From Candidatus Thiodiazotropha endolucinida (GTDB lineage Bacteria; Pseudomonadota; Gammaproteobacteria; Chromatiales; Chromatiaceae): a stretch of 64,000 bases of DNA. The notes beneath the pieces were generated by a model, which saw only the letters and a program-made list of their open reading frames with translations, did no database searches and was not told the origin of the DNA. The translations under genes and the position numbers were made by a program. The stretch lies in the NCBI RefSeq assembly GCF_001715975.1, contig NZ_MARB01000002.1, positions 62,001 through 126,000 on the forward strand, read 5' to 3'. Each line of letters opens with the position of its first letter. Positions within the stretch are counted from its first letter, which is position 1. Below, in pieces: positions 1-64,000 of the stretch.

Positions 1-1
1 G

Positions 2-2536
2 GATGAGCGCTACTTGAAAGCGGTCAAATACTCCACCAAGGCACCCCGCCATGAGCATCCGAAAATGGTGCTGTTGGCCGATATTGCCAGTGACAATGAA
101 GAGAGGCTGGAGCACACGGCCACAGAGGTCATACGCATGACAGAGGCCCGGGAAGGGGAGGCCTTTGTCGCCAGCAGCCCGGAGGCGCGCCGCAATTTCT
201 GGCTCGACCGCGCCCGCACGGCAGCGATTTCAGCCCATACCAACGCCTTCAAGATCAACGAGGATGTGGTCATCCCACTGGACAAGCTGGCCGACTACAG
301 CCGCGGCATCGAACGTATCAATATCGAGGAGTCGATCAAGAACAAGATTCGAATCGCCGAAGAGGTTATTGCCTATCTCGCCGGTGACCACTCAATGCGC
401 AAACCGGATGACGATTTTGAGACGAGTGACGAAAACCGCTCCATCCTACAGGCGAAGCTCGATCTGGCGCGGGAGGCGGTGACACAGGCCCGCCAACGCT
501 GGCACTCGCTGCTCACTCAGCTCGACGCCCCCGCCGACGCCCATGGCGCACTCTTAGACGAGGCTGTTCAGCGCACAGTCCAGCCCGGTGACCGATTGCT
601 CGACCTGCTGCTCAGACGCGACCTGGTGGTCTCTTACCGCAACGAAATCGCCACCCGCCTGGATGAGATATTCTCCGGGCAGGAGGTACGCCGAATCCGC
701 CGGGCGATGCGTGATATCCACGCCCGTCTGCGAGATTCCCGCCTGTTCGTCGCCCTGCACATGCATGCCGGCGATGGCAATGTGCACACCAATATACCTG
801 TCCACTCAGACAACTATGCCATGCTGCAGCAAGCAGACCGCATTGTTGACCGTATAATGGATCTGGCGATCTCTCTCGGTGGGGCGATTTCGGGAGAACA
901 TGGCATCGGCCTCACCAAACTGCAATACCTGGAAGCGGATAAACTCACCGCTTTCGCTGAATACAAACAGGAGGTCGACCCCCAGGGCCGGTTCAATCGC
1001 GGCAAGTTGATCGAGGGTGCCGATCTGGAGATGGCCTATACGCCCTCGCTGCGCTTGCTGGAACAGGAGGCCATCATCCTCGAAGAGAGTGAATTGGGCA
1101 CACTCAACGACGAGATTAAGCACTGTTTGCGATGTGGTAAGTGTAAACCGGTCTGCATGACCCACATACCCCGCGCCAATCTGCTCTATTCTCCCCGCAA
1201 CAAGATCCTTGCCACCGGTCTGATCGTGGAGGCCTTTCTCTACGAAGAACAGACCCGTCGCGGTATCTCCATGCAACACTTCGCTGAGATGAACGATGTC
1301 GCGGACCACTGCACGGTCTGTCACAAATGCGAAAACCCCTGCCCGGTCAATATCGATTTCGGTGAAGTGACGACAATGATGCGAAAAATCCTCGTGGACC
1401 GGGGTAAAAAGCGCAGAAACCTCGGCACAGCCGCCGCGTTGACCTTTCTCAACATCACTCACCCCGCCGCCATCCGCTGGCTACGCAAGGGATTGGCGGA
1501 ATGGGGCTTCAAAGGGCTCAATCTCGGTTACACCCTGGCTGGCAAGGCCGGTATGCGCAAGCCCAAAAACCAACCACCCAAAGCCACCACAGGAACACCA
1601 AAGCCCCAGGCAATGGTGGTGGAGATGGTGCAAAAACCGATACGGGTCGAACCGCTCAAACTGACCCTGCGGGATGCCCTGAAGCTGGAGACCACAGACT
1701 CTGTGCCGATTCTGCGCAACCCAAGAAAGGTCAATGAAGAGAGTGATGCGATTTTCTATTTTCCCGGTTGCGGTTCTGAGCGTCTGTTCAGTGAAATCGG
1801 TATGGCCACCCTTGCCATGCTTTGTGAACTGGGGGCGGAGACGGTCCTGCCGCCCAGCTATCTCTGTTGCGGCTATCCGCAAACCGCAGCCGGCCTCCAC
1901 GAACGCGGACATCGCATCACCACCGAGAACCGGGTCCTCTTCCACCGTATTGCCAATACCCTGAACTACATGGATATCAAGACCGTGCTGGTCTCATGCG
2001 GCACCTGTATGGACCAACTGCTGAAATATCAGTTCGAGAAGATCTTTCCCGGCTGTCGCCTGCTCGATATTCACGAATACATGATGGAGCGGGGAATCTC
2101 GTTACCGGGTGATCAGCAGACCGAGTATCTATACCACGATCCCTGTCACACCCCGATCAAACACTACACACCACAACAGGTTGCCAGCAACCTGATGGGC
2201 AAACCCATACTGCTGAGCGACCGCTGCTGCGGCGAAGCGGGCACACTGGGAACCAGCCGCCCCGACATCGCCAATCAGTTACGCTTCAGGAAATCGGAAG
2301 AACTCCACAATGGCATAGATAGACTGCTCAAAAATGACCCGGCTGCCGTACCGCAGATTAAGCTTTTGACAAGCTGCCCAGCCTGCCTGCAGGGACTCAG
2401 TCGCTACACCGACGAGACCGCCTTAAGACCTGAGTATCTGGTGCTTGAAACCATCCGACAGCTGCATGGGGAGGCGTGGCAACAGCGTTTCATCGATCAA
2501 CTGATGCAGGACGGCATCGAGCTTGTATTGGTCTAG
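2..2536 (+). CDS. FAD-linked oxidase / Fe-S (CCG-domain) oxidoreductase, C-terminal part (5' cut by window edge)
   Basis: The reading frame is open to the first base of the window, so this is the C-terminal ~845 residues of a longer protein. The first third resembles the C-terminal cap domain of FAD-linked oxidases (glycolate/D-lactate dehydrogenase type, with HMHAGDGNVHTN and ISGEHGIG near residues 255-295). Two clustered 4Fe-4S motifs follow around residues 370-445 (CLRCGKCKPVC and CTVCHKCENPCP), then two cysteine-rich CCG domains (FPGCG, CCGYPQ, DPCHT, CCGEAG). This order matches the large DUF3683-type FAD/Fe-S fusion proteins of proteobacteria, related to GlcD plus GlcF; these are membrane-associated or cytoplasmic 2-hydroxyacid-type dehydrogenases. 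The physiological substrate is not deducible. Confidence 0.8.
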   Translation, partial: DERYLKAVKYSTKAPRHEHPKMVLLADIASDNEERLEHTATEVIRMTEAREGEAFVASSPEARRNFWLDRARTAAISAHTNAFKINEDVVIPLDKLADYSRGIERINIEESIKNKIRIAEEVIAYLAGDHSMRKPDDDFETSDENRSILQAKLDLAREAVTQARQRWHSLLTQLDAPADAHGALLDEAVQRTVQPGDRLLDLLLRRDLVVSYRNEIATRLDEIFSGQEVRRIRRAMRDIHARLRDSRLFVALHMHAGDGNVHTNIPVHSDNYAMLQQADRIVDRIMDLAISLGGAISGEHGIGLTKLQYLEADKLTAFAEYKQEVDPQGRFNRGKLIEGADLEMAYTPSLRLLEQEAIILEESELGTLNDEIKHCLRCGKCKPVCMTHIPRANLLYSPRNKILATGLIVEAFLYEEQTRRGISMQHFAEMNDVADHCTVCHKCENPCPVNIDFGEVTTMMRKILVDRGKKRRNLGTAAALTFLNITHPAAIRWLRKGLAEWGFKGLNLGYTLAGKAGMRKPKNQPPKATTGTPKPQAMVVEMVQKPIRVEPLKLTLRDALKLETTDSVPILRNPRKVNEESDAIFYFPGCGSERLFSEIGMATLAMLCELGAETVLPPSYLCCGYPQTAAGLHERGHRITTENRVLFHRIANTLNYMDIKTVLVSCGTCMDQLLKYQFEKIFPGCRLLDIHEYMMERGISLPGDQQTEYLYHDPCHTPIKHYTPQQVASNLMGKPILLSDRCCGEAGTLGTSRPDIANQLRFRKSEELHNGIDRLLKNDPAAVPQIKLLTSCPACLQGLSRYTDETALRPEYLVLETIRQLHGEAWQQRFIDQLMQDGIELVLV

Positions 2537-2674
2537 CCAGACGTTATCCCCCTTATTCACATCGACTGTCGTTTCAATATTATTTGAGTGGTTCGGGTGT
2601 AATCATGTGCGCCTTACTTCTGCTACTGTTTACTCATACTCAATACAATAATAAGCATATTTAAGGTGAGTTTT

Positions 2675-5494
2675 ATGACCGATACCTTCGCGAAAGCCTG
2701 CATCAAGCATGATAAGGCACTGCGCCAGCGCGTACACTTGTTCGGCGTACTGCTGGGTGAAGTCCTGCACGAACAGGTGGGCAAGGAGACTTACACAGTC
2801 GTTGAACGGTTGCGTAAAGGCTACCTGAAACTGCATGCAAAACCTGATCGTGCACTCTATAACCGCCTCACCCGACTGATCGAATCCTTGCAACCGGAGA
2901 TGCTCAGTGCCGTGGTACGCGCCTTCAGTATCTATTTCATGCTGGTAAACATCGCAGAAGAGGCGTTTCTGCATCGTCAACGCCGGCGTATTGCAGGCAA
3001 GGGCAGCGAGCTTTGGGAGGGGTCTTTCGATCACACATTGCGTGGCTTCCGCAAACAGGGCATTGCACCACAGCAACTGCAAAACATTCTCGATGATGCA
3101 GCCTATATACCGGTTTTTACCGCCCACCCGACAGAATCGAAACGCCTGGTCGTCATGAAACTGTTACGGCGAATATTCCTCACAAGCGAGGTGCTGGATG
3201 CACCGAAACGCGGCATAAACCAACGGCAAGCGGCGATTAAATCGCTCAAGACGCAAATCCAGATCTTATGGAAAACCGAAGAGGTGAGGGCGGTGCGACC
3301 CGAGGTTCGGAATGAGATACGTCTTGGGCTTTACTACTTCCAAAACAGCCTGTTTGAAGCTATCCCCCAGGTTTTTCGCCGCCTTCAGAACGGCATCGAC
3401 CGGGTCTATGCCGACCATCAGGAGTATCATGGTATCCAGTTGCCACCCTTTATTCGATTCGGTTCCTGGATCGGCGGAGACCGTGACGGCAACCCCTTTG
3501 TCACAGCGGAAGTCACCCGCCTTGCACTGAAACTGCAACAGCAAACCATACTGGGTGAGTATATTCGTCGTGTCGACAAGCTGATTGCGGAGCTGACCTT
3601 CTCCGACAGGTTCTGTACCCCCAACTGGTCGTTCAACGAGAGCCTCAAATCCGACAACGAACGTTATCAAGCCTTCTTCCAAGACAATCCCAGACGCTTC
3701 GAGGATGAACCTTACCGGCGTAAATTGTTCATTGTTCGCGAAAGACTGAAACAGTCACTGCAAACCGTCGAGGCGGCGCCAACGCCAATACAGGATTCGA
3801 ATCCGGAAGCCTACACCACCGAGACAGCCTTCCAACGTGATCTCAAGCTGATATCTCATTCATTGCTCAGCCATGGCGATGAAGATGCCGCAGAGGGTGA
3901 GCTGCAGGACCTGATCCATCTTGCCGAGACCTTTGGTTTCTACCTGGCACGCCTCGATATCAGACAAGAGTCCTCCCTGCACACGAGTGCCGTGGCTGAG
4001 ATTCTCCGTATTACCGGCGATGAGACCGAGTATCAGAAACTGAACAGTCAGCAGCGCATACAATTGCTCGACAGCGTGATTACCGAGGGTACGACACAAC
4101 CGTTGCAGGTGGATAAACTCTCTCAAGAGACCCGTGACATACTTGAGGTATTTGACCTTATTGCGGACAGTAAACGCGATATCAGTCCCCTCGCGATTGG
4201 ACAGTATGTAATTTCCATGACCCACCATGCCAGTGACATCATGGAGGTCGCATTCCTTGGCAGCCTCTCGGGTCTTATCGGTCTGCAGAACGGCGCCTGG
4301 TTTTGTCAGCTTGAAATTTCACCCCTGTTCGAAACCATCAATGACTTGAAGAACAGTGAATCGATCCTCGACGAACTGTTTTCCAATAGTTGTTATCGGC
4401 AGCTGCTTAACGCCAATAATGATCGACAGGAAGTCATGCTCGGCTACTCGGACTCCGCGAAGGATGGCGGGATCATGGCCTCAGCCTGGAATCTCTATCA
4501 AACCCAAAAGCGTATTATCGCGCTTGCGGAAAAACAAGGTATTCAGTGCAGACTCTTTCACGGTCGTGGAGGCACGGTAGGCCGTGGTGGCGGCCCCACC
4601 CATCAATCCATTCTTGCCCAGCCCGGCAATACGGTTAAAGGGGAGATAAAATTTACCGAGCAGGGCGAGGTACTTTCAAATAAATACAGCAATTTCGAAA
4701 CCGCCATCTTCGAATTGACCATGGGCATCACCGGGCTTTTCAAAGCCAGTCTTGGTGAAGTACGCGATATCAGGGAGGAGAAACAACAATATCTCGAAGC
4801 CCTGGAAGAGATCGCAACCATCAGCGAACAACATTTTCGAAAATTGACCGAAGGCACCGACGGCTTTCTCGACTACTTCTATGAGGCCACACCGGTTAAC
4901 GAGATCGGAATGATGAATATCGGCTCACGTCCCTCGCATCGTAGTAAGGGCAATCGTTCCAAATCATCGGTCAGGGCTATTGCATGGGTATTCGGTTGGG
5001 GACAAGCAAGGCAGAACATTCCCGGTTGGTACGGCATCGGCTTTGCGCTTGAGCAATGGCGCAGGCAAAAGCCAGGCCGCATGAAAACCCTGCAGGCTAT
5101 GTACAGGCACTGGCCCTTTTTTCACGCGCTACTGAGCAATGCTCAGATGGCGCTGTTCAAAACCGACATGACCATCGCCTGGGAGTACGCCAACCTCTGT
5201 GGTGACAACTCCACACGGGATCGAATCTTCAGCGAAATTGAACTCGAATACGAGCGGACCAGGAAGCAGATTCTTAAGATAGCCCGAATAGATAATCTGC
5301 TGGATGACATGCCAGTACTGCAAAAATCGCTCAGTCGTCGCGACTCCTACCTCGACCCCCTCAACCACATACAGCTGGGTCTTCTCAGGCACTATCGCCA
5401 CACCGATCTCCAGGAGGAAGAGGAAGAGATGTGGTTGCGTCCGCTACTGCGTTCAATCAACGCCATTTCCGCTGGACTGCGAAATACCGGTTAA
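2675..5494 (+). CDS. ppc: phosphoenolpyruvate carboxylase
   Basis: Catalyses carboxylation of PEP with bicarbonate to oxaloacetate, the anaplerotic feed of the TCA cycle. At 939 residues it is slightly longer than the usual ~880. Signature catalytic elements are present: TAHPTES with the catalytic His near residue 151, [10 protein letters not shown] near 590, and [17 protein letters not shown] near 630. The C-terminal motif normally ending in NTG is retained (RNTG). The ATG at 2675 is chosen over the upstream GTG at 2666 because an AAGGTGAG ribosome-binding site (2663-2670) ends five bases before it and overlaps the GTG. It stands alone, with no co-directional neighbour close by. Confidence 0.95.
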
Positions 5495-5540
5495 CCGTAT
5501 CGCAAAGGATAGGATGCCCTGCAGCTGATCTTGTCATCGA

Positions 5541-5565
5541 ACATTCCGGTCTCAACCGGACATGT
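5541..5565 (+). terminator. candidate terminator hairpin after ppc
   Basis: TCCGGT/ACCGGA arms around a CTCA loop, extended by ACAT/ATGT with one bulge, 47 bases after the ppc stop, followed by TTTG. A wider GCAGCT (5521) / AAGCTGC (5571) pairing could enclose it. The T tail is short, so termination is plausible rather than certain. Confidence 0.4.
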
Positions 5566-5695
5566 TTGTGAAGCTGCTTGCATATTTGTGAACTCAACCA
5601 TTGGTCATCACTTTTCTTTACTGTAGTTTTCTCACCGTGCGCCGATTAAAAAGAAGCGATTCGGCAGACCCTGTCTGTTGGTGCATCAAATAGAA

Positions 5696-6997
5696 ATGCA
5701 GATTAAGAATATGTTGTTGATCAAGAATAAAACTCTGGTGGTGATAGTCATAGCACTGGGAATTACGCTGAGTGCCTGCGGCGGCGGCTCGAGCAGCGAT
5801 ACTTCGAGCACCAACAGTACTGAGCAGAACAACACTCAAGACCAGGCAGAGCAGGATACTCCGGCTGCCGGTGATGAAACCCCACCCGAGACAGAAGAGA
5901 CAGCACCACCTGATCCGGTGCAGACAAACCAACGGCCCACCGCTCGGGTGACTGCCTCACAACTGGCCACATCGGGTGAGACCGTGACTTTGGACGGTTC
6001 CGGCTCAAGCGATCCGGATGGAGATACCCTGAATTTTATCTGGCGTCAGACCCAGGGATCATCGATCGGCTTGGTGAACGTGGCAAGTCCAACCCTCAGC
6101 TTCATAGCTCCAAGCGTCGAACAGGCAACCACCTACAGTTTCCTGCTGCAGGTAAACGATGGCGAGCTCTCCGACAGTGCGGCGATATCCATCACCGTAA
6201 CGCCAATGGTGGACAGCACGCCACCCACCATCGTGGCAAGAGTACCACAACCAAGCGCCACCGATGTCTCAGTCACAACCAGTATCCGTGTGGATTTTGA
6301 CGAGCCACTGCTGGAATCCTTGATCAACAATCAAAGCCTGCAGCTAAGTGTCGATTCCTCCCCTGTTTCGGCAAGCGTCAGCTACGACGACCAAAACAAC
6401 CGCCTATCGCTGACCCCTGATGCGGCACTTACCGCGGCAACAACATACACTGTCACCCTTGCCGGTAACCTGCAGGACCTGGCCGGCAATCCTGTGGCGA
6501 GTGTCAATTGGAACTTCACTACGGGATCACAATATAACCTGGGAGAGACACCACAAAGCACCATCGATCTCTGTATGAGCACAAGCGATAAGGCTATGCT
6601 AAGCCTGATCAACGACGCCAGGGCCGTAGCAAGATCCTGCGGCACCACCAACTATCCGGCGGCGCCGTCGCTCGCCTGGCACTGCAGCCTCGAGCAGGCC
6701 GCTCAAGGCCACTCCACATCGATGGCCGACAACAACTTTTTCAGCCATACCGGTCTTGACGATTCAGATCCGGGAGACCGTATTACTGCTACTGGGTATA
6801 TCTGGCGCACATATGGCGAGAATATCGCGGCCGGTTACCCTGATGAGGAGAGCACCGTGTCCGCTTTGCTGGACAGCCCCGGTCATTGCGCCAATATCAT
6901 GAATCCCGGTTTTAGCGAAGTGGGTACCGCGGTTGCTGAAAACTCCGCATCCACCTACGTCATCTACTGGACGCAGAATTTTGCCGACAGATTCTAG
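5696..6997 (+). CDS. lipoprotein with PKD-like, Big_5-like and C-terminal CAP/SCP domains
   Basis: A 433-residue predicted lipoprotein. A hydrophobic N-terminus ends in the lipobox LSAC followed by GGGSSS, so it is probably anchored in the outer or inner membrane facing out of the cytoplasm. A Ser/Thr/Pro/Glu-rich linker leads to a PKD-like beta domain (DGSGSSDPDGD, residues ~85-170), a bacterial Ig-like Big_5 type domain (FDEPL, TYTVTL, LQDLAGNPV, ~175-280) and a CAP/SCP domain (~298-433) with HSTSMADNNFFSH, GENIAAG and SPGHCANIMNPGFSEVG, including the His/Glu residues typical of bacterial CAP proteins. Four Cys occur in the CAP part. Substrate unknown. No clear ribosome-binding site separates the ATG at 5696 from that at 5711, which also gives a good signal sequence. 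Confidence 0.85.
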   Translation: MQIKNMLLIKNKTLVVIVIALGITLSACGGGSSSDTSSTNSTEQNNTQDQAEQDTPAAGDETPPETEETAPPDPVQTNQRPTARVTASQLATSGETVTLDGSGSSDPDGDTLNFIWRQTQGSSIGLVNVASPTLSFIAPSVEQATTYSFLLQVNDGELSDSAAISITVTPMVDSTPPTIVARVPQPSATDVSVTTSIRVDFDEPLLESLINNQSLQLSVDSSPVSASVSYDDQNNRLSLTPDAALTAATTYTVTLAGNLQDLAGNPVASVNWNFTTGSQYNLGETPQSTIDLCMSTSDKAMLSLINDARAVARSCGTTNYPAAPSLAWHCSLEQAAQGHSTSMADNNFFSHTGLDDSDPGDRITATGYIWRTYGENIAAGYPDEESTVSALLDSPGHCANIMNPGFSEVGTAVAENSASTYVIYWTQNFADRF

Positions 6998-7237
6998 GGG
7001 CTGTTTAAAACAATCTGAAGATCAGACCGGTAAAAAACCTAATCGAACAGGCCGCGAATAGGCATAAATCACCACAAAATAACCGCTACTCTACCGTTCC
7101 ACGCTCCTGGGAGGGAATGCATATCCATAGGTGCTCATTCCCATTCTATTCTGCCACCCGTATGCGTCTCCGCCTTTTTGTCGATTGTCTGTCAGCTTAC
7201 TCTCTAACCGACACGACACGGGCCAGCGTCTGCGAAC

Positions 7238-7915
7238 TTATTCGACCTGAAGTGATTTGGCCCGTGCTTTTATCTGTTCCATGCGCGCAACTCCCTGTTC
7301 GAAAATCTCTCCGCTCGCATCGGGAATAGGTTGACTTACCGCCTGGGTGAGGAGGGCTTTCAGCTGGACCGGATCAAACAGGGTGACTGCGGCCTCGAAC
7401 TCGGCCTGATCGGCACTCAACAGGGCAGGCAGCAGCTCATCCTGGGCAATCGGTGATTCAGGATCCAGAAGGTCCGCCACCAGGGGGCTTTCAAGCAACT
7501 CATAATGTGCCCGGCGAGCTATCTCTTCTTGTTCCAACTCTTGATGCGCAAGGGAGTCATTCCCCGAACCCTTCCACACCGATCGCATGATCACTTCCAC
7601 CAGTTTTTTAATCGCCTCTTTGTTGGGCGTTTGATCATCAGCCAGGCGACATGCTGTTTCATAGGCCTGGTCGAGCCGTTCCTTCAATCCCAAAATGACA
7701 TCGCTCTGTTCATGTGGACCTAGCGCCACAGCCTCTCCGACCAGGCCGCGTAAATATCCGATATAGGCCACCAGCTCCTCATGATCGCGGCGCTGGGCCT
7801 CCCTCAATTGCGCTTGTGTCAGCTGGCGGGCCGCCTCAGGGAAAAGGGGATTCTCATGTTTTCGCAGCAGATGGCGTTCATGCCTTCCCGGGCGCTCACT
7901 AAACAACAAACTCAT
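7238..7915 (-). CDS. hypothetical acidic, helical protein
   Basis: A 225-residue protein I do not recognise. It has no signal peptide or membrane segment, is rich in Glu, Ala, Leu and Gln and looks mostly alpha-helical; the first ~30 residues are basic (ERPGRHERHLLRKHE). The ATG at 7915 is preferred to the TTG at 7930 because a weak ACAGAG lies upstream of it. It is transcribed alone, with no close neighbour on its strand. Codon usage looks like that of neighbouring genes, so it is probably a real cytoplasmic protein, but no function can be assigned. Confidence 0.6.
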   Translation of the reverse strand: MSLLFSERPGRHERHLLRKHENPLFPEAARQLTQAQLREAQRRDHEELVAYIGYLRGLVGEAVALGPHEQSDVILGLKERLDQAYETACRLADDQTPNKEAIKKLVEVIMRSVWKGSGNDSLAHQELEQEEIARRAHYELLESPLVADLLDPESPIAQDELLPALLSADQAEFEAAVTLFDPVQLKALLTQAVSQPIPDASGEIFEQGVARMEQIKARAKSLQVE

Positions 7916-8076
7916 ATTTAACTCTGTCAAAGAAGAGGTCTAGATAGGGAGTTTTACCATGAAAAGGCAGTCAATGGGCATATTCCTGACCTACGCGACG
8001 TTCACCATCGGAAAGTACCAGGAAAGGAGAAATAGTCCAAATTTTGCTCGTGAAGCGCCTATTAATAGCTAATTTA

Positions 8077-8090
8077 TTGATATTAATCAG
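8077..8090 (+). promoter_or_regulatory. FNR/Anr-type box upstream of micropeptide 1
   Basis: TTGATATTAATCAG matches the FNR consensus TTGATNNNNATCAA at 9 of the 10 specified bases. Its centre is 8083.5; a class II arrangement (centre at -41.5) would put the start of transcription near 8125 and the -10 element on TACCCT at 8113-8118. The downstream micropeptide starts at 8204. The site is seen; regulation is inferred. Confidence 0.5.
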
Positions 8091-8203
8091 TTGTTTCTGC
8101 GTCAAGAGCAATTACCCTACTCTGCGCAGTGTTAATGCTGCACAGCGTTTACATCGAGTTGCGTGAACTTTTATGGTCAGTGTCAAACTTGGAGGACATC
8201 ACC

Positions 8204-8284
8204 ATGTTAGGTAGTGAAAAGGCAATCGTTGGAGCAATAGCCATTTTGGTACTCGGAATTGTCGCCGCAGTACTGCTTGGCTGA
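8204..8284 (+). CDS. 26-residue membrane micropeptide, paralog 1
   Basis: ATG with a strong GGAGG ribosome-binding site eight bases upstream (8191-8195) encodes a 26-residue peptide beginning MLGSEKAI. Residues 7-26 form one hydrophobic helix rich in small residues (Gly10, Ala11, Gly18, Ala21, Ala22, Gly26), with a short Glu-Lys pair at the N-terminus. A second gene at 9106 encodes a peptide of the same length with 17 of 26 residues identical; eight of those 17 codons differ only synonymously, which is evidence that the protein sequence is under selection. It is probably an inner-membrane single-span peptide, perhaps a small subunit of a larger complex or a regulator. I recognise no known family. 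A GC-rich hairpin follows the stop. Confidence 0.7.
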   Translation: MLGSEKAIVGAIAILVLGIVAAVLLG

Positions 8285-8292
8285 ATGAAAAT

Positions 8293-8318
8293 GGGCGGTG
8301 GAGTAGCCTCTACCGCCC
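8293..8318. terminator. bidirectional hairpin between micropeptide 1 and hemerythrin
   Basis: Eleven-base arms GGGCGGTGGAG and CTCTACCGCCC with a TAGC loop, one wobble pair. It starts 9 bases after the micropeptide stop and 28 bases beyond the end of the convergent hemerythrin gene. No T run, so it may act as a transcript-end stabiliser or weak terminator for both. Confidence 0.5.
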
Positions 8319-8345
8319 TGGCCTCCGCAAATCAATCGATCGGTG

Positions 8346-8780
8346 TTACATGACCTGGCTGAGAAACTGTGCGGTAACCATGTCCATGCTCTTCACATGC
8401 TGGTCAAACCAGGCCCGCCATTCAACAAAGATATAGTCGGCAAGCTGCTGTAATCCCTGCTCCCTCAACCACTGATCCTGCACTGACTCGATTCGTGTTA
8501 GCACCTCAGCATGCTCCGCCTTATGTACAGGGTAGGGCGGAAAGGCATAGCTTTCCATCAATCTGTTTTCACCCTCGAAATGGGCACGAGTATGCTCCAC
8601 CCACTCAGCCAGCAGATGGCTGATCTGTTCAGGATCGAGAGCGCCATCAATGGCTTGCAACACCATCTCACCCAGCCGATTGATCAGGCCGACCTCCTCC
8701 ATGTGGACTTCGTTCATGGATGTCAGGGCCACACTTGGTAATTCAGTAATATCAACCACGGGCAAATGATATGGACTCAC
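8346..8780 (-). CDS. bacteriohemerythrin
   Basis: A 144-residue hemerythrin-like protein binding O2 (or NO) at a non-haem di-iron site in the cytoplasm. The usual ligand pattern is complete: His26 (NEVHMEEV), His67 and Glu71 (HFEGENRLM), His86 and His90 (YPVHKAEHAEVL), His128 and Asp133 (HVKSMD). It is a stand-alone single domain of typical length. The GTG start at 8780 is preceded by GAGAG at suitable spacing. An exact FNR box at 8844-8857 is placed for class II activation, implying expression at low oxygen, where single-domain hemerythrins are thought to deliver oxygen to oxidases or buffer it. It lies between two paralogous micropeptide genes. Confidence 0.93.
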   Translation of the reverse strand: MSPYHLPVVDITELPSVALTSMNEVHMEEVGLINRLGEMVLQAIDGALDPEQISHLLAEWVEHTRAHFEGENRLMESYAFPPYPVHKAEHAEVLTRIESVQDQWLREQGLQQLADYIFVEWRAWFDQHVKSMDMVTAQFLSQVM

Positions 8781-8843
8781 GATGGACTCTCGTAGCGGCT
8801 GTCGGAAACCGTGGCATGCTACTCGATTGACCTGTACAGACCT

Positions 8844-8857
8844 TTGATTTCGATCAA
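8844..8857 (-). promoter_or_regulatory. exact FNR/Anr box upstream of hemerythrin
   Basis: TTGATTTCGATCAA is a perfect TTGATNNNNATCAA dyad, centre 8850.5. On the minus strand a class II geometry gives a transcription start near 8809 and a -10 element exactly on TAGCAT (complement of 8816-8821), 29 bases before the hemerythrin GTG. Box and -10 are both seen in the sequence; activation by an FNR-family protein is inferred. Confidence 0.65.
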
Positions 8858-8973
8858 CACTCTGCCAGATAAGCCACGGGGATCGACCGATTGTTTGTCT
8901 GCAAGTGAACCATATTATTCAACAAATCATCGATATAGATATTACAAAGCTTAATGCCTTATAAATATTATGG

Positions 8974-9001
8974 TATTTGATTGCAAATATTGAAATTCAA
9001 T
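8974..9001. promoter_or_regulatory. two abutting inverted repeats upstream of micropeptide 2
   Basis: TATTTG-ATTG-CAAATA (8974-8989) is directly followed by ATTGAA-A-TTCAAT (8989-9001), both perfect dyads. A possible -10 (TATACA at 9018-9023 or TATAAC at 9024-9029) lies just downstream. The spacing TTG-N4/5-CAA does not fit FNR, so another regulator, or AT-rich chance structure, must be considered. Confidence 0.35.
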
Positions 9002-9105
9002 TTTTTCGCACCACGTGTATACATATAACCAGATCCAAGGGACTGGTTGTAAGGCAAGACATAACGACTCTTTATTTAAGGTGTTTGTTAAAGGAGGCTA
9101 CAACT

Positions 9106-9186
9106 ATGTTAGGCAGTGAAAAGGCCATTATCGGCGCAGTCGGTCTCATTCTGCTCGGTATTATTGCATCGGTACTCATCGGATAA
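9106..9186 (+). CDS. 26-residue membrane micropeptide, paralog 2
   Basis: The second copy of the MLGSEKAI peptide, again exactly 26 residues, with a strong AAGGAGG ribosome-binding site (9091-9096) before the ATG. The N-terminal eight residues are identical to those of the copy at 8204, and the hydrophobic helix differs mainly by Ile/Val/Leu exchanges while Gly10, Ala11, Gly18, Ala21 and Gly26 are kept. The stop codon differs (TAA against TGA). A possible GC-rich hairpin follows. Longer in-frame reading upstream to 8977 is open but lacks a ribosome-binding site and shares nothing with the other copy, so the short form is the gene. Function unknown; a membrane role is inferred. Confidence 0.7.
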   Translation: MLGSEKAIIGAVGLILLGIIASVLIG

Positions 9187-9193
9187 GCGGCAT

Positions 9194-9227
9194 CGCCCGG
9201 TGATGGGATTATCTCAGTCGCCGGGCG
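9194..9227 (+). terminator. candidate hairpin after micropeptide 2
   Basis: CGCCCGG (9194-9200) pairs with CCGGGCG (9221-9227); TGA/TCA inside can extend the fold. Begins eight bases after the micropeptide stop. No T run. Confidence 0.35.
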
Positions 9228-9276
9228 TATCTCCGACACCCGTCATGGAAACAGGCTGTCGTTGTAGAATCGACTG

Positions 9277-10164
9277 TTAACAACCGATGTCTGTTTCTGC
9301 ATCGAATCCCGGATTGATCGCTTCATAGAGGGATGAGTAGTCCTCATCCCCGTAACCTGCATTCTGACCGTTTATAAGAACCTTCAACGTGGCATTTGAA
9401 ATTTCACTGTTCATACCCGATGCCTCTGTCACCTGCTGAAACAGGGCGATATCCTTGATCAGGTGCTTCAAGGGAAAGTTAGGATTGCTGTAGTCGTGCT
9501 CCATGAATTTCTTCAGTTTCTTGTCGAAGGTGGGCGCATAGAGGGCACTCTGGCGCAATAACCCCATGAACTGTTCCACCTCCACACCCTCTGCGCGAAT
9601 CAGGCCGAGACTCTGTGAGAATCCTGCGGTAAGCGCGGCGATCAATTGGTTCATTGCCAATTTCACTGCAGCACCCTTACCTACAGGCCCAAGGTGCTCA
9701 ACCTCCTTTCCAAGCCCCCGCAGCATCAGCAGGGTCTGGTGGTATGCGCTCTCTGAACCTGCCGCCATGACAATCAGTTCACCGGATTTTGCTTCCGGAA
9801 TACTCCCCAATACGGGCACCTCGAGATAGTCTCCACCCGCCGTTTCCACACTTGCGCCGATGTCACGACTCTCATCGGGAGAGATGGTGCCCATCTGCAG
9901 TACCGACTTACCCTTTATCAACGGCTTCACCGAGCTGTCGAACAGCACATCTTTGATCGCTTCGGCATCACTGAGGGTCAGAATCAATACCTCTCCGGCA
10001 GTCACTGCTGCAGTGAGTGATGATTCCACGCTCAATCCTTCCTCTTTCGCGATCTTCAATCGTTCTTTCGAGCGGTTCCAGGCAATCACATCATGGCCAC
10101 AATGAACCAGTCTGTGGGCGATCGGAAGACCCATCAAGCCAAGCCCCAGCAGTGCTACTTTCAT
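9277..10164 (-). CDS. NAD(P)-dependent 3-hydroxyisobutyrate dehydrogenase-family oxidoreductase
   Basis: A 295-residue beta-hydroxyacid dehydrogenase of the MmsB/GarR/GLYR family. The N-terminal Rossmann motif GLGLMGLPIAHRL (residues 7-19) binds the dinucleotide; the conserved substrate-loop region (VLGSIPEAKSGELIVMAAG, ~118-136) and the catalytic-Lys segment GKGAAVKLAMNQL (~162-174) are present. Family members reduce small 2-hydroxy or semialdehyde substrates such as tartronate, glyoxylate or succinate semialdehyde; which one applies here is not deducible. GGGAAAG precedes the ATG. It ends the same strand run as hemE (17-base gap upstream), so the two may be co-transcribed, although no pathway link is evident. 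Confidence 0.9.
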   Translation of the reverse strand: MKVALLGLGLMGLPIAHRLVHCGHDVIAWNRSKERLKIAKEEGLSVESSLTAAVTAGEVLILTLSDAEAIKDVLFDSSVKPLIKGKSVLQMGTISPDESRDIGASVETAGGDYLEVPVLGSIPEAKSGELIVMAAGSESAYHQTLLMLRGLGKEVEHLGPVGKGAAVKLAMNQLIAALTAGFSQSLGLIRAEGVEVEQFMGLLRQSALYAPTFDKKLKKFMEHDYSNPNFPLKHLIKDIALFQQVTEASGMNSEISNATLKVLINGQNAGYGDEDYSSLYEAINPGFDAETDIGC

Positions 10165-10181
10165 CGTCTTTCCCTCACGGA

Positions 10182-11252
10182 TTACTCTTCAGCATGGTAG
10201 TCGCGGCTCAGATCATGCACCGCCTCCACAAACACGCCCGCATGTTCAGGGTCGATCTCGGGATGAATACCATGGCCAAGATTAAACACATGGCCGCTAC
10301 CCTTGCCGAAACTGGCCAACACCTGAGCCACCGCTTCCCTGATCCGTTGCGGCGATGCATATAAGGTACAGGGATCGAGATTACCCTGCAGGGCAACCCT
10401 ATCGCCTACACGACGCCTTGCATCGGCCAGGCTCAAGGTCCAGTCGATACCCAATGCGTCACATCCGCTGTCAGCCATCTGTTCCAGCCATAATCCACCG
10501 CCCTTGGTAAATAGGATAGCGGGTACCTTGCGGCCCTCCACCTCACGCTTCAATACCTGCAGTATCTGTCGCATGTAGGCAAGCGAGAAGGCCTCATAGT
10601 GCTGCGGCGTCAGCACACCACCCCAGGTATCGAAGATCATCACAGCCTGTGCGCCGGCATCAATTTGCGCGTTCAGATAGGCAGCGACTGCATCAGTGAT
10701 TTTACTCAACAGTCGGTGCATCAAATCCGGGCGGTCAAACATCATCCCTTTTACCTTTGAGAAATTCTTGGTGCCGCCACCCTCTACCATATAGGTCGCC
10801 AGGGTCCATGGGCTGCCACTGAACCCGATCAGCGGCACCCGCCCCTGCAATTCGCGGTGAATGGTACGGACGGCATCCATGACATAGCCCAGGTCATCCT
10901 CCATATCCGGCACTGCCAATCCTTCGATAGCGGCTTCATCCCGTACCGGCCGTTCGAAATGGGGGCCTTCGCCTTCGGTGAAATAGAGGCCAAGTCCCAT
11001 GGCATCAGGTACGGTAAGAATATCGGAAAAGAGAATGGCCGCATCCAACGGGTAGCGGTCCAAAGGTTGAATGGTGACTTCACAGGCCAGATCCGGGTTA
11101 CGGCACAGATCCATGAAACTTCCCGCCTTGCTGCGGGTGGCCCGGTACTCAGGTAGATACCGACCGGCCTGGCGCATCATCCAGACTGGGGTCACATCCA
11201 CTGGCTCACGGCAGAGCGCCCGCAAAAATCGGTCATTTTTCAATCTAGCCAC
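10182..11252 (-). CDS. hemE: uroporphyrinogen III decarboxylase
   Basis: Removes the four acetate carboxyls of uroporphyrinogen III to give coproporphyrinogen III in cytoplasmic haem synthesis. At 356 residues it has the usual length. Family signatures are clear: [16 protein letters not shown] near the N-terminus, [14 protein letters not shown], and [16 protein letters not shown] in the middle. The GTG at 11252 ([13 protein letters not shown]) is chosen over more upstream starts: it has GAAGGA seven bases before it, and homologs start at this point with L-x-N-D-R-x-L-R-A-L. The following dehydrogenase starts 17 bases after the stop. Confidence 0.95.
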
Positions 11253-11421
11253 AGAGATATCCTTCGAAACGGTTACGCTATAAACAGCAGCCGATTGTAC
11301 ACGCAAAACAGTGCCCGTAGACACTCGATGTTTAATACGCAGAATCACCAACTCACCATTTTAGCCATTATCCGTGTATGGGATACTATCTGCGTAAAAG
11401 CAATGCTGTAATGAGAAATCT

Positions 11422-12390
11422 ATGACACCCGTAAAACAGATCATCCTTGCCAAGAAGGACGCCCTTGCCTCGACTGTGGCTGAGCCGTTATCGCTGCTGG
11501 CCAGGCACTGTATTCCTGTCTGGGATGATATCGACGCACTGGACCGGGTGCTGCTCGAACACATCGATCAGATCACCAACTGTGAATTTCTCTATGCCTG
11601 GGACCTGGAGGGACAAGAGATATCATCACTGATTCTGCCAGGCCAGGCGGACAAAAGCTGGCGGGGGAGGGACCTCTCCAAACGCCCTTATTTGAAAAAC
11701 AATCTGCCGTTCAAGGGCATCATGCTCTCTTCGGTCTACCACAGCCAATTCTCTGACAGGGAGTGTGTCACCGCGCTTCAGGCCGTCAGGAGGGATGAGG
11801 CGCTGCTGGGTTTCATTGCCGCCGATTTCTCCCTCGACAAACTGGTTGCCGATGAAGGCCTCATCAAGGAACCACAACATTGGCAGCAATTCAAAGGCGA
11901 TCCCGCGGTGCGCGGCACCCTGTTCATGCAGCAGAGGATCCAGAGCCGGCTGGATGAAAATATCGATTCGGTTCATGCGACCATCTATGACCTGATGACA
12001 CAACATGGGATTTTTCACTGTAAGATCCACTACTCCAGCGGCCGTTGCTCATTCTGGGTGCTTAACGATCCGTATACCTACCAGGTGCATGGTGTTGACG
12101 AGATCGTCGACCCGGATATCGTACTGGCCTACCCTCTCCACCGCTATCCGGAAAGGGCTAAAGTATCACCACATCAGATACGCGAGGTATTCAGTGAGTT
12201 CAAGGCACTGCGTTTTGCCGACGAAACCATCTATCTACGCAGCGCCTCAATCAATATCATGAATGGCATGTTGGGCCTCACCTTCTCCTGCGACGGTTCG
12301 CACTACATGCCCGTGGAGGAGTTTATCGAGAAGAATCTGGGATTCTGGATCGGCGAACTTGCCTCGGACCGACAAACAGCGAGGGACTAG
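11422..12390 (+). CDS. PDC sensor domain-containing protein
   Basis: A 322-residue protein whose segment from about residue 40 to 150 looks like a PDC/Cache-type sensor fold, with the typical WxGRDLSKRPYLKN and FSDRECVTALQAVRR...LLGFIAADFSLDKL elements. Unlike chemoreceptors it has no signal sequence, transmembrane segment or output domain such as GGDEF or a kinase, so it seems to be a soluble cytoplasmic ligand-binding protein. The C-terminal half (FHCKIHYSSGRCSFWVLNDPY) is not recognised. It converges on the ODP-type di-iron protein and shares a palindromic end with it. Ligand and partner are unknown. Confidence 0.75.
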   Translation: MTPVKQIILAKKDALASTVAEPLSLLARHCIPVWDDIDALDRVLLEHIDQITNCEFLYAWDLEGQEISSLILPGQADKSWRGRDLSKRPYLKNNLPFKGIMLSSVYHSQFSDRECVTALQAVRRDEALLGFIAADFSLDKLVADEGLIKEPQHWQQFKGDPAVRGTLFMQQRIQSRLDENIDSVHATIYDLMTQHGIFHCKIHYSSGRCSFWVLNDPYTYQVHGVDEIVDPDIVLAYPLHRYPERAKVSPHQIREVFSEFKALRFADETIYLRSASINIMNGMLGLTFSCDGSHYMPVEEFIEKNLGFWIGELASDRQTARD

Positions 12391-12410
12391 GGCCTGTTAA
12401 CAGGCCCTAG
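12387..12410. terminator. perfect 24-base palindromic hairpin containing both convergent stop codons
   Basis: Ten-base arms CTAGGGCCTG and CAGGCCCTAG around TTAA. The TAG stop of the plus-strand gene (12388-12390) and the TAG stop of the minus-strand gene (12407-12409, complement) each lie in an arm, so both mRNAs would end in the same hairpin. No T run; bidirectional terminator or 3'-end stabiliser is inferred. Confidence 0.6.
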
Positions 12411-13165
12411 GGCAAGCGATAGTTGTTTTGCGTCATCAGGTCGACACCGCACTCAAGGCCATCTATCCAATTGATGAACTCATTGACAACCTTTTTACCC
12501 AGAAACGCCCGGCCATGTTGCGGTACTATCATGTCGATATCGAGTTGACGAACCATGTTCGCCCACAGGTTGCACACCTTGTTCGAGTTCATATAGCGTC
12601 TGTGGAAGCCTTCCATGTAAGGCATGATCTCCGATAGCTTCTTCACCGGGGCATTCAGATCACCCGGGGGAAGATTGGCGCCGAGATCACCCGAAAAAAG
12701 GATACGGCTGACCGGATCATAAAACTGAAAATTACCCTCTGCATGGAGAAAATGCGCAGGCAGGGCCATCAAGCGTATATTGCCCAGTTCCAGGTTGATC
12801 CCCTCATCGGGAATCGGCACAACCCGATCCTGTAACCGGCCGGGACGGGTAAAGTGGGGTATGAAACGTTCCCACAATGCGGGAACCACCACCTTACAGT
12901 CGGTGCCCACCAGCCATTTATTCACCGATGCGACGATATCCGGATCCTGATGCGACGCGATGACATAGTCCAGTCTCTTGACATTCATGTAGTCACTGAT
13001 GGCCATGAACAGGCGGGAATAGGTCAATTCACCGCCTGGATCGATCAATGCCGCGTGTTGATGATCATAGATCAGAAACTGATTCGCCTGGACGGCTTCA
13101 CCCGATACCAGATCTCTGAATGCCACACAGATGTGACTACCATTATTAAATAACTCAACTGACAT
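12407..13165 (-). CDS. ODP-type metallo-beta-lactamase-fold di-iron protein
   Basis: A 252-residue metallo-beta-lactamase-fold protein of the flavodiiron/ODP branch, without the flavodoxin domain of true flavodiiron proteins. Ligand segments are visible: SHQDPDIVAS (~90-99; the second His of the classical HxExDH motif is Ile, as in ODP-like proteins), AHFLHAEGNF (~155), SGDLGANLPPG (~175) and VPQHGRAF (~227). Proteins of this branch bind O2 at a di-iron centre and act as oxygen sensors or reductases; in two-component contexts they serve as sensor domains. Here it stands alone, convergent with a PDC sensor protein, so a stand-alone oxygen-binding or signalling role is inferred. Confidence 0.85.
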   Translation of the reverse strand: MSVELFNNGSHICVAFRDLVSGEAVQANQFLIYDHQHAALIDPGGELTYSRLFMAISDYMNVKRLDYVIASHQDPDIVASVNKWLVGTDCKVVVPALWERFIPHFTRPGRLQDRVVPIPDEGINLELGNIRLMALPAHFLHAEGNFQFYDPVSRILFSGDLGANLPPGDLNAPVKKLSEIMPYMEGFHRRYMNSNKVCNLWANMVRQLDIDMIVPQHGRAFLGKKVVNEFINWIDGLECGVDLMTQNNYRLP

Positions 13166-13342
13166 AATCTTTGCTACATCTAAATATCATGTGTCCAAAA
13201 GATCGGCTGGCGATGAATTCAATGGCCAATATGGGACAATTATCGACAGAACTCGGAAAAGCTTAACTGGATCATAGTATATTTCAAGAAAAATCAGCCG
13301 ACTATTGTAAAACTACTCTATAAACCAATGGTGGAATCCGAG

Positions 13343-13993
13343 ATGTTATCCCATGGTTGGAACCTCTCACCAACTGAAGCGGTTGCCCTGCAGAATAGCT
13401 TGAGGCGGCAGGTCGTCGGCCGAAACTGTTACGCTGAACTGCAGCGCATTGCCGGTGTGGATGTGGGATTCGAGGCACATGGCAGTATCACACGTGCCGC
13501 AATTGTTGTCTTGAGTTATCCCCAACTGCAGCCCCTGGAACAGGCGATCGCCAGGCTACCCACCTCTTTCCCCTATATTCCAGGCCTGCTCTCTTTCCGG
13601 GAAGTACCCGCCATTCTGCAAGCGCTATCCAAACTCCAGCAACCTCCCGATATTTTTCTCTGCGATGGACAGGGTATAGCACATCCAAGACGTTTCGGGC
13701 TTGCATGCCATCTCGGAGTGTATACCGACATACCCAGCGTGGGCGTCGCCAAAACCCGTTTGATCGGAAGCCATGCCACTGTCCCTGCGGAGAAGGGGGG
13801 ATGGGTTCCACTGATCGACAAGGATGAGACGATAGGTGCCGTTTTACGTACGCGTAGCGGCGTGAAACCTCTCTATATATCCATCGGACACAAGATCTCC
13901 CTGGAGCGCTCGATCGAGCTGGTGCTGGCTTGTACACCCCGTTATAAATTACCTGAAACAACCCGCGCCGCCCATCGCTTGGCATCTGGTTGA
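13343..13993 (+). CDS. nfi: endonuclease V
   Basis: Cleaves the second phosphodiester bond 3' of deoxyinosine and other deaminated bases in DNA, beginning alternative excision repair. At 216 residues it has the usual length. Catalytic acids are in place: Asp in AGVDVGF (~38), Glu in [12 protein letters not shown] (~85), Asp in [19 protein letters not shown] (~104), and the C-terminal [18 protein letters not shown]. The ATG at 13343 is preferred to 13328 because GGTGGA sits seven bases before it. The 3' end overlaps the convergent histidine phosphatase gene by 52 bases. Confidence 0.94.
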
Positions 13994-14535
13994 TAGCAGC
14001 CGAACTCCCAATAATCCCTTCCGGGTTTTCTAGGTCCACACCAACCCTTTTTCAACAAAGCGCCTGCAATAAAATAGTTGAAAAGGCCGTGACCAACCAG
14101 GACTACATGGTTTTCACCTGTTGCCAGCTCCATCAACTTCTCTGCCGCCTGTTCCGCCCGATATTGCGCTTTCGACAGCGCTTCTCCGTTCGCGGCAAAA
14201 CCCAGTAACCATAACAGCCTCAATAGACCAACCCAGATCCCAACGGGCAGTGCTATCGATCCGGTGTCAAAGTGCGGAATCATGGTTTCTGCAAACAGCG
14301 GATCCGAGAGATGTATATCACTGATACCAAGCTCACTAACCGACTCCAGGGAGCGCTTAAGGTGGCTGCAAACGACAATATCATGCCCTGCTATTGCATC
14401 GATTGTCGTTGTGGGTGGGGTGTCCATGATGCCTGATGCGTCATATCGTTCGGCAATCGATGGCAACTCATCGGCTCTGACACGGCCGCTCAGCTGATAT
14501 TCGGGTCTACCGTGTCTGATTAACGTAATTTGCAT
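13942..14535 (-). CDS. histidine phosphatase (phosphoglycerate mutase-like) family protein
   Basis: A 197-residue cytoplasmic member of histidine phosphatase branch 1. The N-terminal LIRHGRPEY carries the phospho-accepting His8; [11 protein letters not shown] supplies the conserved Arg-containing loop, and [15 protein letters not shown] (~150) supplies the second catalytic His. Family members act on phosphoglycerate, cobalamin precursors, phosphoproteins or SixA-like targets; nothing here defines the substrate, and no cobalamin genes are nearby. Its last 52 bases are antisense to the end of nfi, an arrangement that would constrain both C-termini. Confidence 0.85.
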
Positions 14536-14692
14536 GGCAATAGATTGTGTGAAGCCTCAACAAAACGGCCAATTCGCCGCAACGATCTCAATAGTCGAAC
14601 AGAATCAGGTTCATCAAGATGAATCCCATCGACTTTACTGCTTTCTGTCACCTTGCCCGCATTGAATGAGTTTCGAAGCCTATATTCGAATA

Positions 14693-15094
14693 TCAATCCG
14701 AATTGCGTATATGTTCGATATAGCGCGGACGATCATCCATCACCAATCTGACGCCCCCGGCCCAGGCCTGGAGCCGCTCATCACTCTTATCAAACTTCAG
14801 ATCGCAGCGGGCCCGGCCCTGACTGTTGAGAGGGATCGGGACCATATCCCTGTAGGTATAGACATTCTCACCCACATCACCGCCTTCACAGATACAGGGA
14901 CACACAGGTATATCTGTTTCGAGCTCTGCGCCTTCATACACCAAGGCACCCGCCTGCCACCATCGGGTCCGTTCATCTGAACCACTCATGGTTTTAATGA
15001 TAATGGCGCGTGAAAACCGTATCGTAAGGGTGCCGTTTTCAAATACGATTGATTCGACTTCACTGCCAGGCAGCTCGACTGAACTGGAATCCAT
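14693..15094 (-). CDS. hypothetical beta-rich protein
   Basis: A 133-residue protein I do not recognise. It has no signal peptide or membrane segment. Visible features are a WWQAG motif (~46-50), a CPCICEGGDVG cysteine cluster (~64-74) that could bind a metal, and a C-terminal GGVRLVMDDRPRYIEHI stretch. Alternating hydrophobic residues suggest a small beta-sheet fold. It lies alone upstream of the histidine phosphatase gene on the same strand, with ~157 bases between them, so co-transcription is possible but unsupported. Confidence 0.6.
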   Translation of the reverse strand: MDSSSVELPGSEVESIVFENGTLTIRFSRAIIIKTMSGSDERTRWWQAGALVYEGAELETDIPVCPCICEGGDVGENVYTYRDMVPIPLNSQGRARCDLKFDKSDERLQAWAGGVRLVMDDRPRYIEHIRNSD

Positions 15095-15261
15095 AACTGT
15101 TTACCCAGGGACTGTTAACACTCATCCGATCGGCAGCCACCGATTTGAATCAATCGCCGCCTGAATCAGGCTTGAATCATAACGTCATGCGCACGCCAAG
15201 CAAACATATCGATAGCGGGTTAATAGTAAGGGAGGGAAACCAAGGCTGAGACATTTAAGAC

Positions 15262-16671
15262 TCAAGACCCCTCCAAACCAAGCTCCTTGATTTTTCGGGT
15301 CAAGGTGTTGCGCCCCCAGCCAAGCAAGCGGGCCGCGTCCTGCCGTCTGCCGGCGGTGTGCTCCAGGGCTATTTCGATCATTGCCGATTCGAAATCCGGT
15401 TCTGCCTCATTGAGTATGCCTTCACCACCTTCCTGAAGCCTTTTTCTCGCCCAATCGCGCAATTGTTGTCGCCAGTCCTCGGGGTAGGCGGATTGCGTGT
15501 CACTGCGCTCTTTCAATTCGCTCGGCAGATCATCAACGTGTATCTCTTGCCCGGAGGCCATTACCGTCAACCAGCGAGCCGTATTTTCCAATTGGCGAAC
15601 ATTGCCCCGCCACTCCAACTGGCTCAGGTAGGCTTCTGTCTCCGGCAACAACAACTTCGTCTCAACCGCAAGCTCTTCTGCGGCGCTTTTGAGAAAATGT
15701 TTCATCAACAACGGAATATCCTCCCGCCGTTGACGCAATGAGGGAATATGAATACGTATGACATTCAAGCGGTGGAACAGATCTTCCCTGAAGGAACCCA
15801 GTTTTACCAATCCTTCCAGATGCTGATGAGTGGCGGCAATGATACGTACATCCACCTTGACCGGCTCATGACCACCAACCCGATAGAATTCACCGTCGGC
15901 TAACACTCTAAGCAATCGCGTCTGCAATTCCGCCGGCATGTCCCCGATCTCATCCAGGAACAGGGTACCGCAATCGGCCTGTTCAAAACGTCCGGTACGG
16001 CGTGTCTGCGCGCCGGTAAAGGCCCCGCGCTCATGACCGAACAACTCCGATTCCATCAGGTCCTTCGGTATTGCGGCCATGTTCAATGCGATGAACGGAC
16101 CAGTGGAACGAGTGCTGTGACGGTGCAAGGCATGGGCCACCAGCTCCTTTCCGGTACCGGACTCACCATTGATCAATACGGTAATGTTCGATCTCGCCAG
16201 GCGTCCGATGGCACGGAATACTTCCTGCATCGCCGGTGCTTCACCGATAATCACCTTCTCCTGATCAAGATTGTCCTGAGTTGGTTTCTCATCCTCCGAG
16301 ATTTGCTGGCGGCATGCCCGTCTGATCTGTTGTACGGCCTCATCCACATCAAAGGGTTTGGGCAGATACTCGAAAGCACCGCCATGGTAGGCGGATACAG
16401 CACTCTCGAGATCAGAATGGGCGGTCATGATGATCACCGGCATATCCGGATAACGCGTATGAAGCAACTCCAGCAGTTCCAATCCATCCATTCCCGGCAT
16501 GCGGATATCCGAGACCACAACATCCGGCTGTTCTTTATCCAGATAGTTCATCACCCCGTCCGCACTCTCGAAACAGGTGACATCCATATCCGCTTTTTCC
16601 AGGGTCTTCTGCAACACCCAGCGAATCGAGCGATCGTCATCGATGACCCATACCCGGCATGATCTATCCAT
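15262..16671 (-). CDS. ntrC: nitrogen regulation response regulator NtrC
   Basis: Sigma-54-dependent transcription activator of nitrogen assimilation genes, phosphorylated by NtrB. Domains in order over 469 residues: receiver with acidic pocket DDD at 11-13 and phospho-acceptor Asp55 ([10 protein letters not shown]); AAA+ domain with Walker A GESGTGKE (~168), the sigma-54 contact loop GAFTGA (~215) and Walker [11 protein letters not shown]-terminal Fis-type helix-turn-helix ([24 protein letters not shown]). The ATG overlaps the end of ntrB by eight bases, indicating translational coupling. NtrC-type dyads lie upstream of ntrB and of glnA, so autoregulation is likely. Confidence 0.97.
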
Positions 16672-17740
16672 CTACCTGCTCCAGTGGAAGTAATACTCTA
16701 AAAACCGTATGTCCCGGCTTACTGGTGAACTCGATCAAACCCTGATGCCTGTTGATCAGGGTTTGGGAGATTGAGAGACCCAAACCCATGCCGTCGCTAC
16801 CCGATACCAATGGAAAAAAGACTCGCTCCTGAAGCTCAGCCGGAATACCCGGTCCGTTATCCGAGATCTCGATCGACACCACAAGGCGATGGCGTATATT
16901 GCCGATTGTGAATTGACGAAGGATTCTGCTGTTTATCCCCATGGTCCCCCTGGGCCCAGCAGCTCGAACGCCATTTCTCAATATATTGAGAAATGCCTGG
17001 ATCAATTGATCCATATCCCCCTTTAAATCGGGAATGCTCGGATCGTAGTCTTTGATGATCTCCAGCCCCGGACCGGTCTCCACCCGCACCAGACTGCAGA
17101 CCCGTTCAAGCACCTGATGAATGTTGACTCGCTTCATCACCGGAATCTTGTTCGGTCCCAACATCCTGTCCACCAGATTCTGCAGCCGGTCGGCCTCTTC
17201 TATGATGATCTGGGTATATTCCGCCAGGGCGGCATCGGGAAGCTCTCTCTCCAGCAGCTGTGCCGCGCCCCTGAGTCCGCCCAGGGGATTCTTGATCTCA
17301 TGGGCAAGGCCTCTCACCAATGCCCGACTGGCCTGGTTACGTGCCAGTAACTGTTCCTCCCGCGAAATTCTCAGCTGCCTGTCGACCTGCTGAATCTCGA
17401 CCAGAAATTCATTGACATACTGATCCAACCTTATAGGTATCACAGTGCAATCGACCATGATCTCTTTGTCTTCATGAACAATTATCTGATGTTCCCGCTC
17501 AGTGAATGGCTGGCCGGTCTGCAATGACCTTTCAAGGTTTTCGTGCACCACATTTCCGGAGCAGCTGACCAGTTCGCCGGCGGGAATGCCGATCACCTTA
17601 CGGGCACTGACACCAAACATCATCTCAGCTGAAGAGTTGATATATTGCAGTCTGAACTCCCTATCAAACAGCAGAATGGCGGTACTCAGATTATCGAGTA
17701 CCCGTTTCTCCATGCCTGTGATTGCCTGATCGGTAGTCAT
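16664..17740 (-). CDS. ntrB: nitrogen regulation sensor histidine kinase NtrB
   Basis: Soluble histidine kinase/phosphatase that sets NtrC phosphorylation in response to PII protein. Over 358 residues: an N-terminal PAS domain (~15-120), the HisKA motif LAHEIKNPLGGLRGAAQLLER with phospho-accepting His147, and a GHKL ATPase domain with N box (LNILRNGVRAA), DNGPGIPAE and a glycine-rich GLGLSISQTLI box. No membrane segment is present, as expected. It is translationally coupled to ntrC and preceded, at 17959-17975, by a perfect NtrC-type dyad. Confidence 0.96.
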   Translation of the reverse strand: MTTDQAITGMEKRVLDNLSTAILLFDREFRLQYINSSAEMMFGVSARKVIGIPAGELVSCSGNVVHENLERSLQTGQPFTEREHQIIVHEDKEIMVDCTVIPIRLDQYVNEFLVEIQQVDRQLRISREEQLLARNQASRALVRGLAHEIKNPLGGLRGAAQLLERELPDAALAEYTQIIIEEADRLQNLVDRMLGPNKIPVMKRVNIHQVLERVCSLVRVETGPGLEIIKDYDPSIPDLKGDMDQLIQAFLNILRNGVRAAGPRGTMGINSRILRQFTIGNIRHRLVVSIEISDNGPGIPAELQERVFFPLVSGSDGMGLGLSISQTLINRHQGLIEFTSKPGHTVFRVLLPLEQVDG

Positions 17741-17958
17741 GGCCTAATTTGAGCAATTTGCGGGCCAACACTTCCGAACCTAAGCATAATCTTGTCCCAT
17801 CGATGGTGACTGTCCGCTTGACCTGTTAAATGATTGATTAAGAAGGCAGAAATTCTGGTTAGGGTCACAGTCTGGATACCAGATCACAATGTTGCATGGC
17901 GATGCGCCATCGAGTACGACGGCAACTCAATACAACCAGAATTAACAAATCCAACTTA

Positions 17959-17975
17959 TGCACCATTATAGTGCA
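17959..17975 (-). promoter_or_regulatory. NtrC-binding dyad upstream of ntrB
   Basis: TGCACCATTATAGTGCA has perfect TGCAC/GTGCA arms at the spacing of NtrC sites (TGCAC-N7-GTGCA). It is 219 bases upstream of the ntrB ATG in a 369-base gap that otherwise shows no gene. Its ATTATAGTGCA half is identical to the site upstream of glnA at 20427. Binding is inferred. Confidence 0.65.
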
Positions 17976-18109
17976 CAGCTGGCCGGCAGGCTTGCCCCTG
18001 CATGTGATTTGAGCGTTTCACAGACGCCTGGGCCCAGGGCCTGTTGACACCAATCCAATCGACCCAGCCATTAAGCAGGCCAAATTATTGATAATTGACC
18101 GAGAGGGTC

Positions 18110-18610
18110 TTAATTAACCGCCGGCTGGCGCAGGTGAAAGGTGATGCTATTGGACTCTTTGAGGGACTCCCCTTCACTCGTGACGATCTTTGCCTGCAAA
18201 GAGTGGGTGCCACGACTCAATTGCTGAAGGATGAGTTGAGTCTGCTTGATATCCGAATCGAGTTTGGTGCCATCCACATAGAGGTGAATCACATGGCCTT
18301 CGGCAAGATCGGGCGAGAGGGTGATGCCTACCGGAACCGAACCGTCTTCATTGCGAATGGTTTCATCATCATTCGGCTGGTCGATTGTAAAGGTGGCATA
18401 TTCACCCGCCGCCGCACGGGCCTCATCACTCTGATCATCCGGTGACAGCACGGCTGACTTCTTGCTGTCGGTGACCTTAATGCGTTCCGCATCCGGATGA
18501 TAGCGTTCGGAATAGATCACCTCGCCGTCTTCGGAGATGTATTTGTAGACATCCCTGGCGAACAGGGGCAATGCCATCAACAGAATCATTAACAGTACGA
18601 CAATACGCAT
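18110..18610 (-). CDS. DUF4124 domain-containing exported protein
   Basis: A 166-residue protein with an N-terminal signal peptide (MRIVVLLMILLMALPLFARD) and, directly after it, a DUF4124 domain (VYKYISEDGEVIYSERYHPDAERI), so it is probably periplasmic. The remainder, ~85-165, resembles a beta-sandwich with GHVIHLYVDGTKL and LSRGTHSLQAKI. Function is unknown; genes of this type are frequently found between glnA and ntrB in gammaproteobacteria (from memory of gene neighbourhoods), and here it sits exactly there. The ATG at 18610 is preferred to TTG 18616. Confidence 0.8.
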   Translation of the reverse strand: MRIVVLLMILLMALPLFARDVYKYISEDGEVIYSERYHPDAERIKVTDSKKSAVLSPDDQSDEARAAAGEYATFTIDQPNDDETIRNEDGSVPVGITLSPDLAEGHVIHLYVDGTKLDSDIKQTQLILQQLSRGTHSLQAKIVTSEGESLKESNSITFHLRQPAVN

Positions 18611-18668
18611 GCACAAAGAATAGACCAGTCATACCCAACTAAACAAGCGACTATGTTCGCATAACCAC

Positions 18669-18697
18669 AAAAAAGCGCCCCATAAGGGGCGCTTTTT
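18669..18697. terminator. bidirectional Rho-independent terminator after glnA
   Basis: GCGCCCC (18675-18681) and GGGGCGC (18686-18692) form a seven-pair stem with ATAA loop, flanked by six A and five T, giving a U run in either direction. It ends glnA transcription (stop at 18726) before the DUF4124 gene. Confidence 0.9.
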
Positions 18698-18725
18698 ACA
18701 AAATATCAAAACAAATCGAGACGCT

Positions 18726-20132
18726 TTACAGACTGAAGTACATATCGAACTCAGCGGGATGCGTCGTCATTCGCATGGTAGTGACCTCTTCCATTTTCAG
18801 GTCGATATAGCCGTCGATCAGGTCGTCGGTGAATACACCACCCGCCGTGAGAAAGTCACGATCCGCATCCAGTGCCTCAAGTGCCTGATCGAAGCTGTGA
18901 CAGACTGTCGGGATGCTGGCGGCCTCTTCAGCCGGCAGGTCGTACAGATCCTTATCCATGGCGTCGCCGGGATGGATCTTGTTCTGGATACCGTCGATGC
19001 CGGCCATCAGCATGGCGGAGAAGGCCAGGTAGGGGTTGGCGGTCGGATCGGGGAAACGCACCTCGATGCGACGGGCCTTGGGGCTGGAGACCCATGGAAT
19101 ACGGATGGAGGCGGAGCGGTTCCGGGCGGAGTAGGCCAGCATGACCGGGGCCTCGAAGCCGGGCACCAGGCGCTTGTAGGAGTTGGTGGAAGCGTTGGTG
19201 AAGGCATTCAGGGCACGGGCGTGCTTGATGATACCGCCGATGTAGTAGAGCGCGGTTTCTGAGAGACCGCCGTACTGGTCGCCGGCGAAGATGTTCTCGC
19301 CTCCCTTGGCCAGGGACTGATGCACATGCATACCGGAACCGTTGTCGCCCACCAGCGGCTTGGGCATGAAGGTGGCGGTCTTGCCGTATGCATGAGCCAC
19401 ATTCCAGGTGCAGTACTTCTGGATCTGCACCCAGTCGGCACGTGTCACCAAGGTATTGAACTTGGTGCCTATCTCACACTGGCCGGCGGTGGCCACTTCA
19501 TGGTGATGCACCTCGGTTTCCACACCCATCTCCTCCATGGCCAGACACATGGCCCCGCGCAGGTCATGCAGGGAGTCGACCGGGGGGACCGGGAAGTAGC
19601 CGCCCTTTACACCGGGACGGTGACCGATGTTACCGTCTTCGTAAACACGCTCGGAGTTCCAGTCAGCCTCTTCGGAGTCGATTTTGACCATCGAGCCGCT
19701 CATGTCGATACTCCAGCGCACATCATCGAGGACGAAGAACTCGGGCTCAGGGCCGAAGAAGGCCGCGTCGGCGATTCCGGTGGAGGCGAGATAGGCCTCG
19801 GCACGCTTGGCCAAGGAGCGGGGATCACGCTCGTAACCCTGCATGGTGGAGGGTTCCAGGATATCGCAGCGGATGATCAGGGTGTTTTCGTCGGCGAAGG
19901 GGTCGATGACCGAACTATCGTCTTCGGGCATCAGGATCATGTCCGATTCGTTGATGCCTTTCCAACCGGCGATGGATGAGCCGTCGAACATCTTGCCGTC
20001 GGTGAAAAAGTCCTCATCGACCTGGGTGGTGGGCAGTGTGACGTGCTGCTCCTTACCGCGAGTGTCGGTGAAACGCAGATCGATGAATTTCACGTCATTG
20101 TCTTTGATCATCTTCAGGGCTTTTACGGCCAT
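18726..20132 (-). CDS. glnA: glutamine synthetase type I
   Basis: Makes glutamine from glutamate, ammonia and ATP; a cytoplasmic dodecamer. At 468 residues it matches the adenylylated GSI-beta subclass. Seen: [11 protein letters not shown] near the N-terminus, [28 protein letters not shown], the ATP-binding region [11 protein letters not shown], and [12 protein letters not shown]. Tyr397 in LYDLPAEE is the adenylylation site, so activity is expected to be modulated by GlnE. A sigma-54 promoter and two upstream NtrC-type dyads precede it, and a strong terminator follows. Confidence 0.98.
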
Positions 20133-20235
20133 CTTAATCTCCAGGATTTTCAGTTATTAAATGCTGAGCACAATCAGCCATTCGTAGCTTTATGCAGCCG
20201 GCCAAGGATACCGGACGCTTTGGATAACGCAGAAA

Positions 20236-20251
20236 AGCAGATTTCATGCCA
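20236..20251 (-). promoter_or_regulatory. sigma-54 (-24/-12) promoter of glnA
   Basis: The minus-strand sequence TGGCATGAAATCTGCT matches TGGCAYRNNNNTTGCW with one mismatch. The -24 GG falls on 20250/20249 and the -12 GC on 20238/20237, placing transcription start near 20226, about 94 bases before the glnA ATG. Two NtrC-type dyads lie roughly 210-240 bases further upstream. Confidence 0.7.
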
Positions 20252-20426
20252 CTCGAAAAAAAAGGTCTTACAATGTCAATTCCAAGCAGTTCCATCTCCA
20301 ATAAAAAGTCTTGAAACGCAATAAAAATTAGAGAGTTAATCTGACTCTACCGCATCTTCCACTGGAATAGGCTTCAAGCTGTCAACCGATAAGGCAAATG
20401 GTGTTGACAAATAAGGCCAGAGTAAG

Positions 20427-20443
20427 CGCACTATTATAGTGCA
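20427..20443 (-). promoter_or_regulatory. NtrC-binding dyad, glnA site 1
   Basis: CGCACTATTATAGTGCA: GCAC/GTGC arms at NtrC spacing, and ATTATAGTGCA identical to the ntrB upstream site. Probable enhancer for the sigma-54 promoter at 20236-20251. Confidence 0.65.
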
Positions 20444-20457
20444 TGTCAATTTTTTCG

Positions 20458-20474
20458 CGCACCATAACAGTGCT
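20458..20474 (-). promoter_or_regulatory. NtrC-binding dyad, glnA site 2
   Basis: CGCACCATAACAGTGCT: GCAC/GTGC arms, centre-to-centre 31 bases (about three helical turns) from site 1, as in paired NtrC enhancers. It overlaps the stop codon of the CDF transporter gene by two bases. Confidence 0.55.
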
Positions 20475-21609
20475 ATCCGAACCAGATGTGAACATCCCTG
20501 AATATCTCCGATCCCCTGACCGCCGCCTGATAATCGTTATTTAACTGCTCTGCTTGCTGATTAGAGACGAAGCAGTGTAATGGCAAGTAGAGCTCGACAT
20601 CAATGCGCCCTGAAAGATAGTGCAGAACCACGCGCGCTTTCTGGTCATAGCAGGAAACGCCACTGCAGAGCCGGTCGAGTGTGGCCTCTGCCTCCGATCT
20701 AAGCGGCAGGTGGGCACAGGAGGGCCCAGCCTCATCATCCTCCGGGTCGATATGGACCGTGACATCTTCCAGTACGTCCACCCGGTCGATCAATCCGTAC
20801 TGAACCACTTCGGCGATTCTATGCCCCTCGGAGACACTCACCCAGGGATCGACCTGGACATGCACATCGGCCATGGCATGACCTCCCAGCTTCCGGGTAC
20901 GCAGCATATGTACACTCTTGACCCCTGAAATATCGCCGATCACTTCGCGAATCTGCGACAACGACTCCTCTTCGAGACCCGCATCCGCCAAATCCTGGGA
21001 TGCCGTCCAACCCAGATCCCAACCGATTTTGAGTATCATCAACCCGACAAGTACTGCAGCGATGGCATCCAGATAGGGCAGGCCCATCATGGTGCCGCCA
21101 ATACCTACGAACACCACAACCGAAGAGACGGAGTCGGTTCGGTGGTGCCAGGCATTGGCCCGCAGCAAGTTTGAATTGATCTGGTTGGCGAAGTAGCGTG
21201 TGTAGAAAAACAGCCCCTCATTGGCAAGAATGGAAAAGGCGGCCACATAGAGGGTAAAGGTTTCCGGCTGTAACAGCTGTTCGGGTGTAAACAACCGATC
21301 TGCGGCATCCCAGACAATCCCGACACCAACTGCGATCAGAAAACCGCCCAGCACCAGGGTACCGATGGTCTCGAACCGACCGTGACCATAGGGGTGCTCC
21401 TCATCGGGGGCCTCTTTTGCATGCCGTGCGGTAAACAGCACCAGGGCATCTGTCAGCAAATCGGATAGCGAATGCACACCATCCGCCAATAGGGATTGGG
21501 AATGACCCAACCAACCGAAGAACAATTTGACGAAAGCCAATATTGTATTGGTCAATGCGCCTGCTACGGCAACCCGGCGACTGACGTCATAGCGTTCTTC
21601 CCGACTCAT
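20473..21609 (-). CDS. cation diffusion facilitator (CDF) metal transporter
   Basis: Inner-membrane proton-coupled exporter of a divalent metal (Zn, Fe, Mn or similar), 378 residues with about six predicted transmembrane helices. Metal-site motifs: DGVHSLSDLLTD in the second helix and WHHRTDSVSS in the fifth. A cytoplasmic domain with GHAMADVHVQVD and VEDVTVHIDPEDDE follows, then an extra C-terminal ~85-residue extension of unknown role (SEAEATLDRLCSGVSCYDQKARV onwards). The ATG at 21609 overlaps the tusA stop (ATGA), so the two are translationally coupled; longer upstream reading would run back through tusA. Confidence 0.9.
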   Translation of the reverse strand: MSREERYDVSRRVAVAGALTNTILAFVKLFFGWLGHSQSLLADGVHSLSDLLTDALVLFTARHAKEAPDEEHPYGHGRFETIGTLVLGGFLIAVGVGIVWDAADRLFTPEQLLQPETFTLYVAAFSILANEGLFFYTRYFANQINSNLLRANAWHHRTDSVSSVVVFVGIGGTMMGLPYLDAIAAVLVGLMILKIGWDLGWTASQDLADAGLEEESLSQIREVIGDISGVKSVHMLRTRKLGGHAMADVHVQVDPWVSVSEGHRIAEVVQYGLIDRVDVLEDVTVHIDPEDDEAGPSCAHLPLRSEAEATLDRLCSGVSCYDQKARVVLHYLSGRIDVELYLPLHCFVSNQQAEQLNNDYQAAVRGSEIFRDVHIWFG

Positions 21610-21854
21610 GATTCGCTGTCCTGCACGACTTCCACTATCACAATGTACTCCCCGCCGAGGCTCTTTGCCTCTATGACACGATGGCCATTGATGCGTGACC
21701 ACGCCGGGATATCCTTAAGCACGCCCGGATCGGTGCAAACTGCCTCGACCTGGTCACCGGCAGGAAGACCTTCGACGGCATCTTGCACATTGATCACCGG
21801 CATCGGACAGAGCAGGCGGCGACAGTCGATTATCCTGCGGTTCAAATCAACCAC
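21606..21854 (-). CDS. tusA: TusA-family sulfur carrier protein
   Basis: An 82-residue cytoplasmic sulfur-carrier of the TusA/SirA fold. The catalytic cysteine is Cys16 in LLCPMPV (CPxP motif), which carries persulfide sulfur. TusA passes sulfur toward 2-thiouridine synthesis in tRNA, or in sulfur oxidisers feeds the Dsr/Hdr route. Its start overlaps the upstream PP-loop gene by 13 bases, and its stop overlaps the CDF gene by 4, indicating one operon. The neighbour suggests a tRNA-thiolation partner, though a role in sulfur oxidation cannot be excluded. Confidence 0.88.
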   Translation of the reverse strand: MVDLNRRIIDCRRLLCPMPVINVQDAVEGLPAGDQVEAVCTDPGVLKDIPAWSRINGHRVIEAKSLGGEYIVIVEVVQDSES

Positions 21855-22885
21855 TCCTTCGGGACCTGGTGGGCCGGCATCGGCACTACCTTCAATGACC
21901 GGCTATCGCCCGATAGATCGGTAAAGCGCAGTTCAACCTCCGCCGCGTTCCGTCCCTGGCTGTAACGGGCCACTACACGCCCAATCAACTCGATATCCCG
22001 CTCATTGATTTCGCCATCGATCAAGGCCAGCGGACCGCCATGACTCACTGTATTGATATGCGGATAACGCTTCCGATAGCCTTGTAGGAAATTGGCCTCG
22101 CCCTCTTCACGGGCGATGATCACCTTGAAACGGCTCGATGGCCGCAGGTGCCTGCCTACCTTCAGCAGCATGATGTCATCCAACTCATACTGTTTACTCC
22201 CGCGGGCGTTCCAAAGATCCTTCAGCTTCACTGCATACTGTTCATCGGTAAGAAAACAGCAGCCGCCGGCAGGCTGTGCGTAGTCCTCTATACCGAATTG
22301 CGCCGCCAGCGCCATTTGTGGCTTGCGGCTTCGTCCGGAAAAACCATAAAGCCGGTTTCGATCAACCCAGCCCTCTATCTCAGGCCTTGTCATGGGCAAA
22401 TTCTTGGCGCAAAGCGGCCTTAACAACAGGTCATGGGCGCCTGATTCATCGCATACGATAGGCATTGTCTCCTTGCGTTGCGACATCGGTCGTTGACCGA
22501 TCACCTCACCCGTGATGATGAAATCGAAATCCTTGGCCTTAATCCATTCATAAGCCTTGTGCACCATGAAAACCTTGCAATCGAGACAGGGGTTCAGATT
22601 GGCCCCATATCCATGTTTGGGATTGAGCAGTACCTGTTTGTACTCCTCGATGATATCGACGATGTGCAGTTTCATGCCCAGTTGCTCTGCAACCCAAAGG
22701 GCATTGTTTCTTTTTTCCTTCTTCTGGTCCCGCTTGCGTATGGCATGCGTATGGCCTTCGACGCAGAAACCGGTGAAGAAGTTGATGCCTTCCACATGGA
22801 TGCCCTGTTCCTGGATCACACGTGCAGCCAGCAGAGAGTCCAACCCTCCGGAAATCAATGCTACCGCTTTTCGTTGTTCGCTCAT
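21842..22885 (-). CDS. PP-loop tRNA-thiolation-like enzyme (MnmA/ThiI-related)
   Basis: A 347-residue cytoplasmic protein with an N-terminal adenine-nucleotide alpha-hydrolase PP-loop SGGLDS (residues 12-17), the mark of enzymes that adenylate tRNA before sulfur insertion. A Cys pair NPCLDCK (~100) and GGCCFLT (~218) could be sulfur-transferring or metal-binding. It differs from MnmA in length and in the C-terminal region, which contains VGRHLRPSSRFKVIIAREEGEANFL. Such proteins are often annotated by similarity as tRNA 2-thiouridylate methyltransferase. Overlap with tusA supports a sulfur relay: TusA donates persulfide to this enzyme. The modified nucleoside is unknown. Confidence 0.78.
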   Translation of the reverse strand: MSEQRKAVALISGGLDSLLAARVIQEQGIHVEGINFFTGFCVEGHTHAIRKRDQKKEKRNNALWVAEQLGMKLHIVDIIEEYKQVLLNPKHGYGANLNPCLDCKVFMVHKAYEWIKAKDFDFIITGEVIGQRPMSQRKETMPIVCDESGAHDLLLRPLCAKNLPMTRPEIEGWVDRNRLYGFSGRSRKPQMALAAQFGIEDYAQPAGGCCFLTDEQYAVKLKDLWNARGSKQYELDDIMLLKVGRHLRPSSRFKVIIAREEGEANFLQGYRKRYPHINTVSHGGPLALIDGEINERDIELIGRVVARYSQGRNAAEVELRFTDLSGDSRSLKVVPMPAHQVPKEWLI

Positions 22886-23075
22886 CGATTTGTGCTGTTT
22901 AAAAAGTGCGGAATTATACCTTAACTACTCTCGCTATACGCGGTATTAATGGCCTCACAATAATTTACAAAAGAGTATAAAAAGCAATGTAGGGTATAAG
23001 GATATAATGGTCCCATTCTAACACTTGTATCGAATTGTAAACATCGAAAAACGTTGACTTTAATCGGAGTACACC

Positions 23076-23525
23076 ATGGATGTCGTTCGTAACCTGGCCC
23101 TCGCGTGTCTGCTTTTTCTCTCCTCCACCGCTGTATCCGCCAATAGCCTGCTGGATAGCCTGACCAGCCAATTGGGTATTACCACCGAACAGGCTGCCGG
23201 AGGTGCCGGTGCCTTGTTCGAACTGGCAAAAAATCGTCTGACCAACGAGGATTTCTCCCAGATCGCAGCCGTGGTGCCCGATTTAGACAGCCTTATCGCC
23301 GCCGCACCCTCATTGAGCGACGCCACAAGCGGAGCCGGTGCCGTGGCATCCATGTTGGGTGGTGAGAGTGGATTGGGCAATCTGGCTGGTCTGGCCACAT
23401 CGTTCAGTCAGCTGGGGCTGTCACCGGATATGATCGGTCAGTTCACACCCATCGTACTCGAATACCTGCAACAGGCGGGCGGCGGCACCGTGATGGAAGT
23501 GATGAAAGGAGCGCTAGCCATGTAG
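23076..23525 (+). CDS. DUF2780 (VcgC/VcgE-type) exported protein
   Basis: A 149-residue protein with a clear signal peptide (LALACLLFLSSTAVSA, cleavage around 22-23), probably periplasmic. The mature part is mostly small and hydrophobic residues with the family pattern LLDSLTSQLGITTEQAAGGAGALF and a Gly-rich centre (AVASMLGGESGLGNLAGLATSFSQLGLSPDMI), as in DUF2780 proteins. Function of the family is not established. GGAG lies six bases before the ATG. It is a single gene between divergent and co-directional neighbours; a TATAAT element sits at 23003-23008. Confidence 0.8.
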   Translation: MDVVRNLALACLLFLSSTAVSANSLLDSLTSQLGITTEQAAGGAGALFELAKNRLTNEDFSQIAAVVPDLDSLIAAAPSLSDATSGAGAVASMLGGESGLGNLAGLATSFSQLGLSPDMIGQFTPIVLEYLQQAGGGTVMEVMKGALAM

Positions 23526-23560
23526 ATCAAACCTTCCTCACAGGTACTCAATCTGTGCAG

Positions 23561-23577
23561 CGGCCTCGCTGAGGCCG
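23561..23577 (+). terminator. candidate hairpin after the DUF2780 gene
   Basis: CGGCCTC and GAGGCCG with a GCT loop, 36 bases past the stop. No T run, so weak evidence for termination. Confidence 0.35.
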
Positions 23578-23755
23578 ACACCATCCCCGGGCCGGTACTC
23601 AATACCCGAACCGCCGACACTATCCACAACCCTATACCTGCAGACCGTTCTGAATCCAACTGCGATCAGATACCGGGACAATGCTCGGGTTAGCCATTGA
23701 CTGAGAGCATCGTTATACTTACGCGGTTTTCTACCGCATCAATCGGGGTTTCGAT

Positions 23756-24694
23756 GTGAATCAAGTGACAGAATCGAATCGAAGTGAAATCAGGACCTTT
23801 CAGGATCTGCTCATCGCTTTGCAAAACTATTGGGCAGACAAAGGCTGCGTCATCCTGCAACCCTACGACATGGAGATGGGTGCCGGCACATTCCACACTG
23901 CAACCTTTCTGCGTTCAATCGGGCCTGAACCCTGGTATGCCGCTTATGTGCAACCCTCCCGTCGACCCACCGACGGTCGCTATGGCGAAAATCCAAACCG
24001 CTTGCAGCACTATTATCAGTATCAGGTCGTACTGAAACCCTCACCCAAGGACATCCAGCAACTCTATCTCGGTTCCCTCGAGATGCTCGGCCTCGATCTC
24101 ACTAGCAACGACATTCGTTTTGTTGAAGACAATTGGGAATCTCCCACACTTGGCGCCTGGGGCCTGGGCTGGGAGGTCTGGCTGAATGGCATGGAGGTAA
24201 CCCAGTTTACCTATTTCCAACAGGTAGGCGGGTTGGATTGTCGCCCCGTGACCGGAGAGATCACTTACGGACTGGAGCGTATTGCCATGTACCTCCAGGG
24301 GGTGGAGAGCCTGTTCGATCTGGTTTGGACCGAAAGCCCTCAGGGTATAGTGACCTACGGTGATGTATTCCATCAGAACGAAGTGGAGCAGTCCGCTTAC
24401 AATTTCGAGCACGCCGATGTGAATTTCCTGTTCGGTCATTTCGACCAGTGTGAGAAGGAGTCCAAAAAGTTGATTGAACTGGGCCTGCCGCTACCGGCCT
24501 ATGAGCAGGTTCTCAAGGCTTCCCACACCTTCAATCTGCTGGATGCCCGTCATGCCATCTCAGTCACCGAGCGTCAGCGCTACATCCTAAGAGTACGCGG
24601 CCTGGCCCGGGATGTGGCACAAGCCTATTATGACGCCCGCGAACGACTCGGCTTTCCTATGTTGAAGTCGACAAAGGAGGCAGCCAATGGTTGA
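23756..24694 (+). CDS. glyQ: glycyl-tRNA synthetase, alpha subunit
   Basis: Catalytic subunit of the bacterial alpha2beta2 glycyl-tRNA synthetase, charging tRNA-Gly in the cytoplasm. 312 residues, usual length ~300. Class II signature segments are present: [23 protein letters not shown] near the N-terminus, [20 protein letters not shown] (~75) and the motif-3 region [13 protein letters not shown] (~170). It starts at GTG with GGGGT nine bases upstream. The stop overlaps glyS by eight bases, the standard translational coupling of the two subunits. Confidence 0.97.
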
Positions 24695-26777
24695 TCAGGC
24701 CCACCTGCTGTTTGAACTCGGCACCGAAGAGTTGCCCCCGAAAGCACTCAAGCAGTTGTCTGCCTCGCTGAAAGAGAATTTTACTCTCGGACTCGAACAG
24801 GCCAATCTCGGTCACGCAGAGATCGAGAGTTATGCCACTCCACGCCGATTGGCATTGCTGATCAGAGACTGCGCCGTACGTCAACCCGATCGTGAAATCG
24901 ACCGGCGTGGCCCGGCGATCAAGGCCGCTTTCGACGAGGCCGGTAATCCAACCAAGGCTGCGGAGGGCTTTGCCCGTTCCTGCAATACCACGGTAGATCA
25001 GTTGCAACGCCTGGAAACCGACAAGGGGGAGTGGCTGAGCTATCGTATTCATGAGACTGGAAAACCGGCCGTCGACCTTCTGCCGGAGATCGCAACTCAG
25101 GCGTTGAACAGGCTTCCCATACCCAAGCGCATGCGCTGGGGTGATTCCGAGGCGCAATTCGTGCGGCCGGTACACTGGTTGACATTTATTCATGGTGAAC
25201 AGGTCGTACCCTGCGAAATACTCGATGCACAGTCCGACCGCCTGACCTATGGTCATCGTTTTCATCACCCGGAAGCAATCACCATCTACAATCCGGAAGA
25301 CTACAGCTCGGTGCTGCAGGACCTTGGATATGTCATTCCCAGCTTTGAGGAAAGAAGAGAGAAGATACATAGCTTGGTTGAGAAAAGTGCAGCCGAAGTC
25401 GCCGCCACGGCCGACTTCGATCCGGACCTGCTTGACGAGGTGACCGCACTTAATGAGTGGCCGGTAGCGATATCCGCCAGTTTTGAAGAGCGTTTTCTCG
25501 AGGTGCCTCAGGAAGCCCTGGTCGCCACCATGAAAGGCCATCAGAAATACTTCCCCCTGTTCAATGGTGATGGCGAACTGATGAATCAGTTCGTCACCAT
25601 TGCCAATATCGAAAGCCCGAAACCAAAAATCATCCGAGAAGGAAATGAGCGTGTGATTCGCCCAAGGCTGGCGGATGCGATGTTTTTCTGGCAACAGGAT
25701 GGCAAGGTCAGACTCGAGGATCATCTGCAATCCCTAAAAAAGGTGGTCTTTCAGAACAAGCTTGGATCCATGTATGAAAAGTCAGAGCGCGTAGCTGACC
25801 TTGCCAAGCAGATCTCAAGCCATATACAGGGCAATCCTGAACTCGCACAACGAGCCGGACTGTTGAGCCGGTGTGATCTCATGACACATATGGTTGGCGA
25901 ATTTCCATCCATGCAAGGTGTCATGGGACGCTACCAGGCATTGCGAGACGGCGAGGATCCGGAACTGGCACAAGCCTTGGACGAGTTCTATATGCCACGC
26001 TTCTCCGGTGACCAACTGCCACAGACAAAAACCGGTATCGCTATCTCGCTGGCTGAAAAACTCGATACGCTGATCGGTATTTTCGGGATAGGTTTAAAGC
26101 CGACCGGTGATAAGGATCCCTTTGCATTGAGACGCACAGCGCTGGGAGCACTGCGCATCATACGTGAGCACTCACTTACGCTTGATCTGCGAGAACTTCT
26201 CGATGCAGTTTCACACTCCATGTCAGGTAAACTGACTGAAACAGCTGTGGTGGATGAAGTCCATCAGTTCATGATGGACAGACTCAGAGGCATCTACATC
26301 GATGACGGTGTGAGTATCGATCTGTTTCAGGCGGTAGCCGAAGTAGAGCCCGGCAATCTGGCGGATTTCGACCGTCGAATCAATGCCATGAACGACTTCA
26401 GCAAATTACCGGAAGCGGAAAGCCTCTCCGCTGCGAACAAACGCATACGCAATATCCTGAAAAAGAGCGAAGAACAACTGGCGCAACGCGCCGATCCTTC
26501 ACTCTTTCAAGATGATGCCGAACGTACCCTCGCCAACAAACTTGATGAATTGACACCTCAGGCCCAACCCCTGTTCGAACGCGGCGAATACACGCAGGGA
26601 CTCAAAATACTGGCCGGTCTCAAGGAACCGGTAGACCATTTTTTCGATCAGGTCATGGTCATGACCGATGATACTACTGTACGAAACAATCGCCTGACTC
26701 TGTTGAAACAACTGGAAGGTCTGTTCCTCAGCGTGGCCGACATCTCCAGACTGCAGACTCAGGAAGGGCACAAATGA
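24687..26777 (+). CDS. glyS: glycyl-tRNA synthetase, beta subunit
   Basis: The tRNA-binding subunit of the alpha2beta2 enzyme, 696 residues as usual for glyS. It opens with [15 protein letters not shown] and has the typical YGHRFHHPE and [11 protein letters not shown] segments, the HD-like region ([19 protein letters not shown]) and a C-terminal anticodon-binding DALR-type domain ([25 protein letters not shown]). GGAGG precedes the ATG inside glyQ. Its own stop overlaps the next gene by the sequence ATGA. Confidence 0.97.
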
Positions 26778-27109
26778 ACCGGGACTCATACCAGGATATG
26801 CTCGCGGAGGTAAGGGCATTCCACGAAAAACATCGTTTTCACGAGACAGGGGGGGAAGAGCTAACCTATCGTGTCGCCTTGATGGCGGAGGAGCTGGGTG
26901 AGATCTCCAGTTGTGTCACCAAGGGTAAGAGTAAACAGGCATTGGCGGAAGAGGTGGCGGACCTTCTAATACTGGTCATGGGGACTGCCATCGCCGAGGA
27001 TTTCGATCTCAATCAGGCATTTTGGGACAAAATGGAAAAACTCAGTATACGCGAATCCCGTATGATCAACGGTCGTATCCGGGTCTCTGAATTTCGTGAT
27101 GTGGACTAA
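26774..27109 (+). CDS. MazG-like nucleotide pyrophosphohydrolase
   Basis: A 111-residue all-helical protein with the MazG/dUTPase-superfamily metal-binding pattern EELGEISSCVTKG and EEVADLLILVMGTA, whose Glu/Asp side chains hold Mg2+ for hydrolysis of (d)NTPs to monophosphate and pyrophosphate. Single-domain members are house-cleaning enzymes; the exact nucleotide is not deducible. It is translationally coupled to glyS (ATGA) and followed by gmhB after 18 bases, so it is part of the glyQS operon here. Confidence 0.85.
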   Translation: MNRDSYQDMLAEVRAFHEKHRFHETGGEELTYRVALMAEELGEISSCVTKGKSKQALAEEVADLLILVMGTAIAEDFDLNQAFWDKMEKLSIRESRMINGRIRVSEFRDVD

Positions 27110-27125
27110 AAGTAAGTACTTACTT
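27110..27125. repeat. perfect 16-base palindrome before gmhB
   Basis: AAGTAAGTACTTACTT ends two bases before the gmhB GTG and covers the place of its ribosome-binding site, which is otherwise not recognisable. It could affect initiation of gmhB, but about one such palindrome is expected by chance in a window of this size. Confidence 0.4.
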
Positions 27126-27127
27126 CT

Positions 27128-27682
27128 GTGAAACTTGTCATATTAGATCGGGATGGTGTAATCAATCAGGATTCGGACGCATATATAAAGAGCCCCGATG
27201 AATGGATACCCATCGACAACAGCCTGCGGGCCATCGCCAAACTCAGCCGGGCTGGTTACCGTGTATTTGTCGCCACAAATCAGTCCGGTCTTGCCCGTGG
27301 CCTGTTCGACATCGAGACATTGAATGCCATTCATCAAAAAATGATCGATGCTGTGCAAGCGGTGGGTGGAAGCATTGAAGCCATACTGTTTTGTCCCCAT
27401 GGACCGGAAGATCACTGCGACTGCCGAAAACCCAAAACAGGTCTCTATGAGGAGATAGGTCTTCGCACCCAACAATCACTCAAGGAGGTACCGGTGATTG
27501 GTGACTCATTGAGGGATATTCAAGCTGCGATCAGTATCAAGGCATACCCGATCCTGGTTCGCACTGGCAACGGCGAGAAAACGGTTGAAAAACTTAGAGC
27601 AACCTATCCTCAAGTACCTGTATTCAAGGATCTCTTTAGCGTAACCGAGCATTTGATCGAACAACAAAGAACTAACCAATGA
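27128..27682 (+). CDS. gmhB: D-glycero-beta-D-manno-heptose 1,7-bisphosphate 7-phosphatase
   Basis: HAD-superfamily phosphatase making heptose 1-phosphate for the lipopolysaccharide inner core. 184 residues, usual length. The nucleophile and general acid are Asp7 and Asp9 in LDRDGVIN; motif II is VATNQSGLARGL; the Zn-binding Cys/His loop is CPHGPEDHCDCRKP (~97-110); motif IV is VIGDSLRDIQAA. It begins with GTG and lacks a good ribosome-binding site. The stop overlaps the next gene by four bases. Confidence 0.95.
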   Translation: MKLVILDRDGVINQDSDAYIKSPDEWIPIDNSLRAIAKLSRAGYRVFVATNQSGLARGLFDIETLNAIHQKMIDAVQAVGGSIEAILFCPHGPEDHCDCRKPKTGLYEEIGLRTQQSLKEVPVIGDSLRDIQAAISIKAYPILVRTGNGEKTVEKLRATYPQVPVFKDLFSVTEHLIEQQRTNQ

Positions 27683-28401
27683 TCCTTTTCAAATCCATTC
27701 TCTATTTTGTCCTGCTGTTGATCAGCACCATTACAATTGCAACCGTCGGTACACTGATTGGTTGGGCGCTTCCGGAGAACGGCATCCATCGGTTCGACCA
27801 TGCTTGGAGTCGGATCAATCTGTGGGGACTGGAACACATCTGCGGTTTAAAATACAGGCTGCAGGGTGAAGAGAATATCCCCGAAGGGAGCTGCATAATC
27901 TTCGCCAAACACCAATCAGCCTGGGAAACGATTGCACTCATCAGTCTTATACCAGGCCCAAAGTCATGGGTATTGAAGCGAGAACTACTTTTCGTACCCT
28001 TTATGGGCTGGGTAATGTACTATTTCAAACCCATCGCCATCGATCGAAAATCGGGGCGCAAAGCCGTCGAACAGATCATCGAACAAGGTACAGAACGACT
28101 CCAATCGGGAAAGAACGTATTTGTTTTTCCCGAAGGTACGAGGGTTGCCCCTGGGACACGCAAACGCTATGGAATCGGCGGTGCGTTATTGGCAGAAAAT
28201 TCGGGTTATCCGGTACTGCCGGTCGCGCATAACGCAGGGGTGTTCTGGCGTCGGCGCGATATCAGAAAATACCCGGGTACCATCGATGTCCGCATAGGGC
28301 CTCTTATCCAGACAAAGGGTCTTAGCGCAGCGAAGATCAACCAAGCGGCTGAGGAATGGATCGAGTCTACGGTTGAGCATCTGCCTCAGAGCCGGGGCTG
28401 A
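27679..28401 (+). CDS. plsC: 1-acyl-sn-glycerol-3-phosphate acyltransferase
   Basis: Transfers an acyl chain to lysophosphatidic acid to form phosphatidic acid at the inner membrane. 240 residues with an N-terminal hydrophobic anchor (~5-28). Acyltransferase block I is KHQSAWE, with the catalytic His78 and Glu83 in place of the more usual Asp, as in related proteobacterial PlsC proteins; block III is FPEGTRVAPG (~150) and the following YGIGGALLAENSGYPVLPVAHN is typical. It closes the operon beginning with glyQ, a neighbour order (glyS-gmhB-plsC-gyrB) common near the origin of gammaproteobacteria. Confidence 0.93.
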   Translation: MILFKSILYFVLLLISTITIATVGTLIGWALPENGIHRFDHAWSRINLWGLEHICGLKYRLQGEENIPEGSCIIFAKHQSAWETIALISLIPGPKSWVLKRELLFVPFMGWVMYYFKPIAIDRKSGRKAVEQIIEQGTERLQSGKNVFVFPEGTRVAPGTRKRYGIGGALLAENSGYPVLPVAHNAGVFWRRRDIRKYPGTIDVRIGPLIQTKGLSAAKINQAAEEWIESTVEHLPQSRG

Positions 28402-28540
28402 TATAACAATTAAGTCCGCTAATTAAAGCAAATATCTTTGTGTTATTAGCTGAACCAGGTCTTTCAGGATTTGTTTAAAGCAGACTCATTAAGAATAAAG
28501 TTGTACCGCAAGCGACACTCTATATGTCTCTATTTTTCTT

Positions 28541-28571
28541 TATTTGCGTTAATTAGCGTTTATTTGCGGAC
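28541..28571 (-). repeat. dispersed A/T-rich repeat, copy 1
   Basis: On the minus strand the sequence begins GTCCGCAAATAAACGCTAAT and continues TAACGCAAATA. It shares the GTCCGCAAATnAACGCnAATnA pattern with copies at 47608-47640 and, more weakly, 47579-47600. Lies in the 181-base gap between the convergent plsC and gyrB genes. Confidence 0.5.
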
Positions 28572-28582
28572 ATTTCAATTTA

Positions 28583-31006
<2,424 letters not shown>

Positions 31007-31095
31007 TCAGTAACCCAGGAAACGGGATCCAACGCGCTATTATACCTATAATTTCTCAATCCATACGAACCATTTCTACATTTGAGAAGGCTTGG

Positions 31096-32172
31096 TCAAT
31101 ACAGAAAAGAAATATCGCCATGTTCCACGTGGAACCATTGACAAGCATCTGCAGAAAGTAGATTTTTTGACCTATCTGAATCGAGTGTCGTCGCAAAACT
31201 CTGAACTTTCATCTCCTCAATCAACTTGAGTAGATGTGCGTATCTTTCATTATCCAATTCTGAATGCAGATCATCGACTAATAGAACCGGACTTTCCCCT
31301 GTTCTATCTTCCAATATTTTCGTCTGAGACAGCAGCATGATGACTGCTGCTATTTTTGCCTCGCCTCTTGAAAAGATATTTTTTATTGGTTTTCCATCCT
31401 GCAATATTTTCAGATCAGACCTGTGAGGTCCACAACTTGTAAAACCGCGTTCTTTGTCTATTTTGCTATTTCTATCTATTGCCTCAGCGAACGATAATTC
31501 CTCTTTCCATCCCTGTTTTACTTCCAGTGAAATAGGTTTAATTAAGCCTGTTACATCGATTAAAGCATTGAGCGTGTCATTCCAGATTTTCGTATATCTG
31601 GACATTCTCCTGTCTATCTCATTACCCAACTGGATAAGCTGCCTATCCCAAACCTTTATCTGCTCTCTCGATCCTCGTAGTGCGTTGTTTCTCTGAATCA
31701 GTGTTTTCTTATATCTATTGGCCAGGTATGCATATTCGTGTTCCACGTGGAACATTCCCCAATTTAAGAGTCTTCTCCTGTTATTGGGGTCATCCTCAAT
31801 AATGCGTTGTATATTGGGTGTGATGATTGAAAGTGGTATTGATTTAGCAAGATCTGAGCGTTTTTTTAGGTTCTTGCCATCTTTGCGTATCACAGTGCCG
31901 CTGACTGTTTTTCGTAGGCCTATGTGATGTCTGTTATTTGTTGCCGTCTGAAAAGACGTAAATAGGCTGAGCTGCTCCTCGCCCTCTCTTATCAGACGTC
32001 CTGTTTTTTGTTGTCTGAAAGTGCGTGCTCTGGCAAGTAGATAGATTGACTCTAATAGGGTTGTCTTTCCAGCTCCGTTGCACCCGACGATGATATTTAT
32101 CTTTTTATGTGGGGATAGTTCCGCGTTGGCTATATTGCGCAGATTCTCGATCTTTATTGTTTCTATGTGCAA
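31096..32172 (-). CDS. recF: DNA replication and repair protein RecF
   Basis: ABC-type ATPase that helps load RecA at single-strand gaps. 358 residues, usual length. Walker A is IIVGCNGAGKTTLLESIY (~28-45), the signature region GPHRSDLKIL with FSRGEAKIAAVIMLL follows, and Walker B is PVLLVDDLHSELD. Two parS sites are embedded in the coding sequence in the same frame, so the protein reads MFHVEH near residue 139 and WFHVEH near 345. The region is more AT-rich than the left part of the window. Third gene of the dnaA operon. Confidence 0.96.
   Translation of the reverse strand: MHIETIKIENLRNIANAELSPHKKINIIVGCNGAGKTTLLESIYLLARARTFRQQKTGRLIREGEEQLSLFTSFQTATNNRHHIGLRKTVSGTVIRKDGKNLKKRSDLAKSIPLSIITPNIQRIIEDDPNNRRRLLNWGMFHVEHEYAYLANRYKKTLIQRNNALRGSREQIKVWDRQLIQLGNEIDRRMSRYTKIWNDTLNALIDVTGLIKPISLEVKQGWKEELSFAEAIDRNSKIDKERGFTSCGPHRSDLKILQDGKPIKNIFSRGEAKIAAVIMLLSQTKILEDRTGESPVLLVDDLHSELDNERYAHLLKLIEEMKVQSFATTLDSDRSKNLLSADACQWFHVEHGDISFLY
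31121..31136. promoter_or_regulatory. parS site 1 (ParB-binding), inside recF
   Basis: TGTTCCACGTGGAACC differs at one end base from the 16-base palindromic parS form TGTTCCACGTGGAACA. ParB is encoded at 46628-47509. Location near dnaA fits centromere function beside the origin. Confidence 0.85.
31739..31754. promoter_or_regulatory. parS site 2 (ParB-binding), inside recF
   Basis: TGTTCCACGTGGAACA is a perfect 16-base palindrome identical to the parS variant known from pseudomonads. It lies 618 bases from site 1, in the same reading frame of recF. Confidence 0.9.
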
Positions 32173-32208
32173 TTTGTTGTGTTACTAGCTTTCAATCCTG
32201 ATTATTTT

Positions 32209-33309
32209 CTAGATCCTCATAGGCATTACAACGTATCTGCTCTCTTCGTTTTCCTTACCATAGATCAGGGCACTACTGTTTGTATCCTTGAGTTCTATGA
32301 TTATTGCCTCCTCTCCTATCGCATTGATTGCATCTAACAGATATCCAACATTGAATCCAATTTTCAATTCTTCTCCACTGTATTGCACTTCGAGCTCCTC
32401 TTCCGATTCTTCTTGCTCCGGATTGTGGGCCTGAAGCTGTAACAAGTTTTCTTTTAATTCAAATCGGATACCGCGATATTTTTCATTTGATAGAATCGAT
32501 GCACGAGTAAGTGATTGTCGGAGACTGTTTTTGTCTGCCTCGACTTCTTTGTCTGATCCAGTAGGCATCACCCGTTGATATTCAGGAAACCTGCCGTCGA
32601 TCAGTTTTGATGTAAAGATAGCGTTATCAAGTAATACGCGAATATAGCTGTTGCTCAACTCAATTTTGATGTCATTATCATTGTTTGTGAGTAAACGGCC
32701 TAATTCCAACACCGCCTTTCTCGGTAGAATGATCTGTTGGTTGATTTCTTCAGGCGCAGCGTTCATAGCCTGACTCATAGCCAGTCGGTGTCCATCCGTT
32801 GCAACGGTCCTTAAGTCACCCTTGTTTATCTCGAACAACATGCCGTTGAGGTAATAACGTACATCTTGCTGAGCCATTGCAAATTGTGTCTTTTCAATCA
32901 GTCGATTGAGTGTTGCCTCTTTGATGGTCATTATGTTGTTACTGGGTGTTGGCTCTATGACCGGATAGTCTCTTGCGGGAAGCAGGCTGAGTGAAAATCG
33001 ACTTCTGCCTGACTGTAGGCGAACCTTGTCTTCACTGACATCAAGTGTAATCGGGGCAGATTCAGGGAGTGCTTTGCAGATGTCCAGAAGCTTTCTGGCA
33101 GGCAGTGTGAAATCGGCCTCACCCTCACATTCAACCTGAGCCTCTGTTTTCAATTCGACTTCGAGGTCAGTGGCTGTGAGCTGGATCATACCGTTTCCGG
33201 CATTGACAAGAATATTGGCGAGTATAGGTAGTGTTTGGCGTCTTTCTACGACACCAGCAATCTTCTGCATTGGTTCGAGAAGGTTTTCCCTATCTGTCTT
33301 TATTTTCAT
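32209..33309 (-). CDS. dnaN: DNA polymerase III sliding clamp, beta subunit
   Basis: Ring-shaped processivity clamp of the replicative polymerase. 366 residues and a normal N-terminus (MKIKTDRENLLEPMQKIAGVVERRQTLPILANIL). Three repeated clamp domains can be followed (first ~1-125, second ~128-250, third ~253-366); the C-terminus SRYVVMPMRI is the conserved clamp ending (VMPMRL-like). The starting ATG is followed upstream by a 226-base gap with DnaA boxes. Co-oriented with dnaA and recF. Confidence 0.97.
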   Translation of the reverse strand: MKIKTDRENLLEPMQKIAGVVERRQTLPILANILVNAGNGMIQLTATDLEVELKTEAQVECEGEADFTLPARKLLDICKALPESAPITLDVSEDKVRLQSGRSRFSLSLLPARDYPVIEPTPSNNIMTIKEATLNRLIEKTQFAMAQQDVRYYLNGMLFEINKGDLRTVATDGHRLAMSQAMNAAPEEINQQIILPRKAVLELGRLLTNNDNDIKIELSNSYIRVLLDNAIFTSKLIDGRFPEYQRVMPTGSDKEVEADKNSLRQSLTRASILSNEKYRGIRFELKENLLQLQAHNPEQEESEEELEVQYSGEELKIGFNVGYLLDAINAIGEEAIIIELKDTNSSALIYGKENEESRYVVMPMRI

Positions 33310-33535
33310 GTTTATCCACTCAGCATTTAATTAATTCTTTTTAAGAAAGTAGAACTGTTATTATTATTAGACCCTGGTTAAGTATGGGGGTAAGTTATTA
33401 ACTAATTGATTCTTATAGGTTTTTTTCATTTTCTCTTGTGATTTACCGCTTTCTGTTCTTGGCTATTATCTGTTGATGGTTTGTGGATAGCCCGGCATTT
33501 TAATCTTACCCGATTTTCTCAACATTTTATCCACA
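33310..33535. other. candidate replication origin segment (dnaA-dnaN gap)
   Basis: An AT-rich 226-base gap with DnaA-box-like sequences: TTATCCACT (33312-33320), CTATCCACA (complement of 33482-33490) and an exact TTATCCACA (33527-33535) touching the dnaA stop. Between them is a long T- and A-rich stretch (about 33321-33480) suitable for unwinding. Strand polarity of genes changes nearby (33.3-35.1 kb). The dnaA-rpmH gap (34871-35135) is the alternative origin location but shows no clear DnaA box. Confidence 0.5.
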
Positions 33536-34870
33536 TTAACTGCTGAGGGTTCTCAACAGATTGGAATAGTCTTCAGAAATGCGAGGATCGCTCTCACGCA
33601 ATTCCTTGACCTTGCGATTGGCGTGGATGACTGTTGTATGGTCTCTACCGCCAAAGGCATTACCGATCTCCGGAAGACTGTGATTTGTCAGCTCTTTGGC
33701 AAGTGTCATGGCGATCTGTCTGGGTCGGGCGATGGATCTGCTGCGTTTTGAAGAGGTTAGATCAGATGTGCGGATTTGAAAATACTCCGCAACAGTCTTT
33801 TGAATGTTCTCAATCGTGATCTGTTTGTCATGAGCTGCGAGCATGTCGCGCAAGGCATTCTTGGCAAAGTCGAGATTGATTTCACGCCCAGTAAAAGTGG
33901 CATTGGCAATGACTCTGCGTAGCGCCCCTTCCAACTCCCGGATATTGGAGCGAATCCGTTTGCCCATGAAAAAAGCGACTTCGTTTGGTAGTTCGACATT
34001 CAATTGAAGCGCTTTGCTTTGCAGGATGGCGACCCGTGTCTCCAGATCAGGGGGTTCGATGGCGACGGTCAAGCCCCAACCGAATCGCGATTTGAGCCTC
34101 TCTTCCAGGCCGCTGACCTCCTTCGGGAAGCGATCGCTGGAGAGGATGATCTGTTGTTGGGATTCGAACAGTGCATTGAATGTGTGGAAAAACTCTTCCT
34201 GAGAGCGCTCCTTGCCGGCGAAAAATTGTATGTCGTCGATCAACAGGGCATTGACTGAGCGATAGTGCTTCTTAAATTGTTCGATGGTGTTGTGTTGTAA
34301 AGCCTTAACCATCTCGGCGACGAATCGTTCCGAATGAAGATAGACTACACGTGCCTGCGGATTTTTCTTTAGCATCATATTGCCCACCGCATGCATGAGA
34401 TGGGTCTTTCCCAAACCCACGCCCCCATAGATAAAGAGCGGGTTATAGGCCTTTCCGGGATTTTCACCGATCTGCATGGAGGCAGCGCGCGCAATCTGGT
34501 TAGATTTTCCTTCGACAAATGTATCGAATACGAAGCTTTGATTGAGGTTGCTGTCGATTGAAGGGTTCTTATCCTCGGAGGCGGTAAGCTTGTTGGAGTT
34601 AACCTGGTTGTTCTGTTTTTGTGTAGGCCGTCGTTTGCTGCCGATCTCCACTTTGACGGTCGGCGGATTGCCATCACACAAACTATTCAGATGATCCTGA
34701 ATTGTATCCAGGTAGTGGTTGCGTACCCAATCCAGTACGAACCGGTTGGGTGCGAGAAGTTTCAGATGGTTTTGATCTTCAACGATTTGCAGCGGGCGTA
34801 TCCAGGTGTTGAACTGTTGAGGTGATAATACCTGCTCAAGATGTTCTGTACATCGTTGCCAAAGGTTCAA
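33536..34870 (-). CDS. dnaA: chromosomal replication initiator DnaA
   Basis: AAA+ initiator that binds DnaA boxes and melts the origin. 444 residues. Domain I ([24 protein letters not shown], ~3-27), a linker rich in Gln/Asn/Lys, AAA+ domain with Walker [17 protein letters not shown] (~149) and Walker [13 protein letters not shown], and domain IV ending with the DNA-binding signature [16 protein letters not shown] DnaA box adjoins its stop codon. First gene of the minus-strand dnaA-dnaN-recF-gyrB run, diverging from rpmH. Confidence 0.98.
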
Positions 34871-35041
34871 GTTCTCTCTCCAGCAGCGTTGGATGAGTTG
34901 AGATCGATTCCTATAACCAGCTAACCGGCTCCGCGACGCCCTCTGGCCATACCCTTTCGAACTGTCAAGTCTACCTGCGGTCGGAGCAGTTATCTATAGC
35001 CGAATGGGAGTAGGCGTCCACTTTTTTTAGCGGATTGTCTA

Positions 35042-35071
35042 TTGACAGGGATAGGTGTTTAGGACTAGGCT
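35042..35071 (+). promoter_or_regulatory. sigma-70 promoter of rpmH
   Basis: An exact TTGACA (35042-35047), an 18-base spacer, and a weak -10 TAGGCT (35066-35071). Transcription would start about 57 bases before the rpmH ATG. Confidence 0.5.
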
Positions 35072-35135
35072 ACGCGTCTTTTTTTCGACCATAAATTATT
35101 TTTCAATTTATTGGCGGATCTACCGGTAAGCAGCT

Positions 35136-35270
35136 ATGAAAAGAACCTTTCAACCCAGTAATCTGAAGAAGGCGCGTACCCACGGTTTTCGTGCGCGTAT
35201 GGCAACACGTAACGGCCGCAAGGTGCTGAAGGCACGTCGGGCCAAGGGACGTGCACGCCTGGCACTCTGA
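35136..35270 (+). CDS. rpmH: 50S ribosomal protein L34
   Basis: A 44-residue, highly basic ribosomal protein, exactly the standard length, starting [19 protein letters not shown] and ending RARLAL. It is located in the large ribosomal subunit near the 23S rRNA. It heads the classic rpmH-rnpA-yidD-yidC-mnmE cluster on the plus strand and diverges from dnaA; a promoter with exact TTGACA lies upstream. Confidence 0.98.
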
Positions 35271-35283
35271 ATATATACGCTCC

Positions 35284-35649
35284 TTGCCAACATCCGAAGG
35301 GACTTTTCCCCGTCGTTGCAGACTTGTTAAGCCCGGCGACTACCGTCGGGTTTTTGATGATGGGGAACGCTCTTCCGATGGCTTGTTTCTGGTGCTGGCC
35401 AGATCCAACCAGCTTGATTGCGCACGACTCGGTTTGGCGGTTTCAAAAAAAAGCAGTCCCAGTGCCGTGCATAGAAACCGCATCAAGCGTCTGATTCGGG
35501 AAAGTTTCAGACTAAACCAGGCGCTGCTCACCGGACTCGATCTGGTGGTTGTGTCTAGACATGGCGCTGTAAATGCCGAGAATAGGCAATGTTTGAATTC
35601 CCTTGAACAACATTGGCGAAAGATGGTGGAAAAATGCGCCGCATCGTGA
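35284..35649 (+). CDS. rnpA: ribonuclease P protein component
   Basis: Protein cofactor of RNase P, which removes 5' leaders from pre-tRNAs. About 121 residues and basic; the RNA-binding signature RNRIKRLIRESFR is present, with RLGLAVSKK before it. The start is uncertain: TTG at 35284 gives a normal-length N-terminus just before RRCRLVKPGDYRRVF, whereas the frame is also open to a GTG at 35251 within rpmH, whose AAGGGA lies too close to be a good ribosome-binding site. Its end overlaps yidD. Confidence 0.9.
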   Translation: MPTSEGTFPRRCRLVKPGDYRRVFDDGERSSDGLFLVLARSNQLDCARLGLAVSKKSSPSAVHRNRIKRLIRESFRLNQALLTGLDLVVVSRHGAVNAENRQCLNSLEQHWRKMVEKCAAS

Positions 35650-35870
35650 TCTCTCTGATCAAACTCTACCAAACGATCCTGAGCCCGTTTGTGGGACAGC
35701 ATTGCCGTTTTTATCCCAGTTGTTCCACCTATGCGCTGGAGGCCTTGGAAAAGCACGGTACCCTGCAGGGTCTCTGGCTCTCTATCAAACGAGTCTCTCG
35801 CTGTCATCCTTGGCATGAAGGCGGTGTAGATCCGGTACCCGAACCCCGAAAAAAGCAGTTACATGGATAA
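35634..35870 (+). CDS. yidD: membrane protein insertion efficiency factor YidD
   Basis: A 78-residue peripheral membrane protein of the YidD family. Conserved segments are MRRIVISLIKLYQTILSP, the cysteine motif CRFYPSCSTYALEALEKHG and the ending SRCHPWHEGGVDPVP. It assists YidC-dependent insertion. The ATG at 35634 is taken because the family begins MRR(L/I), with GGTGGA just before it; it starts 16 bases inside the end of rnpA, and its stop overlaps yidC by eight bases, so the cluster is translationally linked. Confidence 0.94.
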   Translation: MRRIVISLIKLYQTILSPFVGQHCRFYPSCSTYALEALEKHGTLQGLWLSIKRVSRCHPWHEGGVDPVPEPRKKQLHG

Positions 35871-37527
35871 TATACGACTGATCCTATTCTTTGTTCTCGC
35901 CTTCGTTGGTTTGCTGCTCTATCAAGCCTGGCAACAGGACTATGGTCCGCAAAGCCAGCCAAAGCCACAGAGCGCATCCACTCCGGCAAGCACCGACACT
36001 TCGGCTGATGCCGCTGCTGTACCGACAGTGGAGGTAACAGCTGAATTGCCTGCTGCCGCCGGACCGGAGAACGCGGAGGGCTCCGCCGGATCCACCCAGG
36101 CGAAAATCGTAAACGTCGAAACCGATCTGCTGAAGCTGGAGATATCCACCCGGGGAGGAACGGTGCAGAAGGCGCTGCTGCTCGATTACCCCATATCCCT
36201 TGAGCAGCCTGATGTGAAAGTCGAACTTCTGAGTCCGCGGGAACCCGACATTTTCATCGCCCAATCAGGCCTGATCGGCAGTGAAAAGGGCAAGGCGCCC
36301 GACCACGAGGCGATATACCAGGTACAACAGGACCACTACCAGATGGTCGATGGCAGTGATGAACTGGTTGTGCCACTGGTCTGGTCGCATAGCGATGGCA
36401 TTCAGGTCACCAAAGAGTTCATATTCCGTCCCGGCAGTTACCTTGCCGATGTTCGTTATCAGATAGATAACCAATCCGCCGTGGGATGGGCAGCCAGGGA
36501 TTACGGACAGTTGCAGCGAATGGAACCGAGTAGTGACGGCAACGGTTTTACCACCTACACCTACACGGGCGGGGTCTTCTACAACCCTCAGGACAAGTAC
36601 GAAAAGGTGGACTTCGACGATATGGCGAAGAAGAAGCTGAATGTCGAATCGGATCAGGGTTGGCTGGCGATGATTCAGCACTATTTTCTGAGTGCTTGGA
36701 TACCGCCCAAAGATCAGGTCGAGCATTACTATACCAATGCCCTCTCTGGTGGAAAGTATTTGATCGGCAGTTACTCTCCCACAGTAACCGTGCCTGCAGG
36801 TGAAAGCACCACCTTGACCCGCAGATTCTATGTTGGCCCGAAGCTGCAGGATCAGTTGGAGGTGATTGCGGAAGGACTCGAACTGACAGTCGATTACGGC
36901 TGGTTGACCGTGATTGCGAAACCGATCTTCTGGCTTTTAAAGACTATCCACAACTGGGTCGGCAACTGGGGCTGGTCGATTATCATTCTTACCCTGCTGA
37001 TAAAGGCGGCTTTTTTCAAGCTGTCGGAAACCAGCTACAAGTCGATGGCGAACATGCGCAAGTTCACGCCCCGGATACAGGCGATCAAGGATCGCTATGG
37101 CGATGACAAGCAACGCATTCAGGCCGCCATGATGGAGCTCTATAAGAAGGAGAAGATAAACCCACTCGGCGGTTGTCTGCCTATATTGGTTCAAATACCT
37201 GTTTTCATCGCCCTCTACTGGGTGTTGCTGGAGAGCGTGGAGTTGCGACAGGCACCGTGGGTTCTGTGGATTGAAAGTCTGTCGGAAAAGGATCCCTATT
37301 TCATATTGCCGTTAATCATGGGTGTCTCCATGTTCGTGCAACAGAAACTCAATCCGGCGCCACCTGATCCAATGCAGGCGAAGATCATGATGACACTGCC
37401 ATTTGTGTTCACCATATTCTTTGCTTTCTTCCCTGCCGGGTTGGTGCTCTATTGGGTGGTCAACAATCTGATATCGATTGCTCAACAGTGGTATATCACG
37501 CGCAAGATCGAACAAGCGGCGAACTGA
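35863..37527 (+). CDS. yidC: membrane protein insertase YidC
   Basis: Inner-membrane insertase and chaperone for membrane proteins, such as the F0 subunits encoded downstream. 554 residues, gram-negative type: an N-terminal membrane helix (IRLILFFVLAFVGLLLYQAW), an Ala/Thr/Pro-rich linker, the large periplasmic beta domain (~85-330) and the five-helix core (~345-545) with NWGWSIIILTLLIKAAFFKLSETSYKSM and NPLGGCLPILVQIPVFIALYWVL. The conserved catalytic Arg-containing hydrophilic groove lies in the first core helix region (KAAF...). Confidence 0.97.
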   Translation: MDNIRLILFFVLAFVGLLLYQAWQQDYGPQSQPKPQSASTPASTDTSADAAAVPTVEVTAELPAAAGPENAEGSAGSTQAKIVNVETDLLKLEISTRGGTVQKALLLDYPISLEQPDVKVELLSPREPDIFIAQSGLIGSEKGKAPDHEAIYQVQQDHYQMVDGSDELVVPLVWSHSDGIQVTKEFIFRPGSYLADVRYQIDNQSAVGWAARDYGQLQRMEPSSDGNGFTTYTYTGGVFYNPQDKYEKVDFDDMAKKKLNVESDQGWLAMIQHYFLSAWIPPKDQVEHYYTNALSGGKYLIGSYSPTVTVPAGESTTLTRRFYVGPKLQDQLEVIAEGLELTVDYGWLTVIAKPIFWLLKTIHNWVGNWGWSIIILTLLIKAAFFKLSETSYKSMANMRKFTPRIQAIKDRYGDDKQRIQAAMMELYKKEKINPLGGCLPILVQIPVFIALYWVLLESVELRQAPWVLWIESLSEKDPYFILPLIMGVSMFVQQKLNPAPPDPMQAKIMMTLPFVFTIFFAFFPAGLVLYWVVNNLISIAQQWYITRKIEQAAN

Positions 37528-37545
37528 TCAGGGTTTGTTGACATC

Positions 37546-38892
37546 ATGCAGCCGGTTGATACCATCGCGGCTGTAGCGACCCCCCAGGGGCGAGGGAGTG
37601 TGGGCATCGTCCGCATCAGTGGCCCCGCATGCAGAGATATCGCCGACGCCCTGTTGGATTCAATGCCATCACCCAGACAAGCGCGCTTTAAACCGTTTCT
37701 CGATCAGGATCGAACGGTGATCGATAGTGGTCTGGCCATTTTTTTCCCCAAGCCCCACTCATTCACCGGTGAGGATGTGCTTGAATTGCAGGGGCACGGC
37801 GGTCCGGTTGTTATGGATCTCCTGCTCAAACGCACACTTCAGTTGGGTGCGCGTCTCGCACGACCGGGTGAGTTCAGCGAACGGGCCTTTCTAAACGGCA
37901 AGCTCGATCTGGTGCAGGCCGAAGCGATAGCAGACCTGATCGATGCGGAGAGCCAGGCTGCGGCTCGATCGGCCACGCGTACCTTGCAAGGAGCATTCTC
38001 AAACAAGATAGACCGGCTGGTGGAGTCATTGATCGAATTGCGTCTCTATGTGGAGTCAGCCATCGACTTCCCGGAGGAGGAGATCGACTTTCTCACCTGC
38101 AGTAATGTCAGTGAGCGTTTACATTTAATCCTCGATGAGATCGAATCGACGCGTCAAAGCGCACATAGCGGCAGATTGCTGAGAGATGGATTGACCCTGG
38201 TAATCGCGGGTAGACCGAATGCCGGAAAATCGAGCCTGCTGAACGCCCTGGCCGGTGCTGAGGCCGCGATCGTCACCGATATACCCGGTACCACCAGGGA
38301 TCTGCTGCGTGAACGCATCACCATCGATGGCATGCCGCTGCACATTATCGATACCGCAGGTCTGCGGGAGAGTCATGACCCGGTTGAAGCAGAAGGGATT
38401 CGTCGCGCAAAGAAGGAGATCGAACAGGCTGATCGGGTACTTTGGGTATTTGACGATTCTACTGACCCGCATCACCTCGCCATCGATAGAGATCAATTGC
38501 CAAAGGGTGTCCCGGTTACCCTGATCCGCAATAAAATCGATATTGCCGGCAACACTCCCAGCATACTTGAGGATGAGTCAGAGGTTGAGGTCGCCTTGTC
38601 GGCCACCCGTGGCGATGGCATCGATCTGCTGACAGCCCACCTTAAGCAGTGTGTGGGTTACCGGTATCTGGGTGAGGGTGATTTTATCGCCAGACGCCGT
38701 CATCTGGACGCCCTGGAACGCGCCATCGGGCATCTCCGTCAAGGGGAGTTGAGCCTGCAACGAGATCAGGCGGGTGAATTGTTGGCTGAAGATCTGCGCT
38801 TGGCTCAACAGTCGTTATCTGAGATTACCGGTGAATTCACGGCTGATGATCTGTTAGGGCGTATCTTCAGTAGCTTCTGTATCGGAAAATAG
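37546..38892 (+). CDS. mnmE: tRNA modification GTPase MnmE
   Basis: With MnmG it forms the (carboxymethyl)aminomethyl group at wobble U34 of certain tRNAs. 448 residues. The N-terminal folate-binding domain begins [22 protein letters not shown]; the G domain has Walker [15 protein letters not shown] (~222), DIPGTTRD and DTAGLRE; the C-terminal helical domain ends with the catalytic CIGK motif. Unusually, mnmG is not adjacent but about 4.3 kb downstream, with YdcH and a three-gene minus-strand cassette between them. A small hairpin follows the stop. Confidence 0.97.
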
Positions 38893-38893
38893 G

Positions 38894-38907
38894 GCCTGAC
38901 TTCAGGC
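38894..38907 (+). terminator. small hairpin after mnmE
   Basis: GCCTGA-CT-TCAGGC directly after the stop codon. It shares the GGGCCTGA core with the hairpins at 12387 and 56204. Weak on its own (no T run). Confidence 0.3.
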
Positions 38908-39025
38908 AGTGGGTAATTGAAGCTGTATCATTAACGATTTTTTTGATCAAGCACATTGCAGCCATGGTAAAGTCGGGGCTAACTGTGGTGCAATAGGTTA
39001 ACGAAATGAACGAGGAGGCGGAATT

Positions 39026-39262
39026 ATGTTGGGTGAACCCCATGATCTGTTACATGAATTTCCGGAATACGCCGATAAGATTGCCGAATTACGCGCCAGT
39101 AACGATGTTTTCCACAACCTGATGGATGAATATGACTGGTTGGATGCGCATATCCGCAATCTTGAGGAGTTGCACAACCCTGTTTCGGATTTCCACATGG
39201 AGGAGATGAAGAAGCGCCGGGTATTGTTGAAAGACAGGCTGTATGCCTTTTTGCATGGTTGA
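39026..39262 (+). CDS. YdcH family (DUF465) protein
   Basis: A 78-residue acidic helical protein of the YdcH/DUF465 family, starting MLGEPHDLLHEFPEYADKI with the typical pattern FHNLMDEYDWLDAHIRNLE and a hydrophobic/charged hairpin of two helices. Function of the family is unknown. GAGGCGGAA is close to the ATG. It lies between mnmE and the convergent transglutaminase gene, whose stop is six bases after its own. Confidence 0.88.
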   Translation: MLGEPHDLLHEFPEYADKIAELRASNDVFHNLMDEYDWLDAHIRNLEELHNPVSDFHMEEMKKRRVLLKDRLYAFLHG

Positions 39263-39268
39263 GTGGTG

Positions 39269-41251
39269 TCATCTTCGTCGCGGACGAAACTGACGAACCT
39301 GTCGCGCAAATGTACGCTGTTGTTCATAATCCCTCGTTTGTGAGGCATAGCGCAGCCTGATGTAGAGATCGATGATCGCCATGATCTGGTCCGCCAGATC
39401 CGGACGATTGCGAGCAGCCCGCTTAGCATAATCCATGGGACCCTCATAGGCTCTGCGGGTGATGCCAAGCTTTGACAGCTTATTACAAAAGCGTTGATAG
39501 AGTTGTTGTGTTGGGGTGAGCCGTAACCTGCCCTGTCGTACGATGTTGAAGACGACAACCAACAAAACAATCGCCACCAATCCCACAGTAATCAGGCTCC
39601 ATTGAATTGTCGTATAGGTGTTGAAACCGAAATTGCGCATCAGGGTAAACTGGTGCTCCCGGCTGTATCCGATAATCCATCGACGCCATCGGATATTGGC
39701 ACTATCGAGTGCATGAGTGAAATGACGGATCATCGATGCGGCCAATCCACTCCCATCCAGCTCGAACATGGCTGGCGCACCCTCTTCACCGAAAGCGAGT
39801 CGCAAGGGATATTCGATCCGTTCCGGGGCCACTGCAGCGGTTGGATCGATTCTTACCCAACCCCGTCCTTCCAGCCATACCTCTGACCAGGCATGGGCGT
39901 GATATTGGCGGATAATGAAGTAGTCACCCAACTCATTGTATTCACCGCCTTGATAGCCCAATACAAGACGTGATGGTATGCCCGCAATTCGCATCAGTTG
40001 GTTGAAGCTGGTGGCATAGTGTTCGCAAAAGCCTGCCCTGCCTTCAAATAGAAACTCATCAACGGGATTGCTCAGGTATGTCGGCGGAGAGAGTGTATAT
40101 ACAAACGGATTGGTGTTGAAAAAGCGCAAGGCCTGTTCAACCATCTCACTGTCATTGTTTGATTCTCTCTTCCATCGTGCAACCAGTTTACGTTGCTGAT
40201 CCGTTACTGTCACACCAAGCTTCAATGCCCTTTGACGCAGCATGGGTGTCAGGTTTGACATGTTGTACTTGGTTAAGGAGTGAAGGCTATTGTTTTTTGG
40301 TTTAGTCACCCTTTCATTGTGAACTAATTGAAAGTCATCGGTCAGTCTGCTTCGGGCAGGTGCTTCGAGCGGAACATCAAGCGCGATCAGCCACTTTTCA
40401 TCATGTGGTTCCAGGAAGATTTCATCTTTGACCGGCTGGCTTAACATGGTCAATTGCGTATTGATATTGGTTATCGGCTGTTCCTTATCTGTGTACCAGC
40501 TATACCCATCGGTATCCCACAGTACCAAACCGCGCCAATAGCGCTGCTGAGTCGGCGGTGGGGGTTGTTTGAATTCTGCCCTGAATGCCACCTCCGATGA
40601 TTCGATAAGATCACTGACAGATCCCGGTGTGACTCGATCGCTGAGACCCGTCCTGGCAGATGATTCTGAACCAAAGCTCCACAGCGGTTGAGTGATGCGT
40701 GGAAATATGATGAACAGAATGATTGCAATGGGTAATGCCTGGGAGGTTATCTGTATTGTCTTTATGATTGGCGGCAGAAAATTATGCGCAGGAGTTACCC
40801 GGTTTATCTCCAGTAACAACGCAGTGAGACAGGTAACGATGATAATGAGATAGAGTGTCAGTAGTAATGATTGGCTGAACAGGAATTGTGTAATGATGAC
40901 AAAGTAGGAGATAAATACTGAAATATAGATATCCCTGCGCTTTTTTATCTCCATTACCTTCAGCATTAACATTATTCCCAATAGCGCGACACCCGCGTCT
41001 CGACCCAGCAGGGTCTGGTATTGTGAATAGACGATAGAGATTGAGACGAGAGTAACCGCCAGAAGCAACCAGCGCCCGGGTTGCAGTTTGCTTGAATGGA
41101 GACCGGCGATGCGCCATATGAACAATAGAGATAAATAGAGTGAAATGTTTAGCGGGATGTTGCTGACATGCGGCAATAACGCCAAGCCCATGATCAAGGT
41201 GAGCTTCGACATGAAAGCCGGTGTTACCGTGTAGTCAACCGGCTGTTTCAT
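39269..41251 (-). CDS. DUF3488/transglutaminase-like membrane protein (TgpA type)
   Basis: A 660-residue inner-membrane protein. The first ~210 residues hold about six hydrophobic helices (DUF3488-like), then a periplasmic segment with a transglutaminase core: Cys in GRAGFCEHYATSFNQLMRIAGIPSRLV (~390), His in YHAHAWSEVW and Asp in RIDPTAAV, the cysteine-protease-type triad. A final membrane helix and DUF4129-like cytoplasmic tail follow. Related TgpA is essential in Pseudomonas, with unknown substrate. The ATG at 41251 overlaps the DUF58 stop by 17 bases. Confidence 0.9.
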   Translation of the reverse strand: MKQPVDYTVTPAFMSKLTLIMGLALLPHVSNIPLNISLYLSLLFIWRIAGLHSSKLQPGRWLLLAVTLVSISIVYSQYQTLLGRDAGVALLGIMLMLKVMEIKKRRDIYISVFISYFVIITQFLFSQSLLLTLYLIIIVTCLTALLLEINRVTPAHNFLPPIIKTIQITSQALPIAIILFIIFPRITQPLWSFGSESSARTGLSDRVTPGSVSDLIESSEVAFRAEFKQPPPPTQQRYWRGLVLWDTDGYSWYTDKEQPITNINTQLTMLSQPVKDEIFLEPHDEKWLIALDVPLEAPARSRLTDDFQLVHNERVTKPKNNSLHSLTKYNMSNLTPMLRQRALKLGVTVTDQQRKLVARWKRESNNDSEMVEQALRFFNTNPFVYTLSPPTYLSNPVDEFLFEGRAGFCEHYATSFNQLMRIAGIPSRLVLGYQGGEYNELGDYFIIRQYHAHAWSEVWLEGRGWVRIDPTAAVAPERIEYPLRLAFGEEGAPAMFELDGSGLAASMIRHFTHALDSANIRWRRWIIGYSREHQFTLMRNFGFNTYTTIQWSLITVGLVAIVLLVVVFNIVRQGRLRLTPTQQLYQRFCNKLSKLGITRRAYEGPMDYAKRAARNRPDLADQIMAIIDLYIRLRYASQTRDYEQQRTFARQVRQFRPRRR

Positions 41252-42206
41252 TGTCAGTGCCGTAGCGGGCAAGCAGTGAGAGACAACGTTGTTGATGTAA
41301 GGGTCCCGAGCCGGTAGGAATCTTTTCACCAGGCATCTGCAGACTGTAAGATTGCTCCTGTTCCTCAGCCTGTAAAACGAATCGACAGAGCAGGCTGAGA
41401 CGGTGTTCTGTTTCGAACGCTTTCAACAGTTCCCAATCGAGACTGACCTGTTCACTCCTGTCACCACCAAATTGTTTGCTCAGCAGTCCCCGCTCCCTGG
41501 CCTGAGCCTTCCAGTCGATTTGACGTGGCGAATCCCCTACCCGGTAGCTGCGCAATCCTATGAAATCGTCAGCACCGACGCCTCTGTCACCACTATCGCT
41601 GTGACTGTAGATCGCGCTAGTTGGTGGTTTACCCTGTTTGGCCGGTTTGGGATAGACAAGACAGCTTTGCTCTAGCTGAGCATAACTCCAGGCTCGAAAG
41701 AGACCGAGTGGATAGGTAGTCTGTATGATGATTTCAGGTATTGGCAGAAGACCGCGCCGTTCTGTCTTGATCGGTAAATGCAGCTCGCCATCCGAGCCGG
41801 CTTTGACATCGACACTACCGCCAAGCTGGTTTCTGGATTTGATGGCAATTCCATAACGATCGGCTCTACTGTCATTCATTACCCGGAGGGTAAAATCGGC
41901 AGTTTGGCCAGCAAAGACAGAAGCAGCCTCACCTGGCTGTATCATCAGGCCTAGTAGATTACGCCAGGTATGCAGTATGCATATCAGCCAGATACCACCG
42001 AGCAGAAAAGTCATCAAGTGACCCAGATTACTGCCATAGTTGATAGAACCGGCCAGCATCGTCATCAGTAACAGGGCCAATAGCATTCCCTGGCGGGTCG
42101 GCAGTATATAGATGCTGCGCGCTACTATGCGGACCCTGCCGCGGGACTCCGGCCGCCCGCGTCGGCGAAAGCGCTTCAGCCACTGACCCGTCGTTATCGT
42201 AGTCAT
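41235..42206 (-). CDS. DUF58 domain-containing protein
   Basis: A 323-residue protein with a basic N-terminus and two adjacent membrane helices (~35-85) followed by a cytoplasmic or periplasmic beta domain and the DUF58 signature DDFIGLRSYRVGDSPRQIDWKAQARERGLLSKQFGGDR (residues ~210-247; shown in part). In other bacteria DUF58 proteins pair with MoxR ATPases and resemble the von Willebrand factor A fold. Here it sits between MoxR and the TgpA-like gene, overlapping the latter, so the three form one operon. Confidence 0.88.
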   Translation of the reverse strand: MTTITTGQWLKRFRRRGRPESRGRVRIVARSIYILPTRQGMLLALLLMTMLAGSINYGSNLGHLMTFLLGGIWLICILHTWRNLLGLMIQPGEAASVFAGQTADFTLRVMNDSRADRYGIAIKSRNQLGGSVDVKAGSDGELHLPIKTERRGLLPIPEIIIQTTYPLGLFRAWSYAQLEQSCLVYPKPAKQGKPPTSAIYSHSDSGDRGVGADDFIGLRSYRVGDSPRQIDWKAQARERGLLSKQFGGDRSEQVSLDWELLKAFETEHRLSLLCRFVLQAEEQEQSYSLQMPGEKIPTGSGPLHQQRCLSLLARYGTDNETAG

Positions 42207-42207
42207 C

Positions 42208-43125
42208 TCAAGGGATCGGTACGGAACTGATTAAGTTCATCACCAGGCTGTCGCCCTGAGGCTCACCGCTATCGCCCGCCGGTTGAAGCCGATGGCCAAT
42301 GGTGGCCGGAAGAATAGCCTGCAGATCTTCGGGTAAAACCATGTTGCGGCCTTCGATCATCGCCCACGCCCGCGCGCCTTGCAAGATCGCCAAACCGGCT
42401 CGCGGGGAGAGGCCGTGGCGGTAGTCCGGCCATGTGCGGCTAAATGAAAGTATGTCCTGGCAGTAGTCGATCAAGGCGTCCGCCACATGAATCTGTGAAA
42501 CCCGTTGCTGATATGCCGTCAGTCTCTGATTGTCTATCACAGCAGGCATCCTATTGAGCATTTGCCGTCGGTTTTCGCCGCCTAGCAGTTCTCGCTCCGC
42601 CTCTCTTTCGGGATAACCTATGCGGATGCGCATCAGAAAACGGTCGAGCTGGGATTCCGGCAGGGGGAAGGTACCCACTTGATGGGCCGGGTTTTGCGTG
42701 GCGATGACAAAAAACGGTTCAGGCAGGCCGTGGGTGACGCCATCAGTGGTGACCTGCCGCTCCTCCATGGCCTCCAATAAGGCACTTTGCGCCTTGGGTG
42801 TGGCGCGGTTGATCTCATCAGCCAGGACCAGCTGGGCGAATACCGGTCCGTGATGGAATTGAAAACGCTGTTCGCTTCGCTCATAAATCGACACACCGAT
42901 GATATCCGAGGGCAGTAGGTCACTGGTAAACTGGATGCGTTGATAGTGCAGTCCCAGCATGTGTGCCAAGGTATGGGCCAGGGTAGTCTTGCCGACGCCG
43001 GGCAGATCCTCGATCAAAAGGTGTCCCCGCGCCAGTAGACAGGCAATGGAGAGTTTAATCACCTCCTGCTTGCCCAGTAGGATCCTCCCGGCGGCGTCGA
43101 TAATCTTTTTTAGTTCAGAACTCAT
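42208..43125 (-). CDS. MoxR-family AAA+ ATPase
   Basis: A 305-residue AAA+ chaperone-like ATPase. Walker A is DLPGVGKTTLAHTLAHMLG (~38-56); Walker B is LVLADEINRATPKAQSALLEAMEERQV; sensor region IATQNP follows, and the C-terminal lid includes SPRAGLAILQGARAWAMIEGRN. MoxR proteins act with DUF58/VWA proteins in maturation or remodelling of client complexes. It heads the MoxR-DUF58-TgpA operon; a single base separates it from the DUF58 gene. Confidence 0.92.
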   Translation of the reverse strand: MSSELKKIIDAAGRILLGKQEVIKLSIACLLARGHLLIEDLPGVGKTTLAHTLAHMLGLHYQRIQFTSDLLPSDIIGVSIYERSEQRFQFHHGPVFAQLVLADEINRATPKAQSALLEAMEERQVTTDGVTHGLPEPFFVIATQNPAHQVGTFPLPESQLDRFLMRIRIGYPEREAERELLGGENRRQMLNRMPAVIDNQRLTAYQQRVSQIHVADALIDYCQDILSFSRTWPDYRHGLSPRAGLAILQGARAWAMIEGRNMVLPEDLQAILPATIGHRLQPAGDSGEPQGDSLVMNLISSVPIP

Positions 43126-43211
43126 AGATTTCCGTGGTGTCTGTCGTATCGGCTAAACTAGCCGATTCGCGATTAAAGAATTTTTTACTCCAGCACCGAA
43201 TATAGAGACCC

Positions 43212-45086
43212 ATGTTTTATACCAACAGTTATGACGTGATTGTAGTGGGCGGCGGGCATGCCGGTACCGAGGCGGCACTGGCCGCGGCGCGAATGGGTGT
43301 CCGGACTCTGCTGCTCAGTCACAACATCGAGACCCTGGGTCAAATGAGCTGTAATCCCGCCATTGGCGGTATCGGCAAGGGCCATCTGGTCAAGGAAGTG
43401 GATGCCTTGGGTGGAATTATGGCTTATGCGGCGGATCTCGGCGGGATTCAATTTCGCATTCTCAATTCTCGCAAAGGCGCAGCGGTGCGCGCCACCCGTG
43501 CCCAGGCAGATCGGGTGCGCTACAAGGCGGCTGTTCGGTATGCCCTGGAGAATCAAGCCAACCTGGAGATCTTTCAGCAGGCGGTGGATGATCTTCTGGT
43601 TGAGCAGGAACGGGTGACCGGTGTCGTCACCCAGATGGGGTTGAAGTTTCGCGCCGATGCGGTGGTCCTGACCGTGGGTACCTTTCTCGGTGGTCGAATC
43701 CATATCGGGATGTCCAACTATGAAGGTGGTCGTGCAGGCGATCCTCCCGCCAATGCACTTTCCCAGCGACTGCGAGAACTACCCTTTCGTGTCGATCGCC
43801 TGAAGACCGGCACCCCGCCTCGAATCGATGGCCGCAGCATCGACTATTCACAGCTGCAGGATCAGCCAGGCGATACACCCACACCCGTATTTTCATTTCT
43901 GGGGTCACCCGAGAAGCACCCCCGGCAGGTCAGCTGCCATATCACCCACACCAATCGTGAAACCCATGAAATCATCCGTGGCGGTCTCTCCCGATCACCC
44001 ATGTATACCGGTGTCATTGAAGGTGTCGGGCCTCGCTACTGCCCCTCTATCGAGGACAAGATCGTGCGTTTCGCGGATAAGGAATCGCACCAGATCTTCA
44101 TTGAACCCGAGGGGCTGGATACCCATGAAGTCTATCCCAACGGTATCTCCACCAGTCTTCCGTTCGATATCCAGTACCGCCTGGTTCGTTCCATGAAGGG
44201 ATTCGGGAAGGCGCATGTGACGCGGCCAGGTTATGCCATCGAGTATGATTTCTTCGACCCCCGCGATCTGCAGGCGACACTGCAGACAAAATGTCTGCAA
44301 GGCCTCTTCTTTGCCGGTCAGATCAATGGCACCACCGGTTATGAAGAGGCGGCGGCTCAGGGGCTGCTGGCCGGGGTTAATGCGGTGCTCTACTGCCGGG
44401 AACAACCGCCGTGGACACTACGAAGAGATGAGGCCTATCTCGGAGTGATGGTGGACGACCTGATCACTCAGGGTACCCTGGAGCCCTATCGCATGTTTAC
44501 CAGCCGGGCCGAGTACCGGCTGTTGTTGCGTGAGGATAATGCCGATCTGCGCCTGACCGAAACCGGACGCCATCTCGGTCTGGTCGATGATCGTCGCTGG
44601 GAGGCATTCTGCCGTAAACGTGAAGCCATCGAACGTGAGCAACAGCGCCTGAAGGGGATCTGGCTTACCCCCGGCGATGTCGAACCGGCTCAGGCGGAAG
44701 CCATCTTGGGGGGCGTGCTTTCCAAAGAGGCCTGTGCCATCAATCTGCTCGCCAGACCGAACGTGGCCTATCAGCAACTGATGGGGTTGACCAAACTGGG
44801 CCCGGGCGAAACGGACCCACAAGTCATCGAACAGCTCGAGGTGCAGGCAAAATATGCCGGTTATATCGATCGCCAGCGGGGCGAGATAGAGAAACAGCGC
44901 ACCAATGAGGCGGTTTTACTGCCCGATGGACTCGATTATGCGACGGTACGCGGACTCTCTTCGGAGGTGATGGAGAAACTGCAGCGGCATCGGCCCCAAA
45001 CCCTCGGGCAGGCAGGGCGTATTCCCGGTGTCACGCCTGCCGCCATCTCCCTGTTGTTGATTCATCTGAAAAAGCGGTCAGCCTGA
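43212..45086 (+). CDS. mnmG: tRNA uridine 5-carboxymethylaminomethyl modification enzyme MnmG
   Basis: FAD-dependent partner of MnmE in modifying U34 of tRNA. 624 residues, typical length. The FAD-binding [17 protein letters not shown] (~12-28), [23 protein letters not shown] and the NADH/FAD-region [22 protein letters not shown] are clear; the C-terminal tRNA-binding helical domain ends [17 protein letters not shown]. The rsmG start overlaps its stop by one base (TGATG), as in most gammaproteobacteria. Confidence 0.98.
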
Positions 45087-45748
45087 TGGTTGATGAGACG
45101 TATGACAATGCGGCCTGCCGGCAACGGCTCGTGGCGGGTGCCATCGAGATGGGGCTGGATCTCGATGCGCGGCAACAAACCCTGATGATAGAATTTCTGG
45201 CACTGCTGGTGAAATGGAACAGCGCCTATAATCTGACGGCGGTTCGTGAGCCCCTTGAGATGGTCGGACGACACTTGCTGGACAGTTTGGCGCTCTTGCC
45301 ACACCTGAAACCTGGGCCCTGCCTCGACATGGGTACCGGTGCCGGCGTGCCGGGGATACCCCTGGCGATTATGCGGCCCGATTCAGACTTCGTACTGCTT
45401 GACAGTAACAGCAAAAAGATCCGTTTTGTGCGACAAGCCAAGCTGGAATTGGGGTTGGTGAATGTCCAACCGGTGCATGCCAGGGTGGAGCAATATCAAG
45501 CCGACAGACCCTTTAAGACCCTGATTGCCAGGGCCTTTACCGCCTTGCCGAATATGTTCGCACTGAGTGCCGGCCTGCACCAGCCGGGGGTAGAAATCCT
45601 GGCCATGAAAGGGAGCATTCCAGAGCAAGAGATCGTGCAACTGCCGGCCCATGTGACGACTGATGTCATCCCGCTGAGAGTTCCCTTCGAGGCGGGTGAA
45701 CGCTGCCTGGTGCGGATCGGCCAGGTCGCCGGATTTCATGCAAAGTGA
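45086..45748 (+). CDS. rsmG: 16S rRNA (guanine-N7) methyltransferase RsmG
   Basis: SAM-dependent methyltransferase modifying G527 of 16S rRNA. 220 residues. The SAM-binding motif LDMGTGAGVPGIPLAIMRPDSDFVLLDS (~75-102) and earlier WNSAYNLTAVREPLEMVGRHLLDSLAL, a characteristic RsmG segment, are intact. It is translationally coupled to mnmG and followed after 74 bases by parA. Confidence 0.97.
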   Translation: MVDETYDNAACRQRLVAGAIEMGLDLDARQQTLMIEFLALLVKWNSAYNLTAVREPLEMVGRHLLDSLALLPHLKPGPCLDMGTGAGVPGIPLAIMRPDSDFVLLDSNSKKIRFVRQAKLELGLVNVQPVHARVEQYQADRPFKTLIARAFTALPNMFALSAGLHQPGVEILAMKGSIPEQEIVQLPAHVTTDVIPLRVPFEAGERCLVRIGQVAGFHAK

Positions 45749-45822
45749 CAGAAAGGGTACCACCTTCAACGGCACTACCGTTATGATAGGCAGTTCCTGT
45801 TATCGCGGAACCGAAATACGCC

Positions 45823-46614
45823 ATGGGTTACATCATCTCAATCGCCAATCAAAAGGGCGGCGTCGGTAAGACCACGACCACCGTCAATCTGGCGGCCTCC
45901 CTCGCTGCCATGAAGAAACGGGTGTTGCTGGTGGACATGGATCCACAGGGCAATGCCAGTATGGGCAGTGGTATCGACAAACATAGCCTGGAGAACTCCT
46001 GTTGTGAACTGCTGCTGGGGGATTCGACCCTGCGTGAAGCGGTGCAGCGGGCGCCCGAGGCAAGCTTCGATGTGCTACCCTCAAATGCGGATCTTACGGC
46101 GGCGGAAGTCGGCTTGATGAACAGTTCGATGCGGGAAAAGCGGCTTAACCTTGCGTTGGCACCCGCGAAGGCCAGCTATGATTATATCCTGATCGACTGC
46201 CCGCCATCCCTAAATATGCTGACCCTCAACGCCCTGGTGGCGGCGGATGGCGTACTGATTCCGATTCAGACCGAATACTATGCCCTGGAAGGCCTGACAG
46301 CGTTGATGAATACGGTGGAACAGATACAGACCCATCTCAATCAGGATCTGCAGATAGAGGGTTTTCTGCGCACCATGCATGATCCACGAAACAATCTGGC
46401 GATCGATGTCTCCGGACAGTTGCTTTCCCATTTCAAGGATGCCGTGTTCAACACAATCATCCCGCGCAACGTGCGTGTTGCCGAGGCGCCTAGCCATGGC
46501 ATACCGGTGTTGCTGTATGACAAGAGCTCACGCGGTGCCACTGCATATCTGGCCCTGGCCAGTGAATTGCTGAGACGGCATCGCATGCGCGATGTGCAAA
46601 CCCAAACCGCCTGA
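45823..46614 (+). CDS. parA: chromosome partitioning ATPase ParA
   Basis: Walker-type ATPase (deviant P-loop) that drives segregation of the ParB-parS origin complex. 263 residues: [22 protein letters not shown] (~7-28), the [10 protein letters not shown] motif and LIDCPPSL. No extended N-terminal DNA-binding domain, so it is of the chromosomal Soj type. parB follows after 13 bases. Confidence 0.97.
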
Positions 46615-46627
46615 CGGATAGAGAGAT

Positions 46628-47509
46628 ATGGCGACAAAGAAAAGAGGATTGGGTCGCGGTCTCGATGCCCTGCTGGGGGGTGTGCAGGCCGAGGCCGAGA
46701 GCAAACAGACGACATCAGCCAAACACGATAATCTGCATCGACTCCCGGTGGATCTGATCCAGCGCGGTCGCTATCAGCCGAGACGGGAGTTCGATGCCGA
46801 CAGCCTGCGCGAACTGGCCGACTCCATCGCCGCCCAGGGGGTGATCCAGCCGGTTGTGGTACGTCCGGTGGAGAATGAGCGCTACGAACTGATTGCCGGT
46901 GAGCGGCGCTGGCGCGCAGCCCAGCAGGCGGGCCTGGATGAGATCCCGGTGGTGATCAAGGAGGTCACCGAAGAGGCCGCCATGGCGATGGGTTTAATCG
47001 AAAATATCCAACGGGAGGATCTCAATCCCCTGGAAGAGGCGAATGCCTTGAGCCGCCTGCTGCTGGAGTTCGGGCTGACCCATCAGGAGGTGGCGAAGGC
47101 CGTCGGTAAGTCACGTACAACCGTGACCAACCTGTTGCGCCTGTTGGAGCTCAACGAAGAGGTCAAGGCACTGGTTGAGAGCGGGCGCCTGGAGATGGGC
47201 CACGCCCGATGCCTGCTTGGACTGAAAGGAGAGGAGCAGACCCGGGCGGCAAACCAGGTGGTGGCCAAGGGACTCTCAGTGCGTGAAACGGAGCGCCTGG
47301 TGCGCCGCTTACAGAATCAGGAGGAGAAGCCGAAACCCGCCCGCGCCACTCAGGCGATGGATCCCGATATTCGCCGCCTGGTCACTGACCTGTCGGAGAA
47401 GCTGGGGGCCAAAGTCGATCTGCAACAGGGGAGCAAGGGTAAAGGCAAGCTGGTCATCGGCTATAACAGTCTCGATGAACTCGAAGGGATCCTCGATCAT
47501 ATAAAGTGA
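46628..47509 (+). CDS. parB: chromosome partitioning protein ParB
   Basis: CTP-dependent DNA clamp that loads at parS. 293 residues. N-terminal domain with ELADSIAAQGVIQPVVVRP and GERRWRAAQQAGL (the CTP/Arg motif); central helix-turn-helix with ENIQREDLNPLEEANAL, LTHQEVAKAVGKSRTTVTNLLRLL; C-terminal dimer domain. Its likely binding sites are the two parS sequences found inside recF at 31121 and 31739. Confidence 0.97.
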   Translation: MATKKRGLGRGLDALLGGVQAEAESKQTTSAKHDNLHRLPVDLIQRGRYQPRREFDADSLRELADSIAAQGVIQPVVVRPVENERYELIAGERRWRAAQQAGLDEIPVVIKEVTEEAAMAMGLIENIQREDLNPLEEANALSRLLLEFGLTHQEVAKAVGKSRTTVTNLLRLLELNEEVKALVESGRLEMGHARCLLGLKGEEQTRAANQVVAKGLSVRETERLVRRLQNQEEKPKPARATQAMDPDIRRLVTDLSEKLGAKVDLQQGSKGKGKLVIGYNSLDELEGILDHIK

Positions 47510-47578
47510 AGCAACGAAATTACCCACAATACACAGCCACTGAATCGGTTACTTGATGATTGTGAGTTGTATCGGAAA

Positions 47579-47640
47579 GCCGCAAATAGACGCGAATGAT
47601 TAATTTAGTCCGCAAATGAACGCGAATAAGCACAAATATA
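47579..47640 (+). repeat. dispersed A/T-rich repeat, copies 2 and 3
   Basis: Two tandem units, GCCGCAAATAGACGCGAAT (47579-47597) and one starting GTCCGCAAATGAACGCGAAT (47608), related to the copy at 28541-28571. The 213-base gap after parB shows no gene otherwise. Confidence 0.5.
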
Positions 47641-47722
47641 TTTATTTTCTGGACAACACCCACCGTGTAGACGAGGTAGGGTGACCCCGAACACCGGCAG
47701 GCGCAACAATCTGGCAGCAGCC

Positions 47723-48526
47723 CTACTTCAGGGAGTAGTAGTTGAAATTATCCTTGCCGACTTGATGAAAACCAGTGCGGCGCTGGATCTTTCCCGCCAG
47801 CAGATTGCCGTCAATGGTATTGAGGCGGGGCTTGAACGGATTGCCTGAATCGACCTTTTCTATGAGAAAATGGTGCTGGCGTGTGGCAACGGCGCCGATG
47901 TCCGCCAGTTTAATGTTTTGTACAAACTGGGGACTCCATGAATTCAGTCCTATATTTCCTCTGGGCGCGCCGACAGCGATATCCCACCTGATGGTCTTTA
48001 GCCCGGCCTTTCGATAGCAATAGACACAGAAAATACCGCACCAGCTTTTTTTCTTTCCACCGACGAATGGTTGTGGACTCCAGACCTTGCTATGGGGATC
48101 CTTGAAGTTGGCATCCTGCAGGGTGACGTTCGCGGCCTCTTTGAAGATGGTCTTAACAATATCGATACCTTTCGGCCTACCGCCTATGAGCTGAGAGAAA
48201 TCCACCTTGCCGACAAGTTTACCCGCTTCCGATAAAACCCTTTTTCGTATTTCCGCATGCTTGCCCTTATCAATGGGTGGTATACCCAACAGGTTCTTCA
48301 TTAACGCGATCAGCTGTGCCCACGTGTTCGGCCCGACGATACCGTCGGCAACGAGTTGATTGTCGCGTTGAAACTGCTGGGTTCTGGCAGCTGACTTGGC
48401 ACCGAAGATACCGTCGGTGACCAGTTCGGGTTTAACGGATACAGCCTTGTTGAGATATTGTTGAACCTGAATGACGTCATCGCCTCTCGAACCGTATTTA
48501 ATTACTCGTATTAAGGTTGTTTCCAT
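47723..48526 (-). CDS. peptidoglycan-binding protein with CHAP/NlpC-like cysteine domain
   Basis: A 267-residue protein. The first ~70 residues are a PG_binding_1 domain (GSRGDDVIQVQQYLNK...DGIFGAKSAARTQQFQRDNQLVADGIVGPNTWAQLI). After a ~70-residue linker is a cysteine-hydrolase-like domain with SWCGIFCVYCYRKAG (nucleophile Cys near 158) and a His-containing strand ATRQHHFLIEK (~208). This suggests cleavage of peptidoglycan peptide bonds. There is no signal peptide, so export through another secretion route, lysis-associated release or a non-lytic role is open. ATG at 48526 has GGGGAAG five bases ahead. Confidence 0.75.
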   Translation of the reverse strand: METTLIRVIKYGSRGDDVIQVQQYLNKAVSVKPELVTDGIFGAKSAARTQQFQRDNQLVADGIVGPNTWAQLIALMKNLLGIPPIDKGKHAEIRKRVLSEAGKLVGKVDFSQLIGGRPKGIDIVKTIFKEAANVTLQDANFKDPHSKVWSPQPFVGGKKKSWCGIFCVYCYRKAGLKTIRWDIAVGAPRGNIGLNSWSPQFVQNIKLADIGAVATRQHHFLIEKVDSGNPFKPRLNTIDGNLLAGKIQRRTGFHQVGKDNFNYYSLK

Positions 48527-48656
48527 GGTCTTCCCCAATTCGTTCTACTTTTATATGACATAAAGTATAGGGGTGATATTCGTACATAATTGTTACTTAA
48601 TTACGTTGACTTTAGGTGTATTTAGCGTATTTCAATGCTGGAGTAGGGAGGATGAA

Positions 48657-49028
48657 TTGATCGGGGGATCCAGGCTGGTTTTACTGTCGCTTGTGTTGAT
48701 TTTTACGACAGATGTAGGGTTGGCAATGGATATCGACAACAATCCTCCGGGACCTGTAGGTGGCCCCGGTACCAACTGGGAGAACCCCCCAAGGCCTGAG
48801 GGTGGGCCGGGAGCCTCACCCGATCGGCGATATCGCTATCGCATCAATCCACCCGGGCCGGTGGGAGGAGCGGGCTCCGGGTTGTATTACAAACGGCCAT
48901 ATCCCCACTACCGCTATGACAGGGATAATAATCCTCCGGGACCGAAGGGCGGACCCGGTACCAATTGGGAAAACCTCCCTGGTCCACGGGGCGGTCCCGG
49001 CACCTCCCCCAACCGCAGATATCGCTGA
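48657..49028 (+). CDS. secreted Pro/Gly-rich two-repeat protein
   Basis: A 123-residue protein starting at TTG (GGGAGG five bases upstream), with a signal peptide of about 23 residues (LVLLSLVLIFTTDVGLA) and a ~100-residue mature part made mainly of two 33-residue repeats (48738-48836 and 48927-49025). Each repeat contains NNPPGP-x-GGPGTNWEN, then a proline-rich stretch and RRYR. Between them is a Tyr/Arg-rich linker (PYPHYRYDRD). Cysteine is absent from the mature part. I do not recognise the family; a cell-surface or extracellular role is inferred. Confidence 0.65.
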   Translation: MIGGSRLVLLSLVLIFTTDVGLAMDIDNNPPGPVGGPGTNWENPPRPEGGPGASPDRRYRYRINPPGPVGGAGSGLYYKRPYPHYRYDRDNNPPGPKGGPGTNWENLPGPRGGPGTSPNRRYR

Positions 49029-49162
49029 AACGGTCAAGGAACGACCCTTCGCAGAGAAGAGGCAAGTGGCTTGAAAATATCCGATTGACCCATATTCCGG
49101 GTTGTTGCGGATGGCGATTGCCGAAAATTGACAACTTATGAAAAAATTTATGCATCTATCCT

Positions 49163-49191
49163 TTGACCTTATATCAAAGACCCCTTATACT
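49163..49191 (+). promoter_or_regulatory. sigma-70 promoter of the atp operon
   Basis: TTGACC (49163-49168), a 17-base spacer, and TATACT (49186-49191) give a near-consensus promoter with start expected near 49198, about 43 bases before atpI. Confidence 0.7.
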
Positions 49192-49240
49192 CCTCCCTCC
49201 TTGCTGGTTAGGCTCATATAAAGGGTACCGGGAAACCGGC

Positions 49241-50765
<1,525 letters not shown>

Positions 50766-50820
50766 TCCGGGCCATTGAGCGAACTCTCTATCATCTCGTC
50801 CAACGAGAGGTAATTCCGGG

Positions 50821-51291
50821 ATGAACATCAATCTGACGCTTATAGGTCAGCTGCTCGCTTTTGCGGTGTTCGTGTGGTTCACGATGAAGTATATCTGGAC
50901 CCCGATCATGGGTGCGCTGGAGACCCGCAAAAAAGAGATAGCCGATGGCCTGGTCGCCGCCGAGCGCGGGCAGCACGAACAGGAGCTTGCGAAAGAGCGG
51001 GCCAAGGATGTTCTGCACGAAGCCAAATCGCAGGCAGCTGAGATCGTGGCTCAGGCGCAGAAACGGGCAGCTGAAATTGTCGATGAGTCAAAGGACACCG
51101 CACGCACAGAAGGCGAGCGTATCCTGACCGCTGCGCAGGCAGAGATCGAGCAGGAGTCGAACCGCGCTCGTGAGCACCTGCGTGAAAAGATCGGCGAACT
51201 GGCCGTGGCCGGTGCTGAGAAGATCCTTAGAAAGGAGATCAACGCAACGGCGCACAAAGATATCGTCAACGAGCTGGCACAAGAGATTTAA
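50821..51291 (+). CDS. atpF: ATP synthase F0 subunit b
   Basis: Peripheral stalk subunit. 156 residues: an N-terminal membrane helix (NLTLIGQLLAFAVFVWFTMKYIW) and a long amphipathic coiled-coil (~40-150) rich in Glu, Ala, Lys and Gln. Starts 55 bases after atpE. A usual single-copy b subunit. Confidence 0.97.
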   Translation: MNINLTLIGQLLAFAVFVWFTMKYIWTPIMGALETRKKEIADGLVAAERGQHEQELAKERAKDVLHEAKSQAAEIVAQAQKRAAEIVDESKDTARTEGERILTAAQAEIEQESNRAREHLREKIGELAVAGAEKILRKEINATAHKDIVNELAQEI

Positions 51292-51300
51292 GGCGGAATC

Positions 51301-51840
51301 ATGGCAGGTGAAGCAACCACTATTGCCCGTCCCTACGCCGAAGCGGTGTTTGCGCGCGCAGAAGAGAGCGGTAAGCTCGACGTCTGGTCCGACATGCTGA
51401 GCTTTCTCACCACGGTGGTGGAGAGCCAGGAGATGGCCCCGATCGTCGGTAATCCGCTGATCGAGCAGGACGCCCTGGTGTCACTGCTGCTGGAGATCGC
51501 GGGCGATAATGTCGACGAAGAGGGCGGCAATCTGATCAAGGTGTTGGTCGAGAACGGCCGACTCAATGTGCTGCCGGAGATCGACGCGCTCTTTGAAGAG
51601 CTGAAAGCGGACAAAGAGCGTGTCAGCAAGGTACATGTCACCTCTGCCTTCGCCCTCGATGCGGCGCAGGAAAAACTCATTGCCGAAGCCTTAAAGGCCA
51701 AGTTGGGACGCAACGTCACCATCACCAGTGAAAAAGACCCCGAGCTGATCGGCGGTATTCACATCCGTGCGGGCGACATGGTTATCGACGGCTCAGTCCG
51801 TGGACAACTGCAGCAACTGGCGAACGAATTGGGAATCTAA
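51301..51840 (+). CDS. atpH: ATP synthase F1 subunit delta
   Basis: Subunit joining the b stalk to the alpha3beta3 head. 179 residues with the N-terminal helical domain [18 protein letters not shown] and the C-terminal [28 protein letters not shown]. Nine bases after atpF. Confidence 0.96.
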
Positions 51841-51853
51841 GCGAGAAGCCATC

Positions 51854-53395
51854 ATGCAACTCAATCCATCCGAGATCAGTGACCTGATCAAAAGCAAGAT
51901 CGAAAAATTCGATCTCAAGACCGAGGCCCGAAACGAGGGTACGATCATCAGTCTGACCGACGGCATTGCCCGAATCCACGGTCTCGAGGACGCCATGTCC
52001 TACGAGATGCTGGAGTTTCCGGGGAATACCTACGGTCTGGCACTCAACCTGGAACGCGATTCAGTCGGCGCCGTGGTTTTGGGTGACTACAAGCACCTGA
52101 GTGAAGGCGACGCCGTTCAGTGTACCGGCCGCGTACTCGAGGTGCCCGTGGGCGAGGCCCTGCTGGGCCGTGTGGTCGACTCGCTGGGCAACCCCCTGGA
52201 CGGCAAGGGCGACATCGCTGCCGATGAGACCTCTCCCATCGAGAAAGTCGCGCCGGGCGTTATCGAGCGTAAGTCGGTTGACCAACCGGTGCAGACCGGC
52301 CTCAAAGCGATCGACGCCATGGTGCCGATCGGCCGTGGCCAGCGTGAGCTGATCATCGGTGACCGTCAGACCGGTAAGTCGGCTGTGGCGGTCGACACCA
52401 TCATCAATCAGAAAGGCACCGGCATCAAATGTATCTACGTCGCCGTCGGCCAGAAGAATTCCACCATCGCCCAGGTGGTGCGCAAGCTCGAAGAGCACGG
52501 CGCCATGGAGCACACCATCATCGTGGCGGCGCCCGCGGCGGATTCCGCGGCCATGCAGTTCCTCGCCCCCTACTCCGGCTGTACCATGGGCGAGTACTTC
52601 CGCGACAAGGGTGAAGATGCGCTGATCATCTACGACGATCTGACCAAGCAGGCCTGGGCCTATCGTCAGGTCTCTCTGTTGTTGCGTCGTCCGCCAGGCC
52701 GTGAAGCCTATCCCGGTGACGTCTTCTACCTCCACTCCCGTCTGCTGGAGCGCGCCGCGCGCGTCAACGCCGACTATGTGGAGAAGATGACTGATGGCAA
52801 GGTAAAAGGCCAGACCGGTTCACTGACCGCCCTACCGATCATCGAGACCCAGGCGGGTGACGTGTCGGCCTTCGTACCGACCAACGTGATCTCGATCACC
52901 GACGGTCAGATCTTCCTCGAGGCGGATCTGTTCAACGCCGGTATCCGCCCGGCCATCAACGCCGGCCTGTCGGTTTCCCGTGTGGGTGGTGCCGCGCAGA
53001 CCAAGATCATCAAGAAGCTGGGCGGCGGTGTGCGTCTGGCCCTGGCCCAGTATCGTGAGTTGGCGGCCTTCTCCCAGTTCGCTTCCGATCTGGACGAGGC
53101 GACCCGCAAACAGCTGGAGCGCGGTGAACGCGTCACCGAACTGATGAAGCAGGCCCAGTATTCACCGCTCTCCATCGCCGGCATGGCCGTCTCGCTGTTT
53201 GCCGCCAATGAGGGTTATCTTGACGATGTGGATGCCAGCAAAGTGGTTGACTTCGAGGCCTCGTTGAACGGCTACATGAAGAGCAGTCAGAAGGAGCTGA
53301 TGGACAGGATGAACGAGACCGGTGACTACAACACCGAGATCGAGCAGGCGCTGCACGATGCGTTGAAGGACTTCAAGGCCAACCATACCTGGTAA
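51854..53395 (+). CDS. atpA: ATP synthase F1 subunit alpha
   Basis: Non-catalytic nucleotide-binding subunit of F1. 513 residues, starting [20 protein letters not shown]-loop [15 protein letters not shown] (~169), the ATPase signature region [10 protein letters not shown], and [21 protein letters not shown] toward the C-terminus. An ATG at 51854 with GCGAGAAG before it is chosen; the frame is open further into atpH. Codon use is strongly biased, typical of this highly expressed operon. Confidence 0.98.
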
Positions 53396-53429
53396 GCCGA
53401 GTACGTAACACGAGATAAGGTTCAGAGTT

Positions 53430-54290
53430 ATGGCAGGCGCAAAAGAGATACGCACACAGATTGCCAGTATCAAGAATACGAGCAAGATCACCAAGGCGAT
53501 GGAGATGGTGGCGGCCTCGAAGATGCGTAAGGCGCAGAACCGGATGGCGGCCACGCGGCCCTATGCGGAGAAGATGCGCAACGTCATCGGGCATCTGTTT
53601 CACGCGCATCCCGAGTATAAGCACACCTTCATGATCGAGCGTGAAGTGAAACGGGTTGGGTATATCATCGTCTCCTCCGATCGAGGGCTTTGCGGTGGTT
53701 TGAACAATAATCTGTTTCGCAAGCTGGTTAAGGATATGCGGGTCCATAGGGACAGCGGTACAGAGGTCGATTTCTGTACTATCGGCAACAAGGCGCTGGG
53801 ATTTTTCGGCCGTTTCGGCGGTAATGTGGTCAGTCAGGCGACCCACCTGGGGGACACACCCCACATCGAGGACCTGATCGGTACGGTGAAGGTGATGCTG
53901 GATGCCTATGCCGAGGGCAAGATCGATCGTATCTATATCGCCTACAACCACTTCGTCAACACCATGACCCAGAGTCCGACTGTCGAACAGCTGGTGCCGA
54001 TTGCCTCCACCATGGAGGAAGAGTTGAGGCACCACTGGGACTACATCTACGAACCGGATTCGAAAGATGTGCTCGACAACCTGCTGAGCCGTTATGTGGA
54101 ATCCCTGGTTTACCAGTCCGTGGTGGAAAACGGCGCCAGTGAGCAGTCTGCACGAATGGTGGCGATGAAGGCGGCCTCGGACAATGCGGGTGATCTGATC
54201 GATGAGCTGCAGCTGATCTACAACAAGGCGCGCCAGGCCGCGATTACCCAGGAGATCTCGGAGATCGTCGGCGGTGCGGCGGCTGTCTGA
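53430..54290 (+). CDS. atpG: ATP synthase F1 subunit gamma
   Basis: Central rotating shaft, 286 residues. Conserved N-terminal [24 protein letters not shown], the [15 protein letters not shown] segment and the C-terminal [43 protein letters not shown] are intact. Confidence 0.98.
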
Positions 54291-54293
54291 TGA

Positions 54294-55736
<1,443 letters not shown>

Positions 55737-55755
55737 TCGGCTGGGAGTAGAATAG

Positions 55756-56184
55756 ATGGCCATGACAATCCATGTGGACATCGTCAGCGCCGAGGGCGAG
55801 ATCTTCAGCGGTCTCGCTGAGATGGTATACGCCCCTGCGATAATGGGTGAGGTGGGAATCGCTCCCCGCCACACGCCGCTGGTGACTCAACTGAAACCAG
55901 GTGAGATCCGGGTCGACACCGGGAATAATCAGGAGATGCAGCACTTTTATGTCTCCGGCGGGATTCTCGAGGTTCAGCCCCATGTGGTTACCGTACTCGC
56001 CGATACGGCGATTCGCGCCACAGACCTGGACGAGGCGGCCGCCCAGGAGGCCAAGCGCCGTGCTGAAGATGCCATGGCGAACCGAACCTCCGAGTTCGAA
56101 TACGCCAAGGCACAGGCTGAACTGGTGGAGGCAGCGGCACAGTTGCGAGCCATCGAACGTATCCGCAAGGGTAAGGGCGCCTGA
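55756..56184 (+). CDS. atpC: ATP synthase F1 subunit epsilon
   Basis: Regulatory subunit of the central stalk, 142 residues. N-terminal beta sandwich with [20 protein letters not shown] and [23 protein letters not shown]-terminal two-helix hairpin ([10 protein letters not shown]...[11 protein letters not shown]). Last gene of the operon; a perfect hairpin follows. Confidence 0.97.
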
Positions 56185-56203
56185 TAATCCCATCCTAATA
56201 ACA

Positions 56204-56223
56204 GGGCCTGACTTATCAGGCCC
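56204..56223 (+). terminator. hairpin at the end of the atp operon
   Basis: GGGCCTGA-CTTA-TCAGGCCC, a perfect eight-base stem beginning 20 bases after atpC. No T run follows (CACGCC). Same GGGCCTG core as the hairpins at 12387 and 38894. Confidence 0.55.
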
Positions 56224-56237
56224 CACGCCACGCCGCT

Positions 56238-56726
56238 ATGTCAAAAGATATTATCCAGAACGGAAAATTCGTCTCCCTTACTTACTCTATTGCCGACCCG
56301 GATGGCAATACCCTGGAACAGAGCGATCTTCCGGTCAGCTATATCCATGGCGGTGAAACCGAACTGATTGGCGGTATGGATCGCGCGGTGGCCGGTAAGT
56401 GCCAGGGTGATGAAGTCACTCTTACCATCCCCTCCAGTGATGCCTTCGGTGAGTATGATCCGGACCTGACCTTCACCGACGAAATCGATAATGTGCCCCC
56501 GCAATTTCGTCAGATGGGTGCAGAAGTACAGATGCAGAATGAGGCCGGCGAGGTAAAGAGTTTCTACGTCACCAAGATCGAGGATGGTAAGTTGACGGTC
56601 GACGGCAACCACCCTCTCGCAGGCAAGACACTGGTGGTTAAGGTCAAGATTCTCGAGGTTAGGGACGCGACCAAGGAAGATGCCATGTCAGTGGGTATGC
56701 CGGGCCAATCCCATACACTGAATTGA
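56238..56726 (+). CDS. FKBP-type peptidyl-prolyl isomerase (SlyD-like)
   Basis: A 162-residue cytoplasmic prolyl isomerase with the SlyD layout: FKBP strand start GKFVSLTYSIADPDGNTLEQSD, YIHGGETELIGGMDRAV, then the inserted IF chaperone domain (VPPQFRQMGAEVQMQNEAGEVKSFYVTKIEDGKLTVDGNHPLAGKTLVVKVKILEVR). It lacks the His/Cys-rich C-terminal metal-binding tail of E. coli SlyD. It folds proteins and may help nickel enzymes; that role is not indicated here. It starts 54 bases after atpC beyond a hairpin. Confidence 0.93.
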   Translation: MSKDIIQNGKFVSLTYSIADPDGNTLEQSDLPVSYIHGGETELIGGMDRAVAGKCQGDEVTLTIPSSDAFGEYDPDLTFTDEIDNVPPQFRQMGAEVQMQNEAGEVKSFYVTKIEDGKLTVDGNHPLAGKTLVVKVKILEVRDATKEDAMSVGMPGQSHTLN

Positions 56727-56862
56727 CACCTCTATACATTCATCTCCCCGCAAGCGTTAAAAGCCTACTCTGATCTGGCGTGTGATTTTTTTACCTGGAA
56801 GCTGGTACTGCCGAATGGTATTAAGCTATCCTCGGGATTGGTTACAGCATTGAGGTGAATTG

Positions 56863-58233
56863 ATGGATCTGGGGGCACTTATTTTGGCTGCGGGTGAAGG
56901 TACGCGAATGCGTTCCAGGCTTCCCAAGGTTCTGCACCAGTTGGCCGGCAAGGCGCTGCTCGGTCATGTGATCGATACGGCACGCTCGGTCAATCCTGAT
57001 GAGATCACCATTGTCTATGGCCACGGGGGTGAGTTGGTGCCTACTCAGCTCTCCGCTCCTGATCTGACATGGGTGGAACAGACCGAGCGCCTCGGTACCG
57101 GCCATGCGGTGATGCAGGCCCTGCCTTCTCTGCGAAAAGTCGACCAGGTGCTGATTCTGTATGGCGATGTACCCTTGATCAGCAGTTCGACACTGACCGG
57201 TCTGCTGAGTTGCTTGAGACTGAGCAACCTGGCGCTGCTAACGGTCGATCTACCCGATCCCGCTGGATATGGACGTATCGTGCGTGACGGTATGGACCGG
57301 ATTATCCGCATCGTCGAACAGAAAGACGCCAGCCAGCGTGAGCAGGAGATCACCGAGATCAATACGGGTATCCTGGCGGTAAAACGGGAGAGACTCGAGA
57401 AGTGGCTTGCTCGACTCGATAATAACAATGCGCAAAAAGAGTACTATCTGACCGATATCATCGCCATGGCGGTAGAGGACGGGGTCAATATCCAGGCGGT
57501 CCACCCGGACAGTGAAGAGGAGGTCATGGGGGTCAATGACCGCAAACAACTGGCCTATCTCGAACGTTACCACCAGCGCCAGCTGGCTGAGGGCTTGATG
57601 CACAACGGCGCTACCCTGGCGGATCCCTCGCGCATCGACATTCGCGGCCACCTGACCACCGGACAGGATGTTTTCCTCGATTGTAATGTCATCATCGAGG
57701 GTAACGTCAGCCTCGCGGACGGGGTCAGGGTCGGTCCGAATGTGGTGCTTAAAGATTGTTCAATCTGCGAAGGGACAGAGATCTTTGCCAACAGTGTATT
57801 GGAAGCCGCCGAGATCGGCAGCGAATGCCGCATTGGTCCCTTTGCCCGGATTCGGCCGGAGAGCCGTCTGGCCGATCATGTCCATATCGGTAATTTCGTC
57901 GAGTTAAAGAAGAGCCAGGTGGCAGACGGAAGTAAAATAAACCACCTCAGCTACGTCGGTGACAGCGAGGTCGGTGAACAGGTCAATATCGGCGCCGGCA
58001 CCATCACCTGCAATTACGATGGCGCCAACAAACACAGAACGGTCATCGGTGATCGCGCCTTCATCGGTTCGGACACCCAGTTGATCGCGCCGGTGATAGT
58101 CGGAGAGGGTGCGACCATCGGCGCCGGTTCAACCATCAGTAAAGACGCACCATCGGAAAAGCTGACCCTGACACGGGCAAAACAGATCAGCATCGATGGC
58201 TGGCAGAGACCGGTCAAGAAGCCGAAAGCGTAA
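56863..58233 (+). CDS. glmU: bifunctional UDP-N-acetylglucosamine pyrophosphorylase / glucosamine-1-phosphate acetyltransferase
   Basis: Makes UDP-GlcNAc from GlcN-1-P in two steps. 456 residues. N-terminal pyrophosphorylase with ILAAGEGTRMRSRLPKVLHQLAGK (~8-31) and YGDVPLI; C-terminal left-handed beta-helix of hexapeptide repeats with IGPFARIRPE, INHLSYVGDSEVGEQVNIGAGTITCNYDG and KTVIGDR-like repeats. The ATG at 56863 has GAGGTG five bases upstream; TTG at 56860 is not needed. glmS follows after 20 bases. Confidence 0.97.
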   Translation: MDLGALILAAGEGTRMRSRLPKVLHQLAGKALLGHVIDTARSVNPDEITIVYGHGGELVPTQLSAPDLTWVEQTERLGTGHAVMQALPSLRKVDQVLILYGDVPLISSSTLTGLLSCLRLSNLALLTVDLPDPAGYGRIVRDGMDRIIRIVEQKDASQREQEITEINTGILAVKRERLEKWLARLDNNNAQKEYYLTDIIAMAVEDGVNIQAVHPDSEEEVMGVNDRKQLAYLERYHQRQLAEGLMHNGATLADPSRIDIRGHLTTGQDVFLDCNVIIEGNVSLADGVRVGPNVVLKDCSICEGTEIFANSVLEAAEIGSECRIGPFARIRPESRLADHVHIGNFVELKKSQVADGSKINHLSYVGDSEVGEQVNIGAGTITCNYDGANKHRTVIGDRAFIGSDTQLIAPVIVGEGATIGAGSTISKDAPSEKLTLTRAKQISIDGWQRPVKKPKA

Positions 58234-58253
58234 CATCCAGGGGGAGTTAGAGC

Positions 58254-60080
58254 ATGTGTGGCATTGTCGGTGGAATCGCACAACGGGATGTTGTTCCCAT
58301 CCTGATGGAGGGACTTAAACGCCTGGAGTATAGGGGTTATGACTCGGCCGGGGTTGCGGTACTGGATGAGCGTCAACACATTCAGCGGATTCGTTCGGTA
58401 GGCAAGGTCGCCGCGCTCAAGGACCTGATCGATGGGGCCGCACTTTCGAGCAGTCTGGGTATTGCTCATACCCGTTGGGCTACACACGGTATGCCGGCGG
58501 AGCGCAACGCACATCCTCATATGAGCGGCGAGCGGGTGGCGATCGTACACAACGGTATCATCGAAAACTATGCCGATCTGCGTCAGGACTTGAGCGCCAA
58601 GGGGTTTACTTTCACCTCTGAGACAGATACCGAGGTCATTGCCCATCTGCTGGCGGATGTGCTGGCATCGGAACCCGATTTCATCAAAGCCATACGAAAG
58701 GCGAGCAGTAAACTGGTCGGCGCCTATGCGCTGGCTGTTGTCAGTCCGGATGATCCCGATCAGATGGTGGTCATCAGGGCCGGCAGTCCTTTGGTCATCG
58801 GGCTTGGCGTGGGAGAGAACTTTATCGCTTCGGATGTGTTTGCCCTGTTGCCGGTAACACAACGTTTTATCTTCCTGGATGAGGGCGACCTTGCTCATGT
58901 CTCGAGGGATGAGGTGAGGATCTTCGATGACCAGGGTCGGCAGGTGGAGCGTGAGGTCCGCACCTCGCGGGTTTCCGCATCGAGCGCGGAAAAGGGACCC
59001 TACCGGCACTATATGCTGAAAGAGATCTTCGAACAGCCCGCAGTGATCGCTGAGACACTGGAGGGACGGATTCATAAGGGCAAACTGCTCGAAGATTCAT
59101 TCGGTTTCGAAGCGAAACAACTCTTGGACAAGACTCAAAACGTACATATCATTGCCTGTGGCACCAGTTACCACGCCGGCCTGGTTGCACGCTATTGGCT
59201 GGAAGAGGTTGGCATTCACTGCAGCGTCGAGGTGGCGAGCGAGTTTCGCTATCGACAGGTGGTGGTGCCCGAGAACACCCTGTTCGTTACGATCTCCCAG
59301 TCGGGCGAGACCGCGGATACCTTGGCCGCACTGCGTGGCGCCGAGACCCAGGGCTACCTGGGAAGCCTGACCATCTGCAACGTACCCGAGAGCTCGCTGG
59401 TGCGTGAATCCAATGTGGCCCTGATGACCCGGGCAGGCCCTGAGATCGGCGTGGCATCCACCAAGGCCTTCAGCACCCAGCTGGTGGCTCTGAGATTGTT
59501 GGTACTCGCCCTGGCCAAGCGCCGCGGCATGAGCACCGAGAGAGAGCGTGAGCTGGTAGAGGAACTGCATGCACTGCCACGCCAGGTTGAAGTGATCCTG
59601 GAGCTGAACGATGCCATCAAAGAGATGGCGAATGCCTTTGCGGAAAAGAACCACGCCCTGTTTCTCGGCAGAGGCAGCTTCTACCCGATCGCCATGGAGG
59701 GCGCGTTGAAACTGAAAGAGATCTCCTACATCCACGCCGAGGCCTACCCCGCCGGTGAACTCAAACACGGTCCCCTGGCGTTGGTCGACGCCGAGATGCC
59801 GGTGATCTGCGCGCTACCCGACGATCCTTTGTTGGAAAAGGTCATATCGAATCTGCAGGAGGTGCGTGCCCGTGGCGGTGAACTGTTCCTGTTCAGCGAT
59901 CAGAAGGTGAAGATCGGCCTAGACCGCTTCCAGAACCTGACCCTCTCCGACATCTATCCTTCCACGGCGCCGATCGTCTATACCGTTCCGTTGCAGTTGC
60001 TTTCCTATCATGTTGCGATTTTGAAGGGGACCGATGTGGATCAGCCGCGGAATTTGGCGAAATCGGTGACGGTTGAGTAG
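58254..60080 (+). CDS. glmS: glutamine-fructose-6-phosphate aminotransferase
   Basis: First committed step to UDP-GlcNAc, converting fructose-6-P and glutamine to glucosamine-6-P. 608 residues. The nucleophile is Cys2 (after Met removal) in MCGIVGGIAQRDVVPIL; RGYDSAGVAV, HTRWATHG and the two SIS sugar-isomerase domains (CGTSYHAGLVARYWLE; FLGRGSFYPIAMEGALKLKE; AEAYPAGELKHGPLALV) are complete, ending KSVTVE. It forms a pair with glmU. No glmS ribozyme or GlmZ-like structure is apparent upstream. Confidence 0.98.
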   Translation: MCGIVGGIAQRDVVPILMEGLKRLEYRGYDSAGVAVLDERQHIQRIRSVGKVAALKDLIDGAALSSSLGIAHTRWATHGMPAERNAHPHMSGERVAIVHNGIIENYADLRQDLSAKGFTFTSETDTEVIAHLLADVLASEPDFIKAIRKASSKLVGAYALAVVSPDDPDQMVVIRAGSPLVIGLGVGENFIASDVFALLPVTQRFIFLDEGDLAHVSRDEVRIFDDQGRQVEREVRTSRVSASSAEKGPYRHYMLKEIFEQPAVIAETLEGRIHKGKLLEDSFGFEAKQLLDKTQNVHIIACGTSYHAGLVARYWLEEVGIHCSVEVASEFRYRQVVVPENTLFVTISQSGETADTLAALRGAETQGYLGSLTICNVPESSLVRESNVALMTRAGPEIGVASTKAFSTQLVALRLLVLALAKRRGMSTERERELVEELHALPRQVEVILELNDAIKEMANAFAEKNHALFLGRGSFYPIAMEGALKLKEISYIHAEAYPAGELKHGPLALVDAEMPVICALPDDPLLEKVISNLQEVRARGGELFLFSDQKVKIGLDRFQNLTLSDIYPSTAPIVYTVPLQLLSYHVAILKGTDVDQPRNLAKSVTVE

Positions 60081-60400
60081 GTGATGTAGATGGATGTAAC
60101 TGTTGAACGGGAACAAAGTCCGTCACGGTAACCTGCGAGTAGCATGTTGCGGGTGACGGTTAGGTTATTTGCCTCAGGCCAGTATCTTCATCAATTGTCA
60201 TTCGACGCACGGTGTCTGCCACATCTCTATACATTGGTCCGTATTACCGCAAAGTGGAAGTCTTTATTTGACCGATTGTCTTATATAGTTTCCTATACCT
60301 AGTAGGCACCTGTTACTATGGTGAAAATGATGGATGCGAATGGAGAGGCTAACTTAGTAGACTCTCGATTCATCAAGGGATGTATTATATGGAGTATGAT
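60081..60400. other. intergenic gap after glmS
   Basis: 320 bases with no gene I can support. It holds a possible weak terminator, CCGTCAC (60120-60126) with GTGACGG (60153-60159), and otherwise AT-rich sequence leading to the lipoprotein gene. Confidence 0.5.
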
Positions 60401-61345
60401 ATGAGGACATTTCTCTTTTCTTTTTTTCTATTCTTTCTCCTTCCTGGTTGCGGCGGTGGCAGTGGCGGCGGCGCGGGTGATACTACTCCGGATATAACTA
60501 CTGTTCCCTTTAACCAGCAGGCTAAAGTCAATTTCTCATCGGTAGGAAATTATTTAGTTGCCATTCGGTTGGATATTGCCCGCACCTTGATCATAGATGT
60601 GGTTGATTTCTTTACTTATGACACACTCACCTATCAGACTGGCGATGTCGAAATTATCATAGATAACCCATGCGGAGGCTCGGTTCAGATTTCCGGTTCT
60701 CTCGATGAAGCGCTTTCGTCAGGATTCCTTACCCTAGATTTTTCGAATTACCAAGATTGTTCATCTCACTCTACATTAACTTTCACCGGCTCAATCGATC
60801 TGTCTATTTACAATACGGAAACCTATACGGGTAGCGGGAATATCACCATACCCTCTGGGTTTCTTTTTTCGACAAGTAACTTACAAATTACTTTAGGATC
60901 AGAGTCCGTAATAATGGATGGAACGATTGAATTCTATCATGATACTAGCGACCCAGAGTTCAACTGGCAGAATACCACAAAGAATTTCACCCTTTCTAAT
61001 TCAACGGGCTCAGGTACTTTTACAAATTACATCCAAAAAGATTACACGCATAAGGGGGATCTTTACTTTTCGAAATATTATTACGGATCCAGCTATTCCG
61101 GCAGAATATATGACTCTGATTTTGGTTATGTAGACGTAACAACCGTCAACGCGGTTGCCACCTGTAATAGTATGAGCGATATCTGCCCTCTGGATCCGAC
61201 AGAAGATGGAAGAATCAAGTTGAGCGGCGACTATAGTTCGGCTTTGATCCAGTTAGGCTCGGGTCTTGATACTATAAGTATGGACGCCAATGGAGATGGC
61301 TATTACGAAGAAGTCTTGGATTGTGATTACTATCGTTGCTATTAG
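60401..61345 (+). CDS. AT-rich hypothetical lipoprotein
   Basis: A 314-residue predicted lipoprotein. The signal ends in FLLPGC followed by GGGSGGGAG; a repetitive beta-strand-like, Ser/Thr/Tyr/Asp-rich body follows, with no motif I recognise. Cys residues are few (CGGSV, QDCSS, TCNSMSDICP, CDYYRCY), the last six residues being Cys-rich. It is clearly more AT-rich than the genes on either side, suggesting recent transfer or relaxed constraint. ATG at 60401 is preferred because GGAG lies six bases before it. Confidence 0.7.
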   Translation: MRTFLFSFFLFFLLPGCGGGSGGGAGDTTPDITTVPFNQQAKVNFSSVGNYLVAIRLDIARTLIIDVVDFFTYDTLTYQTGDVEIIIDNPCGGSVQISGSLDEALSSGFLTLDFSNYQDCSSHSTLTFTGSIDLSIYNTETYTGSGNITIPSGFLFSTSNLQITLGSESVIMDGTIEFYHDTSDPEFNWQNTTKNFTLSNSTGSGTFTNYIQKDYTHKGDLYFSKYYYGSSYSGRIYDSDFGYVDVTTVNAVATCNSMSDICPLDPTEDGRIKLSGDYSSALIQLGSGLDTISMDANGDGYYEEVLDCDYYRCY

Positions 61346-61825
61346 CTCTTAAAAGAAAGTAAACAATACTGTACAAACAGCTCTGTCTCGTGTAGTTAGC
61401 CACCGAAGTGGAGAGCCTTGCTGATCATTTCGATCATCTATTACACAACGCGGAATGCGAGTGTTGTGGCAGGTTATCGATAGCAGCGAAACCAAAGTGC
61501 GTATTTTGCGATGTTGAGATTTTCGATTCGTATTTTCACTTCGTCGATCAATCGGTGGATTAAGAATGTATAACCATAAGCTCCAGTGGAAATGGGGTAA
61601 AACCTGTATTGGAACTCTGAGGTGTTGATTTGCATTCATTACTGGGCCGGTAGTTGCACTGAATATTACCCCAGCCTGAGTTGAATAAGTATCTGAATAA
61701 AGTGAATCTAATTATCAATACATAGGATCTGTAATCCAATGTGAATCAATTAGTAAAGGATCAATATCATATGCTAATCAATATGCGTCACTGAATCCCG
61801 CTCAGGGACGCATATTAAATCCGGC
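61346..61825. other. intergenic gap between the lipoprotein and the M6-like gene
   Basis: 480 bases in which I see no supportable gene: an open frame on the minus strand (61349-61639) has no recognisable content. Near its right end is the hairpin at 61780-61816. Confidence 0.5.
61780..61816 (-). terminator. hairpin after the M6-like gene
   Basis: Ten-base perfect arms AATATGCGTC and GACGCATATT with an inner CTGA/TCAG stem; starts ten bases past the stop codon (61826) on the minus strand. U-rich sequence after it is weak. Confidence 0.5.
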
Positions 61826-63211
61826 TCAAGCCCGGGTTGACTCACGGCCACTGCCAAAGCACGGTGCTAGCCGGGTAAAGCATATGATCAATACGGCAAG
61901 CAAGATCGCTGCGCCGATCACCAATAACAACCAGCCCAGCATCACATCGCATCGGGCCAGAATCAGCCATATCAACAAAATGGTGACCAGTAAAGCGATA
62001 AGGAACGGCAGCGTGGCAGACTTAATGCCACAAAGCAAACGTGCCAACCACAACAAAGTGGCAATCACAGCAACCACCAAGACCAACAATATCCAGCAAC
62101 ACCATAGCGGACCACCACAGAGTGTTGGCGGTACTTCGACTGTACCAGTCGGTGCTGCCGCACCCTCGCGACAGTCGTCTTCCTCCAAGACCACCTCAGT
62201 CTCCCAACGTCCCGGTTCAGCGACACTGAGGGTGTCAACGTAACAACCATGCTCATCGGTTGTTACATAGTGGACTTGGGTGGTGCCGTCCGGTGCAGTG
62301 TACACCACCGCCACCTGAGTGTTGGGCAAGGCAGGATCATCGGTGTCTGTGCCCTGCAGTAGCGGTACGTTCTCAATTCTCAACGAGCGCCACGGGCCCC
62401 CCGCCCCCCAAGGCTCACGAATCTCGAGATGGACCTCGAAGTTGGTCGCATCCGCGTGACCCTGGTTACGCACCCGGCCATAGACTTTATTCAGCTCACC
62501 GACCACAGGCTGTTCGTCTGTATCGATAACCGCTAAAGGATCGGCTTCAAAGTTACCACCGACATCGGGTGCATCGACCCAAACATCTTCACTCTTCCAG
62601 CGCTCATTTATGTCCGAGACGTAGACGTCGTTTTCTGTCGGCGGCAGCGCATAGTTGAGTCGGATCTGTGCTTCATTGGCATCCATCGATGTCACTTCGA
62701 TGTTGACCCCGGAGCCGATGTCGTCAAAGAGGTTGCGCGGTGCGTTGATGGTAAACGGTGCATCATCCAGGTTACCCGCCGTCACATCCGACTCCTGCAC
62801 GATCACCGGCCCCTCGCCCTGATTGATATGCTCGTTGGCTTTGGTGATCACCACGCCGGCATCGGGCAGATCCGTGTCCAAGTTGCTCTGCCGCCGATAC
62901 TCGGCCGTGTAGTACAGCCGGTCGCCGACCTCGATTGCCACCAGCTTTACCGTATCGCTATCGGCATCCGTCGCACTGATGGTGTAGTCACTGTCGACAA
63001 TCGGTGTCGCAACTGTCGGCTTGGCGACCCGGGTGAGGGTCTTACCGGTCGCATCACCCGTCTCATCCAACCAACCCACACGCCACTTCTCCCAACCGAG
63101 TACGTGTATAGCATTGTCCTTGTCGCTCATATGGCTCCACGGCCCGACGAAGGGTCGCGTCACCGTTACTTCGGGGTAGGCGAACAGGTCAATAAAGAAT
63201 AGATAAGACAC
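61826..63211 (-). pseudogene. N-terminally truncated M6-peptidase-like membrane protein
   Basis: A 461-residue reading frame starting at GTG. Its first recognisable residues (AYPEVTVTRPFVGPWSHMSDKDNAIHVLGWEKWRVGW) look like the end of an M6-type metallopeptidase catalytic domain, yet there is no zinc HExxH motif; the sequence upstream of about 63187 is unrelated in all frames. A beta domain (CARDB-like, with VYGRVRNQGHADATNFEVHLE near 250-270) follows, and three membrane helices lie at the C-terminus (~370-455). A cut gene is inferred: the family's catalytic part has been lost, possibly with the nearby transposase remnant. Confidence 0.55.
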
Positions 63212-63420
63212 CCAATCAAAAAGATCAAAAACATCTCAGTAATAAGAACAGACCAAATAATATTCGTTGTTGCTGAGTGACGACCAATCGTTAGAAATAG
63301 TGGGAAAAAAGCCGGTAATCGGGTTAAAGATAGAAATTCTATAGGGGAATGGCCAGCCACAGACATATCAACACCTCAGCCTGCGCTGATCCATGGCCTG
63401 CTGGGGTTTTTACGATTTCG

Positions 63421-63882
63421 CTAGGCGAGCAACTGTAACACTGCACCCAGGTTCGGCGTTCGCTGATACTCAAGTTTTCGACAAACCGCTTTCAACACAT
63501 AACTGGCACCGACCAGTCCTTTGAAGCGGCTTTCAAAATGCTGTGTCATGTAGAGCCAATACTTGGGTTCGATTTGTAAACGTTCAAGAATAGGTGGCTG
63601 ATGCGCGGGTATATAACCATGCTTATTTTCCAGGATGGCGCGGGCTGTCCAGTCGAGCAGTTCGAGATAGTCTTTGAGTCGAAATGGCAGCCCCTTGGGC
63701 ATATCCTGACGCGGGTAGCCAGCAAAAGGTAGCAGACCGGTGGGTGAATCGGATTCGCCTGCTTGAGTAGGGTTGTGTTTGAAGTGATGAGATCGTTCCT
63801 TGATGGACGTATATGTAGAATTGCATGCTAAATTGACCCATATTTCAAAGTATTTGCATCGAATACCTGGTCCATAGTTTTC
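63421..63882 (-). pseudogene. transposase remnant (C-terminal part)
   Basis: An open frame without a plausible start. Its C-terminal ~115 residues (HNPTQAGESDSPTGLLPFAG, then MPKGLPFRLKDYLELLDWT and HQPPILERLQIEPKYWLYMT) match, from memory, the C-terminal region of transposases found in many marine gammaproteobacteria, possibly the tyrosine (Y1) type. The upstream ~40 codons do not resemble a transposase, so only a fragment remains. No inverted-repeat ends were established. Confidence 0.5.
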
Positions 63883-63937
63883 TTACATGTTAACGAGCTT
63901 CACAGAGAGATTATGGGTCACTATTCAATGCAAATCC
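63850..63937. repeat. imperfect inverted repeat at the window's right edge
   Basis: TATTTGCATCGAATAC (63850-63865) is nearly the complement of CTATTCAATGCAAATC (63922-63937), about 13 of 16 positions. It flanks the transposase remnant and might be element ends or a hairpin. The element is incomplete in this window. Confidence 0.3.
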
Positions 63938-64000
63938 CGGGTCTAATTTAAGTGCAAATCAACAAGCTAGTGGATTTTTGTGACGGACTTTACAGTGAAT

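What the first reader, a model, noticed from the sequence alone, without database searches (positions are those of the whole stretch)
8204..9186. Two paralogous 26-residue membrane micropeptides flanking a hemerythrin gene
Seen: both peptides are 26 residues, begin MLGSEKAI, have strong ribosome-binding sites and a GC-rich hairpin after them; 17 of 26 residues are identical and eight of those codons differ only synonymously, which argues for selection on the peptide. Nothing in the family knowledge I have describes this peptide. Inference: a small subunit or modulator of a membrane complex, possibly induced at low oxygen together with hemerythrin. Alternatives: type I toxin (but no antitoxin RNA was visible) or a chaperone-like membrane peptide.
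Basis: partly seen in the sequence, partly recalled or inferred. Interest (0 to 1): 0.78.

Follow-up and report, generated by a model that had tools for sequence, protein, structure and literature searches.

The report
Conserved membrane micropeptides in clam symbionts
Two tiny 26-residue, probably membrane-spanning proteins really are encoded beside a hemerythrin gene in clam-symbiont bacteria; selection preserves them, one is probably switched on when oxygen falls, and what they do is unknown.

Summary
Both 26-codon ORFs are at 8204-8284 and 9106-9186, with GGAGG sites, 17/26 identical residues and hairpins after the stops. The genus is Candidatus Thiodiazotropha (lucinid-clam symbionts). 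pep1 is intact in 18 of 22 held genus genomes at the same place, pep2 in 10; two other genera of the family have a relative, one of them weakly supported. dN/dS is 0.19 (pep1) and 0.30 (pep2). A pattern scan of a collection of 84,980 species found such short ORFs only in this bacterial family. Pfam, NCBIfam and PDB gave no significant match.

New here: pep1 and the hemerythrin each have an FNR-type box (TTGAY-N4-RTCA), in 18/18 intact pep1 loci and 17/17 hemerythrin loci; pep2 has none of its own. Hemerythrin is a neighbour, not an obligate partner: three genomes keep both peptides with other genes in its place, and two keep hemerythrin with a broken pep1.

Best explanation: a low-oxygen-induced single-span protein that docks on and tunes a larger membrane complex, as CydH/YnhF or CcoM do. 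Canonical cytochrome bd is excluded as the general partner; cbb3 oxidase is allowed, not shown. Function is inferred.

The parts
8204..8284 (+). pep1 ORF, 26 aa MLGSEKAIVGAIAILVLGIVAAVLLG, stop TGA
   Evidence: homologues; dN/dS
8191..8195 (+). pep1 Shine-Dalgarno GGAGG
   Evidence: GGAGG in 17 of 18 intact loci (G001 has GAAGG)
8077..8090 (+). FNR-type box TTGATATTAATCAG of the pep1 promoter (127 nt before ATG)
   Evidence: 18 of 18 intact pep1 loci, 121-152 nt before ATG; one of three distinct sites in the 64-kb window
8113..8118 (+). putative -10 TACCCT, 22 nt after the box (class II spacing, recalled); tentative
   Evidence: 16 of 18 loci TACCCT, 1 TACCTT, 1 TGCTCT; only third-best offset by TATAAT score
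8126..8141 (+). conserved palindrome-like element near the predicted transcript start (GCAATGTTATTGC in several relatives); role unknown
8293..8318 (.). GC hairpin (11 bp stem, 4-nt loop) between pep1 and hemerythrin 3' ends, possible terminator
   Evidence: uninterrupted stems of 10 or more pairs in 12 of 18 intact pep1 loci; the strict terminator scan found none here
8346..8780 (-). hemerythrin HHE-domain protein, 144 aa
   Evidence: PF01814 E 9e-11
8844..8857 (-). FNR-type box TTGATCGAAATCAA of the hemerythrin promoter (77 nt before GTG)
   Evidence: 17 of 17 hemerythrin loci
8816..8821 (-). putative hemerythrin -10 TAGCAT, 22 nt after the box
   Evidence: TA(G/T)NNT at this offset in 17 of 17; mean 4.33 of 6 matches to TATAAT against 1.43 averaged over offsets
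9093..9097 (+). pep2 Shine-Dalgarno GGAGG
9106..9186 (+). pep2 ORF, 26 aa MLGSEKAIIGAVGLILLGIIASVLIG, stop TAA
   Evidence: found intact in 10 of 22 genus genomes; dN/dS 0.30
9194..9227 (.). GC hairpin after pep2
   Evidence: z -4.05; uninterrupted stems of 9 or more pairs in 6 of 10 pep2 loci
7238..7930 (-). conserved uncharacterised 230-aa protein, divergent from pep1; left border of the cassette
   Evidence: no Pfam match; matched in 40 of 75 genomes searched
9277..10164 (-). 3-hydroxyisobutyrate-dehydrogenase-like protein, convergent with pep2; right border of the cassette
   Evidence: PF03446/PF14833; next to the 7238-7930 homologue in G040 and G044

Best explanation
The two ORFs are paralogous genes for a 26-residue single-span membrane protein that was present at the base of Candidatus Thiodiazotropha. 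Shown by sequence: it is coding, under purifying selection, not in an operon with its neighbours here, and pep1 and the neighbouring hemerythrin each carry a conserved FNR-type box at promoter distance. Inferred: when oxygen falls (or NO appears) an FNR-type regulator activates pep1, made as a short mRNA. The peptide inserts with its short acidic/polar end in the cytoplasm, and its helix packs, through small residues (A7, G10, A/S11, G18, S/A/T22), onto a larger inner-membrane complex of low-oxygen metabolism whose activity or assembly it tunes. It would thus work like the unlinked oxidase subunit CydH/YnhF or the cbb3 subunit CcoM. pep2 would be a second isoform under other control. The partner is not identified; cbb3 oxidase is the best single candidate.
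For: Coding and selection: dN/dS 0.19 (pep1, 15 distinct sequences) and 0.30 (pep2, 9); pN/pS 0.27 and 0.43 against random-placement means 0.98 and 0.99; variable columns by codon position 13/6/20 and 17/3/22. Orthology and synteny in the genus. Short-ORF matches only in this bacterial family in the pattern scan. A genus-only profile finds the G075 relative at 26 bits. FNR boxes at 18/18 intact pep1 and 17/17 hemerythrin loci with the same 22-nt spacing to a conserved hexamer. G011, whose start is CTG, has also lost the box. The genome has two Crp/Fnr proteins with a C-x2-C-x5-C motif, one next to ccoN with the same box between them. The box occurs 336 times against 57 for the reversed control genome-wide, some sites counted on both strands. 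Residues 8-26 have mean Kyte-Doolittle 2.67-3.01 in 22 distinct peptides. Precedents: YnhF/CydY, about 3 kDa, is a low-oxygen, operon-unlinked bd subunit (PMC6853902, passages); CcoM is a 36-aa cbb3 subunit for oxygen limitation (PMC10433244, abstract).
Against: No partner is shown. cbb3 CcoN is also present in genomes without an intact peptide (G014, G017, G040), so co-occurrence does not point to it. Four of 22 genus genomes have no intact pep1, so it is dispensable. The small-residue face is not significant by permutation (p 0.135). The pep1 -10 is only third-best among offsets. pep2 has no own FNR box. The G050 and G075 relatives lack the box and the neighbourhood. No transcript or peptide evidence was found.
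Confidence: 0.45

Rival explanations
1. A stress peptide that acts on the lipid bilayer or the proton-motive force itself, without a fixed protein partner, like E. coli YohP; it would slow metabolism when oxygen runs out.
For: Nearly the whole molecule is one hydrophobic stretch. FNR-type box. YohP, 27 aa, lowers membrane potential and fluidity (PMC12719787, abstract). In G005, G013 and G018 a desaturase-like gene lies between the peptides (Pfam tested on G005 only).
Against: Specific positions are invariant (A7, G10, G18) rather than hydrophobicity alone being kept, which suggests protein contacts; homology to YohP was not tested.
Confidence: 0.22
2. Membrane anchor or docking peptide of the neighbouring hemerythrin, so that oxygen is delivered to a membrane oxidase.
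For: Adjacency in 17 of 20 loci read and shared FNR-type boxes. G017 lacks both at the locus. A hemerythrin gene is among the top-100 transcripts in gills (PMC13137333 Table 1).
Against: Three genomes keep the peptides without hemerythrin at the locus; G010 and G011 keep hemerythrin with a broken pep1. The own genome has 16 hemerythrin-domain matches, so another could serve and the transcriptome gene may be another one.
Confidence: 0.1
3. Type I toxin: a membrane-damaging peptide held in check by an antisense RNA.
For: Two paralogues close together, short hydrophobic helix, lineage-restricted, dispensable; FNR-dependent or unusual antisense promoters would escape the scan.
Against: No credible Rfam match; the only sigma-70-like site in 7900-9350 is on the plus strand, below the chance number; net charge 0 to -2; strong Shine-Dalgarno with no significant structure over it; conserved respiratory-type box.
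Confidence: 0.06
4. A regulatory RNA whose small ORF is secondary, or a dual-function mRNA.
For: Conserved elements around the predicted transcript start, a possible hairpin around the ribosome-binding site, strong 3' hairpins.
Against: Selection acts on codons. The RBS hairpin beats shuffles in none of 14 distinct sequences tested (lowest p 0.07).
Confidence: 0.05

Closest known systems
CydH/CydY (YnhF), E. coli cytochrome bd small subunit
   Same: Tiny single-span protein of about 3 kDa, own gene away from its complex, made at low oxygen (PMC6853902, passages)
   Different: Canonical CydA not found in 16 of 18 genomes with intact pep1; homology not tested directly (no PDB chain matched the profile); partner unknown here
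CcoM, 36-aa subunit of cbb3 oxidase in Pseudomonas stutzeri
   Same: Small protein of oxygen-limited growth (PMC10433244, abstract); cbb3 CcoN matched in all 22 genus genomes (21 over the cut-off)
   Different: Shorter here; homology not tested directly (no PDB chain matched the profile); association not shown
YohP, 27-aa E. coli stress membrane protein
   Same: Size, stress-linked membrane protein (PMC12719787, abstract)
   Different: Here an FNR-type promoter and invariant glycines/alanine; homology not tested
Type I toxins (Ibs, ShoB, TisB, Ldr; names recalled)
   Same: Length, hydrophobic, neighbouring paralogues
   Different: No antitoxin RNA seen, net charge 0 to -2, conserved low-oxygen-type box

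Membership tests
Small single-span membrane protein (a kind, not a homology family) | real short coding gene with start, ribosome-binding site and selection on the protein | tested here: met
Small single-span membrane protein (a kind, not a homology family) | located in the membrane | not testable with these tools
   only hydrophobicity computed: residues 8-26 mean 2.67-3.01
FNR-regulated gene | FNR-type box at promoter distance, conserved in orthologues | tested here: met
   pep1 18/18 intact loci, hemerythrin 17/17; not met for pep2 nor for the G050 and G075 relatives
FNR-regulated gene | an FNR-type protein with cysteine motif in the genome | tested here: met
   two of nine Crp/Fnr-type proteins over the cut-off
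FNR-regulated gene | oxygen-dependent expression | not testable with these tools
   no expression data for the peptide found
Cytochrome bd small subunit (CydX/CydH) | co-occurs with CydA | tested here: not met
   canonical CydA in 2 of 18 genomes with intact pep1 (G012; G021 in two pieces); five others have only a partial match in a frame of about 640 aa and one a sub-cut-off fragment
cbb3 oxidase accessory subunit (CcoM-like) | co-occurs with CcoN | tested here: inconclusive
   CcoN matched in 25 of 26 genomes, with or without the peptide
cbb3 oxidase accessory subunit (CcoM-like) | physical association with the oxidase | not testable with these tools
Type I toxin-antitoxin | antisense RNA antitoxin | tested here: inconclusive
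   no credible Rfam match and no minus-strand promoter-like site; an unknown RNA is not excluded
Type I toxin-antitoxin | toxicity on over-expression | not testable with these tools
   needs a bench test
Inovirus coat protein B (PF05356) | significant profile match | tested here: not met
   best E 0.032, 2 of 17 members; no phage match for pep1

The most novel reading that the evidence does not exclude
A new, lineage-specific accessory subunit of the high-affinity cbb3 oxidase (or another low-oxygen respiratory complex), encoded away from its complex, switched on by FNR together with a hemerythrin, and kept as two isoforms under different control in animal symbionts.
Probability: 0.15. Interest if true: 0.68.

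Novelty: new member of a known kind. Interest (0 to 1): 0.45.

Why it matters
Genes this short are often left out of annotation, and the published table of top-transcribed genes of a Thiodiazotropha symbiont leaves hypothetical proteins out (PMC13137333). Here a 26-residue protein is preserved across most of a genus of animal symbionts, with a promoter that predicts when it is made. That makes a concrete test possible: which membrane complex of a low-oxygen symbiont carries an unannotated small subunit.

Tried and rejected
Known-family searches: Pfam gave nothing for either peptide, and NCBIfam only a Psb35 hit at E 0.84, far below its cut-off. Scanned per member, the 17 rows of A1 gave only weak PHROGs and Pfam hits, best E 0.013 and 0.032. 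PDB: 0 matches at E 10. Phages and plasmids: no match for pep1. Rfam: only SNORD35 at E 0.86. Class sample of 369 genomes: the own genome plus two fragments inside long frames.

RBS-sequestering hairpin: looked conserved by eye but was not better than dinucleotide shuffles in any of 14 distinct sequences (13 intact, plus G011; p 0.07 to 0.98); dropped as a claim. The hairpin after the G075 relative is no better than shuffles (z 1.44) and that after G050 is weak (z -1.78).

Cytochrome bd partner: rejected by absence of canonical CydA. cbb3 partner: allowed, not discriminated. Small-residue helix face: visible, not significant. pep2 control by its own FNR box: not found. Diverged copies upstream of the 7238-7930 homologue in ten other genera: none found by a simple hydrophobicity filter.

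Expression evidence: the highly transcribed hemerythrin of PMC13137333 cannot be tied to this gene, because the own genome has 16 hemerythrin-domain matches.

One search shows that box, Shine-Dalgarno and ATG are all there, and that a repeat-ended element interrupts the ORF right after the first codons.

Full report
What is there. Both ORFs exist as described: pep1 8204-8284(+) and pep2 9106-9186(+), 26 codons each, with GGAGG 8 nt before the start. Identity is 17 of 26, and eight of the identical residues use different codons (read). The own genome (4.49 Mb, 55 contigs) gave just these two copies at E 10 with the pep1 sequence. The gene order is uncharacterised protein (7238-7930, -), pep1 (+), hemerythrin (8346-8780, -), pep2 (+), HIBADH-like (9277-10164, -), hemE (-). 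Each peptide is therefore convergent with its downstream neighbour. Hairpins follow both stops (z -3.93 and -4.05). An uninterrupted stem of 10 or more pairs lies there in 12 of 18 intact pep1 loci, and one of 9 or more in 6 of 10 pep2 loci; several of the others show bulged stems in the whole-leader folds.

Where it occurs. A search of 142 genomes found matches over all or nearly all of the peptide in 20 of 22 genus members, and weak ones in four other genomes of the family. Two of those four (G050, G075) are full-length short ORFs with a Shine-Dalgarno. With a 17-row profile, which includes those two, the 210 genomes of the family gave the same strong set; the other listed matches at E 5 were partial and mostly inside longer frames, the list being cut (the order search, covers the same number of genomes). 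A genus-only profile still finds the G075 peptide (26.0 bits, E 2.5e-6 among 8,514 short-ORF entries, nested starts included) and finds the G050 one weakly (16.1 bits, E 0.003; the best unrelated ORF scored 14.2). A degenerate DNA pattern built from the members, those two included, was scanned over genome contigs (84,980 species): 28 stretches matched, 15 of them holding 26-27-residue ORFs (19 ORFs in all) and 13 lying in frames of 49 codons or more. The pattern is not fully sensitive; it misses some pep2 copies, such as those of G005, G013 and G018. In the class sample of 369 genomes there was nothing convincing beyond the own genome.

Selection. In the 18 intact pep1 genes (15 distinct) dN/dS is 0.19, and in the 10 pep2 genes (9 distinct) 0.30. 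Variable columns fall 13/6/20 and 17/3/22 over codon positions 1/2/3. Random placement of the same differences gives pN/pS near 1, never below 0.81 in 60 runs each, against 0.27 and 0.43 observed. A7, G10 and G18 are invariant in 22 distinct peptides (G050 left out), and position 11 is A in 21 of 22.

History. In two related genera (G040, G044) the HIBADH-like gene and the 7238-7930 homologue are adjacent or nearly so, with neither peptide nor hemerythrin found between them. In a tree of three flanking proteins rooted on these two, without support values shown and without G014, pep1 and pep2 each occur on both sides of the deepest split in the genus. pep2 has G at residue 13 in 8 of 10 genomes, pep1 has A there in 17 of 18. 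The duplication is thus probably as old as the genus (inference). Four of 22 have no intact pep1. In G010, box, Shine-Dalgarno and ATG are all present, but an element of about 260 bp with matching inverted ends interrupts the ORF right after its first codons. G011 has CTG in place of ATG and no box in the 420 nt before it. G017 has only what look like end remnants. In G014 nothing was found; it is a 2.6-Mb genome and the contig is short, so assembly could contribute. In G005, G013 and G018 a desaturase-like gene and a 104-aa protein stand between the peptides instead of hemerythrin; the Pfam test, PF00487, was run on G005 only.

Control. An FNR-type box TTGAY-N4-RTCA lies 121-152 nt before the ATG in 18 of 18 intact pep1 loci, and 75-79 nt before the start in 17 of 17 hemerythrin genes. 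The window has three distinct sites in 64 kb, about the number expected by chance; two of them are these, so the evidence is their conserved position, not their number. At 22 nt after the box, hemerythrin has TA(G/T)NNT in 17 of 17 (4.33 of 6 matches to TATAAT, mean over offsets 1.43). Pep1 has TACCCT in 16 of 18 at the same offset, but two other offsets score slightly better against TATAAT, so its -10 is tentative. The genome carries nine Crp/Fnr-type regulators above cut-off, two with an FNR-like cysteine motif; one of these adjoins ccoN with a box between. Genome-wide the box matches 336 times over both strands, some sites twice, against 57 for the reversed control. Other Crp/Fnr proteins, such as NO-responsive ones, read similar boxes (recalled), so oxygen against NO is open. 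Pep2 has no such box of its own, nor have the G050 and G075 relatives.

How it may work. The peptide is almost one hydrophobic stretch after a short polar start. A separate, FNR-boxed gene for such a peptide resembles YnhF/CydY, which sits outside the cyd operon and is made at low oxygen (PMC6853902, passages read), and CcoM of cbb3 oxidase (PMC10433244, abstract). Canonical CydA was not found in 16 of 18 genomes with intact pep1, so bd is not the general partner. CcoN matched in all 22 genus genomes, but also in genomes without an intact peptide. I therefore favour an accessory subunit or modulator of a low-oxygen membrane complex, with cbb3 the best single candidate, and keep a YohP-like bilayer-acting stress peptide as first rival (PMC12719787, abstract). 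A fixed partnership with hemerythrin is unlikely, since each is kept without the other, although G017 lacks both at the locus.

Literature. In PMC13137333 (passages and part 1 of 2 of section 24 read) a hemerythrin gene is among the top-100 transcripts of Ca. T. endolucinida (median TPM 6,189 to 19,497), but that table leaves out hypothetical proteins, and the own genome here has 16 hemerythrin-domain matches, so identity with this gene is not shown. Searches for the string MLGSEKAI and for 'small protein' with Thiodiazotropha in the held library found no paper. Passages of PMC11742914 and PMC5069765 were also seen and carry no part of the argument.

Verdict. A real, new, lineage-restricted small-protein family; new member of a known kind (low-oxygen single-span micropeptides); partner and function unproved.

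Noticed in passing
window 7930-9277; L112, L113, L049, L046: The junction between the HIBADH-like gene and the 7238-7930 homologue is variable: empty in two related genera, and holding hemerythrin, a desaturase-like gene plus a 104-aa protein, or hemerythrin plus extra DNA (in G002 a hybrid histidine kinase) in different Thiodiazotropha clades.
   Followed up: partly
L049:6802-7992: The desaturase-like protein also matches a transposase model (PF01610) over its C-terminal residues 288-389.
   Followed up: no
window 8126-8141: A conserved near-palindrome (GCAATGTTATTGC in several relatives) sits at the predicted pep1 transcript start; second operator or 5' hairpin unknown.
   Followed up: no
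L054 about 6870-7130: An element of about 260 bp with matching inverted ends interrupts pep1 right after its first codons in G010, leaving box, Shine-Dalgarno and ATG in place.
   Followed up: partly
window 7238-7930: Conserved 230-aa family without a Pfam match, matched in 40 of 75 genomes searched.
   Followed up: no
own genome: 16 hemerythrin-domain matches in one 4.5-Mb symbiont genome.
   Followed up: no
own genome C1:231607-232371 and relatives: Frames of about 640 aa matching only positions 2-251 of the CydA model in several genus members and G040, possibly a distinct bd-like protein.
   Followed up: no
window 49505-49517: Third FNR-type site of the window; its gene was not examined.
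   Followed up: no
window 12407-13165: ODP-family metallo-beta-lactamase-fold protein (PF19583) near the heme biosynthesis gene hemE.
   Followed up: no
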